Positions 1-64,000 of a stretch of DNA of 64,000 nucleotides are shown here, piece after piece. How positions within the stretch are numbered: position 1 is the stretch's first letter; the number at the start of each line of letters is the position of its first letter. The notes beneath the pieces are model-generated. The model saw only the letters and a program-made list of their open reading frames with translations, searched no databases and was not told the origin of the DNA. The translations under genes and the position numbers were made by a program. Origin of the DNA: Solidesulfovibrio carbinoliphilus subsp. oakridgensis (GTDB lineage Bacteria > Desulfobacterota > Desulfovibrionia > Desulfovibrionales > Desulfovibrionaceae); assembly GCF_000177215.2 (NCBI RefSeq), contig NZ_CM001368.1, forward strand, positions 2,555,001-2,619,000. Reading direction: 5' to 3'.

Positions 1-284
1 AGCCTTGGTAGGCCATTACCCCACCAACAAGCTAATGGGACGCGGACTCATCCAACAGCGACAGCTTGCAAGCAGAGGCCGCCTTTCAATCAACCGAAAT
101 TGATTCGTATCCGGTATTAGCGGCAGTTTCCCGCCGTTATCCCGAACAGTTGGGCAGATGATCCACGCGTTACTCACCCGTGCGCCGCTCTACTCAGGGA
201 CCGAAGCCCCCTTTCTCGCACGACTTGCATGTGTTAAGCACGCCGCCAGCGTTCAATCTGAGCCAGGATCAAACTCTCCAGTTT
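1..284 (-). rRNA. rrs: 16S ribosomal RNA, 5' end (partial)
   Basis: Read on the minus strand, the sequence carries the universal bacterial 16S 5' region, including AGAGTTTGATCCTGGCTCAG beginning at 277, followed by ATTGAACGCTGGCGGCG. By comparison with the E. coli numbering, the mature 5' end lies near 284. The gene runs off the left edge of the window, so only about the first 280 nt are present. It is transcribed away from the rest of the window and lies downstream of a BoxA-like site and five tandem promoters. Confidence 0.97.
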
Positions 285-360
285 AAATCCTTATAGCTGA
301 AACGTGTGTTGCGTTGCCGCAACCCACAATGCTTACAGAAATCACCCGACTCGCTATTTA

Positions 361-374
361 ATTGTCAAAGACCC
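361..374 (-). promoter_or_regulatory. BoxA-like rRNA antitermination site
   Basis: The minus strand reads GGTCTTTGACAAT between the proximal rRNA promoter and the 16S 5' end. This resembles BoxA (TGCTCTTTGA-like) sites bound by NusB/S10 in rRNA leaders. Position and motif fit; function is inferred. Confidence 0.55.
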
Positions 375-428
375 CGGTCGCTTCGAGCGACCCGGCCGCC
401 CCGTTGGGCGCCCGTCGTGAGCCTGGGG

Positions 429-457
429 AAGTTACCCGCCCCGCGGCCCGCTGTCAA
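429..457 (-). promoter_or_regulatory. rRNA promoter P1 (proximal)
   Basis: Consensus -35 TTGACA, exactly 17 bp spacer, -10 TAACTT on the minus strand. It is the closest of five tandem promoters to 16S, and the only one with a perfect -35. A T/A-rich stretch lies just upstream, like an UP element. Confidence 0.75.
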
Positions 458-528
458 CATCTTTTTTCACTCGACTCCGAAGCGCCGTTGCGCCCCGGCC
501 CGTGTCGGCTTCCCGTCGCGGAGGAGCG

Positions 529-557
529 TTTCTACGCTTCCCCGTCCGGCCCGTCAA
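529..557 (-). promoter_or_regulatory. rRNA promoter P2
   Basis: -35 TTGACG, 17 bp GC-rich spacer, -10 TAGAAA. An A/T-rich upstream segment (GTTGAAAATACGTG) resembles an UP element, and a GC-rich discriminator follows, as in stringently controlled rRNA promoters. Confidence 0.75.
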
Positions 558-630
558 CACGTATTTTCAACTTGGCTCGAATCGCTTGCGCGCTTCGCCC
601 CGTGCCCGGCTTCCCGAAGCAGAGTCGGGC

Positions 631-659
631 TGTCTACCCGACCGCTCCCGGCCCGTCAA
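631..659 (-). promoter_or_regulatory. rRNA promoter P3
   Basis: -35 TTGACG, 17 bp spacer, -10 TAGACA on the minus strand, with an A-run directly upstream of the -35. It is spaced about 102 bp from P2. Confidence 0.72.
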
Positions 660-735
660 CTACTTTTTTTCAGAAATCCGCCGAAGGACCGTTGCCCCTC
701 GACCCGCGCTGTCGGCTTCCCGACGCGGAGGAGCG

Positions 736-764
736 TTTCTACGCGTCCCCGCCCGGCCCGTCAA
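736..764 (-). promoter_or_regulatory. rRNA promoter P4
   Basis: -35 TTGACG, 17 bp spacer, -10 TAGAAA. The upstream GTTGAAAAAAAGTG is a clear UP-element-like tract. The core and downstream sequence nearly duplicate P2, which indicates that the array grew by duplication. Confidence 0.75.
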
Positions 765-840
765 CACTTTTTTTCAACTTTCTTCCGGGCGGCCAGGCCG
801 GCCCGCAATCCCCGTCGCGGCATGCCGCAGCGGGAGTGCG

Positions 841-869
841 CTTCTACGTGCGGCGGCCGGGGCCGTCAA
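841..869 (-). promoter_or_regulatory. rRNA promoter P5 (distal)
   Basis: -35 TTGACG, 17 bp spacer, -10 TAGAAG. Its A/T-rich upstream tract overlaps the last codons of the small protein gene that ends at 871, so the array begins exactly where the coding sequence stops. Confidence 0.7.
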
Positions 870-870
870 C

Positions 871-1197
871 CTATAAATTGCCCTCGCCCTTGGTATTTTC
901 CAAAACATCATCAATGGCGAAGGTTTGCGACTCGCATTTCCCCGGCCCAAGGGTATAGCGGCTGATGGTCCAGGCGTCGTTGTCGATGACGTCGGCCTGG
1001 CCCTCTCCCCCCGGGGACAGGGCCAGGGCCAGGGACTCCAGGAAGGCGTTGGCGTCCACCCACCGGCCCTCGTGCTCCAGGGCCAGGGTGCCGTCCCGGT
1101 AGTCCGCCCCTTCGAGCGGGCAGTCCGGGGCGAGGCCCGCCCAGGCTTCGAAGGACAGGCCCCGGGCCTCGCCGTAGACGCGCAGGTCCGGCTTCAT
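871..1197 (-). CDS. conserved small protein of unknown function
   Basis: A 108-residue soluble acidic protein with no signal peptide or membrane segment; I do not recognise a family. The ATG start overlaps the stop of the upstream 90-residue gene as ATGA, so the two are translationally coupled. A longer in-frame reading upstream is only a shadow of that gene. The C-terminus runs to the edge of the distal rRNA promoter, so this two-gene operon reads straight toward the rRNA array. No cysteine pair or catalytic motif is evident. Confidence 0.65.
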   Translation of the reverse strand: MKPDLRVYGEARGLSFEAWAGLAPDCPLEGADYRDGTLALEHEGRWVDANAFLESLALALSPGGEGQADVIDNDAWTISRYTLGPGKCESQTFAIDDVLENTKGEGNL

Positions 1198-1466
1198 GCG
1201 TCCGCCCCGCCCTCGTCGGCCAGTATCCGCCCGGCCACCTGCACGTCGTACATCTCCAACGGATCGGTCCCGGTCTGGCGCTTCTTGTACTCGGCGGCCG
1301 CCTCTTCGATGGCCTCGTAGGGAATCCAGTCGTGGCGCTCCCAGATCTCGGGGTGCTCCCGGTTCCACAGCCGGAACTCCACCTGGCCGAAGCGTTTGCG
1401 GACGTACATGCGCACCCGCTTTTCCAGCGGGTTGGGATAGTAATAGAGGCCCAGGGTATCTTTCAT
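1194..1466 (-). CDS. conserved small protein of unknown function
   Basis: A 90-residue protein beginning MKDTLGLYYYPNP. This start is chosen because GGAGG sits six bases upstream; a start four codons earlier would bury that ribosome binding site. The composition is basic in the middle (RVRMYVRKRFG) and acidic-helical toward the end, with no membrane segment. It is coupled by an ATGA overlap to the next gene. The function is unknown; the pair looks like a small Desulfovibrio-type conserved operon. Confidence 0.65.
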   Translation of the reverse strand: MKDTLGLYYYPNPLEKRVRMYVRKRFGQVEFRLWNREHPEIWERHDWIPYEAIEEAAAEYKKRQTGTDPLEMYDVQVAGRILADEGGADA

Positions 1467-1539
1467 CGCTTCCTCCAAAGTGTGGTGCGGCGTCCCGGAC
1501 CGCCCGGGGCCGTGGCCCCTGTCCCGGGACGCCGGGAAA

Positions 1540-2667
1540 TCAGCCGGCCGGGCCGGCGAGGCTTCTCTCGAACTCTCCGAACGTGCGCCGGGCGGTCTCG
1601 TCCCAGGAGAAAAGCCCGGCCCGGGCCAGCCCCAGGCGGGACATCTCCCGGCGAAGGGCCCCGTCCCCGGCCAGCCGGGCCAGCATCCCGGCCATGCCGA
1701 CCGGGTCGGACGGATCGTCCAGATAGAGCCCGGCCTCGCCCGCCACCTCGGGCAGGCTCGAGAGCTTCGCGGTCACCACCGGGCAGCCGCAGGCCATGGC
1801 TTCGAGCACCGGCAGGCCGAACCCCTCGTACCTGCTCGGATAGACCAGGGCCAGGGCCTTGGAATAAAGGGCCGCCAGGGTCCGGTCTTCCGTGTAGCCC
1901 AGCTCGATGGGCGGCGCGCCCTCCCTCCGCTCCCGGGACCAGCCGGACCAGCCGGCCGTGACCAGCGGCACGTCGAGGCCGGAGGCGGCCAGGGCCCTGG
2001 GGATGACGTGCAGGTTCTTGCGCGGGTCGTTGGTGCCGACGAAAAGGAAGAACCGCTCCGGCACGGCCGGGGGCAGGGGCGCGTCCACGGGATGGAACAC
2101 GTCCGGCTCGTGGGCGTTCCAGGTGACGCGGATGCGGTCCGGATCGAGGCCGAGCACCCGGACCATCTCGTCTTTGGTAAACCGGGAGACGGCCATGAAC
2201 CGGGCCACCCGGGCCAGCCGGCGAAAGAAGAACATCCGGAAATAGCGGACCCGCTCGGCCGGGTGGTGTTCCGGCATGGTCAGGAGCGACAGGTCGTGGA
2301 CCGTGAAGACGGTGCGCACCCCGCGCGGCACGGCAAAAGGGAAAAAGGCGGCCTCGTGGTAGACGTCGTAGCCCCGGGCCGCCCGCCAGAAGGCGGCCTC
2401 CCGCTGGCAGTGCCGGGCCAGGCGCACGCCCAGGGCGGCCAGGGGCGGCAGCCTCCACAAAAGATCGGTCCACCTGGACCGGGCCGCCAGGTCGGCCGGC
2501 GGCTCGGGCGGCGTCGGCAGCACCCGCCGGCCGTCGAAATACCCCACTTCCAGCCGGTCGCCGTAGCCCCGCTCCAAGGCGGCGTACAGGCAGCGCAGGT
2601 ATCGGCCGATGCCGGTATTGACCGTGGCCAGGGGCACGGCGTTGACGATGACGCGCAGCTTTCTCAT
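1540..2667 (-). CDS. GT4-family glycosyltransferase
   Basis: A 375-residue GT-B glycosyltransferase. The N-terminal acceptor half has the glycine-rich NTGIGRYLR segment and the HDLSLL motif. The C-terminal half has the nucleotide-sugar domain: FFLFVGTNDPRKN, then YPSRYEGFGLPVLEAMACG with the EX7E-type acidic residues, then CPVVTAKLSSLPEVAGEAG. This is the pattern of mannosyl/glucosyltransferases for envelope polysaccharide or LPS. The start MRKLRVIVNAVPL is chosen because further upstream the frame runs into an intergenic repeat. No other glycan genes are adjacent, so acceptor and sugar are not assignable. Confidence 0.88.
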   Translation of the reverse strand: MRKLRVIVNAVPLATVNTGIGRYLRCLYAALERGYGDRLEVGYFDGRRVLPTPPEPPADLAARSRWTDLLWRLPPLAALGVRLARHCQREAAFWRAARGYDVYHEAAFFPFAVPRGVRTVFTVHDLSLLTMPEHHPAERVRYFRMFFFRRLARVARFMAVSRFTKDEMVRVLGLDPDRIRVTWNAHEPDVFHPVDAPLPPAVPERFFLFVGTNDPRKNLHVIPRALAASGLDVPLVTAGWSGWSRERREGAPPIELGYTEDRTLAALYSKALALVYPSRYEGFGLPVLEAMACGCPVVTAKLSSLPEVAGEAGLYLDDPSDPVGMAGMLARLAGDGALRREMSRLGLARAGLFSWDETARRTFGEFERSLAGPAG

Positions 2668-2681
2668 AGATGATGGTCTGC

Positions 2682-2757
2682 GGAGAACCGGGGGAGGGAA
2701 CCCCTTTTTGCAAAAAGGGGTTCCCTCCCCCGGACCCCCACCCTCCCCAAAAACTCT
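2682..2757 (-). repeat. modular palindromic intergenic repeat, copy 1
   Basis: A 76-bp element with a long perfect palindrome centred on CCTTTTTGCAAAAAGG, flanked by G- and C-runs. It is identical over all 76 bp to the copy at 12989-13064 and related to 17740-17812. It starts 15 bp upstream of the glycosyltransferase start codon, so it is probably transcribed into its 5' UTR. Confidence 0.85.
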
Positions 2758-2833
2758 CCAAAAGGGGCGCGGCCGTACTGGCACCCCTTCGTTCGATGGC
2801 ACGGTGAGCAACGACACGGCAACCCGCCGCAAC

Positions 2834-2926
2834 ACCCCCGTCGGGGGGGGGCCGGGGGGGGATCATCCCCCCCCGGCGGGTCCAGGGCAGAGCCCTGGCG
2901 GGGTCCGGGGCAGCGCCCCGGCAGGG
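2834..2926. repeat. modular palindromic intergenic repeat, copy 2
   Basis: A G-run/ATCAT/C-run palindrome followed by two further GC palindromes (around CCAGGGCAGAGCCCTGG and CCGGGGCAGCGCCCCGG). It has the same module order as 10733-10834. Together with copy 1 it fills most of the gap upstream of 3048. Confidence 0.8.
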
Positions 2927-3047
2927 ATAGCGTGGCGGGCCGCCGCTGGCAATGGGGACCGGGAAAGCCGGGACCGGCCTCTTGCCCGGCCGGGATTTCG
3001 TGTTACAGTGGTGGCAGGGCGCATCCGCCACAGGGAGGGCATGAGCC

Positions 3048-3239
3048 ATGGAATTCACGGAAACCGTTGTGCTGGCCGGGGTGGCCTACGACTACGACCC
3101 GACCTGCCGCATCGCCCTGGCCTACTGCACGGCCTGCGCCCAGGCCAATGAAGTGGAGGTCCGGGTCGAAAACGGCGTCCCCGAGTATCCCGGCTTTGTC
3201 TGCACCCACTGCGGGGCCTTCAACAGTCCGGAAGGCTGA
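3048..3239 (+). CDS. small zinc-ribbon-like protein
   Basis: A 63-residue protein with two Cys pairs, CTAC near residue 25 and CTHC near residue 54, an arrangement that fits a treble-clef or zinc-ribbon fold. There is no membrane segment. A purine-rich ribosome binding site (GGGAGG) precedes the ATG. Its neighbour at 3317 may be co-transcribed. The function is unknown; the metal site is inferred from Cys spacing only. Confidence 0.65.
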   Translation: MEFTETVVLAGVAYDYDPTCRIALAYCTACAQANEVEVRVENGVPEYPGFVCTHCGAFNSPEG

Positions 3240-3316
3240 CCCGGAGTTGCCGGCCGCCGCCGCCTCGGCTACACCTCGCCTCACCGACGCTTGGTGTATC
3301 CGGGAGGTCCGCTGCC

Positions 3317-3535
3317 ATGGAGCAGGACAAGAACGTGGCCTATTATCTGGAAATGATCGTCAACGCCCCGAGCTACCAGGATCTGGTCTTTTTCCGCAAC
3401 CGGACCTTCGACGCCATCGAGGCCACCCTGGCCGCCGAGGACGTGGAGGCGGTGAAAAGGGCCTGGACCGAGCGGGCCAAGGACGAGAACGTGCCGGTGG
3501 TGCCGCCGGGACAGAAAAAGACGACCGGCGCGTGA
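3317..3535 (+). CDS. conserved small protein of unknown function
   Basis: A 72-residue soluble, mostly helical protein (MEQDKNVAYYLEMIV...), with an acidic middle and a Lys/Thr-rich tail. GGGAGG lies upstream of the ATG. No motif is recognised. It follows the zinc-ribbon-like gene by 77 bp on the same strand and may share its transcript. Confidence 0.6.
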   Translation: MEQDKNVAYYLEMIVNAPSYQDLVFFRNRTFDAIEATLAAEDVEAVKRAWTERAKDENVPVVPPGQKKTTGA

Positions 3536-3577
3536 TTCCCGGCCGGGAAGGCGCCGACAGGGCCGGGACCTGACCGG

Positions 3578-3961
3578 TCAGGGGGCGTGGCGGCGTTTGA
3601 GGACGAGGTTGAGCGGCGGGCCGGATTTCGGGGAAAAGACGGCCTGGGCCTCGTTGGGGCCGACCATCGTCCCCTTGAGCAGGTGGCCGCTGGCGTGCTG
3701 GGCCGCGAACTGGTCGCCAAGGACCACCCCGGCCACGTGGTAGGTGTTGCTGCCGCCGCCGATGTCCGGGATGACGATCACGCCGTAGATCATGTCGCCC
3801 TGGCGGGTGAAGCTGGCCGTGACTTCCTGGCCCAGGACCGAGGCGGCCCACTCGCCGGCGATGTCCCCGGGAGGCGCGGCTGCGGCCGGCCGGCCGGCCA
3901 GGAGGGCCAGGAGGCAGAGCCCGGCCAGCAAGGCCGGAAAGGGACGCGCGAATCGGTTCAT
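3578..3961 (-). CDS. exported protein, small beta-rich domain
   Basis: A 127-residue protein with a clear signal peptide: a basic start, a hydrophobic LLAGLCLLALLAG core and an Ala-rich cleavage region near residue 28. The mature part is a short beta-rich domain (GEWAASVLGQEVTASFTRQGDMIYGVIVIP) reminiscent of lipocalin-like or GyrI-unrelated calycin folds. No catalytic residues are evident. Its start overlaps the stop of the 67-residue gene upstream (ATGA), which indicates coupled translation. The periplasmic role is unknown. Confidence 0.65.
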   Translation of the reverse strand: MNRFARPFPALLAGLCLLALLAGRPAAAAPPGDIAGEWAASVLGQEVTASFTRQGDMIYGVIVIPDIGGGSNTYHVAGVVLGDQFAAQHASGHLLKGTMVGPNEAQAVFSPKSGPPLNLVLKRRHAP

Positions 3962-4161
3962 AACAGTCCCTCGCGTCGCATGTGGCTTATGTATTTGGCC
4001 CGAATGGCCTTGAGTTCCAGGATGATGGACTCGACCTGCGCGAAGTGGCTCGAGAATTTCACGGCCTCATCCAGTTCGCGCTGCCGTTTGGCCAGCCGCT
4101 GGTTGATGAAGTCGAGGAAAGCCTGGGGGCCGGATTCCTTGTTTTCCAAAGACTGCTCCAA
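3958..4161 (-). CDS. small coiled-coil protein, TTG start
   Basis: A 67-residue charged helical protein with heptad-like spacing (INQRLAKRQRELDEAV), probably a coiled coil. The start is TTG: CGGAG lies seven bases upstream and no ATG is available. It is coupled by an ATGA overlap to the exported protein downstream. The function is unknown. Confidence 0.5.
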   Translation of the reverse strand: MEQSLENKESGPQAFLDFINQRLAKRQRELDEAVKFSSHFAQVESIILELKAIRAKYISHMRREGLL

Positions 4162-4483
4162 AAATATCTCCGTCCGGCCTGCCTGAAGGGGCCAAGGCGG
4201 CCAGAGCCGCCGCCGGTGTTACGGCCTATAATCAGGAATGGTCCGGGCTTCAAGACCTTGGCGGGGAAAACTGCCGTCCCGGGAAAAGCGGAAGCCGCCC
4301 AGGCCCAGGGAGTGGCCCAAGCGGCTTCCTAAAAAGGCCGTGGTGGCGTGTTGGGGGAGGAGGCTAGGGGGTGGCCGCCACGGCCAGGTGATTTTGGCGG
4401 TGCTCATTCGGCTTTCGCCCACCGCGCTTTCGAGAGGGGTAAAGCAAAAGCGAGGCCAACTTGTTCGCCCTGCCCCTATTTTT

Positions 4484-4512
4484 TTTAACTTGTAAATTCA
4501 TGCCATTATACC
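4484..4512 (+). promoter_or_regulatory. candidate promoter of the HDOD operon
   Basis: TTTAAC, 17 bp, TATACC in a locally AT-rich patch between the divergent small-protein operon and the HDOD gene. The rest of the 4162-4669 gap holds an imperfect hairpin (GGAAGCCGC at 4290 with GCGGCTTCC at 4321) and nothing else recognised. Confidence 0.4.
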
Positions 4513-4669
4513 CTCTGGTGCGGCCAGGAACGGTCGATTCGGGATTTGGCCCGGCCACCACTCTTTCTTTTCGGTTAGCTTTATTACAATCTTAACGCCA
4601 TGGGCCGGGGAAACCCGCGTTCGGGGCCGGGAGTGCGCCCACGGCGGGCCCAGGGGAGGCAACGGCACG

Positions 4670-5980
4670 GTGAAGCAGGTCAACATCGAGGACGCGGCCC
4701 ATGGCATGGTGGCCGGCGAAGACGTGCGCGGCGCGGACGGGGTCCTGGTCCTGGCCCGGGGCACGGCCGTCGACGAGGCCCATCTGCGGGCCATGCGGGC
4801 CTACGGTGTCCGAAGCCTGTCCGTGGTTTCGGACGAGGCCCCACCCGGCGAGGCCGGGCCGGGCGGCCCGGACGACGGGACGGCGGCAACCGAGGCCCGC
4901 TGCCGCGCCCTTCTGGCCCCACGCTTCGCCGCCCTGGACCTTGACGCCCCCTTCGGCCGGACGGTCTTCGATCTGGCCGTCCGGCGCGCCGCCGCCCGGG
5001 CCCTGGCCTGCGGCCTGGACCTGGACGCCGTCCCGGCCGCCCCGCCGCATCTGGCCCCGCCGCCGGAAGCGTCGCTTTTCAGCGCCCGGGGCGTGGACCC
5101 GCAAAGCCTGGTGTCCGGCGAAGTGGAGCTGGCCAGCCTGCCCGAGGTCCACGTGCGCCTGCTCGACGCCCTCAATTCCGACAAGACCTCGGCCGGCGAG
5201 CTTTCCACCATCATCGGCCGCGATCCGGGCCTGGCCGCCCGGCTTTTGAAACTGGTCAACAGCCCGGCCTACGGCTCCCGCGCCCCGGTCGACACCATCA
5301 GCCGGGCCGTGGCCCTGGTCGGGCGGGCGGAACTGGCCACCCTGGTCATGGGCCTGGCCGCGGTCCACGCCTTTGGCGACATCGATCCCGAGCTGTGCGA
5401 CATGCGGGCCTTCTGGAGCCACGGCGCGGCCTGCGGCACCTACGCAGCACTCCTGGCCGCCGTCTGTCCCGGCACCGCCCCGGACCGGGTCTTTGTGGGC
5501 GGGCTTCTCCACGACATCGGCCAGCTCGTGATCCTGCGCCGTCTGCCGGCCGCCGCCGGCCGGGCCCTCCTCCTGTCGCGCATCGAGGGCCTGTCCATCG
5601 CGGCGGCGGAAGACGCGGTCCTCGGCTTCGACCACGCCGCCGTCAGCCGGGCCCTCCTGACGGGCTGGCATTTTCCGGAAACGCTGACGGCCATGGCCGC
5701 CGGCCACCACCAGCCGGACGGCCGGCCCGAGGCCCGGGAGACGGCCCTTGTCCACGTGGCCGACATCCTGGCCACGGCCTGGGCCTGGCCGGCTTTTGCC
5801 GGGGCCACGGTCCCCGCCTTGTCCGAGCCGGCCTGGCGGTCGCTCGGCCTGTCCGCCGCGGTCCTCCCCGGCATCGCCGTCGCCGGCGAGGACCGCATCC
5901 GGGACACCGAAGCCGTTTTTTTTCCGGCCCAAACGCCGCCCCAGGCCCGGCCCCACCCCGACCCGAGGAAAAGGACATGA
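4670..5980 (+). CDS. HDOD-domain signalling protein
   Basis: A 436-residue protein. The first 70 residues form a small N-terminal domain, then comes a linker. An HDOD domain covers roughly 145-345, recognisable by LVSGEVELASLPEVHVRLL, IIGRDPGLAARLLKLVNSPAYG and GLLHDIGQL. HDOD proteins act in two-component and c-di-GMP signalling as adaptor or output domains, usually without phosphohydrolase activity. The GTG start follows AGGGGAGG. The stop overlaps the next gene's start (ATGA), coupling it to a TPR protein. The partner signal is unknown. Confidence 0.8.
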   Translation: MKQVNIEDAAHGMVAGEDVRGADGVLVLARGTAVDEAHLRAMRAYGVRSLSVVSDEAPPGEAGPGGPDDGTAATEARCRALLAPRFAALDLDAPFGRTVFDLAVRRAAARALACGLDLDAVPAAPPHLAPPPEASLFSARGVDPQSLVSGEVELASLPEVHVRLLDALNSDKTSAGELSTIIGRDPGLAARLLKLVNSPAYGSRAPVDTISRAVALVGRAELATLVMGLAAVHAFGDIDPELCDMRAFWSHGAACGTYAALLAAVCPGTAPDRVFVGGLLHDIGQLVILRRLPAAAGRALLLSRIEGLSIAAAEDAVLGFDHAAVSRALLTGWHFPETLTAMAAGHHQPDGRPEARETALVHVADILATAWAWPAFAGATVPALSEPAWRSLGLSAAVLPGIAVAGEDRIRDTEAVFFPAQTPPQARPHPDPRKRT

Positions 5981-6546
5981 CCCGCGATACCCGTCCCACC
6001 GTTTCCCGCCGCCATCTGGTCCAGGCCCTGCTCGGCCGGGAGATCCTGCCCGACCGGCCCCAGGCCGCCGCGTCCGCCCCGTCCGCCCAGTCCGGGGCCG
6101 AGCCGCCGGCCTCGCCCTATGCCGCGGCCGACGCGGCCTACGCCGCCGGCGACTACGCCGCCGCGGTCGCGGCCTACCGGGCCATCGTCCGGGGCGACCT
6201 GTCCAATGCCGTGGCCCGGGTCCGGCTCGGCCACGCCCTCTACGAGCTTGGCCAGCACATCCAGGCCCGGGTGGAGTTCGAGCATGTCCTGCGCCTGACG
6301 GGCGGGAGCGACAGGCTGGCCCGCCTCGGCCTTGGCCTCGCCTGCCTGGCCCTTGGCAAGCGGGCGCGGGCGGCCACGACCCTTTCCGCCTACGCCGACG
6401 CCGAGCGCCCGGAGCTGGCGGCCGCCGCCGCGGAGGCGGCCCGGGAACTTGCCGGCGACGGCGAGGCGGACCTGCCCGCCCTGCGCCAGGGACTCGACAG
6501 CCTGGCCCGGGCCACGGCCCTCCTGCCGGAACGGTATTCGGCCTGA
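5977..6546 (+). CDS. tetratricopeptide-repeat protein
   Basis: A 189-residue Ala-rich protein with TPR-like helix pairs from about residue 46 (AYAAGDYAAAVAAYRAIV, then VRLGHALYELGQ). The N-terminus has an SRRHLV run resembling a Tat motif, but no hydrophobic core follows, so it is probably cytoplasmic. It is translationally coupled to the HDOD gene by ATGA, which suggests that it scaffolds that protein's interactions. Confidence 0.72.
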   Translation: MTRDTRPTVSRRHLVQALLGREILPDRPQAAASAPSAQSGAEPPASPYAAADAAYAAGDYAAAVAAYRAIVRGDLSNAVARVRLGHALYELGQHIQARVEFEHVLRLTGGSDRLARLGLGLACLALGKRARAATTLSAYADAERPELAAAAAEAARELAGDGEADLPALRQGLDSLARATALLPERYSA

Positions 6547-6599
6547 GGCCCCGGCCCGATATTGCATCCGCCCGCCACGCGGGCTAGGGTTATCGGATC

Positions 6600-8387
6600 A
6601 TGGCCAGCCATCCGTTCGGCGACCATATCCGCCAGAAACGACTGGCGCTTCGCGCCCGCGACGCGCGCTATTCCCTGCGCGCCCTGGCCGCGCGCCTGGG
6701 CATTCCGGTCTCGACCTTAAGCCGGCTGGAGCGCGGGGCCGCGCCCCACCTGTCCGAGGAACGCATCCGGGCCCTGGCGGCCGAGCTTGGCGAAAATCCG
6801 GACGTGCTGCTCGCCCTGGCCGGCAAGATCCCCTCGGACGTGCGCGACATCCTGCTGGCCCGGCCCCAGGCCTTCGCCGCCCTGGTGCGCGGGCTGGCCG
6901 GCTGGACCGGCTGGGCCGACCGGGACGTGACCGCCAGCCTCGATGTGCCCACGCTTCTGACCTCGTTTCGCGAAACCCAGCGCCTGGCCCGGGTGGGCAG
7001 CTTCAGCCGCGATCTCGTCACCGGGGAGAACTTCTGGTCCGAGGAGTTCTGCCGCATCTACGGCCTGCCGCCGGCCACTCCCCCGCCGGACCTGGACCAG
7101 TTCCTGAATCTCCTGCACCCCGACGACCGGCCGGCGGTCATGGCCGTGCGGGAAAAGCTCCTGGCCGGCGAAGGCCCCCTGCGCTACTCGTACCGTTTCC
7201 GGCGGGCGGACGGCCTGTGGCGGCACGCCAAGGCCGTGGCCCGGGCCGAGGTCGACGCTTCGGGCCGGACGGTGCGGCTTCACGGCACGGTCCAGGACGT
7301 GACCACCGAGCGGCAAGCCCTCTCCAACCTCCGGTCCATGGCCCGGTTTCCGGAAGACAACCCCCATCCGGTCCTGCGGGTCACCGGCGAGGACCTCCTG
7401 GCCTATGCCAACCAGGCCAGCCGCCCGCTCCTCGACCGCCTCGGCCTGAACGTGGGCCAGCCCGTGCCCCCGCGCCTCGGCGACCTGCTGGCCCGGGCCA
7501 GGGCCGCCGGGGAACGCCTGGAAGCCGAGATCGACCTTGACGGGGACGGGAACGGGCCCTGGCTGTCGCTGACCGTCGCGCCCCTGCCCTTTTCCGGCGA
7601 GGTCAACCTTTACGGCCGCGACATCACGGCGCAACGGACGGCCGGGCAGGCCCTGGCCGAGCTGGAAGTCCGCTATCGCCGGCTGTGCGACGACATGCCG
7701 CTCGGCTTTTTCCGGTCCACCCTTTCGGGGCGCCTGCTGACGGTCAACCCGGCCATGGCCCGGCTTTTCGGCCACGCCTCGCCCGAGGCCATGCTCGCGG
7801 CGGTCGGGGACAGGGCCGGCCGGCTCTACCAGGATGGGCAGCGGCAGCGGGAAATCGCGCACCGGCTCATCCACGAGGAGCCGGGGCTGCTCCATTTCGA
7901 AAACGCCTACCAGCGCCGGGACGGCACGATCTTTCTCGGCAACCTGCACGTGCGGCTGGCCGCCGACGCGGCCGGCGAACCGGTGGTGGAAGGATTCGTG
8001 GAGGAGAGCACGGCCCGGCGGCGGGTGGAATCCGAACTGGCGGCCAGCGAGGAACGGCTGCGGACCCAGTTGCGCAACTTTCCCCTGCCGACCCTGACGT
8101 TTCGGCTGGTGGGCCGCGAACTGGTGTTTTCCGACGCCAACAAGGCGGCCGAGGCCCTGTTCCGGGGACGCCTGTGCCCGTGCCAGGGCGCTCCGGCCGG
8201 CACCCTTTTCGACGACGCGCCGGAGATCTACCTGGCCCTGTGGAGCGCCCTGGAGTCGCGGCTGCCGGAAAAGCGCCGCCTGGAACTGCGGCCGCCGGGC
8301 GCGGCCGGGCCCGTCCTTTACGACATGACCTTCGTCTTTGCCGTGCCGGACGCGGTCATGCTCCACATCCAGGAAATCCCGGGCTGA
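6600..8387 (+). CDS. XRE-type DNA-binding protein with multiple PAS domains
   Basis: A 595-residue protein. Residues 1-75 are an XRE/Cro helix-turn-helix (SLRALAARLGIPVSTLSRLERG). About four PAS-type modules follow: near 115-235 with a PAC-like ending (GTVQDVTTERQ), 240-345, 350-470 and 475-590. There is no kinase, GGDEF or phosphatase output, so ligand or redox sensing would act directly on DNA binding. The ribosome binding site is weak. It lies just after the HDOD-TPR pair on the same strand. A second XRE-headed sensor occurs at 53261. Confidence 0.82.
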   Translation: MASHPFGDHIRQKRLALRARDARYSLRALAARLGIPVSTLSRLERGAAPHLSEERIRALAAELGENPDVLLALAGKIPSDVRDILLARPQAFAALVRGLAGWTGWADRDVTASLDVPTLLTSFRETQRLARVGSFSRDLVTGENFWSEEFCRIYGLPPATPPPDLDQFLNLLHPDDRPAVMAVREKLLAGEGPLRYSYRFRRADGLWRHAKAVARAEVDASGRTVRLHGTVQDVTTERQALSNLRSMARFPEDNPHPVLRVTGEDLLAYANQASRPLLDRLGLNVGQPVPPRLGDLLARARAAGERLEAEIDLDGDGNGPWLSLTVAPLPFSGEVNLYGRDITAQRTAGQALAELEVRYRRLCDDMPLGFFRSTLSGRLLTVNPAMARLFGHASPEAMLAAVGDRAGRLYQDGQRQREIAHRLIHEEPGLLHFENAYQRRDGTIFLGNLHVRLAADAAGEPVVEGFVEESTARRRVESELAASEERLRTQLRNFPLPTLTFRLVGRELVFSDANKAAEALFRGRLCPCQGAPAGTLFDDAPEIYLALWSALESRLPEKRRLELRPPGAAGPVLYDMTFVFAVPDAVMLHIQEIPG

Positions 8388-8401
8388 CCCCGGCCGCCGG
8401 C

Positions 8402-8965
8402 TCAGCCGGCCAGTTCGGCCAGTTCGGCCAGCACCTGCCCGGTCGAGGCAAAGGCCGCCCCGGCCAGGCGCATGGCCTCCATGGCCCGTTCGCCGTCCCC
8501 GTCCTCCAGCTCCGCGGCGGCGACGGCGTCCACGACCACCACCACGGCGAACCCGTGGGCCAGGGCCCCGAGGACCGCCTCCTGGACGCAGTACTCCGTG
8601 GCCACGCCGACGACGTACAGGGTGTGGGCCCCGAGGCAACGGAGCAGATCCGCAGCCAGGGGTTCGGAAAAAAGGGACAGGGCGTCCTTGTGAAAGACGA
8701 TGTCCCCGGGCCCGGCGGCCAGGGCGTCCACGATGCGGGCCCCGGCCGTGCCGGCCACGCAGTGGGGCGGCCAGGTGCGAAATTCCGCCGAATCCTCGGG
8801 GTGGGCGTCGTTGTCGTAAAGGACCGGCACGCCCGCCGCCCGGCAGGCGGCCCGCAGCCGGGCCACGGGTTCGACGACCCGGCTGCCGCCGGCGAAATAG
8901 AGCCTGCCGCCGGGGATTAGGAAGTCATTTAACATGTCCACGATGATGAGCGCCTTGTCGGCCAT
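8402..8965 (-). CDS. isochorismatase-family cysteine hydrolase (nicotinamidase-like)
   Basis: A 187-residue protein of the cysteine hydrolase superfamily. It has the catalytic Asp in LIIVDMLNDF near residue 10, the Lys in FHKDALS near 92 and the Cys in VATEYCVQEAV near 126. The order and length fit nicotinamidase (nicotinamide to nicotinate) or a related amidase. A metal-binding Asp/His set is suggested by YDNDAHPEDS. The exact substrate cannot be settled from sequence alone, so no gene symbol is given. Confidence 0.85.
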   Translation of the reverse strand: MADKALIIVDMLNDFLIPGGRLYFAGGSRVVEPVARLRAACRAAGVPVLYDNDAHPEDSAEFRTWPPHCVAGTAGARIVDALAAGPGDIVFHKDALSLFSEPLAADLLRCLGAHTLYVVGVATEYCVQEAVLGALAHGFAVVVVVDAVAAAELEDGDGERAMEAMRLAGAAFASTGQVLAELAELAG

Positions 8966-9054
8966 ACGCCTTCTCCTGCGAAGGCCGGCCCGCCCGTGTC
9001 AGGGAAAGGGAGGAATGGGGCGGCCGGCTGTCTCCGGCGGCGGCCCGGACGGCC

Positions 9055-10095
9055 TCAGTCCGCAGGGGCGGACGGGCCGGCGGGAAGGGCCGCCGGAGCG
9101 AGAATGGCCCGACGCAACAGTCCGGCCATTTCCGCATTAAGCCCTACATTGGCGTGGGTGTCCACGCTGTTGACGACCAGATCCGCAGATTTCCGGCCGG
9201 CGAGCACCGGGGTCAGGTCCACGGCCTCCACCCCCCGGCCCTTGCAATAAGCGGCCACCCGGGCGGTCATGGGAGCGCTCCCGGCCACGTCGGCCAGGCT
9301 CGGAATGAGAAGCGCGATCAGCCGGATATGCCGGTCCCGGCACCAATCCACGATGGCATCGAGCTCGGCCGCGTGGGCCGCCCAGACGACCGGGTCGGCG
9401 TAGGCCGCGCGCAGGCGGTCCCAGAACCCGCGCGAGGCGTCCTCCACGTTGCCGACACGGGCCAGCCGCCAATAGGCGAAATTGGCCAGGGCGAAGTGGT
9501 CGACCAGGTATTTCGCGGCCGCGCTCTGGGGAAACCGGACGGTAAAAGGCAGCGGGAAATGGCTTTTTTCGGCGGCGCGGTAGATGTCGTTGACGAAATA
9601 GGCCAGCACCACCACGTTCGGCGTCACGGGATAGGCGCGCAGGGCCTGGTCCTCGTCCACGGTGTCCCAGCCTATCTTCGAGGCGTGGGCCACCCGCCAG
9701 CCCGGGCCGAGCTCCCGGCCGAGGACGTCGCCGAAGCGGTCCTCGGGCCGGTCGATGCCGTGGCCGGCGGCAAAGGAATCCCCGACCACCAGCACGAGCT
9801 TCTCCGACCCGGCCTTCGGGCGCGGCTCCACGTCCCGGTAGCCGAGGCTGTTGACCGGATGCCAGTGGCGGTCGAACCAGTTGCGGCTCGACATGGTGAT
9901 GTTGAACCCGTCGGACTGGGCGAAAAAAAGGGCCATGCCGAGTTCGAGGACAAGGAGGACGGCCAGGACGGCATCGACCGCGACCAGGGCGGCCATGCCG
10001 CCGGTCCGGGCCCGGCCGCGCAGCCGGGAGAGGCCCCACATGGCCAGCCCGTTGGCCAGGGCCAGGGCCAGCACGACAAGGAGCAGGTGGCCCAT
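9055..10095 (-). CDS. membrane-anchored SGNH/GDSL hydrolase
   Basis: A 346-residue protein. Two hydrophobic helices (about residues 3-20 and 33-60) precede an SGNH hydrolase domain with block I VVGDSFAAGHG, an N-containing FVNDIY block and a C-terminal DTHANVGLN region holding the catalytic Asp-His. Such proteins modify acyl or acetyl groups on envelope polymers. It starts only 4 bp after plsY ends, so it is in that operon; no good ribosome binding site is visible, which suggests coupling. Confidence 0.78.
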   Translation of the reverse strand: MGHLLLVVLALALANGLAMWGLSRLRGRARTGGMAALVAVDAVLAVLLVLELGMALFFAQSDGFNITMSSRNWFDRHWHPVNSLGYRDVEPRPKAGSEKLVLVVGDSFAAGHGIDRPEDRFGDVLGRELGPGWRVAHASKIGWDTVDEDQALRAYPVTPNVVVLAYFVNDIYRAAEKSHFPLPFTVRFPQSAAAKYLVDHFALANFAYWRLARVGNVEDASRGFWDRLRAAYADPVVWAAHAAELDAIVDWCRDRHIRLIALLIPSLADVAGSAPMTARVAAYCKGRGVEAVDLTPVLAGRKSADLVVNSVDTHANVGLNAEMAGLLRRAILAPAALPAGPSAPAD

Positions 10096-10099
10096 GGGC

Positions 10100-10702
10100 T
10101 TACGAACCGGCCGGGCCGCAGCCCTTGCGCCAGGACTTCTCCTCGCCGGCCCGCAGGCGGGCGATATTATCCCGGTGCTTCCAGACGATCAGCCCGGCCA
10201 CGACCACGGCGGCCGGAACCAGGGCCACCGGACCGAGAAAAAGGACCAACACCGGCAGGGCCAGGGCCAGGACCAGCGATCCGGCCGAGACGTAGCCCGT
10301 AGCCTTGATGACCGCCACGCAGGCCGCGACCGCGAGCAAGGCCGTAAGCGGGGCCGCGCCCAGAAAGACGCCGATGGAGGTGGCCACGCCCTTCCCCCCC
10401 TTGCCGTAGAGGAAGACGGAATACATGTGGCCGGCCACGGCGGCGACGATCACCAGGGACAAAAAGAGCCAGGAGCCGGACATGGCCCGGGCCGCCAGGA
10501 CGGGCAAAAGCCCCTTGGCCAGATCGAGGGCCAGGGTCAAGATCCCGTACCGCGAGCCGCAAAGCCGGGTCACGTTGGTCGCGCCGGTATTGCGGCTGCC
10601 GGCCAGCCTCGGGTCGATGCCGCAACCGGCCAGGGCCACGGCCAGGCCGAAGGGAAACGCGCCCACCAGATACGTCAGTCCGATAAAGAAAATATACGCC
10701 AT
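10100..10702 (-). CDS. plsY: acyl-phosphate:glycerol-3-phosphate acyltransferase
   Basis: A 200-residue integral membrane enzyme that makes lysophosphatidate from acyl phosphate and glycerol 3-phosphate, the first membrane step of phospholipid synthesis. It shows all three PlsY signatures: GSRNTGATNV near residue 36, GHMYSVFLYGKGGKGVAT near 98, and KHRDNIARL near the end, with five or so membrane helices. The start MAYIFFIGLTYLVG is chosen because upstream in-frame codons fall in an intergenic repeat. It is followed closely by an SGNH hydrolase gene. Confidence 0.95.
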   Translation of the reverse strand: MAYIFFIGLTYLVGAFPFGLAVALAGCGIDPRLAGSRNTGATNVTRLCGSRYGILTLALDLAKGLLPVLAARAMSGSWLFLSLVIVAAVAGHMYSVFLYGKGGKGVATSIGVFLGAAPLTALLAVAACVAVIKATGYVSAGSLVLALALPVLVLFLGPVALVPAAVVVAGLIVWKHRDNIARLRAGEEKSWRKGCGPAGS

Positions 10703-10732
10703 ACGCTCATTCGCTCCGTTTGCTTCCCCTGC

Positions 10733-10834
10733 CCCCCTTCCGGGGGTCCGGGGGGAATGATCCCCCCCGGCGGGTCCAGGGCGGCGCCCTGGCAGGGTCC
10801 GGGGCGGCGCCCCGGCCGCCGGAGGCATCTTCCT
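10733..10834. repeat. modular palindromic intergenic repeat, copy 3
   Basis: A G-run/ATGAT/C-run palindrome, then palindromes around CCAGGGCGGCGCCCTGG and CCGGGGCGGCGCCCCGG, ending in GCCGCCGGAGGCAT. It has the same module order as copy 2 plus the terminal GGAGGCAT module, and lies between plsY and the RNB gene. Confidence 0.85.
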
Positions 10835-10840
10835 TTTCCC

Positions 10841-12961
10841 TTATGCGGCGCCGCCTTCCATGAAGAGGGCCTCGGTGCCTTCGGGCAGCCTGGCCGGGAT
10901 CTCCTCCGCGCCAAAGACGCGCAGTTCGTTGGTCAGCGGGTCGATCCGGCCCAGACGTAGCGCATACCGCTGGCCGATGTAAATCGTGTCGCCGAGCGTG
11001 TCGCGGGTGGCCCGGACGTAGATCTGCATGTCCGGCAGGGCCAGGGACACGAACCCGCCGCCGCCAAGGTCCACCACGATGCCCTCGAAGGTCCGCTCGC
11101 GGCAGGTGCGCTGCAAAAAGAGGAGCTTCCAGTAGCGCGGCCGAAAGCGCTGCACCCGGCCCACGGCCTCGATGCGGGAGGTGAGGGCCGGCAGGCGGGC
11201 CTCCAGTTCGCCCCGGGTCCAGCGGGGAGCGCCGGTGCGGAGCAGGCTTTCGAGCTGGGCCAGGTTCATGAGGTCGGCGTAGCGGCGAAGGGGCGAGGTG
11301 ACCGGGGCGTAGGCCGGCGCGGCCAGGGTGGCGTGGGGCCGGGGATCGGGCTCGGTCAGGGTCGGCGGCAGCTCGCGCACCACCCGCTGGATGGACGGCG
11401 GATTGTCGTGGATGCCCCGGACCTCGGGCGGCAGGGTGGCGTCCTGGGTCCGAAAGAGCATGGCCGCCCCGTGGGACACGGCATACTCGGCCGCGGCGGT
11501 GTTGCCGAGGATCATGAACTCGCTGACCATGAGCTGGGACTTGGGATAGGCCGGGCAAACTCCCATATCCACGGCCGTGTTGTCCGGGTAGCCGGAGAGG
11601 ATGATGTCGGGCTCGGGCCGCTCGATGATGACCGCGCCCCGCTCCAGCCGCTGTTGGCGCAGCCGCACGGCCAGTTCGTAGCCAAGGGCCAGGTGCCCGG
11701 GCACGCCTTCCCCGGCCAGGGCGGCCTCGACGGCGGCGTAGGTGGTGTTCTCGGCCAGGCGGACAAAGGTCTTTCGCATGGCGAAGCCGACCACCGCGCC
11801 GTCCGGGGCAAAGTCCCACTCCATGACCAGGGACGGCCGGACCTCGCCGGCGCACAGGCTGTAAAGCCCGGTGCCAAGGGCCTCGGGCAGCATGTGGCTG
11901 ACCCCTTCGGGCAGATAGAGGCTCGAGGCCCGGTGGGCCACGGCCGTATCGAGCGGCCCGCCGAAGTCCCAGTCCAGGGCCGGATCGGCCAGGGCCAGGA
12001 CCAGCCGCACGCCGCCGTCGTCGCGGCGCTCGGCGAAAAAGGCGTCGTCGATGTCGCGGGTGGTGGCCGAGTCGATGCTGACAAAGGGAATGGGCTCGGG
12101 TTCGCGGCAGAGGGCGGCCAGCCCGGCCTTCCTGGCCTCGATCTCGTCGGCGTAGGGTTGCCACCAGTCGTCGCCCGGGGCGTAGTCGGCCGTGTCGAGC
12201 AGATAATTGTAATGCGGCGGGACGATGCCCCACTGGGTGGCCAGGATGTAGGCCTGGAAGGGATGCTCGGGCAGGCCCTTTCGCAACATGGCCCAGAGCG
12301 TGGCGGCCTCGGGGTCGTCGGCGTCGGCCATCAACCGGCGAAGGAGTTCGGCCAGCCGGTCGGCGGCGGCGGGATCGAGTTTGGCGGCCAGCCCGGCCGC
12401 CTTCTTGCGGTCCCCGGAGGCCCAGCCGGTCCACAGCTCCTTGAAAAAGGCCTGCCCGGCCACCACCACCTTTTCCCGCTCCTCGGCCAGGGCCGCCTCG
12501 GCCAGGCGCCGCTCCACCGTCTCGGCGGAATAGACCTCGAACTTCGGCGGGTGGAACTTGAAGTGGGTCTTGCACCCGAGCAGGGCCCGGCCCATGGCGG
12601 CCACGGCGTCGACGTCGGGCGTCTCGCCGACGAGCCCGGCGAACCACTCGGCCGACTCCTCGCGGACCTCACCCTGGGCCAGCTCCCACAACTCCAACGG
12701 CTCGATGGCCTTGGCCGCGGCCTCGCGTTTCGCCTGATGGCCGGAGAGAATCTCCAGGATCTCGCTTCGGTCCCTGGCCCCGTCGTAGCGCGGCCCCATC
12801 CAGGGCAGCACGCGGGAGAGGGCCATCTTCTCCTCGCGCCGGGTCAAAGTGTAGAGCCGCAGCCGACCCGAAGACTCCTCCAGCACCCAGGCCACCTGCG
12901 GCTGGTTGCCCTGCATGAACTCCACCAGACACCCCGGCCCGGCATACCGCTCCAACGACAT
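10841..12961 (-). CDS. RNB-family 3'-5' exoribonuclease (RNase II/R type)
   Basis: A 706-residue protein. The RNB catalytic core occupies the C-terminal two thirds, with FVSIDSATTRDIDDAFF (the metal-binding Asp cluster) near residue 300 and SPLRRYADLMNL near 575. The N-terminal 280 residues are divergent and lack obvious cold-shock domains, unlike E. coli RNase R. It degrades single-stranded RNA processively. It lies between two intergenic repeats. The variant N-terminus suggests a bacterial/cyanobacterial RNase II-like clade, so the symbol is left blank. Confidence 0.87.
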   Translation of the reverse strand: MSLERYAGPGCLVEFMQGNQPQVAWVLEESSGRLRLYTLTRREEKMALSRVLPWMGPRYDGARDRSEILEILSGHQAKREAAAKAIEPLELWELAQGEVREESAEWFAGLVGETPDVDAVAAMGRALLGCKTHFKFHPPKFEVYSAETVERRLAEAALAEEREKVVVAGQAFFKELWTGWASGDRKKAAGLAAKLDPAAADRLAELLRRLMADADDPEAATLWAMLRKGLPEHPFQAYILATQWGIVPPHYNYLLDTADYAPGDDWWQPYADEIEARKAGLAALCREPEPIPFVSIDSATTRDIDDAFFAERRDDGGVRLVLALADPALDWDFGGPLDTAVAHRASSLYLPEGVSHMLPEALGTGLYSLCAGEVRPSLVMEWDFAPDGAVVGFAMRKTFVRLAENTTYAAVEAALAGEGVPGHLALGYELAVRLRQQRLERGAVIIERPEPDIILSGYPDNTAVDMGVCPAYPKSQLMVSEFMILGNTAAAEYAVSHGAAMLFRTQDATLPPEVRGIHDNPPSIQRVVRELPPTLTEPDPRPHATLAAPAYAPVTSPLRRYADLMNLAQLESLLRTGAPRWTRGELEARLPALTSRIEAVGRVQRFRPRYWKLLFLQRTCRERTFEGIVVDLGGGGFVSLALPDMQIYVRATRDTLGDTIYIGQRYALRLGRIDPLTNELRVFGAEEIPARLPEGTEALFMEGGAA

Positions 12962-12988
12962 GAAATATCCTTATGGGAGGGAGTGAGA

Positions 12989-13064
12989 GGAGAACCGGGG
13001 GAGGGAACCCCTTTTTGCAAAAAGGGGTTCCCTCCCCCGGACCCCCACCCTCCCCAAAAACTCT
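12989..13064 (-). repeat. modular palindromic intergenic repeat, copy 4
   Basis: Identical over 76 bp to 2682-2757 and likewise placed 27 bp upstream of a minus-strand start codon. The matching placement in front of two unrelated genes is noteworthy. Confidence 0.88.
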
Positions 13065-13150
13065 TAAAGGGGTTTGTCTATGATAATGGCCACGAGGAGG
13101 GTGGCACACTGCGCGACTGATACTTTGACGACAGGAATAACCAACTTTTT

Positions 13151-13202
13151 CCCGTCGAGGGGGTCCGGGGGGATCATTCCCCCCGGCCGCCGGAGGCATC
13201 TT
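13151..13202 (+). repeat. modular palindromic intergenic repeat, copy 5
   Basis: G-run/ATCATT/C-run palindrome followed by GGCCGCCGGAGGCATC. It sits immediately downstream of the AICAR transformylase stop codon. Confidence 0.82.
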
Positions 13203-13210
13203 CTCTTTAC

Positions 13211-14488
13211 TTAATGTCGAAACGACCGTTGTCCCGTGAAGACCATGGCAACCTGGGGCGTGGCTTCGTTGCAGGCGGCGATGACCTCGGTGTCGCGGAT
13301 GGAGCCGCCGGGCTGGGCGATGGCCGTGACCCCGGCCGCGATGCACAGGTCCACGCCGTCGCGGAAGGGGAAAAAGCCGTCCGAGACCAGAACCGTGCCG
13401 GCGAGGCCGCCGTTGGTGGCGTCGGTGCGGGCCGTGATGTCGGCCAGGGATTTACGGATTTCGGGATCGCCCTTGGCCTTTTGGGCCAGTTCGTAGAGCG
13501 ACAGCTTGTGGGCGGCGAAGGCCAGGCCGTCGGCATACTTGGTCTTGGCCTTGTGGATGGTCAACTCGACCACGCCCACCCGGTCCTGCTCGCCGGTGCC
13601 GATGGCGACGGTTGCTCCGTCCTTGACGAAGATGACCGAGTTGGACGTGACGCCGGCCTCGACGGCCCAGGCGAAAAGGAGGTCTTCGGCTTCCTGGGCG
13701 CTCGGGGCCCGGGCCACCACCGTGGTGCCGGCCTTGTCCGTGGCCTGGGCCGGCAGGAAATCGCCGACAGCGAGGATGCGGTTGCGGAAGGAGAACTGGA
13801 GCACCAGCCCGCCGTCGGCCAGGGACTTGACGTCCAGAAACGGCTGGCCCACCAGCTTGTCGAGCTGGGAGAGGCCGGGCAGGCGGAAAATGCGGAGATT
13901 CTTCTTGGATTTGAGGATCTCCAGGGCCTTTGGCTCATAGTCCGGGGCGGCCACCACTTCGACGTACACGGCGTTTATCTGCTCGGCCGTGGCCACGTCC
14001 AGGGTCCGGTTGACCACCACGGCCCCGCCAAAGGCGGCGATGCGATCGGCCGTGAAGGCGGCCTCGAAGGCCACGGCCAGGCCGGCGTCGGACCAGGCCG
14101 CGCCGCAGGGATTGTTGTGCTTGAGGATGACGGCGGCCGGTTTGGCGGTCAGGTACTGTAATATGTTGACGCCGTTGTCCACGTCGGTGAGATTGGTCTT
14201 TCCCGGATGCTTGCCGCTTTGGAGCAAATGCTCTTCGGTCGCGGCACAGACGAGCCCGTCGCCGGGGCCGCGAAAAGTGACGCCGCCGAGCGTGAGGCGA
14301 CCGTCGACCGGGGCGTAGAGAGCGGCCGGCTGGTCCGGGTTTTCGCCGTAGCGCAGGCCCTTTTCCTCGCCGTCGATGGTCCAGGTCCGCTTGGCGAAGG
14401 TGAGTTCGGCGTCTCCGAGCCTGATGGCGAGTTCGGCCGGGAAGGGATCCTCCACCATGGTGGTGTACATTTTTTTCAGGTCGCTCAT
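13211..14488 (-). CDS. stand-alone AICAR transformylase (PurH C-terminal type)
   Basis: A 425-residue protein covering only the AICAR formyltransferase half of PurH: LRYGENPDQPAALY near residue 46, KHNNPCGAA near 122, and the C-terminal SDGFFPFRDGVDL and QPGGSIRDTEV blocks. The N-terminal MGS-like IMP cyclohydrolase domain (about 190 residues in bifunctional PurH) is absent. It should make FAICAR from AICAR and 10-formyl-THF in purine synthesis. The start MSDLKKMYTT is preferred over a non-conserved upstream extension. It is divergent from an operon containing purA. Confidence 0.88.
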   Translation of the reverse strand: MSDLKKMYTTMVEDPFPAELAIRLGDAELTFAKRTWTIDGEEKGLRYGENPDQPAALYAPVDGRLTLGGVTFRGPGDGLVCAATEEHLLQSGKHPGKTNLTDVDNGVNILQYLTAKPAAVILKHNNPCGAAWSDAGLAVAFEAAFTADRIAAFGGAVVVNRTLDVATAEQINAVYVEVVAAPDYEPKALEILKSKKNLRIFRLPGLSQLDKLVGQPFLDVKSLADGGLVLQFSFRNRILAVGDFLPAQATDKAGTTVVARAPSAQEAEDLLFAWAVEAGVTSNSVIFVKDGATVAIGTGEQDRVGVVELTIHKAKTKYADGLAFAAHKLSLYELAQKAKGDPEIRKSLADITARTDATNGGLAGTVLVSDGFFPFRDGVDLCIAAGVTAIAQPGGSIRDTEVIAACNEATPQVAMVFTGQRSFRH

Positions 14489-14523
14489 GGCTGCGCCGCT
14501 CCTTGCGTTGTCGTGCGTGGGGA

Positions 14524-14552
14524 TGCCTAGCACAGCCGGCGAGGCTCGGCAA
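14524..14552 (-). promoter_or_regulatory. candidate promoter of AICAR transformylase gene
   Basis: TTGCCG, 17 bp, TAGGCA on the minus strand, 36 bp upstream of the start codon. Only a pattern match. Confidence 0.4.
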
Positions 14553-14559
14553 TTTGCAT

Positions 14560-14588
14560 TTGGAAGGCCCGGGCAATTCTGCTAGGAA
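14560..14588 (+). promoter_or_regulatory. candidate promoter of purA operon
   Basis: TTGGAA, 17 bp, TAGGAA on the plus strand, back-to-back with the divergent promoter and about 50 bp before the GTG start at 14636. Confidence 0.35.
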
Positions 14589-14635
14589 GGCCTGTCCGCG
14601 CCCTGCGCGGCCGTATTTCGGGGAAGGGAGCGCTC

Positions 14636-16337
<1,702 letters not shown>

Positions 16338-16349
16338 TTGTAAATAAAG

Positions 16350-16410
16350 AAAAGATGCCTCCGGCGGCCGGGAGGGGGTCACCCCCTCCCGGACCCACCC
16401 GAACGGGGTG
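16350..16410 (+). repeat. modular palindromic intergenic repeat, copy 6
   Basis: GATGCCTCCGGCGGCCGG followed by a GGAGGGGGTCACCCCCTCC palindrome and GGACCCACCCG. Almost the same as 25698-25743. It lies just after purA. Confidence 0.85.
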
Positions 16411-16518
16411 GACGGAAGGAAGCGACGGCGTAGGCGGCCGGCCCGTGTGAAGTTCTTTCTTAAGAGTTTTGTCCGTAAAATTCCTTCAAACTCGCCCCGT
16501 CCCCGGGGCGACGGGCCT

Positions 16519-16589
16519 GTGTGGCCGGAATTGGCCGGCCGTGCTGGCTGGCTTTGCAGCCAGTGTCGGCCGGCCAATTCCGGCCACAC
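16519..16589. repeat. 71-bp perfect inverted repeat (cruciform/hairpin)
   Basis: Two 22-bp arms (16519-16540 and 16568-16589) are perfectly complementary; inside them CTGGCT pairs with AGCCAG around GGCTTTGC, giving a nested stem. There is no T-run on either side. It differs from the G/C-run repeat family and is not inside a gene. Confidence 0.85.
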
Positions 16590-16640
16590 CGACGCACTCC
16601 CGCCCTTGCCCGCCCCGCCACCCGCTTACCCCTCCCCCGC

Positions 16641-16690
16641 CCAGGGGGTCCGGGGGGGATGATCCCCCCCGGCCGCCGGAGGCATCTTCC
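16641..16690 (+). repeat. modular palindromic intergenic repeat, copy 7
   Basis: G-run/GATGAT/C-run palindrome and the GGCCGCCGGAGGCATC end module, 47 bp before the holB start codon. Confidence 0.82.
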
Positions 16691-16737
16691 CTCTCCCGCA
16701 CCCCTCCCCTTCCCCGCCCCCACTACGGAGCAACACC

Positions 16738-17628
16738 ATGACACCCCCCACCACCTTTTCCCATCACCACCTCTCCACCGCCGCCGCAGCCTTCGCCATC
16801 CCGGAGCGCCAGACGCACGTCCTGGCCGGGCTCCACGGCCTGACGCGGGCCATGCCGCAGGCGCTGATCCTGGAGGGCGGCCAGGCGTCGGAGCGGGCGG
16901 CGGTGGCGGTGTGGCTGGCGGCGCGGCTCAATTGCCGGGAGGACGGGTCGCCGTGCGGCCGGTGCCCGACCTGCCGGCAGGTGCTGGACAAGGTGTTTCT
17001 GGACCTCCAGTATTTTGACGGCGGCGTGGAAACGATCAAGGTGGACACCATGCGCGAGGTGCGCCGGCTGGTCGGGGAGCCGCCGCGCGGCCCGGGCCGG
17101 CGGGTGATCATCCTGGCCGAGGCCCAGGGCTTGACCGACGAGGCGGCCAACGCGCTGCTCAAAGCCATGGAGGAACCGCGCCCGGGCAACGTGTTCGTGC
17201 TGCTCGCGCCGCAACGGGAGCGTCTTTTCCCGACCCTGGTGTCGCGGTCGTTCGTGCTGACCCTGGCCTGGCCGGACACGGCCGTGCCGGCCCCGAGCGG
17301 CGGCGAGGACGATCCCTGGCCGCTGCTCGACGCGTTGCACCAGTTCTGGCGCACGGGCCGGGGCTGGTTTTCGGCGGCCAAGGGCCGGCCGACCAAGCTT
17401 TGCGCCGAGCGGGCCCTGACCGAGCTGTCCCGGGGACTGGCCGGCTATCTGGCCGGGCGCAACGATTCGGATCTGGCCGTCCTGCTCGGCCCGTGCCGCG
17501 ACCCGGACATCCCCCGCCGCTTCGACCTGCTGTTGTCCGAGTGCCAGGAAGCACTCATCGTGACCGTCAACCCGGCCCTGGTCCTCGACCGCCTGGCCAC
17601 CCGCGCCTATCTGTGGTTCCGGGGGTAA
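16738..17628 (+). CDS. holB: DNA polymerase III delta' subunit
   Basis: A 296-residue clamp-loader subunit. The AAA+ fold shows the zinc-binding CREDGSPCGRCPTCRQV region near residue 66, the KVDTMREVRRLV helix, VIILAEAQGLTDEAANALLKAMEEP (Walker B-like region without a full ATPase set) and the sensor-1 LVSRSFVL. The Walker A region lacks the catalytic Lys, as is normal for delta'. It loads the beta clamp with DnaX and HolA. It stands alone between repeat-filled gaps. Confidence 0.88.
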   Translation: MTPPTTFSHHHLSTAAAAFAIPERQTHVLAGLHGLTRAMPQALILEGGQASERAAVAVWLAARLNCREDGSPCGRCPTCRQVLDKVFLDLQYFDGGVETIKVDTMREVRRLVGEPPRGPGRRVIILAEAQGLTDEAANALLKAMEEPRPGNVFVLLAPQRERLFPTLVSRSFVLTLAWPDTAVPAPSGGEDDPWPLLDALHQFWRTGRGWFSAAKGRPTKLCAERALTELSRGLAGYLAGRNDSDLAVLLGPCRDPDIPRRFDLLLSECQEALIVTVNPALVLDRLATRAYLWFRG

Positions 17629-17657
17629 CGTGAATAGGTGACGGGGTAGACGGAAGA

Positions 17658-17707
17658 ATGCCTCCGGCGGCCGGGGGGGACACCCCCCCGGACCCCCTGA
17701 AAGGGGG
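17658..17707 (+). repeat. modular palindromic intergenic repeat, copy 8
   Basis: ATGCCTCCGGCGGCCGG then a G-run/ACA/C-run palindrome and GGACCCCC. It is the inverted arrangement of copy 9, so the two bracket the gap between holB and the ech operon. Confidence 0.82.
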
Positions 17708-17739
17708 AAAAAAACTCCCGCGCACCTGGCGAAGCCGGC

Positions 17740-17812
17740 CAAAAGTTTTTGGGAAGGGGTCCGGGGGAACCCTTTTTCCAAAAAGGGTTCCCCCGGCCGC
17801 CGGAGGCATCCC
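17740..17812 (+). repeat. modular palindromic intergenic repeat, copy 9
   Basis: AAAAGTTTTTGGG, GGGGTCCGGGGG, a palindrome around CCCTTTTTCCAAAAAGGG and the terminal GGCCGCCGGAGGCATCC. It shows the full module order of which copies 1 and 4 are the shortened reverse complement. Confidence 0.85.
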
Positions 17813-17824
17813 CCCTCCTGCCGC

Positions 17825-17864
17825 AAAAAAACGCCCGCCACCGGTGATCCGGCGGCGGGCGTTC
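17825..17864 (-). terminator. Rho-independent terminator of the ech operon
   Basis: On the minus strand a long stem (AACGCCCGCC pairing with GGCGGGCGTT, extended by CCGG/CCGG around a four-base loop) is followed directly by seven T. It lies 28 bp after the last ech gene. Confidence 0.85.
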
Positions 17865-17891
17865 TGATTGCTGGTCAGGAACAGGAGGCGG

Positions 17892-18263
17892 CTATTCGGC
17901 CGGGGCTTCCTCGGCCTTTTTCTTTTTCTTGGGCACGCCCTGGAGGAAGATCGTCTGCTGCTCGGTGGCAACGGGACGATGCTCCTTGGTCATGGACAAG
18001 CAGCTGGTGGGGCACACGTCCACGCACACGCCGCAGTACACGCAGGACATGGCTTCGCAGGTCCAGGTGCCGGCCTTATTGTCCACGCTGATGCACTGGG
18101 ACGGGCACTTGATCTGGCAGGTCCGGCAGAAGATGCACTCGTCGATGTTGTTGACGAGCGTGCCGCGAAACCCTTCGAAGTGGCCCCGGACGGCAAAGGG
18201 ATAGAGCCGCGTGGAGCTTTTGCTAAAAAGGTTCGTGACGACGTTTTTGGTCATGTTGAACAT
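17892..18263 (-). CDS. echF: Ech hydrogenase iron-sulfur subunit EchF
   Basis: A 123-residue NuoI-like ferredoxin subunit. It holds two [4Fe-4S] motifs, CIFCRTCQIKCP near residue 43 and CVYCGVCVDVCP near 74, that pass electrons from ferredoxin toward EchC. The C-terminus is a Lys/Glu-rich tail (KKKKKAEEAPAE). GGAGCG lies before the ATG. It is the last gene of the operon and is followed by a strong terminator. Confidence 0.93.
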   Translation of the reverse strand: MFNMTKNVVTNLFSKSSTRLYPFAVRGHFEGFRGTLVNNIDECIFCRTCQIKCPSQCISVDNKAGTWTCEAMSCVYCGVCVDVCPTSCLSMTKEHRPVATEQQTIFLQGVPKKKKKAEEAPAE

Positions 18264-18280
18264 GGAAACGCGCTCCTTTT

Positions 18281-19510
18281 TTACCGTTCGGTGCAGCTGA
18301 TGCAGGGGTCGATGGACAGCACGATGACCGGCACGTCAGCCAGCTCGCACCCCGGCAAGATGGCCAGAAGCGGCGGGATATTGGCGAATGTGGGGGTGCG
18401 GATGCGCACGCGCTCCATATTCTTCGAGCCGTTGCCCTTGATGTAGTACATAAGTTCGCCGCGCGGCTGTTCGACCCGGGTCACGGCCTCGCCATCCGGC
18501 TTGCCCTTGACCTTGGCGGCCACGAGGCCGGTCGGCAGGTCGAGGTTTGGCGGGGGCGCGGCAGTGATCTTGTGGTGCTTGTCGCGGTTGTAGGCCTGCA
18601 TGATGTCCCGGCGTTCGCCGGCAACGACGGGACGCGGCGTGTCGTCTTCCATGGCGCCCTCGACGTTGACCGAGGTTTCGCCGGCCGGCATGCGGGCGAT
18701 AGCCAGGCGGACGATGTCGATGGACTGGAGCGTCTCGCGGAAGCGGACGGCACAGCGGGCGTAGGAGTCGCCGCCGTATTCGACCACCGGCTCGAAGCCG
18801 AGTTCGTCAAAGGCGGCGTAGCCGGTCTGGCGGGCGTCCTGGGCCCAGCCCGAGCCGCGCAGCATGGGGCCGACCGCGCCGAGCTGGTAGGCCTTTTCCT
18901 TGGAAAGGACGCCGATGCCGACGGTGCGTTTTTTCACGGTGTAGTCATTGAGGATGGTGGTCTGGAGCTGCTTGATCTCCTTTTCGGACAGGGCCAGCTG
19001 CTGCTCGATCCACAGGCACTGTTCGGGGGAGAGGTCGCGGCGCACGCCGCCGATGACGTTGACCGAAACCACCACGCGGTTGCCGCAGGTGGCTTCCATG
19101 ATGTCCATGATGCGCTCGCGCACCCGCCAGAACTGCATGAAGAGGCTTTCGAAGCCGAAGGCATCGGCGAAAAGCCCGAGCCACAGCAGGTGGGAGTGCA
19201 TGCGGTGCAGCTCGCCCCAGATGGTGCGCAGGTACTTGGCCCGGCGGGGCACTTCGACGCCCATGATCTGCTCGACGCCCTCGCAGTAGCAAAGGGCGTG
19301 CAGGCACGAACAGATGCCGCAGACGCGCTCGACGATCTGGATCATCTGGTTGAAGTCGCGGATTTCGCACAGCCGTTCCAGGCCCCGGTGGACGTAGCCG
19401 AGGGTCGGCAGGGCCTCGATGACGGTCTCGTTCTCGATCGTAAGTTTCAGGTGCAGGGGTTCCGGCAAAACCGGATGCTGCGGACCGAAAGGCAGTATGG
19501 TACGGGCCAT
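18281..19510 (-). CDS. echE: Ech hydrogenase catalytic large subunit EchE
   Basis: A 409-residue group 4 NiFe hydrogenase large subunit related to NuoD. The active-site cysteines are present: RVCGICSCLH near residue 65 and DPCISC at the extreme C-terminus. Only three residues (TER) follow the last Cys, so, as known for Ech enzymes, there is little or no C-terminal extension to remove by a maturation protease. It catalyses H+ reduction or H2 oxidation coupled to ferredoxin. GAGGG precedes the ATG. Confidence 0.95.
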   Translation of the reverse strand: MARTILPFGPQHPVLPEPLHLKLTIENETVIEALPTLGYVHRGLERLCEIRDFNQMIQIVERVCGICSCLHALCYCEGVEQIMGVEVPRRAKYLRTIWGELHRMHSHLLWLGLFADAFGFESLFMQFWRVRERIMDIMEATCGNRVVVSVNVIGGVRRDLSPEQCLWIEQQLALSEKEIKQLQTTILNDYTVKKRTVGIGVLSKEKAYQLGAVGPMLRGSGWAQDARQTGYAAFDELGFEPVVEYGGDSYARCAVRFRETLQSIDIVRLAIARMPAGETSVNVEGAMEDDTPRPVVAGERRDIMQAYNRDKHHKITAAPPPNLDLPTGLVAAKVKGKPDGEAVTRVEQPRGELMYYIKGNGSKNMERVRIRTPTFANIPPLLAILPGCELADVPVIVLSIDPCISCTER

Positions 19511-19522
19511 AAGCTTCCCTCT

Positions 19523-19888
19523 TTAGGACTGTTTTTGAGCCACGCTGACCTTGCAGAACGGCATGGCGCGGACTTCTTCTTCAAGATAGAGGGCTCCGCC
19601 GAAATCGAGCACGATGTCGGAGAAGCAGATGCCGAACTGGTCGCGGATCTCGTTTTCCACGAGCAGGGCGGCGAAGTAGACCGGAGAGATGCTCGGGACC
19701 ACCGTATCCTTGGGGATGGTCAGGCGGTAATGCCGCATGACCAGGTCCTTGTCGTAATGGTAGAGCAGATCGAAGTTGTTGTCGGCGAGCTGCACGGCGG
19801 ACATGGTGACCAGCCGCCAGCCGTCGTCGAAGCATTCCTTGGCGACGTCCTGAACGGCGTCGAGGGAAAGGGGGATGGTTTCCAGCAC
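19523..19888 (-). CDS. echD: Ech hydrogenase subunit EchD
   Basis: A 121-residue NuoC-like (30-kDa) subunit. ENEIRDQFGICFSDIV matches the conserved NuoC block. It starts at GTG behind GAGG, 59 bp after echC. It has a structural role in the hydrophilic arm between EchC and EchE. It carries no cofactor motif, as expected. Confidence 0.9.
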   Translation of the reverse strand: MLETIPLSLDAVQDVAKECFDDGWRLVTMSAVQLADNNFDLLYHYDKDLVMRHYRLTIPKDTVVPSISPVYFAALLVENEIRDQFGICFSDIVLDFGGALYLEEEVRAMPFCKVSVAQKQS

Positions 19889-19947
19889 GGTTGTTCCTCG
19901 CTACGGGCTTGCGCCCGTTTGGATCTTGTCGTTTCCGCAGGGCCGCT

Positions 19948-20391
19948 CTAGGCGGTCATGCCGAGCAGGCCCTTGACCTTTTCCAGGGCCGCCACCACGC
20001 CGTCGATGATGGCTTCGGGCCGGGCCGGGCAGCCGGGCACGTAGACATCGACCGGGATGACCTTGTCCACGCCGCCGACCACGTTGTAGGCCTCGCGGAA
20101 GACGCCGCCGGTGCAGCCGCAGGCGCCGATGGCGATGACGGCCTTGGGTCCGGGCATCTGGTCGTAGATGTTTTTGAGCACATGCTTGTTGCGGTGGTTG
20201 ACGGTGCCGGTGACGAGGAGCACGTCGGCGTGCTTGGGGTTGCCGACGTTGATGATGCCGAAGCGTTCGATATCGTACAGGGGCGTCAGGCAGGCCAGCA
20301 CCTCGATGTCGCAGCCGTTGCAGCTGCCGCAGTCGAAGTGGACCACCCACGGGGACTTGATGCGTCCTTGATTGATCATGTTGCCTAACAT
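19948..20391 (-). CDS. echC: Ech hydrogenase small subunit EchC
   Basis: A 147-residue NuoB-like subunit binding the proximal [4Fe-4S] cluster, with ligands in CGSCNGCD near residue 21, GACGCTGGVF near 93 and VPGCPARPE near 122. It transfers electrons from EchF to the NiFe site of EchE. Length and motif order are normal. Confidence 0.94.
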   Translation of the reverse strand: MLGNMINQGRIKSPWVVHFDCGSCNGCDIEVLACLTPLYDIERFGIINVGNPKHADVLLVTGTVNHRNKHVLKNIYDQMPGPKAVIAIGACGCTGGVFREAYNVVGGVDKVIPVDVYVPGCPARPEAIIDGVVAALEKVKGLLGMTA

Positions 20392-20419
20392 GGGTGCGCT
20401 CTCTTTGGCTTAAAGGTCG

Positions 20420-21271
20420 TTATTGGGCATAGAGCCAGATCATGTTGACGACGGTCAGGGCCACGCCCATGCCCACGGCGGACTTGAGCATGAAGTGCCA
20501 GGTCAGGCGTGCCGTGACGTTGTCGATGATGATCTCGGCCAGGTAGGTCAGCGCCACCAGGACGACCATGCCAACGACGCTCGTGGACCAGAACAGGGCG
20601 CACAGGCCAAGGACCAGGATCACCTCGTACCAGTGGGCGATCTCGATCATGGCCAGGAAGGGGCCGGAGTATTCGGTGTAGACGCCGCGCACCAGCTCCT
20701 GGTGGGCGTGGTGGCAGGCCGAGATGTCAAACGGCGACTTGCGCAGCTTGATGGTCAGCGCGTAGCCGAGCACGATGAACATGAGCGGGATGTCGTAGAG
20801 GAGCGGCCGGGACAGCTCGAAGACCGCGCTCACCTTGAAGCTGCCGGTGACCATGGCGATGGCCGCGAAGACGAGGATCAGAAGCGGCTCGTAGGCCAGC
20901 ATCTGCAGGAGTTCGCGCTGCCCGCCGATCTGGCTGTAGGGCGACGGCGAGGCCAGGGCGCCCATGACCAGGAAGACCGCGCCGACGGTGAGGACAAAGA
21001 AGATCAGCAGCAGGTCCGAGCCGATGAAGAGCAGGACCACGGACAGGGCGGCGGCCACCACGTAGACGTAGGCGCAGATGGCCTGCCAGGTGTTGGTGAC
21101 CATGGGCTCCTTGCCGAGGAGCTTTAAGACGTCATAGAGGGGCTGCAGGATCGGCGGTCCGACCCGGGACTGCAGCCAGGCGGTGATCCGGCGATCCACG
21201 CCGGTGATGAGGGCTCCGAGGACCGGAGCCAGGATCAGGGCCACGATGGCGAGCAGGATTTTGATAATCAC
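20420..21271 (-). CDS. echB: Ech hydrogenase membrane subunit EchB
   Basis: A 283-residue NuoH-like membrane protein with about eight hydrophobic helices. Typical NuoH blocks are SRVGPPILQPLYDVLKLL and a conserved loop with SPFDISACHHAHQELVRG. It starts at GTG, which overlaps the TGA of echA (GTGA), so translation is coupled. It links the soluble arm to the ion-translocating EchA. Confidence 0.92.
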   Translation of the reverse strand: MIIKILLAIVALILAPVLGALITGVDRRITAWLQSRVGPPILQPLYDVLKLLGKEPMVTNTWQAICAYVYVVAAALSVVLLFIGSDLLLIFFVLTVGAVFLVMGALASPSPYSQIGGQRELLQMLAYEPLLILVFAAIAMVTGSFKVSAVFELSRPLLYDIPLMFIVLGYALTIKLRKSPFDISACHHAHQELVRGVYTEYSGPFLAMIEIAHWYEVILVLGLCALFWSTSVVGMVVLVALTYLAEIIIDNVTARLTWHFMLKSAVGMGVALTVVNMIWLYAQ

Positions 21272-23187
21272 AGGGCGCCTCCGAAGAGCATGATCACGAG
21301 AACGGCAAGCGCGATGGCGTTGATCCACTTCGACAACATGGCTTCGCCGAAGAACTGCTCAAGGTAGTAGTTGCCGGACGCCGCGGCCACGTGCATGCCG
21401 AGCGGTCCGAGGAAGCCGGGCTTGCCGCCCACGGTCTGCTGTTCGCCGCACATGTACGGGTCCGCGATCTGGGCGGCCGTCACCTTCCGCGACTGCTTGA
21501 TGGCGAAGTAGAGGCCAAGGCCGAGCAGGAGAAAGAGCGGGTAGATGATGAAGACGCCGGTGGACGACTCGAAGTTGCCAAGGCTCACGGTGTAGGCCGT
21601 GGTCTTGTAGTACATGGCCACGACCGGGGCCACCAGGCCGTTGTAGACAAAGGGCGACAGGAAGCTGACCACCACGGCCAGGCCGGCCAGGACCACCAGC
21701 GGGAAGCGCACCGTCGAGGCCTGGGTCTCGGGCTTGATCTTGCCAAAGGGCGTGGCCAGGAGGATGCCGGCCCAGCGGCACCAGAAGAGCACGGTCAGGC
21801 CCGAACCGAGGGCCAGCATGACCATGACCAGGAACTGGCCGTTGGCGGATTCGATGGCCATCCACTTGGCCATGAGCATGCCGAAAGGCGGCAGCATCAT
21901 GGTCACGACGCCGATGACGGTAATGAGCGCCGTGCGGGGCATGACGGCCCACAAGCCGCGCATGTCCTCGATGTCGCGCGAGCCGATCTTCTGCTCGATG
22001 GCGCCCACGCACAGGAAGAGCAATGCCTTGGAGATGGCGTGGAACAGGATCAGCAGGATGGCCGCGGTGATGGCGGCCGGGGTGTTGATGCCGGCGCAGG
22101 CGATAATGAGGGCCAGGTTGGAGATGGTGGAATAGGCCAGGATCTTCTTGCCGTTGGACTGGCCGGCGGCCAGGGCGGCCGTGGCCAGGAAGACGAAGGC
22201 CCCAAAGAGCGCGATGAAGTTGGACAGGTACGTTCCGGCGTAGATCGGGGCCAGGCGCACGATGATGTAGACGCCGGCCTTGACCATGGTCGAGGAGTGG
22301 AGCAGGGCCGAAACCGGGGTGGGCGCGACCATGGCCCCGGTCAGCCAGCTCTGGAACGGGGCCTGGGCGGCCTTGGTCATGCCGGCGAAGACCAAGAGGA
22401 ACATGGGGATGAGGATGGCCCCGCCGGCCACGGCCATCTCCGGCCCCTTGGCCAGGATGTCCTGGAGGGACAGGGTGCCGGCCGTTTTCTGCAGGATGAT
22501 CAGGCCAAAGAGGAAGGCCGTGCCGCCAAGGACGTTCATCCACAGGGCGCGCTCGGCGTTCTTGCGGGCGATCTCGGTGTCGTCATGGCCGATCAGCATG
22601 AACGAGCACAGGGTGGTGCACTCCCAGAAAAAGTACATCCACAGGAGGTTGTTGGCCAGAACCAGGCCGTTCATGGCCCCGAGGAAGAGCACGATGAAGA
22701 AGAAGAACCGGGGCTGCCTGGATTTGGGCAGGTGCAGATGCTCCTCGTGCTCCTTCATGTAGCCGATGCCGTAGACGGCGATCAGCGAACCCACGATGGA
22801 GATGATGAGCACCATGATGAGGCTCAGGTCGTCGGCGAAGAAGGCGGGCGTGGCCCCATGGTCGTGAACCATGAAGAAGTCGAGCCAGACCAGACCGAGG
22901 ATTTGGGCGGCGGTCAGCCAGATGATGATCTGGTTTTTTCGTTTGAAACCTACCGCCAGGACCACAAACAGTATGACGAAGTCGCCAAGGGTGACGAGCG
23001 TATCATACAGTGGGGCCGGCGACAGGATGAACGCTCCGCCGCGGAGCATGGCCAGTGATGCGAGGGCAAGCACCCCCGCCGTGGCCACCAGGATGACCTT
23101 GCGCACGTTTTGCTCACGCAAAACGAGCAACACGGCTGCAACCAGGAATGGCAGCAGCACCGTCGCAAAGACCAACGTGTCGAGCAT
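21268..23187 (-). CDS. echA: Ech hydrogenase antiporter-like subunit EchA
   Basis: A 639-residue NuoL/Mrp-type membrane subunit with 14 or more helices. Key proton-path blocks are visible: FFWECTTLCSF with its Glu near residue 145, GMTKAAQAPFQSWLTGAM with the Lys near 230, and LFHAISKALLFLCVG with His/Lys near 320. It pumps H+ or Na+ driven by electron flow. The start MLDTLVFATVLLP is selected because GAGGTG lies upstream. It is the first gene of echABCDEF. Confidence 0.94.
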   Translation of the reverse strand: MLDTLVFATVLLPFLVAAVLLVLREQNVRKVILVATAGVLALASLAMLRGGAFILSPAPLYDTLVTLGDFVILFVVLAVGFKRKNQIIIWLTAAQILGLVWLDFFMVHDHGATPAFFADDLSLIMVLIISIVGSLIAVYGIGYMKEHEEHLHLPKSRQPRFFFFIVLFLGAMNGLVLANNLLWMYFFWECTTLCSFMLIGHDDTEIARKNAERALWMNVLGGTAFLFGLIILQKTAGTLSLQDILAKGPEMAVAGGAILIPMFLLVFAGMTKAAQAPFQSWLTGAMVAPTPVSALLHSSTMVKAGVYIIVRLAPIYAGTYLSNFIALFGAFVFLATAALAAGQSNGKKILAYSTISNLALIIACAGINTPAAITAAILLILFHAISKALLFLCVGAIEQKIGSRDIEDMRGLWAVMPRTALITVIGVVTMMLPPFGMLMAKWMAIESANGQFLVMVMLALGSGLTVLFWCRWAGILLATPFGKIKPETQASTVRFPLVVLAGLAVVVSFLSPFVYNGLVAPVVAMYYKTTAYTVSLGNFESSTGVFIIYPLFLLLGLGLYFAIKQSRKVTAAQIADPYMCGEQQTVGGKPGFLGPLGMHVAAASGNYYLEQFFGEAMLSKWINAIALAVLVIMLFGGAL

Positions 23188-23288
23188 AGGCACCTCGGAA
23201 AAAAGTTTAGGGACCGCCATGGACACACGCCCTGCCCCCGCCGCGGGACAGAGCAATCCACGAGCAATGCGGCCGCATGCTTTGGAAA

Positions 23289-23317
23289 ACCCTAGGCCCC
23301 ATGGGGGAGAGCGTCAA
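23289..23317 (-). promoter_or_regulatory. candidate promoter of the ech operon
   Basis: TTGACG, 17 bp, TAGGGT on the minus strand, about 100 bp upstream of echA. The spacer contains CCCCCATGGGG, a self-complementary 11-mer that could be an operator. Confidence 0.5.
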
Positions 23318-23529
23318 GTTTAGGCGTCTTATAAGAAATTGCCACCCTGTGCAATAGCGTGATTCCTTTCACAAGGGTCCCTCTTCAGGCAAAAAACGCC
23401 CTCCGGCACCCGCCCCGCCTGACTCTCGTGGGCCTACGACAGTCACTCTTCAAAAAAATATCGTGATTTCAAACTATTACCTTCAGGAAACTTTTTGGTG
23501 CCAAGAACGTTTTTTTTGGGCCGACCCCC

Positions 23530-23557
23530 TTGCCTTTCATGGCGATGTGGTTAGATA
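23530..23557 (+). promoter_or_regulatory. groESL promoter
   Basis: TTGCCT, 16 bp, TAGATA immediately upstream of the CIRCE operator, so the transcript would start inside or next to the operator, the usual HrcA arrangement. Confidence 0.55.
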
Positions 23558-23572
23558 CATTTCCGCCCGCCG

Positions 23573-23599
23573 CTAGCACTCCTCGCTTGCGAGTGCCAG
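23573..23599 (+). promoter_or_regulatory. CIRCE operator (HrcA-binding site)
   Basis: CTAGCACTC, nine-base spacer, GAGTGCCAG; this is the CIRCE inverted repeat with one change from consensus in each outer position, extended by CCGCCG/CGGCGG flanks. It lies 40 bp before groES. HrcA repression of groESL is inferred from the site. Confidence 0.92.
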
Positions 23600-23639
23600 C
23601 GGCGGGCCATTCCCCCCAAATATCCATGGAGGCAACCGT

Positions 23640-23930
23640 ATGAAGCTCAAACCCTTAGGCGATCGCGTGCTCGTGAAACGGCTGGAACAGGAGGAAGTCA
23701 CGAAGGGTGGCATCATCATCCCCGACTCCGCCAAGGAAAAGCCCATGAAGGGCGAGGTCATCGCCGCCGGCCCGGGCAAGATCGGCGACGACGGCAAGCA
23801 CGTGCAGATGCACGTGGAAAAGGGCGACCTGGTCCTTTTCAACAAGTACGCCGGCACCGAAATCAAGGTCGATGAGGATGATTTCCTCGTGATGCGCGAG
23901 GATGACATCCTGGCCATCATCGAAGCCTAA
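23640..23930 (+). CDS. groES: co-chaperonin GroES
   Basis: A 96-residue heptameric lid of the chaperonin. It begins [14 protein letters not shown] and has the mobile loop ([17 protein letters not shown]), [10 protein letters not shown] and the terminal [13 protein letters not shown] precedes the ATG. It is the first gene of the operon, 46 bp before groEL, behind a CIRCE element. Confidence 0.98.
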
Positions 23931-23976
23931 GGCCCTCCCCATTCCCCACTGAATCATTAGACAAGGAGAAACATAC

Positions 23977-25626
<1,650 letters not shown>

Positions 25627-25656
25627 ACGCCCTTTGCTTCACGTTACCGCCTTCAG

Positions 25657-25690
25657 GGCGGCCGGACGAAAGTCCGGCCGCCTTTTTTTT
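25657..25690 (+). terminator. Rho-independent terminator of groESL
   Basis: An 11-bp perfect stem GGCGGCCGGAC / GTCCGGCCGCC with a GAAA tetraloop, followed by eight T. Confidence 0.93.
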
Positions 25691-25697
25691 GGGAAAA

Positions 25698-25743
25698 GAT
25701 GCCTCCGGCGGCCGGGAGGGGGTCACCCCCTCCCGGACCCACC
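25698..25743 (+). repeat. modular palindromic intergenic repeat, copy 10
   Basis: GATGCCTCCGGCGGCCGG, then GGAGGGGGTCACCCCCTCC and GGACCCACCC. The core is the same as copy 6 downstream of purA. Confidence 0.85.
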
Positions 25744-25751
25744 CGCCCCGG

Positions 25752-25798
25752 GAAACGACGAAGGGCGGTCCCATACTGGGACCGCCCTTCGTCGTTTC
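25752..25798. repeat. 47-bp perfect inverted repeat
   Basis: Arms of 22 bp (25752-25773 and 25777-25798) separated by TAC are perfectly complementary. It lies between groEL (plus strand) and the aminotransferase (minus strand), so it could end transcription from both sides, but no T-run follows on either strand. Confidence 0.8.
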
Positions 25799-25801
25799 GC
25801 G

Positions 25802-25890
25802 CCCCCTTTCGGGGGGGCCGGGGGGGATGATCCCCCCCGGCGGAGAGGTCCAGGAGAGGCAGAGCCTCTCCTGGCCGCCCGAGGCATCTT
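25802..25890 (+). repeat. modular palindromic intergenic repeat, copy 11
   Basis: G-run/GATGAT/C-run palindrome, then GGCGGAGAGGTCCAGGAGAGGCAGAGCCTCTCCTGG and a GAGGCATC end. The GGAGAGGCAGAGCCTCTCC palindrome recurs in inverted order in copy 14. Confidence 0.83.
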
Positions 25891-25905
25891 CCTTCCGTTC
25901 CTCTC

Positions 25906-27051
25906 CTACCGGCAGTGCTCGCTCATATACCGGCCGAGGCGCTCCAGGCCTTCCTCGATGTTCTCCAGGGAATTGGCGTAGGAAAAGCGCAGGTGCCCTT
26001 CCCCGCCCGGGCCGAAGTCGATGCCGGGCGTGACGCCGACATGGGCCTTCTCCAGGATGTCGTAGGCCAGCGCCAGGGAATCCGGGTGCAGGTGGTCGGC
26101 CCGCACGAACACGTAAAAGGCGCCCGTCGGCTCCACGCGGGGAGAAAGGCCGAGCTTTCTAAGCCCCGCCAGGAGAACCTTGCGCCGCTGGTCGTAGGTC
26201 CGGCGCATGGCTTCGGCCGCGGCCAGGCCGTCGGGCGAAAGCGCGGCCAGACCGGCCCACTGGGCCACGGACGAGGCGCAGATGAAAAGGTTTTGCTGGA
26301 GCTTTTGCAGGATCGGCATCATTCCGCGCGGGGCGATCAGGTAGCCGAGGCGCAGGCCGGTCATGGCGAAGCGCTTGGAGAAGCCGTTCAAGACGATGGC
26401 GTCGTCGGAGAATTCCAGGGCGCACCGGGCCGGTTCGCCGTAGGTCAGGCCGTGGTAGATCTCGTCGGAAATGACGGGCACGCCCATGGCGCAGGCCGCA
26501 TCCAGGGCCTCGGGGGAAATGAGCGTCCCGGTCGGGTTGGCCGGGGAATTGATGAGAATGCCGGCGGTCAGTTCGCTGACGTTCTCGCCGATCAGGTCCG
26601 GCGTGAACTGGAACCCGTCCTCCTCGGCCACAGGCACGTAGTGCGGGGTCAGGTTGGTGAAGCGCAGGAAGTTGGGGTAGCAGGCATAGGCCGGGTCGGT
26701 GAGGAGGATGTGGCGGCCGGGCCGGGCCAGGACGCCGAAGGCGAGCAGCATGGCCGGCGAGGTCCCGCCCGTGACCAGCACCCGGTCCGGCGAGACCGAC
26801 ACGCCGTATTCCCGGCCGTGCAGTTCGCAGATGGCCTCGCGCAGGGCCGGAATGCCAAGGCTGTGGGTGTAGTGGGTTTGGCCCTCGTCCACGGCCTTCT
26901 TGGCGGCCTCTTTCACGCAGTCCGGGATGTCGCAGTCCGGCTCCCCGATCTCCAGGTGGATGACCCGGTGGCCGGCGGCCTCGATCTTGTGGGCCTTTTC
27001 CAGAATGTCCATGACGAGAAACGACGTGATGTCCTTGCAGGCGGGATTCAT
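25906..27051 (-). CDS. class I/II pyridoxal-phosphate aminotransferase
   Basis: A 381-residue fold type I aminotransferase of the aspartate/aromatic family. Seen are HLEIGEPDCDIP, THYTHSLGIPALREAI, NSPANPTGT (substrate carboxylate region), SDEIYHGLTYGE with the PLP-binding Asp/Tyr, LNGFSKRFAMTGLRLGY with the Schiff-base Lys, and a C-terminal Arg in HLRFSYANS. The length is normal. Substrate specificity (aspartate, alanine, aromatic or LL-DAP-like) cannot be settled by eye. Confidence 0.9.
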   Translation of the reverse strand: MNPACKDITSFLVMDILEKAHKIEAAGHRVIHLEIGEPDCDIPDCVKEAAKKAVDEGQTHYTHSLGIPALREAICELHGREYGVSVSPDRVLVTGGTSPAMLLAFGVLARPGRHILLTDPAYACYPNFLRFTNLTPHYVPVAEEDGFQFTPDLIGENVSELTAGILINSPANPTGTLISPEALDAACAMGVPVISDEIYHGLTYGEPARCALEFSDDAIVLNGFSKRFAMTGLRLGYLIAPRGMMPILQKLQQNLFICASSVAQWAGLAALSPDGLAAAEAMRRTYDQRRKVLLAGLRKLGLSPRVEPTGAFYVFVRADHLHPDSLALAYDILEKAHVGVTPGIDFGPGGEGHLRFSYANSLENIEEGLERLGRYMSEHCR

Positions 27052-27187
27052 GGCGGTTGTCCGATTGGTTTTGCGAAGGATGGGCGCGGCCCGGGCCGCG
27101 CGGGAATGGCGGATGTCCGGCCCCGGCCCCGGCTTCGCTGCAAGGACCGGGGCCGGGACCGAAGCCCCGTCTGTTTGCGCCGTGCGG

Positions 27188-28648
27188 TCAGGCGGCGTCG
27201 TCGGCCGGAGGCTGGCACATGCCCGAGGGGTGGGCGTACCGGTCGTTTAGGGACTGGATGTATTTCTCGCTGTCCGCGATGACGGAGCCGAGCATCCGCC
27301 GGGCCTTCTGGCCCCAGCCGGCCGGCTCCAGGCGAAAGATCGAGCGCCAGAAGACCGTATTCTTGGCAAAGGCCCGCAGGAGCCCCTCGCGGACCGGGCC
27401 GTGGGGATAGCTCTTTTCCACCAGCCGGGCCACGGCCGCGGCCGACCACTTGCGGGCGAGCAGATGGAGCCAGAGGCAGCCGCCGAGGCACAGGGCCACA
27501 AACGGGATCCAGCGCCAGGATTCGTCGAAAACCCAGCCCAGCCAGGCCGGCACCAGGCCGGTCGAAAAGGGGTGGCCGGTCAGGATGTAGAGGGCGGCCA
27601 GGACCAGGGCGACCAGCCCGAAAAGCATGCCGTCGCGCTTGAGCACCCCGGCCCGCCAGCGCAGGAAAAGCCCCCGCAACTCCGGCACCCGCACGTCCTC
27701 GACCTCGCGGGCCAGCTTTTCCAGGTCCCCGACGATGCGGTAGGCCCGCTCCACCCGGACGTGGTTCATGCGGTTGTGGATGGCGGCCATGTCCGCGTCG
27801 CGCTTGGCCTCGAACCGCAGGCGCAGGGCCTCGTCGGCGATGGGCAGGGCGGCCGAGGGCGAATAGATGCGGTAGAACTTGCCGGCGGTTAGCCCCTGCT
27901 GGGCCAGGGCCCGCTGCCAGGCGCCGACCACCTCTTCCGGGTTGTCCTCCCGGGCGGCGATGTCCATCTGGTTCAGGATGTAGATGAACTTGTTCGAATC
28001 GCGGCGGTTGATGGTGGCCGCGACCAGGTGGGTCAGCGTGTCGCGCATGGCCCCGGGTTCGGGGCGGCGGGCGTCAAAGAGGACCAGCACCAGGTCCGAG
28101 AGGTCCATGATGTGGTTGGTGATGCGCAAGGTCGAGGTCCGCTGGGCGTCGGCGTCGAAGCCCGGGGAGTCGATGAGAATAAGGCCCCGCAGCTTGTCGC
28201 TCGGACTGGTCTTGAGACGAATGTAGGAATCGATGCGCCCGCCCTCGCCCGGCTCCACCTTTTCGAGCTCCTCGCTCATCTTGTAAAAGGGAAAGCGCAG
28301 GTCGGCGTTGAGCGCCGTGCCCGGCAGGACCCGGGATTCGCCGGCCGCGTTGTAGCAGATGACCGTGAACTTGTCGTCCACGGCATGGGAGCCGGTCTGC
28401 TGCACGGGCGTGCCCAGATAGTAGTTGATGAACGTGGATTTGCCGGCGGAAAACGGGCCCAGGATGGAAATGAGCGGCCACCAGGCGATCTGGGAGATGG
28501 TGGACTGGTCAGAAGCCAAAAGCCCAAGGCCTCGACAGACGGTGTCGAGCTTTTTGAAACTCCCCACCGCATCGACCAGAAGCGGGTTTTCCAGTTGCAG
28601 ATGCTCTTTGAGGCTGGCCAGCCTGTCGCTCAGTCTGCCGTCTTCCAT
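27188..28648 (-). CDS. EHD/dynamin-like membrane GTPase
   Basis: A 486-residue protein. The N-terminal GTPase has G1 GPFSAGKST near residue 64, a switch/G3 LIDSPGFD near 158 and G4 NQMD near 226; the segment FINYYLG after G1 resembles EHD ATPases/dynamins. Residues 250-325 are helical. Two hydrophobic segments (about 345-365 and 385-405) anchor it to the membrane, and the C-terminal region is basic and helical. Bacterial relatives remodel membranes or link cytosolic GTP hydrolysis to envelope stress. It is divergent from the gene at 28826. Confidence 0.82.
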   Translation of the reverse strand: MEDGRLSDRLASLKEHLQLENPLLVDAVGSFKKLDTVCRGLGLLASDQSTISQIAWWPLISILGPFSAGKSTFINYYLGTPVQQTGSHAVDDKFTVICYNAAGESRVLPGTALNADLRFPFYKMSEELEKVEPGEGGRIDSYIRLKTSPSDKLRGLILIDSPGFDADAQRTSTLRITNHIMDLSDLVLVLFDARRPEPGAMRDTLTHLVAATINRRDSNKFIYILNQMDIAAREDNPEEVVGAWQRALAQQGLTAGKFYRIYSPSAALPIADEALRLRFEAKRDADMAAIHNRMNHVRVERAYRIVGDLEKLAREVEDVRVPELRGLFLRWRAGVLKRDGMLFGLVALVLAALYILTGHPFSTGLVPAWLGWVFDESWRWIPFVALCLGGCLWLHLLARKWSAAAVARLVEKSYPHGPVREGLLRAFAKNTVFWRSIFRLEPAGWGQKARRMLGSVIADSEKYIQSLNDRYAHPSGMCQPPADDAA

Positions 28649-28825
28649 GCGTCCCCCTGCCCGTGAAGAATGTCCCTATCTATCGAAGAACGCGACATTC
28701 GTCGAGATGGGACCGCCCTGGCGGCCCGCCTTCGGAAGGGCGGCGGGAAAATTCTTGCCCCGGCCCGGCCCTTGCCGCTATCCCGGACAGGCCCGGCCCG
28801 CAGCGGCCCCCAAGGAGGCTTGGCC

Positions 28826-29383
28826 ATGCACGAGGAATCGCTTGGCACCGTCATCCGCGACTTTCTCACCGGCGAGGAAGTCCCCGAAACCTCCTACGAG
28901 GAGTTCCGGCAGGCCCTGGCCCGGCTCCTGGTGGAGGAGAAAGGCTATCCCAAGGACAGGCTCCGGCCCAAGGTCGGGGTCTGTTTTCCGGTCGACGGCG
29001 AGGCCTACACCCGCATGGTGGACCTGCTCGCCCTGGACGCGGCCGGACGGCCGCTCCTCTTCGCCATCTTCTGTTCCGGCGAACCCGGGTCCTACGTCCG
29101 CGAGGCCCTGGCCGCCGGCCGGATCTACCAGGACGGCCCGGTGCCCCTCGTCTTGGTCACCGACACCCGCGAGGCCGTGCTCCTCGAAACCGCCACCGGC
29201 CGGGAACTCGGGCGCGGCCTGCGGGCCATTCCCACCTGGCGGCAGGCCATGGACTTGCAGGCCCCGCTCCCGCAGCTGTCGGACGAGGCCCTGCGCCTGG
29301 AACGCCGCATCCTTTTTGCCTACAGCGAGTTTCTGGCCAACGGCTGCTGCCAGGGAGCCTGCCGGCCCAAGGCCCGGACCTAG
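28826..29383 (+). CDS. small nuclease-fold protein (HSDR_N_2-like domain)
   Basis: A 185-residue soluble protein resembling the short N-terminal domain of type I restriction R subunits. It has the pattern of a PD-(D/E)XK fold core: RPKVGVCFPVDGEAYTRMVDLL (Asp) followed by PLLFAIFCSGE where a DxK-type strand is expected. The canonical Lys appears replaced, so catalysis is doubtful. The ATG at MHEESLG is chosen for its AAGGAGG. No methylase or specificity gene is near, so it is not a complete restriction system. Two late CC/C residues (CCQGAC) lie near the end. Confidence 0.55.
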   Translation: MHEESLGTVIRDFLTGEEVPETSYEEFRQALARLLVEEKGYPKDRLRPKVGVCFPVDGEAYTRMVDLLALDAAGRPLLFAIFCSGEPGSYVREALAAGRIYQDGPVPLVLVTDTREAVLLETATGRELGRGLRAIPTWRQAMDLQAPLPQLSDEALRLERRILFAYSEFLANGCCQGACRPKART

Positions 29384-29471
29384 TGTCGCGCCCATGGAAA
29401 AGTACATACTTTTTATGAATAACCATCTAATATAGTTATTTTTTATTAAAAATACTGGCGTATTTTTTTAA

Positions 29472-29564
29472 GGGCCGCCGCCCTCCGTCCAAGCGTCCCA
29501 CCCGATCATCGGGACGGGTTTCCAAAGGGCGGCAGCCCCTTGGCCGCCGGAGGCTTTCCCCCTG
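29472..29564. repeat. degenerate intergenic repeat module, copy 12
   Basis: AGGGCCGCCGCCCT, GGGCGGCAGCCCC and a GGCCGCCGGAGGC end resemble the family modules but are more diverged. Upstream of it, 29400-29470 is an unusual AT-rich island with AAAAATAC/GTATTTTT forming a weak stem. Confidence 0.5.
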
Positions 29565-29619
29565 ACCCGTTTTGCAAGTCGCTTCTGGCCTCCGGCCCAA
29601 AGATGGCGTATAAGGCGGC

Positions 29620-30539
<920 letters not shown>

Positions 30540-30543
<4 letters not shown>

Positions 30544-31325
30544 CGGGAGATCCGCGTTTCACGGGCCTTTTCTGGGCCGTCTGGCGGCGAAACCTGCTGG
30601 TCTACCGCCGCATCTGGGCCATCAACTTCCTGCCGCCGCTCCTGGAGCCGCTTTTTTATCTCCTGGCCTTCGGCCTCGGCTTTTCCGGGCTGGTGGCCGA
30701 CGTCACCTGGCAGGGGGAAAAGCTCGGGTTCACGCAGTTTTTCGCCCCGGCCCTCATTGCGGCCACAGCCATGTGGCAGGCTTTCATGGAGACGTCCTAC
30801 AACTCGTTTGTGCGGATGTTCTACCAGAAGACCTACGATGCGCTCCTGGCCACGCCCTTGTCCCTGGAAGAGATCATCGTGGCCGAGATCGTCTGGGGGG
30901 CCACCCGGTCGGTCATCGCGGCCGTGCTCATGCTCGGCGTGGTGGCCGGCCTCGGCTACGCCCCGAGCTGGCAGGCCCTGGCCGTCGTTCCCGTGGCCCT
31001 CCTGGGCGGCCTGGCCTTCGGGGCCATGGGCATGGCCACCACCTCGGTCACCGCCTCCATCGACATGTTCAACATCCCGATCTTCCTGGTCATCACCCCG
31101 ATGTTCCTTTTTTCCGGCACCTTTTTCCCGGTGGACGCCCTGCCGGCCTGGGCGGGAAAGCTCGCCGCGCTCATGCCACTCTACCACTTGGCCGAACTGA
31201 CCCGGGCCGCCTGCCTCGGCCGGCTGACCCCGGCCTCCCTTGGCAACGCGGCCGTGCTGGCCGGCTTCTTCCTGGCCTTTTTGCCCCTGTCGCTCGCCGG
31301 CATGCGCCGCCGCCTCGTGCGGTAA
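30540..31325 (+). CDS. ABC-2 type exporter permease (NodJ-like)
   Basis: A 261-residue membrane protein with about six helices. The ABC-2 signature region includes FGAMGMATTSVT and FLVITPMFLFSGTFFPVDALP, the latter typical of the NodJ/DrrB group. Its ATG overlaps the TGA of the ATPase gene. Downstream is a repeat, then convergent response-regulator genes, so the operon is just two genes. Confidence 0.92.
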
Positions 31326-31326
31326 G

Positions 31327-31408
31327 TTGGGGCTCCGCCCCAAACCCCGCCAGGGCGCCGCCCTGGACCTGCCGGGGGGATGATCCCCCCGGCCCCCTGC
31401 AAAGGGGA
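31327..31408 (+). repeat. modular palindromic intergenic repeat, copy 13
   Basis: TTGGGGCTCCGCCCCAA hairpin, CCAGGGCGCCGCCCTGG palindrome, then a G-run/GATGAT/C-run palindrome. It lies between convergent genes. Confidence 0.8.
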
Positions 31409-31512
31409 GACTGAATAAACGTGGTGCAGCGTCGGCGGCGTGACCGTCGTCAATGGCAAAGGCCAAGAGAGGTGTGGGGGGGCTGCGGCCGCCTGCAGGC
31501 CGCAGGGGAAAG

Positions 31513-32172
31513 CTATTCCGGCAGGAGCCGGACAAAGCCGAAGGACCGGCCCGAAACGTCGAGACAGGGCGTGTCGCCCGGGGCCTGGGCGGCGGACTGG
31601 CCCGGGAAGGCGTCGGCGAAGAGTTCGCCCGCAAGGCCCGATTCCGGGTAGGCGAAGAGCACCCGGCCATCCGGGGAAACGACGGCGAAGGCCCGGCCCA
31701 GGGCCCGGGCCACGGCGTCCAGGAGCGGGCGCGGCAGGGCCGCCGGATCGACCGGGCAGGGGCGTTCGCGGTGGCGCCGGGTGATGGCCATTTCCAGATT
31801 GGCCTTGAGGTCCAGGAGCTTGACCGGCTTCTGGATGTAGCCGGCGGCGCCCGTGGCGGCCACCCGGTCCATGATCTCGCGGTCAACCGCCGCGGTCAGA
31901 AAAATCACCGGCACGCCGAGCCCTTCGATGATGACCCGGGCCGCGGCCACCCCGTCCATGGCTCCGGCCAGGTTGATGTCCATGAGCACCACGTCCGGCA
32001 GGAGGACCGCAGCCTCGGACACGGCTTCCTCGCCGGTCTCGATCTCGGCGCACACACTGTAGCCGAGCCGGTCCAGGATCTTGGCGGCCACCCGGGCCGA
32101 CAGCGGGTCGTCCTCGACGATGAGCACCCGGCGGCGGGCGGTGGCCTCCAGGCGTCCTTCCACGATCTCCAT
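31513..32172 (-). CDS. response regulator with C-terminal PAS-like extension
   Basis: A 219-residue protein. The receiver domain spans about 14-130, with acidic DD in LIVEDD, phospho-acceptor Asp in VVLMDINLAG near residue 64, Thr in FLTAA and Lys in YIQKPVK. The remaining 80 residues (AFAVVSPDGRVLFAYPESG) look like a truncated PAS or regulatory domain without DNA-binding motif. It starts 6 bp after the upstream response regulator stops, so both are in one operon. Confidence 0.85.
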   Translation of the reverse strand: MEIVEGRLEATARRRVLIVEDDPLSARVAAKILDRLGYSVCAEIETGEEAVSEAAVLLPDVVLMDINLAGAMDGVAAARVIIEGLGVPVIFLTAAVDREIMDRVAATGAAGYIQKPVKLLDLKANLEMAITRRHRERPCPVDPAALPRPLLDAVARALGRAFAVVSPDGRVLFAYPESGLAGELFADAFPGQSAAQAPGDTPCLDVSGRSFGFVRLLPE

Positions 32173-32178
32173 GGCGGC

Positions 32179-32568
32179 TCAGCCCCTGTCCGCGAGGGTG
32201 ATCTTTTTGTGGGCGTCCTGGATCTTGTAATACAGGTCGTCCATTTCGGCCGGCTTCATGAGATAGTCGAAGGCGCCCTGCTCCATGCCCCGGATGGCCA
32301 CGTCCACATTGGCGTGCCCGGTCAGCATGATGACCTCGACCCGGGGATGGGCCTCCTTGATGCGGGTGAGCGTTTCCATGCCGTCCATGCCCGGCATCTT
32401 GACGTCCAGGAGCACCACGTCCATGGGATTGTCCGCCAGGATGGCCAGGGCCGCCTCGCCGCTGTTGGCCGTCAGCACGGAAAGGCCTCGCCGGGACAGG
32501 CGCTTTTTGAGCGTGTCCACGTAACTTTCCTCGTCGTCGACCAGGAGCACCCGCACTGCCTCGCTCAC
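32179..32568 (-). CDS. single-domain response regulator (CheY-like)
   Basis: A 129-residue receiver with LLVDDEESY, phospho-acceptor Asp in VVLLDVKMPGMDGMETL near residue 53, MLTGHANVDVAIRGMEQGAFDYLMKP with Thr and Lys switch residues. It starts at GTG behind GGAGG seven bases upstream; this is preferred over a spurious extension. The sequence style is that of NtrC/hybrid-kinase receivers. It is followed closely by a second receiver protein. No kinase is adjacent. Confidence 0.85.
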   Translation of the reverse strand: MSEAVRVLLVDDEESYVDTLKKRLSRRGLSVLTANSGEAALAILADNPMDVVLLDVKMPGMDGMETLTRIKEAHPRVEVIMLTGHANVDVAIRGMEQGAFDYLMKPAEMDDLYYKIQDAHKKITLADRG

Positions 32569-32705
32569 GAATTTGCCTCCGCTCGGACTTGGTCCAGTCG
32601 TGCATCCATAGCCGCGCGGCAGGGGAAAAGCAACCGCCCGGACCCGTGTTGATACTGCTGTCGCCGGACCGAATACTGCCACGCCTCCCTGAAGGAGCCT
32701 TCCGT

Positions 32706-33512
32706 ATGACCCCGCTCGACCTGAACGCCTTGCAAGGCCTGGTCCGCCTGGCCGGCCACGCCGTCCTCGACCTCTACCGCAACGGCTTTTCCGTGGAAGA
32801 GAAATCCGACCACACTCCGGTGACCACGGCCGACAGGCGGTCGAGCGAAATCCTCCTCGAGGGCCTCGCCCGCCTCTTTCCCGACATCCCGGTCATCTGC
32901 GAGGAGACGGAAAGCGCCCCCTACGCGGTCCGGCGGCGCTACAAGCGGTGCTTCGTGGTCGATCCCCTGGACGGGACCAAGGAATTCATCCGGCACTGCG
33001 ACGAATTCTGCGTCCTGCTCGCCCTGGTCGAGAACGGCAGTCCGGCCTTCGGCGCCATCCACGTCCCGGCCACCGACACCCTCTACTGCGGCGGGCCCGG
33101 CCTCCCGGCCACCCGCCGCGTGGCCAACGGTCCGGCCGAGCCCCTCCGGGCCGCGGCCCCGGCCCCCGGACAACCGCTCGTCATCCTGGCCAGCCGCTCC
33201 CACCCCGACCCCGGCCTCACCGCCTACCTGGGCCGGTTCCCGGGCTGCCGGCTGGTCCACCGGGGCAGCGCGCTCAAGTTCTGCGCCCTGGCCGACGGGA
33301 CCGCCCACCTCTACCCCCGGCTCGGCCCCCTCCGGGAATGGGACATCGCCGCCGGCCATGCCGTGCTCGTCGGCGCGGGCGGCGCCATGACCGCCCTTGA
33401 CGGCTCGCCTCTGCGCTACAACACGGCCGAACTCGTCAGCGGGCCGTTCCTGGCCCGTTCCTTTTCCGATGGCGTGGTCCCGTCGAACCTGCTATTCATG
33501 GAAGCACCATAA
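32706..33512 (+). CDS. cysQ: 3'(2'),5'-bisphosphate nucleotidase
   Basis: A 268-residue inositol-phosphatase superfamily enzyme. Metal-binding motifs are VTTADRRSSEIL, ICEETES (Glu), DPLDGTKEFI and the C-terminal REWDIAAGHAVL. It hydrolyses PAP to AMP, protecting sulfur metabolism. AAGGAG lies before the ATG at MTPLDLNAL. Length and motif order match CysQ. Confidence 0.9.
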   Translation: MTPLDLNALQGLVRLAGHAVLDLYRNGFSVEEKSDHTPVTTADRRSSEILLEGLARLFPDIPVICEETESAPYAVRRRYKRCFVVDPLDGTKEFIRHCDEFCVLLALVENGSPAFGAIHVPATDTLYCGGPGLPATRRVANGPAEPLRAAAPAPGQPLVILASRSHPDPGLTAYLGRFPGCRLVHRGSALKFCALADGTAHLYPRLGPLREWDIAAGHAVLVGAGGAMTALDGSPLRYNTAELVSGPFLARSFSDGVVPSNLLFMEAP

Positions 33513-33565
33513 GCCGAGGTTGGTGGCGGGGGCGGACTACTCTTCACAGGGAGAAGGGGGAGGCC

Positions 33566-33838
33566 ATGACCACGCGTCTGACACTCTATCTTTCCGGGAC
33601 CGACCCAGGATCCCGGCGGATGACCGCGGCCTTGCGGGCCTGGTGCGAACGGGAGCTTGGCGGCGACTACCGGCTCAACGTCCTCGACATCAGCGACTGG
33701 CCGAAGCGGGCCGAAAATCTGCCCATCCTGGCCACGCCGGCCCTGGTCCTCGAATCGCCGGGCCGGATCACGGTCGGGGACCTGTCCGACATTCCAAAGA
33801 CCATGGCCGCCCTGGGGTTGGCCCCGAAACGGGAATAG
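33566..33838 (+). CDS. KaiB-like thioredoxin-fold protein
   Basis: A 90-residue protein matching the KaiB domain: a TLYLSGTDPGSRRM first strand and loop, a helix ending RELGGDYRLNVLDISDWP, then LPILATPALVLESPGRITVGDLSD, which mirrors the KaiB ILATPTL...GDLSD block. No KaiC or KaiA is present here. Stand-alone bacterial KaiB proteins are linked to stress or signalling rather than a clock. AGGGAGAAGG precedes the ATG. It follows cysQ by 53 bp. Confidence 0.78.
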   Translation: MTTRLTLYLSGTDPGSRRMTAALRAWCERELGGDYRLNVLDISDWPKRAENLPILATPALVLESPGRITVGDLSDIPKTMAALGLAPKRE

Positions 33839-33847
33839 CCGGCCGGG

Positions 33848-34894
33848 CTAGGGCGCGGCCGGCTGCTCGTGGGTCAGGCAGTGGATGGCGCCAAGGCCCC
33901 AGACCAGGTCCACGGCCGAGATCCCGACCACTTCCCGGCCCGGGAAGGCCTCGGCCAGGATGCCAAGGGCCTGCCGGTCGCGGACATCGTTGAAGGTCGG
34001 GACGAGGACCACCCGGTCGCCGATGAAAAAGTTGGCGTAGCTGGCCGGCAGCCGCTGGCCCTTGAAGACCAGGGGGTGCGGCATGGGCAGGTCGATGACC
34101 GAAAGCCTGCTCCCGTCGGCGAGCGTCGCCCCGGCCAGGCGCTCGCGGTTTTCGGCGAGCACCCGGTGGTTGGCGTCGGCCGGGTCGTCCTCGCGGCAAA
34201 GGACCACGGTGTCTGGCCCGACAAACCGGCACAGGTCGTCCACATGGCCGTGGGTGTCGTCGCCGGCGATGCCCTTGCCGAGCCAGACCACGTTTCGCGC
34301 CCCGAGATATTCCCGGAAAACCCCCTCGTAGTCCGCCCGGCTGAAACCGGGATTGCGCACCTGGACCGCCGCATCGAGGAGGCACTCCTCAGTGGTCAGG
34401 ACGTCGCCCCGGCCGTTGCCGTCCATGCCGCCGCCCTCCAGCACCACCCGCCGCCCCTGCCAGACCGGCTCCACCACAGCAAGGCCCAGCTCCCGGCAGA
34501 CGGCCGGCCCGGCCACGTCGTCGAGGCGGTGGTCCGGGTACTTGGCCCAGCCCGTGAAGCCGAAATCAAGGGCCACCACCCGGCCGGCCTCGTGCACGAA
34601 AAACGGCATGAAGTCCCGGGTCCAGCCCCGGTCCATGGGCGCGGTGAAAAATTCCACCAGCCCGGCCTCGGCGCCGACGTCCCGCAGTACCCGCCGGGCC
34701 GTGGCCTCCTGCCTGGCGTCGCGCACCAAGAGGCGGACCCGCTCGCCCGCGCCGGTCAATTTCCGGATCATCTCGCCATAAACCCAGGCGATGGGCGAAA
34801 ACTTGCCCGGCCAGTCCGAGGCGTTACCCGGCCAGGCCAGCCAGACCGCCCCGTGCGGCGAAAATTCCGCCGGCCATGTGAACTGTCGCTTCAT
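33848..34894 (-). CDS. aguA: agmatine deiminase (PAD family)
   Basis: A 348-residue amidinotransferase-fold enzyme converting agmatine to N-carbamoylputrescine. Diagnostic parts are the N-terminal WPAEFSPHGAVWLAWPGN, RDFMPFF (substrate Asp), EGGGMDGNGRGDVLTTEECLL, GDDTHGHVDDLCRFV (His/Asp) and the catalytic Cys in GLGAIHCLTHEQP at the C-terminus. AGGAGA precedes the ATG. It is 17 bp downstream of a DMT-type transporter gene and is probably co-transcribed with it. Confidence 0.92.
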   Translation of the reverse strand: MKRQFTWPAEFSPHGAVWLAWPGNASDWPGKFSPIAWVYGEMIRKLTGAGERVRLLVRDARQEATARRVLRDVGAEAGLVEFFTAPMDRGWTRDFMPFFVHEAGRVVALDFGFTGWAKYPDHRLDDVAGPAVCRELGLAVVEPVWQGRRVVLEGGGMDGNGRGDVLTTEECLLDAAVQVRNPGFSRADYEGVFREYLGARNVVWLGKGIAGDDTHGHVDDLCRFVGPDTVVLCREDDPADANHRVLAENRERLAGATLADGSRLSVIDLPMPHPLVFKGQRLPASYANFFIGDRVVLVPTFNDVRDRQALGILAEAFPGREVVGISAVDLVWGLGAIHCLTHEQPAAP

Positions 34895-34911
34895 GGAATG
34901 TTCTCCTCTCC

Positions 34912-35844
34912 CTACACCTGCCGGCAGACGTAGAGCACGAGGCCGGTGACGGCAAGGGCTATGCCGGCCGCGCCCAGGGGGCCGGGCCAGGGGCCGGCCA
35001 GGAGCAGGGTTTCGCCCAGGAGCGAGAAGACGACTTCCAGGGACTGGGTGGCGTCGGTGGCGGCCAGCTCGTAGGCGTTTTTGGCCCGGCTGCGGGCGCG
35101 CAAAAAGATCGAGGTGGCGATGACGCCGGAAAAAAGGGCGACCAGCCCGGTCTGGAGGACCTGGTCCGGGGACGGGGCCGGCGGCCGGGTGACGGCCACG
35201 AGGACCAGCCAGAAGGGGATGGAGCCGATGGTCAAAAGCAGGGTCGGGGTGCGGCCGGCGTCCAGGGCCGGCTGGTCGATGCGCGGAATGCGCCCTCCCC
35301 CGCCGTGCCGGGCCTCCCACACGAGCTGGTTGCCGAGCGGATAGGCCACGGCCGCGACCAGGACGGCCGCGATGCCGAGCAGGCTGCCGACGTCCGGCGC
35401 GTTTCGGGCCTGCTCCAGATTGACCAGCACGATGCCGCAGAAAATAAGGGCCGTGAAGGCGAGGCCTTTTCGCGGCACCGCCCGGCCGAGCAGGGCCAGG
35501 ACCAGGGGTGTGGCCAGGATGGTGGCCTGCCAGGTGGTGGCCACCACCCAGCCCGGGGAAAAGACCGAGGCCAGGGTCACGCCGGCGTAAAAGACGCCGA
35601 AGCCGACCGAGCCGGCCACGGTCCAGAAAACCGGGTGCGCGGCGAAAAGGCCGAAAGCCCGGCCCACGGCCCGGGGCCCGCCCGTGCCCAGGGTCCAGGC
35701 GAGCAGGATCGGCAGCATGAAGGCGTAGCGCAGGCTGGCCGACCAGACCCAGTGGCCGCCGGACAGGCTCATGGACCGGTTGAGGACAAAGGTCGTGCTG
35801 AAAAAAAGGGCCGCCAGCGCCCCGAGCCAGACCAGTCGGAACAT
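34912..35844 (-). CDS. multidrug-efflux-type DMT transporter
   Basis: A 310-residue membrane protein with about ten helices of the drug/metabolite transporter superfamily, closest in style to the PF13536 EmrE-like group (FFSTTFVLNRSMSLSGGHWVW at the start, AGIALAVTGLVLYV at the end). The start MFRLVWLGAL is used because the upstream frame is shadow sequence. Sitting 8 bp after an HD-domain gene and 17 bp before agmatine deiminase, it might move a polyamine-related compound; this is inferred from position only. Confidence 0.8.
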   Translation of the reverse strand: MFRLVWLGALAALFFSTTFVLNRSMSLSGGHWVWSASLRYAFMLPILLAWTLGTGGPRAVGRAFGLFAAHPVFWTVAGSVGFGVFYAGVTLASVFSPGWVVATTWQATILATPLVLALLGRAVPRKGLAFTALIFCGIVLVNLEQARNAPDVGSLLGIAAVLVAAVAYPLGNQLVWEARHGGGGRIPRIDQPALDAGRTPTLLLTIGSIPFWLVLVAVTRPPAPSPDQVLQTGLVALFSGVIATSIFLRARSRAKNAYELAATDATQSLEVVFSLLGETLLLAGPWPGPLGAAGIALAVTGLVLYVCRQV

Positions 35845-35852
35845 GGCGCGGC

Positions 35853-36410
35853 TCAGGCCAGCCCGGTTTCGGCCGCCACGCCGGCGATGGCCCCGATGGC
35901 CAGGGCCAGGAACTCGTCCAGCGGCAGGCCGGCCTTGTCGCACTCCAGGATGTTGGCCCGGCGGACGTTCGCGGCAAAGGCCTTGTCCTTCATCTTTTTC
36001 TTGATGCTCTTGGGGGCCATGCCGACCATCTTGTCGGGCCGGACCAGGGCGGCGGCGCTGATGATGCCGGTGACGGATTCGGCGGCCCGCAGGGCGAAGT
36101 CAAAGGGCGTGGCCGGGGCGACGCCGGTGTGTTCGTCGTTGTGGGCGGCGATGGCGCGAAGAGCCTCGGCCGGCAGGGCGTCCGGCGGCAGCAGGCCGGC
36201 CAGGGCCAGGCCGTGCTTTTCCGGGGCCTCGGCCGTTTGCGGATAGTCCAGGTCGTGGAGGAGGCCGGTCAGGCCCCACAGGTCCGGGTCGTGGCCGAGG
36301 CGGGCGGCCAGGGCGCGCATGACGGCCTCGGTCTGGCGGCCGTGGGCCACGAGGCCGGGGCCCGGATTCTGGGCCAGGACGAGGGACAGGGCTTGGTCGC
36401 GGCGGATCAT
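35853..36410 (-). CDS. HD-domain hydrolase
   Basis: A 185-residue HD-family metal-dependent phosphohydrolase: His in LVAHGRQTEAV, HD pair in LTGLLHDLDYPQT near residue 53, further His in AIAAHNDEHTG and Asp in ALRAAESVTG region. Substrate unknown. Its ATG overlaps the TGA of the 96-residue gene upstream. It is the second gene of a probable four-gene operon ending in aguA. Confidence 0.8.
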   Translation of the reverse strand: MIRRDQALSLVLAQNPGPGLVAHGRQTEAVMRALAARLGHDPDLWGLTGLLHDLDYPQTAEAPEKHGLALAGLLPPDALPAEALRAIAAHNDEHTGVAPATPFDFALRAAESVTGIISAAALVRPDKMVGMAPKSIKKKMKDKAFAANVRRANILECDKAGLPLDEFLALAIGAIAGVAAETGLA

Positions 36411-36697
36411 TTGGGTTCCTTGGCTGGTTCCTGGGCCGGTTCCTTGGCGGGTTTGGCGTCGGCCGGGTGCAGGGCGTCGAGGTCGGCCCGGATGTCCTTG
36501 GCCACCCGTTCGGCATAGGCCAGGGCCACGCGCTTGGCGTCGTCGAGGTTCGGAATCTTGTCTTTGAGCGAACGCTTGCCGACCTGGATCTTCCAGCCCG
36601 GGGCCCCCATTTTTTCATGGATGACGGCCACGAGCAGGGCCTTGCCGAGATTGATATAGTGGGTGCTGTCGTCGTGTCGGGTCCATTCGGCGGTCAT
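36407..36697 (-). CDS. conserved small protein of unknown function
   Basis: A 96-residue protein with a folded N-terminal part (THYINLGKALLVAVIHEKMG, WKIQVGKRSLKDKI) and a repeat-like tail of AKEPAQEP units. There is no signal peptide. The stop overlaps the start of the HD-domain gene (ATGA). The function is unknown. Confidence 0.65.
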   Translation of the reverse strand: MTAEWTRHDDSTHYINLGKALLVAVIHEKMGAPGWKIQVGKRSLKDKIPNLDDAKRVALAYAERVAKDIRADLDALHPADAKPAKEPAQEPAKEPK

Positions 36698-36795
36698 GGC
36701 GGCTCCTGGCGGTGCAGGTGGGATGGGTGGCCTTTACCACGATGCGGACCGGGGGCAAAGGGCGGCGCGGGCCGGACCGCCGGCCAGGGAACGGA

Positions 36796-38898
36796 TCAGG
36801 CGGGGAAACGCAGGGTGAAGGCCGCGCCGCCCTCGTTGCGGCCGGCGACCTCGCCGCCGAGCTGGCGGGCCAGGTTGGCCACGAGCTGCATGCCGAGCGT
36901 GCCGGATTTTTCCGGGGCAAAGCCCGCCGGCAGGCCCGGGCCGTCGTCGCGGACGGTGATGGAGACGGTGCCGCCTTTTTCGTCCAGGCTGATGCCGAGG
37001 GTGCCGGCCTCGCGGCCCCGGAAGGCGTGCTTGGCGGCGTTGGTCAACAGCTCGTTGACCACGAGGCCCGTGGGCACGGCCTTTTCGATGGGCACGCTGA
37101 CCGGGCCCAGGCGGCAGTCGAAGGACAGATGCGGCGCCTTCGGCTCGTGGCCGAAAATCCGGGGCAGGAGGTCCCGGATGTAGTCGTCGAGCCGGACCCG
37201 GGCCAGGTTGCTCGAGCGGTAGAGCTCCTCGTGGACCAGGGCCATGGAGGCGATGCGGGTGCGGCTTTCCCGGAAGCTCACCAGGGCCGCCGGATCGGTG
37301 ATCTGCTCCTCCTGGAGATAGAGGAGGCCGGAGATGATCTGCAGGTTGTTTTTGACCCGGTGGTGGATTTCCTTGAGCAGGATCTCCTTTTCGGCCAGGG
37401 ATTCCCGGATGCTGCGCTCGGCCTCCATGCGCTCGGTGACGTCCTTGTCCACGCCCCGGTAGCCCGCGAGCCGGCCGGCCGCGTCCAGGAAGGGCACGCC
37501 CTTGGTCAGCAGGCACCGCCGGCTTCCGTCCGGGGCCACGCGCCAGTTGGCCAGCTCCCCCAGCGGTTCGCGCCGGGCCTTGGCGGCCTCGAAGGCCTGG
37601 CGCAGGCCCGCCTCCTCGCCCGGGGCCAGAAAGTCGAAGGGGGTGCGGCCAAGGAGGGCGTCGGGCTCCCAGCCGAGGACCTCGCGGACCTTGCCGCTCA
37701 CGGAGGTGTAGCGGCCGGCCGCGTCGATCTCCCAGAAGCAGTCGGCCATGCTGGCCGCGAAATGGGCCATCCGCTCCCGGCTCTGCCCCAGGGCGGCCAG
37801 CGCCTCTTCCCGGGCCGCCTCGTGCTCGGCCAGGAGCCGGGCCGTGGCATCCAGGGCCCGGGCCACCTTGCCGAGGCCGACGTCGCCGTGGGGCAGGTCC
37901 GTGCGGGCGGCCAGGTCGCCCCGGCCGATGCGGCCGGCAGTCTCGGCGATGCGGTCCAGGCCCCGTTCCAGGACCTTGCCGCCGAAAAACCAGGGCACGG
38001 CCAGGGCCAGGCCGGTGGCTCCGGCCAGGAGGGCCATGTTGGCCAGGAGGGCCCGGCGGGCGGGCCCCAGGACCGCGCTCTCGGGCAGGCCGACCACAAA
38101 GGCCATGTAGGCCGGCGCGTCGTCCGCCAGGGCAAGCTTCTGGTAGGCGAAAAAGCGGTTTTGGCCGTCCGTGCCCGGCAGGAAGAACTCGCCCTCCCGG
38201 CCGCCCTGGCGCAGGACCTGCCAGACTTCCTGGCGGATGGGCCGGCCCAGGGGGTTGGCGTCGGCCCGGGGCCGGTAATAGAGCCGCCTGCCCGCCTGGT
38301 CCACGATGCCGAGGATGGAGCCCTGGGGCAGGCGCATTTCGTCAAAGGCGTCGTCGTAGGTGGTGAGCTTGATGGCGATCACGAGCACGCCGGCCACCTC
38401 GCCCCGGTCGTTTCGAAAGGCCATGGAAAACGGGAAAATCGGGGTCGGGGCCGACCGGGTGACGACGTATTCGCCCACCGAGAAGCCGCCCGAGTCCATG
38501 GCGGCCCGGAAATGCAGACGGTCGGCCAGATTGACGCGGCTGGTCGGCCGGCCGGCGGCGAGGATCTCGCCCTGGCGGTCGATGGCCAGAATGTTGTTGT
38601 AGAGGGGATTTTGGGCCAGGAGCGAGGCAAAAAGGGCGTCGCAGGCCGGGATGTCCAGGCGGCGGACCTCGGGCATGGCGGCCAGGGTGGCAAGGAGCAG
38701 GCGGGTGCCGTCGGTGAGGCGGGCCTGGAGGGTGGCCATGGCGGCCGCGCCCTGCCGGGCGTCGTGGGTGGCCTCGTCCATGAGGTGGCGCCGCTGGTCC
38801 ATGCCGTCGAGGACCAGCAGGCCGAGAGCCGGCAGCACGGCGAGAAACCCAAGCAGCAAGAGCCCGGCACGGATGGAAAGCGACCGGCGAAGCTTCAC
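36796..38898 (-). CDS. membrane sensor histidine kinase (Cache-HAMP-PAS-HisKA_2)
   Basis: A 700-residue protein. A membrane helix at about 10-30, a periplasmic dCache-type sensor to about 285, a second helix near 285-305, HAMP to 360, PAS around 375-500 (ASMADCFWEIDAAGRYTSVS), then a HisKA_2 dimerisation block with the phospho-His in EIHHRVKNNLQIISGLL near residue 511 and an HATPase with NELLTNAAKHAF and RDDGPGLP. The HisKA_2 type often signals to stand-alone receivers. No receiver gene is adjacent. Confidence 0.92.
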   Translation of the reverse strand: MKLRRSLSIRAGLLLLGFLAVLPALGLLVLDGMDQRRHLMDEATHDARQGAAAMATLQARLTDGTRLLLATLAAMPEVRRLDIPACDALFASLLAQNPLYNNILAIDRQGEILAAGRPTSRVNLADRLHFRAAMDSGGFSVGEYVVTRSAPTPIFPFSMAFRNDRGEVAGVLVIAIKLTTYDDAFDEMRLPQGSILGIVDQAGRRLYYRPRADANPLGRPIRQEVWQVLRQGGREGEFFLPGTDGQNRFFAYQKLALADDAPAYMAFVVGLPESAVLGPARRALLANMALLAGATGLALAVPWFFGGKVLERGLDRIAETAGRIGRGDLAARTDLPHGDVGLGKVARALDATARLLAEHEAAREEALAALGQSRERMAHFAASMADCFWEIDAAGRYTSVSGKVREVLGWEPDALLGRTPFDFLAPGEEAGLRQAFEAAKARREPLGELANWRVAPDGSRRCLLTKGVPFLDAAGRLAGYRGVDKDVTERMEAERSIRESLAEKEILLKEIHHRVKNNLQIISGLLYLQEEQITDPAALVSFRESRTRIASMALVHEELYRSSNLARVRLDDYIRDLLPRIFGHEPKAPHLSFDCRLGPVSVPIEKAVPTGLVVNELLTNAAKHAFRGREAGTLGISLDEKGGTVSITVRDDGPGLPAGFAPEKSGTLGMQLVANLARQLGGEVAGRNEGGAAFTLRFPA

Positions 38899-38939
38899 GA
38901 TCCGTCTCCAGCGCCCGCCCGGGGCTGGCCGTTGGGAGG

Positions 38940-39131
38940 TTAGCGCCTGCGCAAAAAGCCGAGGACCTGCTCGGCCAGGCTCCAGCCGAACCGCAGATCC
39001 GTGACCGACCGCAGGACTGCGGCCCGGGCCTGGCCGAATTCCCGCCGCAAAAGCCGCCGGCCAAGCTCGCCCCGAAGGGCGATCCCCTGCTTCTTGGCGG
39101 CGATACGCCGCAATTGCCCGTCTAGAAACAT
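38940..39131 (-). CDS. small basic protein (YqjK-like position)
   Basis: A 63-residue Arg/Leu-rich protein (MFLDGQLRRIAAKKQGIAL...). Its start overlaps the end of the holin-like gene at 39122. Position and composition mimic E. coli YqjK, the third gene of yqjDEK; sequence identity to it cannot be judged. It is probably membrane-peripheral. Confidence 0.55.
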   Translation of the reverse strand: MFLDGQLRRIAAKKQGIALRGELGRRLLRREFGQARAAVLRSVTDLRFGWSLAEQVLGFLRRR

Positions 39132-39499
39132 TCCCCGTCCTTTTTCAGTTCGCCAATGGTCTGGGCAAAGGCCAGGGGCAGCCGGGCCACCCGACGGCGC
39201 AGGCTCCAAAGAGCGGCCCAGGCCACCACCAGGCAGACCCCGGCCCCGCCGGCCACGGCCGGCAGCCGCCAGGCCGGCGGCACGGCCAAAAGGACCGCCA
39301 GCACGGCCAGGGCCAGGCCGACGGCCAGAAAAACCGCGCCGAGGCAGGCCAGGATCAGGAACTGGAGCAGCCGGATCTTGGCTTCCCGGGCCTCGAGCCC
39401 GAGCAGCTCCAGCCGGCCGGCCAGCAACTCGGCGGCCAGGCCAAGGACCCGGCCGCCGGAGGCGACAGTTTCGTCAAACGCGCCAGATATGCGCATCAT
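39122..39499 (-). CDS. phage-holin-superfamily 6 / YqjE-like membrane protein
   Basis: A 125-residue protein with an N-terminal amphipathic helix and two long hydrophobic helices (about 45-75 and 80-100) joined by a short turn, the pattern of the YqjE / DUF1469 group. It lies one base after the DUF883 protein gene and overlaps the small basic gene, giving a three-gene envelope cluster. Confidence 0.75.
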   Translation of the reverse strand: MMRISGAFDETVASGGRVLGLAAELLAGRLELLGLEAREAKIRLLQFLILACLGAVFLAVGLALAVLAVLLAVPPAWRLPAVAGGAGVCLVVAWAALWSLRRRVARLPLAFAQTIGELKKDGECF

Positions 39500-39500
39500 G

Positions 39501-39797
39501 CTACTTCCGGCTCAGGAACCAGCCGAGGAGCAGACCCACGAGGAAGGTGCCGCCGATGACCTGGTACGGCTTGTCGTGGACCATGCGGTCGGCCGAATCC
39601 ACGGTGTCGTCAAAGAGGCCTTCGACGTTGGAGTATTTTTCCCTGGCCATGGCCAGCCGGTCTTCCAGCTTGGCGCGCACCTTCTTGATCTGCTCGTCGG
39701 CCTGGCCGGCCGTGGCTTCCAAAAGGGCGTTGGCATGGCGCATGAGCTCCTTGAGCTCGCCGGCCGCTTCGTCCTGATAGGCGTTTTTTCTGAACAT
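39501..39797 (-). CDS. DUF883 / ElaB-YqjD-like membrane-anchored protein
   Basis: A 98-residue protein: a long coiled-coil helix (AGELKELMRHANALLEATAG..., VRAKLEDRLAMAREKY) and a C-terminal anchor (KPYQVIGGTFLVGLLLGWFLSRK region), the YqjD architecture. E. coli YqjD tethers ribosomes to the inner membrane in stationary phase. GGAGGTAG precedes the ATG. It is the first gene of a yqjDEK-like operon. The 318-bp gap upstream (39798-40115) holds nothing I recognise. Confidence 0.8.
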   Translation of the reverse strand: MFRKNAYQDEAAGELKELMRHANALLEATAGQADEQIKKVRAKLEDRLAMAREKYSNVEGLFDDTVDSADRMVHDKPYQVIGGTFLVGLLLGWFLSRK

Positions 39798-40115
39798 GAG
39801 GCTACCTCCATGGAGACGTACGATCTTTTGGAGCCAGCGTAGCCCATAAACGGAATCGATGTCCACGCATAAGACATCTTTCAAACGACAGGAACGTCTT
39901 TTTTCTCCCAACCAAGGCCGGGCGGCCGGAGAACGGACGCGACACGGCCGCAGACCCGCCGGCTGCGTGGCCGGGCCGGGTCGGCGTCGTGGCAAAAAAG
40001 GCGGGGTGCGGCTGGTCTGCGGCGCCGGGCCGAGGCGGGGCGGCCGCCCGGACGAGGCGGAGACGCAACTTCGGCCAGGGCCTGGGGCCGCTTGCCGCAA
40101 GGCGCGGCGGCCGGG

Positions 40116-40364
40116 CTACATGAAGGCGTAGGAGCCGTGGCCGTGCTGCTGCCGGCGAACCCGTTCGATGACCGCGGTCCGGTCCTCGGAAGCGTTGCCG
40201 CCGGGGCTGGTGGCGCAGACCAGCTCGGCCGGGGTGAAGCGGTAGCCCTGGGTGATGACGAAGCGGCGGCGCTCCCATTTGTTTTTGCATTCGCCAAGGG
40301 CCCAGCGGAATTCCGGGTCCTCGCGCAGGCGCCGTACAAATTCCATGGCACTTTGCAGAGACAT
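40116..40364 (-). CDS. Nif11-domain small protein (leader-peptide-like)
   Basis: An 82-residue protein. Residues 1-50 match the Nif11 fold (MSLQSAMEFVRRLREDPEF, then RFVITQGYRFTPAELVCA). Nif11 proteins occur in nif regions and as leaders of ribosomally made peptides. A GG-type motif (TSPGGN) separates the domain from a short hydrophilic tail rich in Arg/Gln/His, with no Cys/Ser/Thr-rich core. GGGAGGAGG precedes the ATG. A sigma-54-like promoter lies just upstream. No modifying enzyme or exporter is adjacent. Confidence 0.72.
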   Translation of the reverse strand: MSLQSAMEFVRRLREDPEFRWALGECKNKWERRRFVITQGYRFTPAELVCATSPGGNASEDRTAVIERVRRQQHGHGSYAFM

Positions 40365-40400
40365 GCTGTCCTCCTCCCTGTGATGGCGGTCAGACACCAA

Positions 40401-40416
40401 AGCAAAAATCGTGCAA
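40401..40416 (-). promoter_or_regulatory. sigma-54-type -24/-12 promoter of Nif11 gene
   Basis: The minus strand reads TTGCACG, four bases, TTGCT; consensus is TGGCACG-N4-TTGCW, so only one of the -24 G residues differs. The -12 element is 38 bp from the ATG, leaving a leader of about 26 nt holding the ribosome binding site. Confidence 0.6.
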
Positions 40417-40578
40417 AATTCCTCCGCCCTCGACAAACAAGAAATAATTCCGCGATTTCGACTGGTTAGAACAAAAATGACCACGGCAACGGGCCGCCGG
40501 CAACCGGCCCCCCGTTCCACTCCGGCAAACAACCGGCCCGGCCTTTTGCCTGCGTCAAACCCGCCGGCCGCCTGCGGC

Positions 40579-40908
40579 TCACTGCCCGTAGTTGGTGTTG
40601 CAGTATTTCATGCACCAGTTGTAGGCCATGAGCACGGTCGGGCCGCAGCCGTTGAACTGGTTCGGCCCGTAGACCCGGTTGTAGACGGTCTGGCAGCCTT
40701 TGGCGCAGTCTTCGACCGAGCCATGCTTCACGGACAGGACGTCGGAATCGTACTCGTTGCAGATGGTGATGGTGTCGCAGGAGGTGCGGTGCCCGATGGC
40801 CGTGTAGCAGAAGCCGCGGAACTCGGAGTCCGTCAGCGGCCTGGAGGCGCCGCAGCCGGCCAGGGCCACGGCCGCGCCCAAAAGGATGCACAGGGAAAAA
40901 ATCCTCAT
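40579..40908 (-). CDS. Cys-rich small lipoprotein
   Basis: A 109-residue protein with a signal peptide and lipobox (VALAGC, Cys at residue 19). The mature domain has eight further Cys (FCYTA, SCDTITIC, DCAKGC, GCGP, WCMKYC), suggesting a disulfide-stabilised periplasmic fold. Its ATG overlaps the TGA of the phosphoribosyltransferase gene. The function is unknown. Confidence 0.75.
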   Translation of the reverse strand: MRIFSLCILLGAAVALAGCGASRPLTDSEFRGFCYTAIGHRTSCDTITICNEYDSDVLSVKHGSVEDCAKGCQTVYNRVYGPNQFNGCGPTVLMAYNWCMKYCNTNYGQ

Positions 40909-41657
40909 CGCTTCGCTCCTTCCTTCGTTGTGGGCGGCCCGGCTCCGGGCCCGGGCGGTTGCGTCCCTTCCCGGGCAAAGGCCCCAAGCATGGCCGCTGT
41001 TTCCGCGACCGTGAGGTCGCGCCAGTGCCGGTAGGCCCGGGCCACGGCAAAGGGGCCCGGCCCGCAGACCAGCGGCACCACCAGCCAGTCGGCCACGTCG
41101 GCCAGCCGGAAAAGCGCGGTCCGGGGGGCGGTCGGCGCGGCCACGACGGTCACGGCCGCATCCCGCTGCCGCACCAGGCCAATCGCGGCCAACATGGTGT
41201 ACCCCGAGGCCAGGCCGTCATCAACCAGGATGACGGTCCGGCCGGCCAGGGGCGGCAGCGGCCGGTCGCCGCGAAGGAGCGCTTCCCGGGCCGCGAGCTC
41301 CCGGCCCACCCGGGCCGCCTCGGCCTCGATGTCGGGCGGCCCAAGGCCCAGCTCGGCCACCAGGGCCGTGTTGAGCACCACTTCCCCGTCCAGGTTCACG
41401 GCCCCGAAGCCGGCTTCGGTGTTGCCCGGGATCTGCAGCTTCCTGACCACCACGACATCGCACGGCAGGCGCAGGCGCCGGGCCACGGCCAGACCCACGG
41501 GCACGCCGCCGTTGGGGATGGCCAGGACCACGGCTCCCGCGAAGGCGATGCCCGAGGCGGCCAGCCTCTCGCCAAGGAAAAGGCCGGCCTCGGGCCGGTC
41601 GGGAAAAACGCCGGCCCTGTCGTCGAAGGGGGGATGGGTGAGGACGCGTGCCGCCAT
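40905..41657 (-). CDS. phosphoribosyltransferase-domain protein
   Basis: A 250-residue type I PRTase-fold protein with the PRPP loop VILVDDGLASGYTM near residue 135 and an early AIPNGGVPVGLAVARRL loop. This is the family of predicted phosphoribosyltransferases (COG1926 type), of uncertain substrate, often linked to stress dienelactone-hydrolase genes elsewhere. The start MAARVLTH is chosen because AGGAGA lies seven bases upstream. It overlaps the lipoprotein gene. Confidence 0.82.
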   Translation of the reverse strand: MAARVLTHPPFDDRAGVFPDRPEAGLFLGERLAASGIAFAGAVVLAIPNGGVPVGLAVARRLRLPCDVVVVRKLQIPGNTEAGFGAVNLDGEVVLNTALVAELGLGPPDIEAEAARVGRELAAREALLRGDRPLPPLAGRTVILVDDGLASGYTMLAAIGLVRQRDAAVTVVAAPTAPRTALFRLADVADWLVVPLVCGPGPFAVARAYRHWRDLTVAETAAMLGAFAREGTQPPGPGAGPPTTKEGAKR

Positions 41658-41814
41658 GCCGGGTCTCCTGGCAGTTTGCCCCACCATACCCGATTCGGCT
41701 GCCATGAAAAGGAGAAATCGACGGATTTTTCGACCGCGCCCCTGCCCTCGCTCCCGATCAGGGCCGGAAACGCGGCCGGGGCAGGCGGGCGCGGCCGGGG
41801 GGAGTATAAAAGCT

Positions 41815-41850
41815 TGTACCCGTTTCCCGGGCCAAGGCCGGCCGGGTACA
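41815..41850. repeat. imperfect hairpin TGTACCCG / CGGGTACA
   Basis: Eight-base perfect arms separated by 20 bases, between the PRTase gene and the sigma-54 promoter. It could be an activator (enhancer-binding protein) site or a terminator-like element; no further support. Confidence 0.3.
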
Positions 41851-41959
41851 GGATTCTGTACGTCCCGGCCGCCGGCCGACGCCCGGCACCGGCCGCCACC
41901 TTCCCTTTATCAATTTTAAATACTTGCTCTATTTTTTTATTTTTTCAAACACGAAGAAG

Positions 41960-41975
41960 TGGCACGCTCCCTGCT
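41960..41975 (+). promoter_or_regulatory. sigma-54 (-24/-12) promoter
   Basis: TGGCACG, four bases, CTGCT: the -24 element is perfect and the -12 GC is present with correct spacing. Directly upstream is an A/T-rich tract (TTTATTTTTT...), as expected for IHF-assisted sigma-54 promoters. No protein-coding gene follows on this strand. Confidence 0.78.
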
Positions 41976-41985
41976 TATAGAAAAG

Positions 41986-42052
41986 CATCCTTCCTCCAAG
42001 AACGCGAATTCAGAAAAAGGACCCCCGGGATGGCGACCTGGGAGTCCTTTTT
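41986..42052 (+). ncRNA. candidate sigma-54-dependent small RNA
   Basis: Starting 12 bases after the -12 element, about 67 nt run to a strong terminator: AAAAAGGAC at 42014 pairs through 16 positions (one mismatch) with GTCCTTTTT ending at 42052. The unpaired 5' part contains CCTTCCTCC (41989-41997), complementary to Shine-Dalgarno GGAGGAAGG. There is no convincing open reading frame. The sRNA nature is inferred from promoter plus terminator. Confidence 0.6.
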
Positions 42053-42201
42053 CAGTTGTAGGCTCCCCCTTCCCGATTCCCGGCATGGTCCTGTCCTCGC
42101 GGCCAAGGCCCCCCGTCGGCCGGCCAGGCGCACTGCTCCCCTCCCCCGCCGTGGCCCGGACACGACCCATCAGGCCCATCCGCGACGGCCGGACCGCCCC
42201 C

Positions 42202-42227
42202 AAAAAAAGCGCGCCCGGCGGGCGCGC
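42202..42227 (-). terminator. Rho-independent terminator downstream of glnS
   Basis: Minus strand GCGCGCCC / GGGCGCGC stem (three-base loop) followed by seven T. The next minus-strand gene upstream is glnS. Confidence 0.75.
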
Positions 42228-42290
42228 AACACATGCGGCAGGAGACCTGCCTGTCGGCAAACGTCCCTACCCCGGACGTTTGGGATGGGG

Positions 42291-42332
42291 GGCGCGGGGG
42301 GAAACCGCTTTAGAAAAGCGGTTTCCCCCCGC
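42291..42332. repeat. palindrome related to intergenic repeats
   Basis: A perfect hairpin with G-run, AAACCGCTTT, AG, AAAGCGGTTT, C-run, just after the glnS stop. The G-run/C-run flanks tie it to the repeat family. Confidence 0.65.
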
Positions 42333-42365
42333 ATTCCGGCCTCCCGGGGCCATGTACAAAAACCT

Positions 42366-44072
42366 TTACCGGCCGGCCGCCCGGGCCCACGAGTCCTTGA
42401 GGGCCACGGCCCGGTTGAAGACCCGCTTGTCCGGCGTGGAATCCTTGTCCACGCAGAAGTAGCCGAGCCGCTCGAACTGGACGTTCTCGCCCACGGGCAG
42501 CGAGGCCAGGGCCGGTTCGATCAGCGCGTTTTCGATCACTTCCAGGGAATCGGGATTGAGGCTTTCCTTGAAGTCGCCCTTGCCCCCGGACGGGTTCTCC
42601 CTGGTGAAAAGCCGGTCGTAGAGCCGGACCTCGGCCGGCAGGGCGTGGGCGGCCGACACCCAGTGGAGCGTGCCCCGGACCTTGCGGCCGTCCTCGGACC
42701 AGCCGCCCTTGGTGGCCGGATCGTGGGTGCAGCGCAGCTCCACCACCTCGCCCGTGGCCGGGTCTTTGATCACCTCCGTGCAGGTGACGTAGTAGGCGTA
42801 GCGCAGCCGGACCTCGGCCCCGGGGGCGAGCCGGAACCACTTCTTGGCCGGGGTCTCCATGAAGTCGTCGCGCTCGATGTAGAGCTCGCGGCCAAAGGGC
42901 ACCTGGCGCGAACCCATGGCCGGATCCTCGGGGTGGTAGGGAAACTCGATCGCTTCGGTCTGGCCTTCGGGGTAGTTCTCGATGACGACCTTAAGCGGCC
43001 GCAGCACGGCCATGACCCGCTTGGCCCGGCGGTTTAGGTCCTCGCGCAGGCAGTGTTCCAGAAGGGCCATGTCCACCATGTTCTCGGCCTTCGATATGCC
43101 GATGCGTTCGCAGAAGTCCCGGATGGCCTCGGGCGTGTAGCCCCGGCGGCGCACGCCGCGAAGGGTCGGCAGGCGCGGGTCGTCCCAGCCGGACACCACG
43201 CCCTCGGTCACGAGCTGGATGAGCTTGCGCTTGCTCAAAACCGTGTAGGACAGGTTCAGGCGGGCGAATTCGATCTGCTGCGGATGGCCGGGCACGGGCA
43301 GGTTGTTGAGCACCCAGTCGTAGAGCGGCCGGTTGTTCTCGAATTCCAGCGAGCAGATGGAGTGGGTCACCCCTTCCAGGGCGTCGGAGACGCAGTGGGT
43401 GTAGTCGTACATCGGGTAGATGCACCAGGTGTCCCCGGTCCGGTGGTGGGTGACGTGCTTGATCCGGTAAAGAACCGGATCGCGCAGGACCACGTTGGGG
43501 CTTTTCATGTCGATCTTGGCCCGCAGCACCTTGGCCCCGTCCGGGAATTCGCCGGCCCGCATCCGCCGGAAGAGATCCAGGTTCTCGGCCGGGGTCCGGT
43601 CGCGGTAGGGGCTGTCCCGGCCGGGTTCGGTCAGGGTGCCCCGATAGGCCCGGATCTCCTCCTGGGACAGGTCGTCGACGTAGGCCAGGCCCTTTTCGAT
43701 CAGCGTCTCGGCAAAGCCGTAGAGCTTTCCGAAATAGTCCGAGGCGTAAAAGAGCCGGTCGTCCCAGTCGAACCCGAGCCAGCGCACGTCGTCCTCGATG
43801 GCGTCGACGTATTCCACCTCTTCCTTGGCCGGGTTGGTGTCGTCGAAGCGCAGGTTGCACTGGCCGGCGAAATCGCGGGCCAGGCCGAAATTGAGGCAGA
43901 TGGACTTGGCGTGGCCGAGGTGGAGGTAGCCGTTTGGTTCCGGGGGAAAACGGGTGTGGACGCGGCCTCCCCATTTGCCGGTCTTCATGTCCTCGTCGAT
44001 GATCTGGCGGATAAAATCACGGGCCACAGCGGGCCCGGACTTGTCTTTTTCGTCCGCGTCGGGTGCGGTCAT
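42366..44072 (-). CDS. glnS: glutaminyl-tRNA synthetase
   Basis: A 568-residue class I synthetase. It has [18 protein letters not shown] (HIGH variant) near residue 42, the GlnRS-specific FDDTNP, and the KMSKS variant [11 protein letters not shown] near 275, followed by the two beta-barrel anticodon domains. It charges tRNA-Gln directly. It is an isolated gene with a terminator downstream. Confidence 0.96.
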
Positions 44073-44238
44073 GGCTGGCCCTCGTTGCTTGGTTGGTCGA
44101 CGGCCGGACGGCCGCGAGAAACGCGAAAACTAGGCCAAAAGGCAGGGGCGGTCAAATGGGCGGGAAAAGGACGGCGCGCCCGGAACGACCCGGACCGGGC
44201 CGGGCCTTTCCAGGCGCGCGCGGACGTCGAGGCGATAT

Positions 44239-44640
44239 TTAGAAGATGTTGTTGGTGTTGACCCAGCCGTACATGTTGAGGCTCGGCACATGGACCAGGG
44301 CCCAGCCTTCGCGGTCGTTGACCAGGATGTCGACCTGGGTGCCGATGGGCATCTTGGCCAGCACGCCGCAGTAGAAGCCTTCGCAGTTGCGAAGCGGCAG
44401 GTCGGTGAAGCCGGCCCGGGCCGACCGCTGGGGAGTCAGGGTCCAGGTTTCGGCCAGGATGGCCTGCTGCTGCGAACGCATCAGGGCCTCGGGCTGCGTC
44501 CCCATGGGCGTCATCATGGCATTCTGCTGGATGGTCTGGGGCGATACCGGGGTCTGCGCCTGGGCCACCGCGGCGAAGGCAAAGATCAAGGCCGAGACGA
44601 GCGCGAGGGCAAGCAGGGGAGAAATGAGACGCTTGTTCAT
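44239..44640 (-). CDS. exported SH3-like domain protein
   Basis: A 133-residue protein with a signal peptide (LLALALVSALIFAFAAVAQA, cleavage near residue 29). The C-terminal 70 residues look like a bacterial SH3 domain: CEGFYCGVLAKMPIGTQVDIL, REGWALVHV, GWVNTNNIF. Probably binds cell-wall peptides in the periplasm. A well-matched promoter lies upstream. Confidence 0.75.
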   Translation of the reverse strand: MNKRLISPLLALALVSALIFAFAAVAQAQTPVSPQTIQQNAMMTPMGTQPEALMRSQQQAILAETWTLTPQRSARAGFTDLPLRNCEGFYCGVLAKMPIGTQVDILVNDREGWALVHVPSLNMYGWVNTNNIF

Positions 44641-44750
44641 AAAAGCCTCCTTCGTGTTTCGTGCGCCGGCCGGCGCGCGTGCGCGCCACCGCCCGGGGCG
44701 CGGCAGTGGTGGTCCTGTTCCCCCATAGGAGAGGATCCCACAGTATTCTG

Positions 44751-44778
44751 ACTATACGCCCCCAATTCCGCCCGTCAA
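44751..44778 (-). promoter_or_regulatory. promoter of SH3-like gene
   Basis: TTGACG, 16 bp, TATAGT on the minus strand, about 110 bp before the start codon. The 328-bp gap up to 44968 also holds TTGACA at 44912 on the plus strand, with only a poor -10, possibly for the GGDEF-EAL gene. Confidence 0.6.
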
Positions 44779-44968
44779 TCGGTAATGGCGTTTTTCCAGC
44801 CGGTCCGGCCAATTCCGGGACGGACCGGGCCGGACAACGATGCGGCATTATTGGCGAAAATGTCATGGACCAGACCCGAAACGGCACCCAAATCCATGTT
44901 ATTTCAGTAGGTTGACAAGCAAGGCCCCATGCTGCAAAGCTTGCGGCATCTTTCCTTGAGGCATCCGT

Positions 44969-47452
44969 ATGACGCTCCAGTTTCCGGGCACCTTCCCCGA
45001 GCTTCCTGACGACGCCTTCCGGCGCGTGTTCCTGTGTTCCCCCAACGCCGCCCTGCTCCGCGACGCCGACGGCACGGTCCTGGCCGCCAACGCGGCCTTC
45101 GAGGCCCTTTTCGGCGTGGAAATCCCGGAGGTGGTGGGCCTGGACCTCCGGGAGGTCCTGCGGCCCGTGTCCAGCCGGCCCGGCCGGGCCGACCGGCCGG
45201 ACGAGGACGGAGAGGTCTGGAGCCTTCGCGGCGCGGCCTTTTTGCGCGAGACCCGGTGGGCGGCCGGCGAGGGCGACGCCGCCGACGTCCGCGTGTCCCA
45301 GTTCCCGGTCGGCATGCTCGGAGACCGGCCCATCACCTGCATGCTCTTTCGCGACATTGCCTCGCGCCTGCTCGCCGAGGACCGGCTGCGGGACGCCGAG
45401 CGCAAGTACCGGTCCATTTTCGAGAACGCGGTGGAGGGCATCTTCCAGACCACGCCCGCCGGCCGCTACCTCGAGGTCAACCGGACGCTGGCCCGGATCT
45501 ACGGCTTCGAATCCGTGGCCGAGATGCGGGAATTTTTCCGCGACATCCGAAACCAGCTCTACGTCGATCCCAGGCGGCGTGACGACTTCGTCCGGGAACT
45601 GGCCGCCCACGACCAGGTCCGGGACTTCGAGTCCGAGATCCGCAAGAAAGACGGCACCGTCATCTGGATTTCCGAAAACGCCCGGGTGGTCCGGGGCGCG
45701 GACGGCCTGCCCGCCTATTACGAGGGCACGGTGGTCGACATCACCGACCGCAAGCGGGCCGAGGCGGCCCTCGCCACCCAGCGGGCCTATTTCACCCAGC
45801 TTTTCGCCAACTCCCCCCAGGCCATCGCGCTCATCGACATGCACCGCAACATCGTGGACGCCAACAAGGCCTTCGAGGCCCTGTTCGGCTACCGGACCGC
45901 CGACATCCAGGGATTCGGCATGCGGGCCTTCATCGTGCCCGAGCACCTGCTCTCCGAATGCGAAAACATGCGGTGCGCGGTCCTTGCCGGCAAGCCCGTG
46001 GTCCGCGAGACCGTCCGCCGCCACTGCGACGGCCGCCTCATCCCGGTGTCCATGATCGGCTTTCCCATCGAGATCGCGGGCGAGACCCAGGGCATCGTCT
46101 ACATCTACCAGGACATTTCGGAGCGAAAGGCCTTCGAGGAGCAGATCACCCACCAGGCCTTCCACGACGCCTTGACCGGCCTGCCCAACCGCAGCCTCTT
46201 CGCCGACCGCCTGGAGCGGGCCCTGACCCGGGCCCGGCGGCGCGGCGACTCCCAGTACGCGGTCCTCATGATCGACCTCAACAAGTTCAAGGGCGTAAAC
46301 GACACCCTGGGCCACCAGGCCGGGGACCAGCTCCTGGTCGAAGTGGCCAGGCGCCTGTCCGGGTGCGTCCGGTCCATGGACACGGTCGCCCGCCTGGGCG
46401 GGGACGAGTTCGCCGTCATCCTCGAAGAGTTCAAGACCAAAAAAGAGGTCATGACCGTGGTCGAGCGCATCGGCGTGGGCCTTGGCAAGCCCTTCGTCCT
46501 TTGCGGCAAGACCGTCACCCCCGAGGCCAGCATCGGCATCGTGCTCCACACCCGCGACTACGCCGCGGCCGACGATCTCCTGCGCGACGCCGACATCGCC
46601 ATGTACCGGGCCAAGGAGCAGGGCCGGGCTTCCATGATCTTCGACCGCAAGATGCACCAGGAGATCCTCGAAGCCATCAGCCTCGAGACCGACCTGCGCC
46701 AGGCCCTGGAGGCCGGGGAGCTGCTGCTCCACTACCAGCCCATCGTGGACGTCAAGGACTCCCGCATCGTCGGCTTCGAAGCCCTGGTCCGCTGGGACCA
46801 CCCCGACCGGGGGCTGGTGCCGCCGGGGCAGTTCATCCCCCTGGCCGAGGAGACCGGCCTCATCCTGCCCCTGGGCCGCTTCGTCATCGACGAGGCCTGC
46901 CGGCAGCTGCGGGCCTGGCAGCTCGAAATGCCCGAGGCGGCCGATCTCTCGGTCAGCGTCAACGTCTCCTGCCGCCAGTTCGTCAAAGACGGGCTGGTCG
47001 AGCACGTGGCCCAGGTCCTGGCCGCAACCGGCCTGCCCCCGGCCTGCCTCAAGCTCGAAATCACCGAGTCCGTGCTCATGCACGACGCCGAGCACACGGC
47101 CCGGGAGCTTAACCGCCTCAAGGCCCTTGGCGTCAAGATCGCCATCGACGACTTCGGCACCGGCTACTCCTCGCTCTCCTACCTGCGCCAGCTGCCTATC
47201 GACCACCTCAAAATCGACCGGTCCTTCATCAGCGGTCAGGGCTGCGACGGCGAAAGCCAGGAGATCGTCAAGTCCATCATCTCCCTGGCCCGAAGCCTCG
47301 GCCTCACCGTCATCGCCGAAGGCGTCGAATGCCCCGACCAGCTCGACCGCCTGCGCCTGGCCGACTGCGACAAGGCCCAAGGCTTCATGTTCTCCCGCCC
47401 CGTGGAAGCGACCGCCGCCGGCCGCCTCATCCGCCAGCACCCTGCCGTCTAA
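44969..47452 (+). CDS. PAS-GGDEF-EAL c-di-GMP signalling protein
   Basis: An 827-residue cytoplasmic protein. PAS-type modules at about 12-135, 145-270 and 275-395 precede a GGDEF domain (intact GGDEF near residue 476) and an EAL domain (FEALVRW near 604; DDFGTGYSSL and EGVE also present). Both catalytic motifs appear intact, so it may make and hydrolyse c-di-GMP under PAS control. There is no membrane segment. Confidence 0.93.
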   Translation: MTLQFPGTFPELPDDAFRRVFLCSPNAALLRDADGTVLAANAAFEALFGVEIPEVVGLDLREVLRPVSSRPGRADRPDEDGEVWSLRGAAFLRETRWAAGEGDAADVRVSQFPVGMLGDRPITCMLFRDIASRLLAEDRLRDAERKYRSIFENAVEGIFQTTPAGRYLEVNRTLARIYGFESVAEMREFFRDIRNQLYVDPRRRDDFVRELAAHDQVRDFESEIRKKDGTVIWISENARVVRGADGLPAYYEGTVVDITDRKRAEAALATQRAYFTQLFANSPQAIALIDMHRNIVDANKAFEALFGYRTADIQGFGMRAFIVPEHLLSECENMRCAVLAGKPVVRETVRRHCDGRLIPVSMIGFPIEIAGETQGIVYIYQDISERKAFEEQITHQAFHDALTGLPNRSLFADRLERALTRARRRGDSQYAVLMIDLNKFKGVNDTLGHQAGDQLLVEVARRLSGCVRSMDTVARLGGDEFAVILEEFKTKKEVMTVVERIGVGLGKPFVLCGKTVTPEASIGIVLHTRDYAAADDLLRDADIAMYRAKEQGRASMIFDRKMHQEILEAISLETDLRQALEAGELLLHYQPIVDVKDSRIVGFEALVRWDHPDRGLVPPGQFIPLAEETGLILPLGRFVIDEACRQLRAWQLEMPEAADLSVSVNVSCRQFVKDGLVEHVAQVLAATGLPPACLKLEITESVLMHDAEHTARELNRLKALGVKIAIDDFGTGYSSLSYLRQLPIDHLKIDRSFISGQGCDGESQEIVKSIISLARSLGLTVIAEGVECPDQLDRLRLADCDKAQGFMFSRPVEATAAGRLIRQHPAV

Positions 47453-47454
47453 AA

Positions 47455-47537
47455 GAGGCCTCCGGCGGCCAGGAGAGGCTCTGCCTCTCCTGGACCTCTC
47501 CGCCGGGGGGGATCACCCCCCCGGACCCCCCGAAAGG
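47455..47537 (+). repeat. modular palindromic intergenic repeat, copy 14
   Basis: GGCCTCCGGCGGCCAGGAGAGGCTCTGCCTCTCCTGG, then GCCGG, a G-run/GATCA/C-run palindrome and GGACCCCCCG. Reversed module order relative to copy 11. Confidence 0.83.
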
Positions 47538-47817
47538 GGAGGACGGGGGGTTTTGCGAGTACATTTGGGGGCAAGCCGTTGGGCGAAAAACTTCGCCGGC
47601 CTGCCCCTGGGGCCGTTTTTTTTCGCCCGGCCGCGTAACGGCCGCCGGCCTCGCGGCGACATGGAGAGTGAAGCCCGCCGCTCGTCTTGCCGGCCGGCCC
47701 GAGCCGTTGCCACGGCCTGCTGACGTCTTGCCGCCCGCCCGGCGGCCGCAGGAACCGTTGGAACGGATTTGCGGCATCACAGACGGCCAGGACCGAACAC
47801 ACCCTCCCGCACCAGAG

Positions 47818-47851
47818 AAGGCGGACAATGCACTGTTGCATTGTCCGCCTT
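47818..47851. terminator. bidirectional hairpin, possible terminator
   Basis: A 15-bp perfect stem AAGGCGGACAATGCA / TGCATTGTCCGCCTT with loop CTGT, followed by TCTTCTT on the plus strand. It lies between the EAL gene (with a repeat) and the Ala-rich protein gene. Confidence 0.6.
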
Positions 47852-47996
47852 TCTTCTTGCGGTTGTTTACAGTGACGACGGATCAAATCCGGAAAAGATA
47901 CAAGGAAAATCATGCAAATTTATTTTAATTATTATCGGAATCGACCTAAAGACCAGCCGGAACAGACCGATAGGTGGCACAACAAAGGAGGGTGCC

Positions 47997-48737
47997 ATGG
48001 CTGCCATCGATAGCTTGACGCTCTATTCCAACGCGACGTCCGTGACCGGCCTTTCCACCCCGGCGGTCGGCAAAACCGCAAGCGACGGTGCGGGCGCCGG
48101 GTCCGGCGGTTCCGCCGGAGCGGGGGACACGGTCAGCATTTCCGAGGAGGGCAAGGCCCTGTCCTACGCCCTGTCCGCCGGCGCCACCGCCAGCAACGCC
48201 GGCACGGCCGCCGCCGCGCTCCTCGGCGCGGCCGGCGCTTCCGGCGCCACCACCGCGTCCGGCACGGCGGCCGCGGCGACCAGCACGGACGCCGCCGGCA
48301 CGGCCGATGCGGCCAACGCCACCGACGCCACGGACGCCACCGGCACGACAACGGCTACGGATTCCGCCTCCGCAGCCGCCTCGTCCACCACCGCGACCGG
48401 TACGGCGGCCGGGACCTCGGCCCAGGCGTCCGGCTCGGGCGGGGCCAAGGGCGGCGGTGGCGCCGCGGGGTCCGGATCCGCCGACAGCGACGACGACTCC
48501 GACACCACGGCCGACGAGATCAAGGAGCAGATCCAGCAGGTCCAGCAGCAGATCGAAAAGCTCGACAGCCAGAGCCTGTCCGAGGACGAGAAGGAGTCCC
48601 AGAAGACCCTGCTCGAAAACGAACTGGCCGAACTGCAGGCCCAATACGCCGAGGCGCTGTCAAACGAGAGCTCCTCCGGCTCGACCGGCGGCACCGGCGG
48701 CAACACCGCGGCCACCACCTACGGCGGCGCGGGCTGA
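47997..48737 (+). CDS. Ala/Thr/Ser/Gly-rich low-complexity protein with coiled coil
   Basis: A 246-residue protein. The start is certain from AAAGGAGGGTGCC before the ATG. An N-terminal segment has DTVSISEEGKALSYALSA, a motif that recurs in short Desulfovibrio proteins of unknown role. Residues 60-165 are low-complexity Ala/Thr/Ser/Gly with Asp. About 168-222 form a coiled coil (EIKEQIQQVQQQIEKL, LENELAELQAQYAEAL). There is no signal peptide. A filament-related or secreted protein is possible, but this is unsupported. Confidence 0.72.
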   Translation: MAAIDSLTLYSNATSVTGLSTPAVGKTASDGAGAGSGGSAGAGDTVSISEEGKALSYALSAGATASNAGTAAAALLGAAGASGATTASGTAAAATSTDAAGTADAANATDATDATGTTTATDSASAAASSTTATGTAAGTSAQASGSGGAKGGGGAAGSGSADSDDDSDTTADEIKEQIQQVQQQIEKLDSQSLSEDEKESQKTLLENELAELQAQYAEALSNESSSGSTGGTGGNTAATTYGGAG

Positions 48738-48840
48738 TGCCGCAACGCCTTCCTCCCGCCCGTCCGTCGGGCCGGCATCACCGCCGCGCCGGGGACCTGT
48801 CCCGGCCCCTCCGTGACGCCGGCCCGGCCGCCGCCACCGG

Positions 48841-48869
48841 TTGACAAGGACGGCGGACAGGCATAAGGC
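48841..48869 (+). promoter_or_regulatory. candidate promoter upstream of the MgtE_N/Nramp operon
   Basis: Perfect -35 TTGACA, 17 bp, TAAGGC on the plus strand. It lies about 510 bp before the MgtE_N start, leaving a long leader that contains two short reading frames and several GC hairpins. Rfam-type metal riboswitches (M-box, yybP-ykoY) cannot be confirmed by eye. Confidence 0.5.
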
Positions 48870-48901
48870 CCAAGCAACACGCAACCCCTTTTGAGGAAAA
48901 A

Positions 48902-48964
48902 ATGGACGAGCCGTACAGTAGTTGTTGCACGAACCAAACGTTTTTGCACTCTCGCTTGAGATAA
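48902..48964 (+). CDS. possible 20-residue leader peptide
   Basis: A short frame MDEPYSSCCTNQTFLHSRLR with GAGG five bases before the ATG, about 30 nt after the candidate promoter. Two adjacent Cys are notable. It may be a regulatory upstream peptide for the metal transport operon. Coding status is uncertain. Confidence 0.3.
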   Translation: MDEPYSSCCTNQTFLHSRLR

Positions 48965-49065
48965 CGCCTCCTGCCGTCACGGCCGCCGTGGCGCGCCCCT
49001 CCCCTCGCGGGAACGGGCCGCCTCCGCCAGCCCCGCCGGTCAGGCGGCGGTAAAGGAGGCGCCCG

Positions 49066-49239
49066 ATGAACACTCCCTTCATCCGGTCCCGAACATTCGC
49101 CTCGCGGCCCTTGGCCAACCTCTGCGGCAGCCTTGCCGTGGCCCTTCTGTTCCCCTGCTCCCGGCGTCTTTGCGCCGCCACTTCCGGCGCGGCAAAGGAA
49201 CCCCCCTCACCAAGCCCCCTGCCCTCCGCGCAGGGCTGA
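49066..49239 (+). CDS. possible 57-residue leader or exported peptide
   Basis: A frame with AAAGGAGG seven bases before its ATG, a basic start, a hydrophobic LCGSLAVALLFPC stretch resembling a short signal peptide and a Pro/Ser-rich tail. It lies in the long leader before the MgtE_N gene. The strong ribosome binding site supports translation, but no homologue is recognised. Confidence 0.35.
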   Translation: MNTPFIRSRTFASRPLANLCGSLAVALLFPCSRRLCAATSGAAKEPPSPSPLPSAQG

Positions 49240-49383
49240 CCGGCGGCCCAGGCCGCCCGTCTTTCGCCTTTCCGTTTCCGATCCGACGCGTCGCCCGGGG
49301 GTCCTCCCCGCCGACGCAAGCCCGCACAGGTCCCACGGCCCGCCGGTCCCGGCGGCCGCGTCCTGTGCCAGGGAGGCTTGGCC

Positions 49384-50643
49384 ATGAGCGAACTTTACGT
49401 CAGTTCCGTGCTGGGGCGGCCGGTCATCGATCCGGCCGGCGTCGAACTCGGCCGCCTGGAGGACCTGCGCCTTTTGCCGGGCGATTCCCTGCCCCTGGTG
49501 TCCGGCCTTTTCATCCGCCGGGGCGGCGAGCGCCGTTTCGTGCCCTGGAGCGCGGTCAACCTTTTCACGCCCGTGGTGGTTTCGGCCAGCCCCGACCGCT
49601 TTGGCGACGCCGAGGCCGTCGCCGACGACGGCCCGGACATAAGGCTTCGCCGCGACGTCCTGGACCGCCAGATCGTGGACGTGGACGGGGCCAAGGTGGT
49701 CCGGGTCAACGACCTGAAGCTGCGCACGCGCGGTTCGAGGCTCTTCGTGGCCGCCGTGGACGTGGGCCTTCGCGGCGTGGCCCGGCGGCTCGGCCAGCTG
49801 CGCTTCTGGACCTGGCTGGCCCGGGTCTTTGGCGTCACCCTGCCGTCCCGGGAGATCGACTGGCGCTTCGTGGCCCAGCTCGACCACAACGCCGACCGCC
49901 TGACCCTGACCGTGGCCCGCGAACGCTTAACCGACCTCCACCCGGCCGATATCGCCGAAATCCTGGCCCAGCTCCCCCACAAGGAAGTCGGCACGGTCCT
50001 CGGCTCCCTTGACGTCGAAACCGTGGGCGAGGCCATAAGCGAGCTCGATCCCGAACTCGGCGGCCGGGTCATCAGCCAGCTCGACAGCGAGCAGGCTTCC
50101 GACATCCTCGAAGAGATGGACCCCCACGAGGCCGCCGACCTGCTCGGCGACCTGCCCGAGGAAAAGGCTCGTGAACTCCTCGACCTCATGGACGAGGAGG
50201 ACGCCGAGATGGTCCAGGAACTCCTCGAACACGAGGAGGACACGGCCGGCGGCCTCATGAACAACCTCTTCGCCTTCGTGCCCCCGGCCATGACCGCCGA
50301 GGAGGCCCTGAACTACCTGCGCCTGGTCGGCGCGGAGATCGACAACATCTATTATATCTACGTGATCCGGGCCGACGAGACCCCCCTTGGCGTGGTCACC
50401 CTCAAGCGGCTCCTGCTGGCTCCGCCAAAGACCCCCGTGGCCGAGATCATGACCGTCGGGCTCAAGGCCGTCACCGTCACCGCCCCGCCCCAGGAAATCA
50501 TGGAGATCATCGCCAAGTACAACCTGCTGGCCGTGCCGGTCCTGAACAACGCCGGGCACATGGCCGGCATCGTGCCGGCCGACGACGTCCTGGAACTGTT
50601 CCTGCCCGAATCCGTCACCCGAAAGCGTTTCGCCGCGCACTAA
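49384..50643 (+). CDS. soluble MgtE_N-CBS protein with PRC-barrel N-terminus
   Basis: A 419-residue protein. Residues 1-160 hold PRC-barrel-like beta repeats (SSVLGRPVIDPAGVELGRLEDL; RDVLDRQIVDVDGAKVVRVNDL). Residues 165-285 are the MgtE N-terminal superhelix (LHPADIAEILAQLP, EMDPHEAADLLGDLP, MDEEDAEMVQELLEHEEDTAGGLM). Residues 290-415 are a CBS pair. The five-helix MgtE channel domain is absent: the protein ends at the CBS pair. AGGGAGG precedes the ATG. It is followed by an Nramp-type transporter 29 bp downstream. It is inferred to sense Mg2+ and regulate that transporter. Confidence 0.85.
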   Translation: MSELYVSSVLGRPVIDPAGVELGRLEDLRLLPGDSLPLVSGLFIRRGGERRFVPWSAVNLFTPVVVSASPDRFGDAEAVADDGPDIRLRRDVLDRQIVDVDGAKVVRVNDLKLRTRGSRLFVAAVDVGLRGVARRLGQLRFWTWLARVFGVTLPSREIDWRFVAQLDHNADRLTLTVARERLTDLHPADIAEILAQLPHKEVGTVLGSLDVETVGEAISELDPELGGRVISQLDSEQASDILEEMDPHEAADLLGDLPEEKARELLDLMDEEDAEMVQELLEHEEDTAGGLMNNLFAFVPPAMTAEEALNYLRLVGAEIDNIYYIYVIRADETPLGVVTLKRLLLAPPKTPVAEIMTVGLKAVTVTAPPQEIMEIIAKYNLLAVPVLNNAGHMAGIVPADDVLELFLPESVTRKRFAAH

Positions 50644-50672
50644 GCCCAATCTTCCTTCGCGAGGCATCCGAC

Positions 50673-51968
50673 ATGACCGCAGCGACCAAGGCCCCACCGG
50701 CCCGCAGGCTCTCACGCAAAAACATCCTCCTGTTCCTGGCCCTCCTCGGACCGGGCATCATCACGGCCAACGTGGACAACGACGCCGGCGGCATCACCAC
50801 CTATTCCCTGGCCGGGGCCCAATACGGCTATTCGCTCCTGTGGATGCTCCTCCCGACGACCATCTCCCTGGTGGTGGTCCAGGAGATGTGCGCCCGCATG
50901 GGCGCGGTCACGGGCAAGGGCCTCTCGGACCTCATCCGCGAGTCCTTTGGCCTGCGCACCACGTTTTACATCATGATCGCCCTGTTTCTGACCAACCTCG
51001 GCAACACGGTCTCCGAGTTCGCGGGCATCGCCGCCGGCATGGAGATCTTCGGCATCTCCAAGTTCATTTCCGTGCCCATCGCCGCCCTCCTCGTCTGGCT
51101 TTTGATCGTCAAGGGCTCCTACCGGATCGTGGAGCGGGTGTTCCTCGTCGCCTGCGTGGTCTACCTCGCCTATCCCCTGGCCGCCTTTTTCGCGGACGTG
51201 CCCTGGGGCGAGGTGGCCCTGGCCGCGGTCACGCCGAGCTTCCGGGCCGACGGCGGCTACGTGGCCATGATGATCGGCCTGGTCGGCACGACCATCGCCC
51301 CGTGGATGCAGTTCTACCAGCAGGCGGCCGTGGTGGAGAAGGGGATCACGGCCGAGAAGTACGGCTACACGCGGCTCGACGTCATTGTCGGCTGCGTCTT
51401 TGCCGTGGCCGTGGCCTTGTTCATCGTCGTGGCCTGCGCCGCCTCGATCCATGTCCAGGGGCTGACCGTGGAGACCGCCGCGGACGCGGCCCGGGCCCTG
51501 GAACCGCTGGTCGGCCGGTACGCCTCCTGGCTTTTCGCGGTCGGGCTCATCAACGCCTCGCTTTTCGCCGCCGGCGTCCTGCCGCTGTCCACGGCCTACT
51601 ACATCTGCGAGGCCATGGGCTGGGAGCTCGGCATCGACAAGGATTTCCGCAAGGCCCCGCAGTTCTTCTGGCTTTTCACCATAAGCATCATCCTCGGGGC
51701 ACTTACCATCCTCGTGCCCGGCATGCCGCTTCTGGCGGTCATGTACCTTTCCCAGGTCGTAAACGGCGTGGTCCTGCCCTTTGTGCTCATCCTCATGCTG
51801 CTTTTGATCAACGACAAGCGGCTCATGGGCGCCTACGTCAACGGCCCGGCCTTCAACACCGTGGCCTGGGTGACGGTGGCGGCGCTGATCGGCCTGACCG
51901 CGCTCATGACCCTGGACACGGTCTGGCCCGGGGCCATCGGCCGGCTGGTCGGGCTGGTGGCGGGCTAA
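50673..51968 (+). CDS. Nramp-family divalent metal transporter (probable NRMT / Mg2+ type)
   Basis: A 431-residue protein with 11 or so helices of the LeuT/Nramp fold. The first helix has NVDNDAGG where Mn/Fe Nramps have DPGN, so the Asp is kept and the Asn is Ala. The sixth helix has TTIAPWMQ where canonical proteins have the IMPH motif, so the soft-metal-selecting Met is Ala and His is Trp. Loss of the Met is a hallmark of Nramp-related magnesium transporters. It sits 29 bp after the MgtE_N-CBS gene. Confidence 0.85.
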   Translation: MTAATKAPPARRLSRKNILLFLALLGPGIITANVDNDAGGITTYSLAGAQYGYSLLWMLLPTTISLVVVQEMCARMGAVTGKGLSDLIRESFGLRTTFYIMIALFLTNLGNTVSEFAGIAAGMEIFGISKFISVPIAALLVWLLIVKGSYRIVERVFLVACVVYLAYPLAAFFADVPWGEVALAAVTPSFRADGGYVAMMIGLVGTTIAPWMQFYQQAAVVEKGITAEKYGYTRLDVIVGCVFAVAVALFIVVACAASIHVQGLTVETAADAARALEPLVGRYASWLFAVGLINASLFAAGVLPLSTAYYICEAMGWELGIDKDFRKAPQFFWLFTISIILGALTILVPGMPLLAVMYLSQVVNGVVLPFVLILMLLLINDKRLMGAYVNGPAFNTVAWVTVAALIGLTALMTLDTVWPGAIGRLVGLVAG

Positions 51969-52116
51969 GGCCCCCGCCTTCCAAGGGTGACTGTCATTTG
52001 AAAAGAAAAGGACTTCTTCCCGCCTGTTGAAAATACCAGGGCCTGGAGAGCAGGGGCACAGGCGGGGTGGGGCGCGGGGAAGCGGGGCGGGACGCGGGAA
52101 GGGGCGTGGCCGGGGC

Positions 52117-52704
52117 TCAGGGCGCGGCCATGGCGTCGATGGCCGTCAGCAGGGAATCGAAGGAGGAGAGGCTGAAGATGATCAGGACCTCGCCTTCGAT
52201 GAGGTGGTCCTTCATGCTGAACTGGGTGCGGGCCACCAGGATCATGCCGTCGCCCGTGCCCACGATGCCGGTGATGTCGGCCTCGAGGAAATCCGGCGGC
52301 GAGTAGCGCAGCGGCTCCTTGAGGATATTGGCGATGGACCCCATGACGCCGTTTAAGACGATGTTGCCCACTTCCTGGAGCGTGCCGCAGCGCATGGCGT
52401 CGTCGCCGGGCAGGGCCTCCTTGCCGAGGACCACGGCCACCAGCTTGGAGGCGGACTCGGGCGGGAAAATAAGGGCGCTTATGCCGGCGAACTCGCCGGT
52501 GAAGCTCAGCTGCACCGCCGAGAAGACCGAATGGGGCCGTTCGGCGTAGATTTCGGCCAACTGGGTCTGGGTCAGCACCCGAAGGACCGGTACCTGGAGC
52601 TGGATATGGGTGTTGACCATCTGGTTCAGCATGCCGGCCGCCCGGCCGACGCCGATGTTGATCAGCTCCTGCAGGATATCGAGTTGCAAAGACGAGAGGG
52701 TCAT
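52117..52704 (-). CDS. cheC: CheC-type phosphatase
   Basis: A 195-residue CheC/CheX/FliY-family protein. The first DxxxExxN site is DILQELINIGVGRAAGML near residue 12; the second is TLQEVGNIVLNGVMG near 105, with the Glu and Asn of the active site. It dephosphorylates CheY-P. The ribosome binding site is weak and an ATG 11 codons upstream is possible. It is followed upstream by a CheY-like receiver gene, a natural partner. No cheA is near. Confidence 0.85.
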   Translation of the reverse strand: MTLSSLQLDILQELINIGVGRAAGMLNQMVNTHIQLQVPVLRVLTQTQLAEIYAERPHSVFSAVQLSFTGEFAGISALIFPPESASKLVAVVLGKEALPGDDAMRCGTLQEVGNIVLNGVMGSIANILKEPLRYSPPDFLEADITGIVGTGDGMILVARTQFSMKDHLIEGEVLIIFSLSSFDSLLTAIDAMAAP

Positions 52705-52830
52705 GGCAATCCCGCGCCGGGGGCGCTCCTGGCGCATCCGGAAGGGCGGCCGTCCACGTCTCCGGGAACGCGCGTTGAAAGGACTCTTGCCGTCTGCGCC
52801 ACCTTGGACCCCTCCATGCCTTGGCCCGCC

Positions 52831-53184
52831 TCAGGCCAGGGAGGCCAGCACCCGGCCCAGGGCCGCGGCGTCCATGGGCTTGTTGAGGAAGCTTTTGGCC
52901 CCGAGTTCCAGGCACCGCGCCCGGGTGGTCTCCTGGATGTCGGCCGTCACCACCACGATGGCCAGTTCCGGCATTTCGGCCGACAGGATCTCCATGACCG
53001 CCAATCCGCCGGGATCGGGCATGTTGAGGTCGAGCAAGAGGACCTGGGGCCGGTTTTCCCGGGCCAGGCGCAGGCATTCCTCTCCGTCCCTGGCCTCCAT
53101 GACCGAGAAGCCGGCCTCCGTGGCCGCCTTGGCCGCCTGGAAACGTTGGAACATGGAGTCGTCGGCGATAAGCAATAGGGGCAT
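52831..53184 (-). CDS. single-domain response regulator (CheY-like)
   Basis: A 117-residue receiver: DD in LLIADDSMF, phospho-acceptor Asp in VLLLDLNMPDPGG near residue 51, Thr in VVTADIQE and Lys in FLNKPMD. It lies between the hybrid kinase and cheC on the same strand; all three probably form one signalling operon. Confidence 0.87.
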   Translation of the reverse strand: MPLLLIADDSMFQRFQAAKAATEAGFSVMEARDGEECLRLARENRPQVLLLDLNMPDPGGLAVMEILSAEMPELAIVVVTADIQETTRARCLELGAKSFLNKPMDAAALGRVLASLA

Positions 53185-53260
53185 GGCGTCATCCTGTACC
53201 AGCCTTCTCGGGCTGGGCGCTTGGCAAGGGGTTGAGTGTCGCATCCGGCGGCTGGCGGCG

Positions 53261-56566
<3,306 letters not shown>

Positions 56567-56606
56567 AGGCGGGGGAGCGGACCATCGTGTCCGCTCCGGG
56601 ATAGAA

Positions 56607-56627
56607 ACACGTCATGGTATTACGTGT
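56607..56627. promoter_or_regulatory. inverted repeat ACACGT-N9-ACGTGT, possible operator
   Basis: A 6-bp perfect inverted repeat with AA/TT flanks, 41 bp upstream of the XRE-kinase start and 135 bp upstream of the divergent tungstate-type gene. Spacing fits an HTH dimer site; autoregulation by the XRE head is a guess. Confidence 0.4.
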
Positions 56628-56665
56628 AAAGCCCTCTTTCACCCGGCGGGGCGAACCTGTTCATT

Positions 56666-56694
56666 TTGACATAAATTGCTGTATACAATAAAGA
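56666..56694 (+). promoter_or_regulatory. promoter of TupA-like gene
   Basis: Perfect -35 TTGACA, 17 bp, TAAAGA in an A/T-rich stretch. The spacer contains the palindrome TGTATACA, a possible operator. The start codon is about 70 bp downstream. Confidence 0.6.
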
Positions 56695-56762
56695 AAAATC
56701 AATTTTCCTGGACGGAGCCACGGATTTCCCGTAGTGTCGTGACACAACTCAAGGAGGGACCC

Positions 56763-57620
56763 ATGACGCGATTGCCCTTTCTGCTGGCTCTGACCGCCCT
56801 TTTGGCCTTTTCCGTCCCAAACGCCACGGCCGGCCCCACGGTGGAAGAGGCCTACGGCCCCGGCCCCAAGACCTTTTCCCTGGCCACGGGCAGCCCCGGC
56901 GAACTCGGGCTTTTAAAGGTCCTTGGCGAGGCCTACTGCGCCAAGGCCGGCTGCCGGCTCGACTGGATCAAGGCCGGCTCGGGCCAGTCCCTGGACATGC
57001 TCAAAGCCGGCGCAGTGGACATGATCATGGTCCACGCCCCGGCGGCCGAGAAAAAGGCCGTGGCCGAAGGCTGGGCCGGCTGCCCGACCCTGATCGGCTC
57101 CAACGAATTCTTCCTCGTCGGCCCGGCCGCCGATCCGGCCGGCATCGCCAAGGCGGCCTCGGCCGCCGACGCCTACCGCCGGATCGCCGAGGCCAAGGCC
57201 AAGTTCTTCTCCCGGGGCGACAACTCCGGCACCCACAAAAAGGAGCTGGACACCTGGAAGGACGCGGGCATTGCCCCGGCCGGCGACTGGTACGTGGTGA
57301 CCAAGGCCTTCATGACCGCGACGCTTACGCGGGCCAATGACGAGGGCGGCTATTTCATGACCGACAGCAGCACCTGGGCGGCGGAAAAAAAGAACACCCC
57401 CAAGCTCAAGGTCCTCTTTTCCGGGGACAAAAAGCTCGTCAACACCTACCACGCCCTGTGCGGCCAAAAGGACGGCAAGCCGGCCTCGGCTGTGGCCACG
57501 GGATTTATCGCCTTCGTGGCCTCGCCCGAGGGCCAGGCGCTCCTCGACTCCTTCGGCAAGGACAAATACGGCGAAGCCCTGTACAACGACGCGGCCTACG
57601 CCAAAAAGTACGTGGATTAA
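56763..57620 (+). CDS. tungstate-type ABC substrate-binding protein (TupA-like)
   Basis: A 285-residue periplasmic protein with a signal peptide (LPFLLALTALLAFSVPNATA, cleavage near 23). Oxyanion-site blocks resemble TupA: SLATGSPGELGLLKVLG near 38, AVDMIMVHAPAAEKKAV, and FFSRGDNSGTHKKELDTWK near 154. AAGGAGGG precedes the ATG. The permease and ATPase (tupB, tupC) are not adjacent on either side. It is therefore an orphan binding protein or the transporter lies elsewhere; molybdate or another oxyanion is possible. Confidence 0.82.
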   Translation: MTRLPFLLALTALLAFSVPNATAGPTVEEAYGPGPKTFSLATGSPGELGLLKVLGEAYCAKAGCRLDWIKAGSGQSLDMLKAGAVDMIMVHAPAAEKKAVAEGWAGCPTLIGSNEFFLVGPAADPAGIAKAASAADAYRRIAEAKAKFFSRGDNSGTHKKELDTWKDAGIAPAGDWYVVTKAFMTATLTRANDEGGYFMTDSSTWAAEKKNTPKLKVLFSGDKKLVNTYHALCGQKDGKPASAVATGFIAFVASPEGQALLDSFGKDKYGEALYNDAAYAKKYVD

Positions 57621-57636
57621 GACGCGCGGCGGCGCG

Positions 57637-57668
57637 GGCGGCGGCCGGAGCCCTTTCCGGCCGCCGCC
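57637..57668 (+). terminator. hairpin after TupA-like gene
   Basis: GGCGGCGGCCGG / CCGGCCGCCGCC, 12-bp perfect stem with an 8-base loop, 17 bp after the stop. There is no T-run, so termination is uncertain. Confidence 0.45.
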
Positions 57669-57674
57669 GCCGCC

Positions 57675-57703
57675 GGCTTGGCCTGCCGGACAAATCGACT
57701 TAT
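57675..57703 (+). promoter_or_regulatory. candidate promoter of thiol-redox cluster
   Basis: TTGGCC, 17 bp, TATAGA, 58 bp before the redoxin start codon. Confidence 0.5.
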
Positions 57704-57760
57704 AGAGCGAATGGGGACGGCCCGCGCCCGTCCCGACACCCGTCCCTTTTCGGAGGCTCC

Positions 57761-58348
57761 ATGCGAAGCGTTCTGGCGATTGTTGCTGCCGTGCTGGTCC
57801 TTGCCGCCGCCGTCCCGGCCCTGGCGGTCAAGGCGTCCGTGGCCCCGGGGGCCCATCCCCTCTCCGTCGGCGACGCGTTCCCGGACGTGCCGCTTCCGGG
57901 CACCCTCTCTCCCGAGGCCGCGAGCTATCTGGGCCTGGCCGGCGACCAGGCCGGCCAGCCCCTCTCCACGGTGGCGGCCGAGGTGTTGGTGGTCGAGATC
58001 TTCAGCATGTACTGCCCGTTTTGCCAGGTGGAAGCCCCGGAAGTGAACGCGCTCTATTCGCTCATCGACAAGCGGGGGCTGTCCAACCGGGTCAAGATCA
58101 TCGGCATCGGGGCCGGCAACTCGGATGTGGAAGTGGACATCTTCCGCAAGAAATACGCGGTGCCCTTCCCGCTTTTCGCCGACGCCGATTTTGCCGTGCA
58201 CAAGCGGGTGGGCGAGGTGGGCACGCCCTTTTTCTACATCCTCAAAAAGCGCCCGGGCGGCGGCTATGCCGTGGTCAGCGCCAGCCTCGGCCAGTTCGAC
58301 TCGCCGGCGGATTTCCTCTCCCTCATCACCCGCACCGCCGGCATCTGA
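57761..58348 (+). CDS. exported TlpA-like thioredoxin-fold protein
   Basis: A 195-residue protein with a signal peptide (LAIVAAVLVLAAAVPALA). A thioredoxin domain has CPFC near residue 86 (IFSMYCPFCQVEAPEV), then PLFADADFAVHKRVGEVGTPFFYIL with the cis-Pro. It is a periplasmic thiol-disulfide oxidoreductase or peroxide-linked reductant. CGGAGG precedes the ATG. It heads a cluster of peroxiredoxin, CMD protein and rubrerythrin. Confidence 0.83.
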   Translation: MRSVLAIVAAVLVLAAAVPALAVKASVAPGAHPLSVGDAFPDVPLPGTLSPEAASYLGLAGDQAGQPLSTVAAEVLVVEIFSMYCPFCQVEAPEVNALYSLIDKRGLSNRVKIIGIGAGNSDVEVDIFRKKYAVPFPLFADADFAVHKRVGEVGTPFFYILKKRPGGGYAVVSASLGQFDSPADFLSLITRTAGI

Positions 58349-58364
58349 CCGGCAAGGAGGCCCC

Positions 58365-58988
58365 ATGGCCCGTTTGTGGACGCCGCTTGGCCTGCTGACG
58401 GTGCTGGCCCTGCTCCTGGCCGCCTCGCCGGCCGCCGCCCAGGCCGGGACGCCGGCCGAGGAGCTCCTGTCCCAAAGCATCTGCCCGGTTGGGCCGTTGC
58501 CGCCGACCGACAGCACCCTGCGCGTGGCCGTGGGCGAGGCCATGCCCGACTTCGACCTGCCGGCCGTCGGCGGCGGGCGAGTCCGGCTTTCGGAGTATCT
58601 CGGCCAAAAAAACCTGGTCCTGTCGTTCATTCCGGCCGCCTGGACGCCGGTCTGCTCCAGCCAGTGGCCGGGCTACAACATCGCGAAAGACGTCTTCGAC
58701 GCCAACGACACGGCCCTGGTCGGCATCTCGGCCGACAACATCCCCACGCTTTGCGCCTGGACCCGGCAGATGGGGGGCCTCGGGTTTCCGGTGGCCTCGG
58801 ACTTCTGGCCCCACGGCGGCCTGGCCCAGAAGCTCGGCATCCTGCGCACCGACGGCACCACGGAGCGTGCCCTTTTTCTGGTGGACAAAAAAGGCGTGAT
58901 CCGGTTCATTGACGTGCACGACATCAATTCCCGGCCGGACCTCGGCCCGCTCGTAAAAGCCATGGAGCAGGTGCATTCCGGCCAGTAA
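58365..58988 (+). CDS. exported peroxiredoxin (AhpC/TSA family)
   Basis: A 207-residue protein with a signal peptide (LLTVLALLLAASPAAAQA). A peroxiredoxin domain follows: MPDFDLPAVGGG, then AAWTPVCSSQWPG with the peroxidatic Cys and Thr near residue 103, and VGISADNIPTLCAW with a second Cys that could resolve it. It reduces peroxides in the periplasm, probably using the TlpA-like partner 16 bp upstream. Confidence 0.87.
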   Translation: MARLWTPLGLLTVLALLLAASPAAAQAGTPAEELLSQSICPVGPLPPTDSTLRVAVGEAMPDFDLPAVGGGRVRLSEYLGQKNLVLSFIPAAWTPVCSSQWPGYNIAKDVFDANDTALVGISADNIPTLCAWTRQMGGLGFPVASDFWPHGGLAQKLGILRTDGTTERALFLVDKKGVIRFIDVHDINSRPDLGPLVKAMEQVHSGQ

Positions 58989-59030
58989 CGCCGGCCCGGG
59001 GCAGTGCGGTGTCGGGCAAGGAGCCATGCC

Positions 59031-59348
59031 ATGACCGAAACGTTGCGGCCCCGGCATTACGAGACGCTCTTTCGCAACTTCCCGGAGTTCATGCGCGCCC
59101 TGGACGGTGTGGCCCAGGCCGTGCGCGGCTCGGGTCCCCTGGACGAAAAAACCATCCAGCTCGTGCAGCTCGGCGCGGCCGCGGCCCTCGGCTCGGAAAC
59201 GGCCGTGGCCAGTCATGCCCGCCGGGCCGGCCAGGCCGGGGCCAGCCCGGCCGAGATCAACCAGTCGCTTTTGGCCCTGACCACCACCATCGGCTTTCCG
59301 TCCGTGGCGGCGGCCCTCAAATGGGTCCAGAAACACCTTGAGGAATGA
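59031..59348 (+). CDS. carboxymuconolactone decarboxylase-family protein, Cys-less
   Basis: A 105-residue AhpD/CMD-fold helical protein: LDEKTIQLVQLGAAAALGSETAVASHARRAGQAGASPAEI is the core pattern. The redox CxxC of AhpD is replaced (SETAVAS), leaving the His but no Cys, so disulfide reductase activity is unlikely. CAAGGAG precedes the ATG. It lies between the peroxiredoxin and rubrerythrin genes. Confidence 0.83.
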   Translation: MTETLRPRHYETLFRNFPEFMRALDGVAQAVRGSGPLDEKTIQLVQLGAAAALGSETAVASHARRAGQAGASPAEINQSLLALTTTIGFPSVAAALKWVQKHLEE

Positions 59349-59370
59349 CACCACCAACGAGGGAGAAAGC

Positions 59371-59946
59371 ATGAAATCATTGAAGGGATCGCAGACCGAG
59401 AAGAACATCCTGACCGCCTTTTGCGGCGAGTCGCAGGCCAGAAATCGCTATACCTATTTCGCCTCCGTGGCCAAGAAGGAAGGCTACGAGCAGGTCTCGG
59501 CCATCTTCACCGAAACGGCCGACCAGGAAAAGGAGCACGCCAAGCGGCTGTTCAAGTACCTGGAAGGCGGCGAGGTGGAGATCACGGCCGCCTTTCCGGC
59601 CGGGGTCATCGGCAACACCGTGGCCAACCTGCGCGAAGCGGCCGGCGGCGAGGCCTACGAGGAAGACGACATGTATCCGTCCTTCGCGGCCAAGGCCCGC
59701 GAGGAGGGCTATGCCGAGGTGGCGGCCACCTTCGAGCACATCGCCAAGGCCGAGGGGTTCCACAAGCGCCGCTACGCCGCCCTGGCCGACAACATCGAGT
59801 CCGGCAAGGTCTTTGTCCGCCCCGAAAAAGTCACCTGGCGCTGCCGCAACTGCGGCTATCCCATGGAGAGCGACCACGCCCCGGACAAATGCCCGGCCTG
59901 CGAGCACCCCAAGGCCTATTTCGAGATCGCGCCGTCCAACTGGTAG
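59371..59946 (+). CDS. rbr: rubrerythrin
   Basis: A 191-residue protein. The diiron four-helix domain has ESQARNRYTYFASVA, DQEKEHAKRLFKYL and a third set near residue 120 (FEHIAKAEGFHKRRY). The C-terminal rubredoxin domain binds Fe by CRNCGY and CPACEHP. It reduces H2O2 in anaerobes. GAGGGAGAAAG precedes the ATG. It is the last gene of the peroxide cluster; the hairpin GTCCGGCC / GGCCGGAC at 59961-59990 follows without a T-run. Confidence 0.97.
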   Translation: MKSLKGSQTEKNILTAFCGESQARNRYTYFASVAKKEGYEQVSAIFTETADQEKEHAKRLFKYLEGGEVEITAAFPAGVIGNTVANLREAAGGEAYEEDDMYPSFAAKAREEGYAEVAATFEHIAKAEGFHKRRYAALADNIESGKVFVRPEKVTWRCRNCGYPMESDHAPDKCPACEHPKAYFEIAPSNW

Positions 59947-60009
59947 GCCGTCCGGCGCCTGTCCGGCCAGGGCCCGGGTCCCGGCCGGACGCGGCCATCA
60001 AAAAAACCC

Positions 60010-60039
60010 TTGACACCGGCCCGCGCCGGCAGGTAGCCC
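60010..60039 (+). promoter_or_regulatory. promoter of aromatic biosynthesis operon
   Basis: Perfect -35 TTGACA, 18 bp, TAGCCC. The transcript would start within a few bases of the leader-peptide ATG, so the leader may be translated as a leaderless mRNA, unless a further upstream promoter is used. Confidence 0.5.
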
Positions 60040-60047
60040 TAGTCTCC

Positions 60048-60137
60048 ATGCAATCCCTCACCAACTTGACCTCCGGGTTTTATTTTTGGTTCTGGTTTAG
60101 CCACGCCCGTGGTCAGGGAGGGGTGCGGTCGAACTAG
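60048..60137 (+). CDS. aromatic-rich attenuation leader peptide
   Basis: A 29-codon frame ending in a run of seven consecutive aromatic codons, FYFWFWF, at residues 11-17. It directly precedes a terminator and the aromatic amino acid genes, the classic layout of ribosome-mediated attenuation. Stalling at Phe, Tyr or Trp codons would favour the antiterminator. There is no clear Shine-Dalgarno sequence. Confidence 0.85.
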   Translation: MQSLTNLTSGFYFWFWFSHARGQGGVRSN

Positions 60138-60159
60138 ATCAACCGCAACGAGCCACTCC

Positions 60160-60195
60160 AGGGCCGCGGGCATCAAGCCGGCGGCCCTTTTTATT
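60160..60195 (+). terminator. attenuator terminator
   Basis: AGGGCCGC / GCGGCCCT stem (60160-60167 with 60181-60188) followed by TTTTATTTT. Between it and the leader stop lie sequences able to pair alternatively (GTGCGGTC with GATCAACCGCAAC), a candidate antiterminator. Confidence 0.85.
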
Positions 60196-60245
60196 TTCAT
60201 AACGCCGGCGTCCGCACCGGAAAGGCCAAACCGAAGGAGATCGCC

Positions 60246-61043
60246 ATGCTGCTGGGTAAAGCCGTCCGCCTCGAACGCATTTTCAACCGCAACACCCACC
60301 GCGCCATCATCGTCCCCATGGACCACGGCGTCACCGTCGGCCCCATCGCGGGGCTCATCGACATGCGCGACGCCGTCAACCAGGTGGCCGAGGGCGGGGC
60401 CAACGCGGTGCTCATGCACAAGGGCCTGCCCCGCTGCTCACACCGGGGCCGGGGCCGCGACGTCGGGCTCATCATCCACCTGTCGGCCTCCACCTCGCTT
60501 TCGCCCTACCCCAACGCCAAGGCCCTGGTGGCCACGGTCGAGGACGCCATCAAGCTCGGGGCCGACGCGGTGTCGCTCCACATCAACCTCGGCGACGAGA
60601 CCGAGCGCGACATGCTGGCCCACCTCGGCGAGGCCACGTCCCGGGCGGCCGAATGGGGCATGCCGGTCCTGGCCATGGTCTACGCCCGGGGCCCCAAGGT
60701 CAAAAACGAATACGACGCCGAGGTGGTGGCCCACTGCGCCCGGGTCGGCACCGAGCTCGGCGCCGACGTGGTCAAGGTGCCCTACACCGGGGACATCGAG
60801 TCCTTTTCCAGGGTCACCGACGCCTGCTGCGTGCCGGTGGTCATCGCCGGCGGGGCCAAGATGGACAACGACCGCGATCTCCTGCAAATGGCCCACGACT
60901 CCATCCAGGCCGGCGGCTCGGGCCTGTCCATCGGCCGCAACATCTTCCAGCACCGCCAGCCGGCCCGGATCGTCCAGGCCCTGCACGGCATCGTCCACCT
61001 CGATTGGGAAGTGGACCAGGCCCTCGAACTCCTGAAGGACTAG
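60246..61043 (+). CDS. 2-amino-3,7-dideoxy-D-threo-hept-6-ulosonate synthase (AroA' type)
   Basis: A 265-residue DhnA/class I aldolase-like enzyme. It starts with [12 protein letters not shown]; the Schiff-base region includes [12 protein letters not shown] and [19 protein letters not shown]. It makes the precursor of 3-dehydroquinate from an aspartate-semialdehyde route, first known in methanogens and used in Desulfovibrio. GAAGGAGA precedes the ATG. First structural gene after the attenuator. Confidence 0.93.
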
Positions 61044-61048
61044 CCGAC

Positions 61049-62023
61049 ATGACCAAGGAAATCTGGCTCAAAGTCATTCCCTTCGACAAGAATATCGTGA
61101 CCCTCGGCCTCGAATCCGGCGTGGACGGATTCGTGGCCGAGGCGGCCGACGCGGAAAAAATCCAGGCCCTTGGCCGCACCAAGGTCATGACCCCGGACGG
61201 ATTCGACATGATCCCCATCTGCTGCAAGGACGACGAGGGCACGGCCGTCGAGGCGCTCAAGGCCTGCCGGCCGGTCTTTTTGGCCAAGGGCTGGGAGATC
61301 ATTCCGGTCGAGAACATCCTGGCCTGCACCGAGGGCCTTGGCCTCGAATGCGAGAGCCTCGACCGGGCGAGACTCGCCGCCGGGGTCCTGGAGCGCGGGG
61401 CGGACAGGCTCCTCATCACGCCGGAAGCCGTCTGCGACCTCAAGACCATCGTCAATGAACTGAAACTCTCCCAGGGCACCCTCGACATGGTCCCGGCCGT
61501 CATCACCAACATCGAGCACGCGGGCCTTGGCCACCGGGTCTGCGTGGACACGACCAGCATCTTAAAGACCGGCGAGGGCATGCTCGTCGGCAACTCCTCG
61601 GCCTTCACCTTCCTGGTCAACGCCGAGACCGAGTCCAACCCCTACGTGGCGGCCCGGCCCTTCCGGATCAACGCCGGCGCGGTCCACGCCTACTGCCAGA
61701 TGCCCGGCGACAAGACCCGGTACCTGGAGGAGCTGGCCGCCGGCTCGGAGGTCCTCATCGCCTCCCACACCGGGGCCACCAAGACGGCCGTGGTCGGCCG
61801 GGTCAAGACCGAAATCCGGCCCATGCTGCTCATAACGGCCACGGTCGAGGGCAAGGAAGGCAAGGTCTTTTTGCAAAACGCCGAGACCATCCGGCTCGTG
61901 ACCCCGGCCGGGAAACCCGTCAGCGTGGTGACCCTCGCCGTCGGCGACACCGTGCTCGTGCGCACGGACGTGGCCGGCCGCCATTTCGGCATGCGCATCA
62001 CCGAAGACATCAAGGAAGGCTGA
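61049..62023 (+). CDS. 3-dehydroquinate synthase II (AroB' type)
   Basis: A 324-residue archaeal-type enzyme, unrelated to classical AroB, that oxidatively deaminates and cyclises ADH to 3-dehydroquinate. Recognised by ETESNPYVAARPFRINAGAVHAYCQMPG and TLAVGDTVLVRTDVAGRHFG near the end, plus the N-terminal WLKVIPFDK. Five bases separate it from the upstream gene. Together the pair replaces AroF and AroB. Confidence 0.94.
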   Translation: MTKEIWLKVIPFDKNIVTLGLESGVDGFVAEAADAEKIQALGRTKVMTPDGFDMIPICCKDDEGTAVEALKACRPVFLAKGWEIIPVENILACTEGLGLECESLDRARLAAGVLERGADRLLITPEAVCDLKTIVNELKLSQGTLDMVPAVITNIEHAGLGHRVCVDTTSILKTGEGMLVGNSSAFTFLVNAETESNPYVAARPFRINAGAVHAYCQMPGDKTRYLEELAAGSEVLIASHTGATKTAVVGRVKTEIRPMLLITATVEGKEGKVFLQNAETIRLVTPAGKPVSVVTLAVGDTVLVRTDVAGRHFGMRITEDIKEG

Positions 62024-62024
62024 G

Positions 62025-63215
62025 ATGACTGCCAACGCGACAGGCAACACGGGGGGCGACGCGCCGGCCGACGGTCCGGGCGACGACGCCCGGACGGGGT
62101 CCCTGGAAGAGGCCCTGCTCGATCTGCGCCGGGGCATCGACGCCACGGACGACGCCATCCTGGAACTCCTAAACCGCCGGGCGGCCTACAGCCTGGAGGT
62201 CGGCCGCCGCAAGGACGGCCGGGACAGCGCCATCTTCAAGCCCTTCCGCGAGCAGGAGGTCCTCGACCGGCTGACCGGTCAAAACCCGGGCCCGCTGCCG
62301 GCCGCCCACCTCCTCTCCATCTACCGGGAGATCCTCTCGTCCTCCCGCCGGCTCCAACGCCCCGAGCGGGTGGCCTACCTCGGCCCGGAAGGCACCTTCT
62401 CCCACTTCGCGGCCATGGCCGCCCTCGGCCATTCCCCGGACTTCCTGCCCCAGCCGACCATCGGCGATGTCTTTGCGGCCGTGGCCGCCAAACAGGCCGA
62501 CCTCGGGGTGGTGCCCCTCGAAAACTCGCTCCAGGGCACGGTCGGCCAGAGTCTCGACAACTTCCAGCGCCACGCCGTCTTCATCCAGGCCGAGATCTCC
62601 TGCCGGGTGAGCCACGCCCTGCTGTCCATGGCCACGGACCTCGGCGCCATCGACACCGTCTACTCGCACCCCCAGCCCCTGGCCCAGTGCGCGGCCTGGC
62701 TCAAAACCCACCTGCCGGCGGCCCGGGTCATCCCCACGGACTCGACCGCGGCCGCCGCGGCCAGGCTCGCCGCCGAGCCCCGCGCCGCCTCCATCGGCCA
62801 CGTGAAACTGGCCGCCATGCACGGCCTCCATGTCCTCGCCAGCCCCATCGAGGACCTGCCCGACAACTGGACCCGGTTTTTCATCATCGGGCCCGAGGAT
62901 ACCAAGCAGCAGACCCGGGACAAGACCTCCATCCTTTTTACCGTGCCAAACCGCCCGGGCGCCCTCTACCAGGTCCTCTCGCACCTGGCCGGCGAGGGCA
63001 TCAACCTGACCAAGCTCGAATCGCGGCCCATCCGGGGCGAGAAATGGCAGTACGTCTTTTTCGCCGACCTCCAGTGCGACATCACCCGCGAGGAATACAA
63101 AAAGCTCCTGGCCACGCTCAAGGAGCAGACCCACAGCCTGCGCATCCTCGGCTGCTACCCGGCCGGCAGGCAGGTGGATCTGGCCGATGGCGACACGGGA
63201 AAAACAGAAGCGTAG
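62025..63215 (+). CDS. pheA: bifunctional chorismate mutase/prephenate dehydratase
   Basis: A 396-residue P-protein. The chorismate mutase domain is about residues 25-110 (LRRGIDATDDAILELLNRRAAYSLEVGRRK), the prephenate dehydratase about 118-295 (YLGPEGTFSHFAA, VVPLENSLQGTVG, DNWTRFFIIG) and the ACT domain 305-380 with the Phe-binding GALYQVLSHLAGEGINLTKLESRP. It starts 1 bp after the upstream stop. Phe feedback inhibition is expected from the intact ACT motif. Confidence 0.96.
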   Translation: MTANATGNTGGDAPADGPGDDARTGSLEEALLDLRRGIDATDDAILELLNRRAAYSLEVGRRKDGRDSAIFKPFREQEVLDRLTGQNPGPLPAAHLLSIYREILSSSRRLQRPERVAYLGPEGTFSHFAAMAALGHSPDFLPQPTIGDVFAAVAAKQADLGVVPLENSLQGTVGQSLDNFQRHAVFIQAEISCRVSHALLSMATDLGAIDTVYSHPQPLAQCAAWLKTHLPAARVIPTDSTAAAAARLAAEPRAASIGHVKLAAMHGLHVLASPIEDLPDNWTRFFIIGPEDTKQQTRDKTSILFTVPNRPGALYQVLSHLAGEGINLTKLESRPIRGEKWQYVFFADLQCDITREEYKKLLATLKEQTHSLRILGCYPAGRQVDLADGDTGKTEA

Positions 63216-63223
63216 GGAAGAAA

Positions 63224-63266
63224 AGATTTCCGGGGGGGAATCATTCCCCCCGGACCCCCAGAACGG
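63224..63266 (+). repeat. modular palindromic intergenic repeat, copy 15
   Basis: Short copy: TTTCCGGG-run, GAATCATT, C-run, GGACCCCCAG. It lies inside the aromatic operon between pheA and aroA, the only copy placed within an operon here. Confidence 0.75.
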
Positions 63267-63282
63267 GAAAAAAGGAAATCGC

Positions 63283-64000
63283 ATGCCGACCGTCACCGCC
63301 CCGCCATCCAAGTCCGTGTCGCACCGGGCCGTCATCGCCGCGAGCCTGGCCGCCGGCACGAGCCGATTGACCGGCGTCCTCGACAGCCAGGACCTGACCC
63401 GGACCCGGGAATGCCTGGCCGCCATGGGCGCGGCCTTCCACCCCCAAAGCGACGGCTCGGTCATCGTCTCCGGCACCGCCGGCCGGCCCCAGGGCGGGGA
63501 TGCCGAGACCGAGGACCCGATCGTCCTCGATGTCGGCGAATCCGGCACCACCTGCCGGCTTTTGACCGCCGTGGCCGCCGCCGGACGCGGCGTCTTCGAG
63601 ATCCGGGGCCACGGCCGCATGCACGACCGGCCCATCGGCGAGCTGATCCGGGCCCTCATGCCCCTTGGCCTCGAAGCCCTCTACCTCGGCAAGTCCAACT
63701 GCCCGCCGGTCGTCCTGGTCGGCAAGGGCCTGCGCGGCGGCACCACGTCGATCTCCCTCGAAGACAGCTCCCAGTTCCTCTCCGGCCTGCTCCTGGCCGC
63801 GCCCATGGCCACCGCCCCGCTGACCATCGAGATTTCCGGCCAAAAGACCGTGTCCTGGCCCTACGTGGCCATCACCCTCTCGACACTCTCCGACTTCGGC
63901 GTGCCCTTTGTCGTGGAGACCCTCTCCGGCGACGCCTGGACGGCCACGGACTGGAAAAAGCTGACCGATGTCACTCCCGGGAAGGTCCGCTTCGCCATGC
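63283..64000 (+). CDS. aroA: 3-phosphoshikimate 1-carboxyvinyltransferase (partial, 5' end)
   Basis: The first 239 codons of EPSP synthase. PSKSVSHRAVIAASLAAG (shikimate-3-phosphate and PEP site Lys/Ser) at residue 8, LDVGESGTTCRLL near 86 and GRMHDRPIGEL near 110 are typical. The rest lies beyond the window. AAAGGAAATCGC precedes the ATG. It makes EPSP en route to chorismate and continues the attenuated operon. Confidence 0.95.
   Translation, partial: MPTVTAPPSKSVSHRAVIAASLAAGTSRLTGVLDSQDLTRTRECLAAMGAAFHPQSDGSVIVSGTAGRPQGGDAETEDPIVLDVGESGTTCRLLTAVAAAGRGVFEIRGHGRMHDRPIGELIRALMPLGLEALYLGKSNCPPVVLVGKGLRGGTTSISLEDSSQFLSGLLLAAPMATAPLTIEISGQKTVSWPYVAITLSTLSDFGVPFVVETLSGDAWTATDWKKLTDVTPGKVRFAM

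Follow-up and report, generated by a model that had tools for sequence, protein, structure and literature searches.

A free-standing MgtE-type sensor protein paired with an NRMT-clade Nramp transporter in Solidesulfovibrio: a probable two-gene Mg2+ uptake unit

Magnesium channels of the MgtE family carry their own cytosolic sensor. Here we describe a chromosomal locus of Solidesulfovibrio carbinoliphilus subsp. oakridgensis in which such a sensor is encoded as a separate protein (gene 1), next to an Nramp-fold transporter of the NRMT clade (gene 2). We consider it probable that the two form an nrmT-type Mg2+ uptake unit, the product of gene 1 acting as a Mg2+-sensing partner that would damp uptake. 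The locus is a rediscovery: both the pairing and the gating hypothesis have been in print since 2014 (Shin et al., PMC4072509). That study found most nrmT genes to adjoin a gene homologous to the N-terminal cytoplasmic domain of MgtE, speculated on feedback regulation or metal chaperoning and stated the role of the fragment as open. New here are the phylum-wide co-occurrence of the two genes in both directions, the variety of their gene orders and the existence of naturally separated pairs.

Results

The window, that is, the whole 64,000-nucleotide stretch of DNA analysed, carries the two genes on one strand of the chromosome as open frames of 419 and 431 aa (Table 1). Gene 1 had originally been predicted to encode a PRC barrel, an MgtE_N superhelix and a CBS pair without the MgtE channel, followed 29 bp downstream by a gene of the Nramp fold; the open frames and Pfam agree with this description throughout. 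The MgtE membrane domain (PF01769) is absent from gene 1 according to Pfam, and from the whole genome of the organism. Against the NCBIfam MgtE model, gene 1 scores 149.8 bits, below the cut-off of 232.75, and matches in the cytosolic part only. Among solved structures it comes closest to the cytosolic domains of MgtE (2yvy, E 6.6e-31, residues 177-410). The same domain is the best Foldseek match (1.3e-18) of a structure model of gene 1 alone, whose second half, MgtE_N and CBS, is good enough to use, with block means mostly near 80, against less than 50 for residues 1-181. Among six partner proteins taken from different groups, all possess MgtE_N and CBS, and PRC is over the cut-off in five and just under it in the sixth. 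At its edge the window also includes the 5' part of a 16S rRNA gene (1-284, minus strand).

Table 1. Features of the locus, and magnesium riboswitches found before related units
Feature	Position in window	Strand	Remarks
Gene 1, free-standing PRC/MgtE_N/CBS-pair protein, 419 aa	49384..50643	+	without membrane channel domain
PRC-barrel domain, aa 1-60 (best-scoring stretch)	49384..49563	+	Pfam PF05239, 3.6e-8 for the protein
MgtE_N superhelix, aa 185-286	49936..50241	+	Pfam MgtE_N, 7.7e-27
CBS pair, about aa 290-406, start approximate	50251..50601	+	Pfam CBS, 6.4e-13
Intergenic gap between genes 1 and 2, 29 bases	50644..50672	+	
Gene 2, NRMT-clade Nramp-fold transporter, 431 aa	50673..51968	+	Pfam Nramp, 1.5e-103
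Helix-1 metal-site motif DxxG (D37 A38 G39 G40)	50781..50792	+	motif as defined in PMC8806188
Helix-6 metal-site motif TxxA (T206 T207 I208 A209), then P210 W211	51288..51299	+	motif as defined in PMC8806188
M-box before sensor, sensor-first units			L061, L073, L137, L138, L141, L142, L143, L148, L171
M-box before Nramp, Nramp-first units			L115, L119, L179, L183

The Mg2+ ligands of Thermus thermophilus MgtE, as named in PMC5882242, served as the reference for the sensor site. Numbering was set by D91 and D95 on the DDLAD stretch, and E59, D226, D247 and D250 then fell as expected. Gene 1 is acidic at four of the six positions compared: E216 and D252 align with E59 and D95, the Mg7 and Mg6 ligands, and D401 and E404 with D247 and D250. 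The non-acidic positions are H248, at D91, and N380, at D226. Across the 82 core partners defined below, with gaps left out, acidic residues occupy the positions of E59 (79/80), D95 (80/80) and D250 (71/80), and those of D91 (44/80), D247 (40/80) and D226 (11/81). The positions of D91, D226 and D250 are never acidic in the nine outer-clade rows, and that of D226 is non-acidic in six of seven full MgtE rows. Judged by these residues, the gene 1 product may sense Mg2+.

For gene 2, the best match among solved structures is EleNRMT (7qia) at 397 bits, the next distinct sequence, a MntH, reaching 109 bits. A tree with a MntH outgroup, in which EleNRMT was not among the sequences, is in keeping with this. 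The NRMT signature, as given by Ramanadane et al. 2022 (PMC8806188), combines a helix-1 DxxG with a helix-6 TxxA/T; EleNRMT itself carries both Mg2+ and Mn2+, independently of H+ (PMC8806188). Gene 2 carries the DxxG-TxxA motif, and DAGG and APW stand in it in place of the canonical DPGN and MPH of Nramp/MntH. The metal site does differ from that of Mn/Fe Nramps, as predicted. The helix-6 substitution had been read correctly as IAPW for IMPH; in helix 1 the proposed DNDA gives way to DAGG (D37-G40) as the true counterpart of DPGN. Two CorA genes are also present in the genome, as is another Nramp, at C1:3523839-3525053, whose motif is the canonical DPGN/MPH. Relatives of gene 2 were not found on viral contigs. 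The assignment of gene 2 as a Mg2+ transporter is well supported by the EleNRMT match and the site motif, together with Mg2+ riboswitches on sister pairs (see below).

We surveyed the phylum in an evenly drawn sample of 395 genomes. Gene 2 was matched at E<=1e-40 in 91 of them, 82 belonging to a core clade (identity to gene 2 of 50% or more) and nine having more distant matches only. Partners of the core NRMTs were located by direct search and by an ORF scan of fetched stretches, whose flanks measured about 1.5-3 kb, or less where a contig ended. All 82 core-NRMT genomes possess the sensor gene, 70 within the fetched stretch (conserved adjacency in relatives being a check proposed at the outset) and 12 on another contig. 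Thus, the linkage between gene 1 and gene 2 is far beyond chance. The partner lies upstream on the same strand in 56 core genomes and downstream in convergent orientation in 14; the stretch contains none in 11 and was unfetched in one. The convergent partners of G325 and G381 are pieces at a contig end, the sensor of G381 being present just as this fragment. Contig ends explain the separation of sensor and NRMT well in G334, G164 and G174. We treat the two as separated in nine core genomes (eight of family f54, plus G097), whose fetched flanks hold no neighbour; for one of these, G162, the NRMT is split over two contigs and the flanks checked were those of the partner alone.

The reverse search matched gene 1 at E<=1e-40 in 99 genomes, ten of which align only at about residues 178-410 and were set aside as full MgtE. 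Free-standing sensors occur in the other 89: 81 core genomes, six of the outer clade and two (G079 and G297) in which gene 2 finds no match at E<=1e-40. An NRMT-type Nramp was found by search in 87 of the 89, and in the last two an Nramp piece adjoins the sensor; that of G297 shows DNDAGG, and that of G079, at a contig end, stops before the metal site. The co-occurrence holds in both directions (82/82 and 89/89) and supports the two-gene unit originally proposed.

The partner accompanies Nramps with NDAGG and T-[TS]-I-[AT]-PW sites, either within the stretch or at another place in the genome, in both the core and outer clades; this group includes a few Nramps with one or two variant residues. 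No partner occurs in any fetched stretch around Nramps with DPGN/MPH, DDDP/ISPY or other sites, two other Nramps of the organism's own genome among them. Exceptions are an NDAGA-type Nramp in a genome with no sensor match at E<=1e-3 (G009) and two plasmid loci (L172, L182) with an NDAG-type Nramp and no partner in the stretch. Family f54, where the partner is separated, has a TxxT site. Two single cases may be recorded here: in genome G408 (L121) the NRMT spans two open frames, owing to decay or sequencing error, although the adjoining sensor gene is intact, and in G005 (L132:1879-4533) two tandem sensor-type genes stand behind one Nramp.

Gene order differs between the clades. The sensor is upstream, or convergent in the 14 genomes mentioned above (families f28 and f19), in the core clade, and downstream on the same strand in the outer clade. 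Trees built by a quick maximum-likelihood method from 69 transporters and from 65 partners, with SH-aLRT support only and with long branches flagged, have several clades in common: the window's group with f47, f26 and f104; f28/f19; f54; f16; and the outer group, where the pair of a Citrobacter plasmid clusters with those of two genomes of the window's own family. The trees conflict over the outer clade, which falls outside the core for transporters and inside the core for partners (SH-aLRT 99). A constraint that keeps the core partners together was not rejected (AU p 0.19), whereas one that places the outer transporters with the matching core group was (p 1.3e-26). A second recruitment of the partner in the outer clade is possible from these trees, and would fit the swapped gene order. 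Among 148 loci scanned, none was flagged for an open frame that matches both genes, as a natural fusion would. In four Solidesulfovibrio/Desulfovibrio relatives the two genes share a reading frame and are separated by a single TAG. A joined-chain model of the pair, with TAG read as Gly and 10 alignment rows, reached a mean pLDDT of 42.6 and a pTM of 0.30 and is uninformative on contact.

Of the 77 places scanned, 13 have an M-box aptamer, a Mg2+ riboswitch, ahead of the unit, and both same-strand orders are represented among them (Table 1). This proportion is a floor, since loci with short flanks and separated partners were part of the set. The 77 places derive from 79 entries, L140 being entered twice and L018 and L135 being the same place. 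Five of the 13, with transporters that share 69-72% identity with gene 2, belong to family codes f47, f26 and f104 of the window's group; the sixth locus scanned from these families (L144) has no M-box, and the score of the sister clade is thus 5/6. The window contains no M-box at the gathering score, nor any in 48500-49450 when matches as weak as E=5 are admitted, and M-boxes are likewise absent from the window's nearest relatives (L001-L005, L131 and L135). Two further RNA observations were made: a PtaRNA1 match at 49379-49442 (25.6 bits) lies below the family's gathering score and was taken as chance, and a 6S RNA is situated just 3' of three M-box/sensor/NRMT units (L137:4737-4916, L138:3085-3260 and L141:2708-2887).

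Full MgtE (PF01769, E<=1e-3) is encoded in 232 of the 395 genomes and is rarer alongside NRMT, occurring in 12 of 82 core-NRMT genomes versus 220 of the 313 others (Fisher p 3.6e-20, a value that assumes independent genomes, which they are not). No overlap of MgtE and core NRMT is seen in 17 of the 25 family codes with core NRMT. It is as if the NRMT-sensor pair replaces full-length MgtE.

On plasmids, 18 places (H41-H58) cover at least 78% of gene 1, and an Nramp neighbours 16 of them according to annotation or matching record coordinates; among these 16 are five Rhodococcus records that resemble one another and three from S. clavuligerus. The plasmid matches to gene 2 listed here are 40 of 145 records. 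In an unannotated Nonomuraea place no Nramp was found in the stretch. On a Tsukamurella plasmid (L176:2992-4805) a PRC/MgtE_N/CBS gene overlaps a downstream DUF1003 gene by 4 bases, and no Nramp was found in the 3-kb flanks of the sensor. The DUF1003 protein is a possible second partner of the detached sensor; our literature search found no mention of DUF1003 together with MgtE. On plasmids of Citrobacter (L173:1-5686) and Cellulomonas (L178:1-4203), genes for an ArsR-type regulator and a heavy-metal P-type ATPase lie divergent to an Nramp-then-sensor pair, which hints at a metal other than Mg2+ for some pairs. Separately, an MgtC/SapB family gene is found near the pair on plasmids of Mycolicibacterium (L171) and Leifsonia (L183).

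Discussion

Taken together, our findings go some way towards the two-part Mg2+ transport unit of the original prediction: the Mg2+ half draws on the EleNRMT match, the motif and the M-boxes of sister pairs, and the two-gene half on co-occurrence. In the mechanism that we propose, gene 2 would be an NRMT-clade importer binding partly hydrated Mg2+ at its DxxG-TxxA site without proton coupling, a site that probably also takes Mn2+. Gene 1 would be its dedicated cytosolic partner, a detached MgtE N/CBS sensor with an added PRC barrel, most likely reading cytosolic Mg2+ through the N-CBS interface. At high Mg2+ it would damp uptake, doing for NRMT the same job that these domains do inside MgtE. 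Control of the transporter is the most likely role of the sensor. We infer the physical contact between gene 1 product and NRMT, the binding of Mg2+ by gene 1 and the direction of control.

The largely shared clades of the two gene trees count in favour of this reading. Counted against it are the lack of an M-box in the window, the non-acidic equivalents of D91 and D226, the nine separated core genomes, the absence of a fusion, the disagreement of the trees on where the outer clade joins and the uninformative pair model. Published experiments (PMC4072509) also weigh against it: the C. acetobutylicum NRMTs function in B. subtilis without the partner, and the Acidobacterium capsulatum transporter, which rescues the Mn2+ defect fully and the Mg2+ defect only in low-millimolar Mg2+, gained no further Mg2+ rescue from co-expression of its partner and looked like a Mn2+ importer. 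This co-expression test, the one published, is unfavourable or uninformative for sensor control.

Alternatively, gene 1 may encode an assembly, stability or delivery subunit, that is, a chaperone or scaffold of NRMT rather than a Mg2+-dependent gate. Such a role, which we judge rather unlikely, would suit a domain fold that is kept while the sensor ligands are kept just in part, as well as a partner retained even where it does not neighbour NRMT, and chaperone activity was named as an alternative by Shin et al. (PMC4072509). Yet the Mg6 Asp is invariant and the Mg7 position almost always acidic in the core rows (80/80 and 79/80), although both could be structural, and the partner-independent function of the C. 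acetobutylicum NRMTs (PMC4072509) speaks against this role too.

That the pair handles Mn2+ or another transition metal, with gene 1 responding to that ion, seems improbable. The Mn2+ import by the A. capsulatum transporter in B. subtilis (PMC4072509), the Mn2+ carried by EleNRMT (PMC8806188) and the heavy-metal P-type ATPase and ArsR-type regulator adjoining two related plasmid pairs would all accord with it. However, five of the six sister-clade pairs stand behind Mg2+ riboswitches, and the organism has its separate DPGN/MPH Nramp. Least probable of all is co-occurrence without direct interaction, both genes serving Mg2+ homeostasis and gene 1 acting on another target: the nine core genomes in which the genes are not neighbours and the Tsukamurella sensor beside DUF1003 would suit it, but each of the 89 free-standing sensors in the phylum sample is accompanied by an NRMT-type Nramp or by Nramp pieces, and the linkage persists across several gene orders.

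It is tempting to speculate, beyond the Mg2+-sensing partner that we favour for this locus, that the free-standing PRC-MgtE_N-CBS protein is a near-obligate, exchangeable subunit of Mg2+ control. We hold this idea only tentatively. Whatever the gene order or linkage, the sensor goes with NDAGG-type Nramps of the phylum sample in all 82 core genomes and in six outer-clade genomes with the motif, and it may have been recruited more than once, since the partner of the outer clade falls inside the core partners in a quick tree. In actinobacteria it adjoins a second membrane protein, DUF1003. If this were so, Mg2+ feedback would be a module passed among unrelated transporters and not the property of one channel family; and if gene 1 does gate NRMT, the sensor of a channel has been reused on a carrier-type fold. 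Papers after 2014 that take up the function of this MgtE-like neighbour of nrmT did not emerge from our literature search, and the word MgtE is absent from the available text of PMC9606685 and PMC12873925, both more recent Nramp studies. Clear test cases are available in the near-obligate pairing, in the variety of gene orders and in the pairs that are naturally separated.

Among known systems, the cytosolic domain of T. thermophilus MgtE (2yvy, 2yvx) has in common with the gene 1 product its N domain and CBS pair. Unlike that channel, the gene 1 product stops after the CBS pair, with no membrane domain and, in our own reading, no plug helix, and it has an additional PRC barrel. EleNRMT from Eggerthella lenta (PDB 7qia) is identical to gene 2 in its site residues, D-A-G-G and T-T-I-A-P-W; it is described as a transporter alone, a partner gene being undiscussed in the available portion of PMC8806188. 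Closest are the nrmT loci of Shin et al. (PMC4072509). Some of these have an M-box, whereas the window locus has none; the partner is split in C. acetobutylicum and intact in the window; and the PRC domain present in the window's partner goes unmentioned in the available portion of that account. Nevertheless, the families, the two-gene arrangement and the feedback hypothesis are shared with the locus described here.
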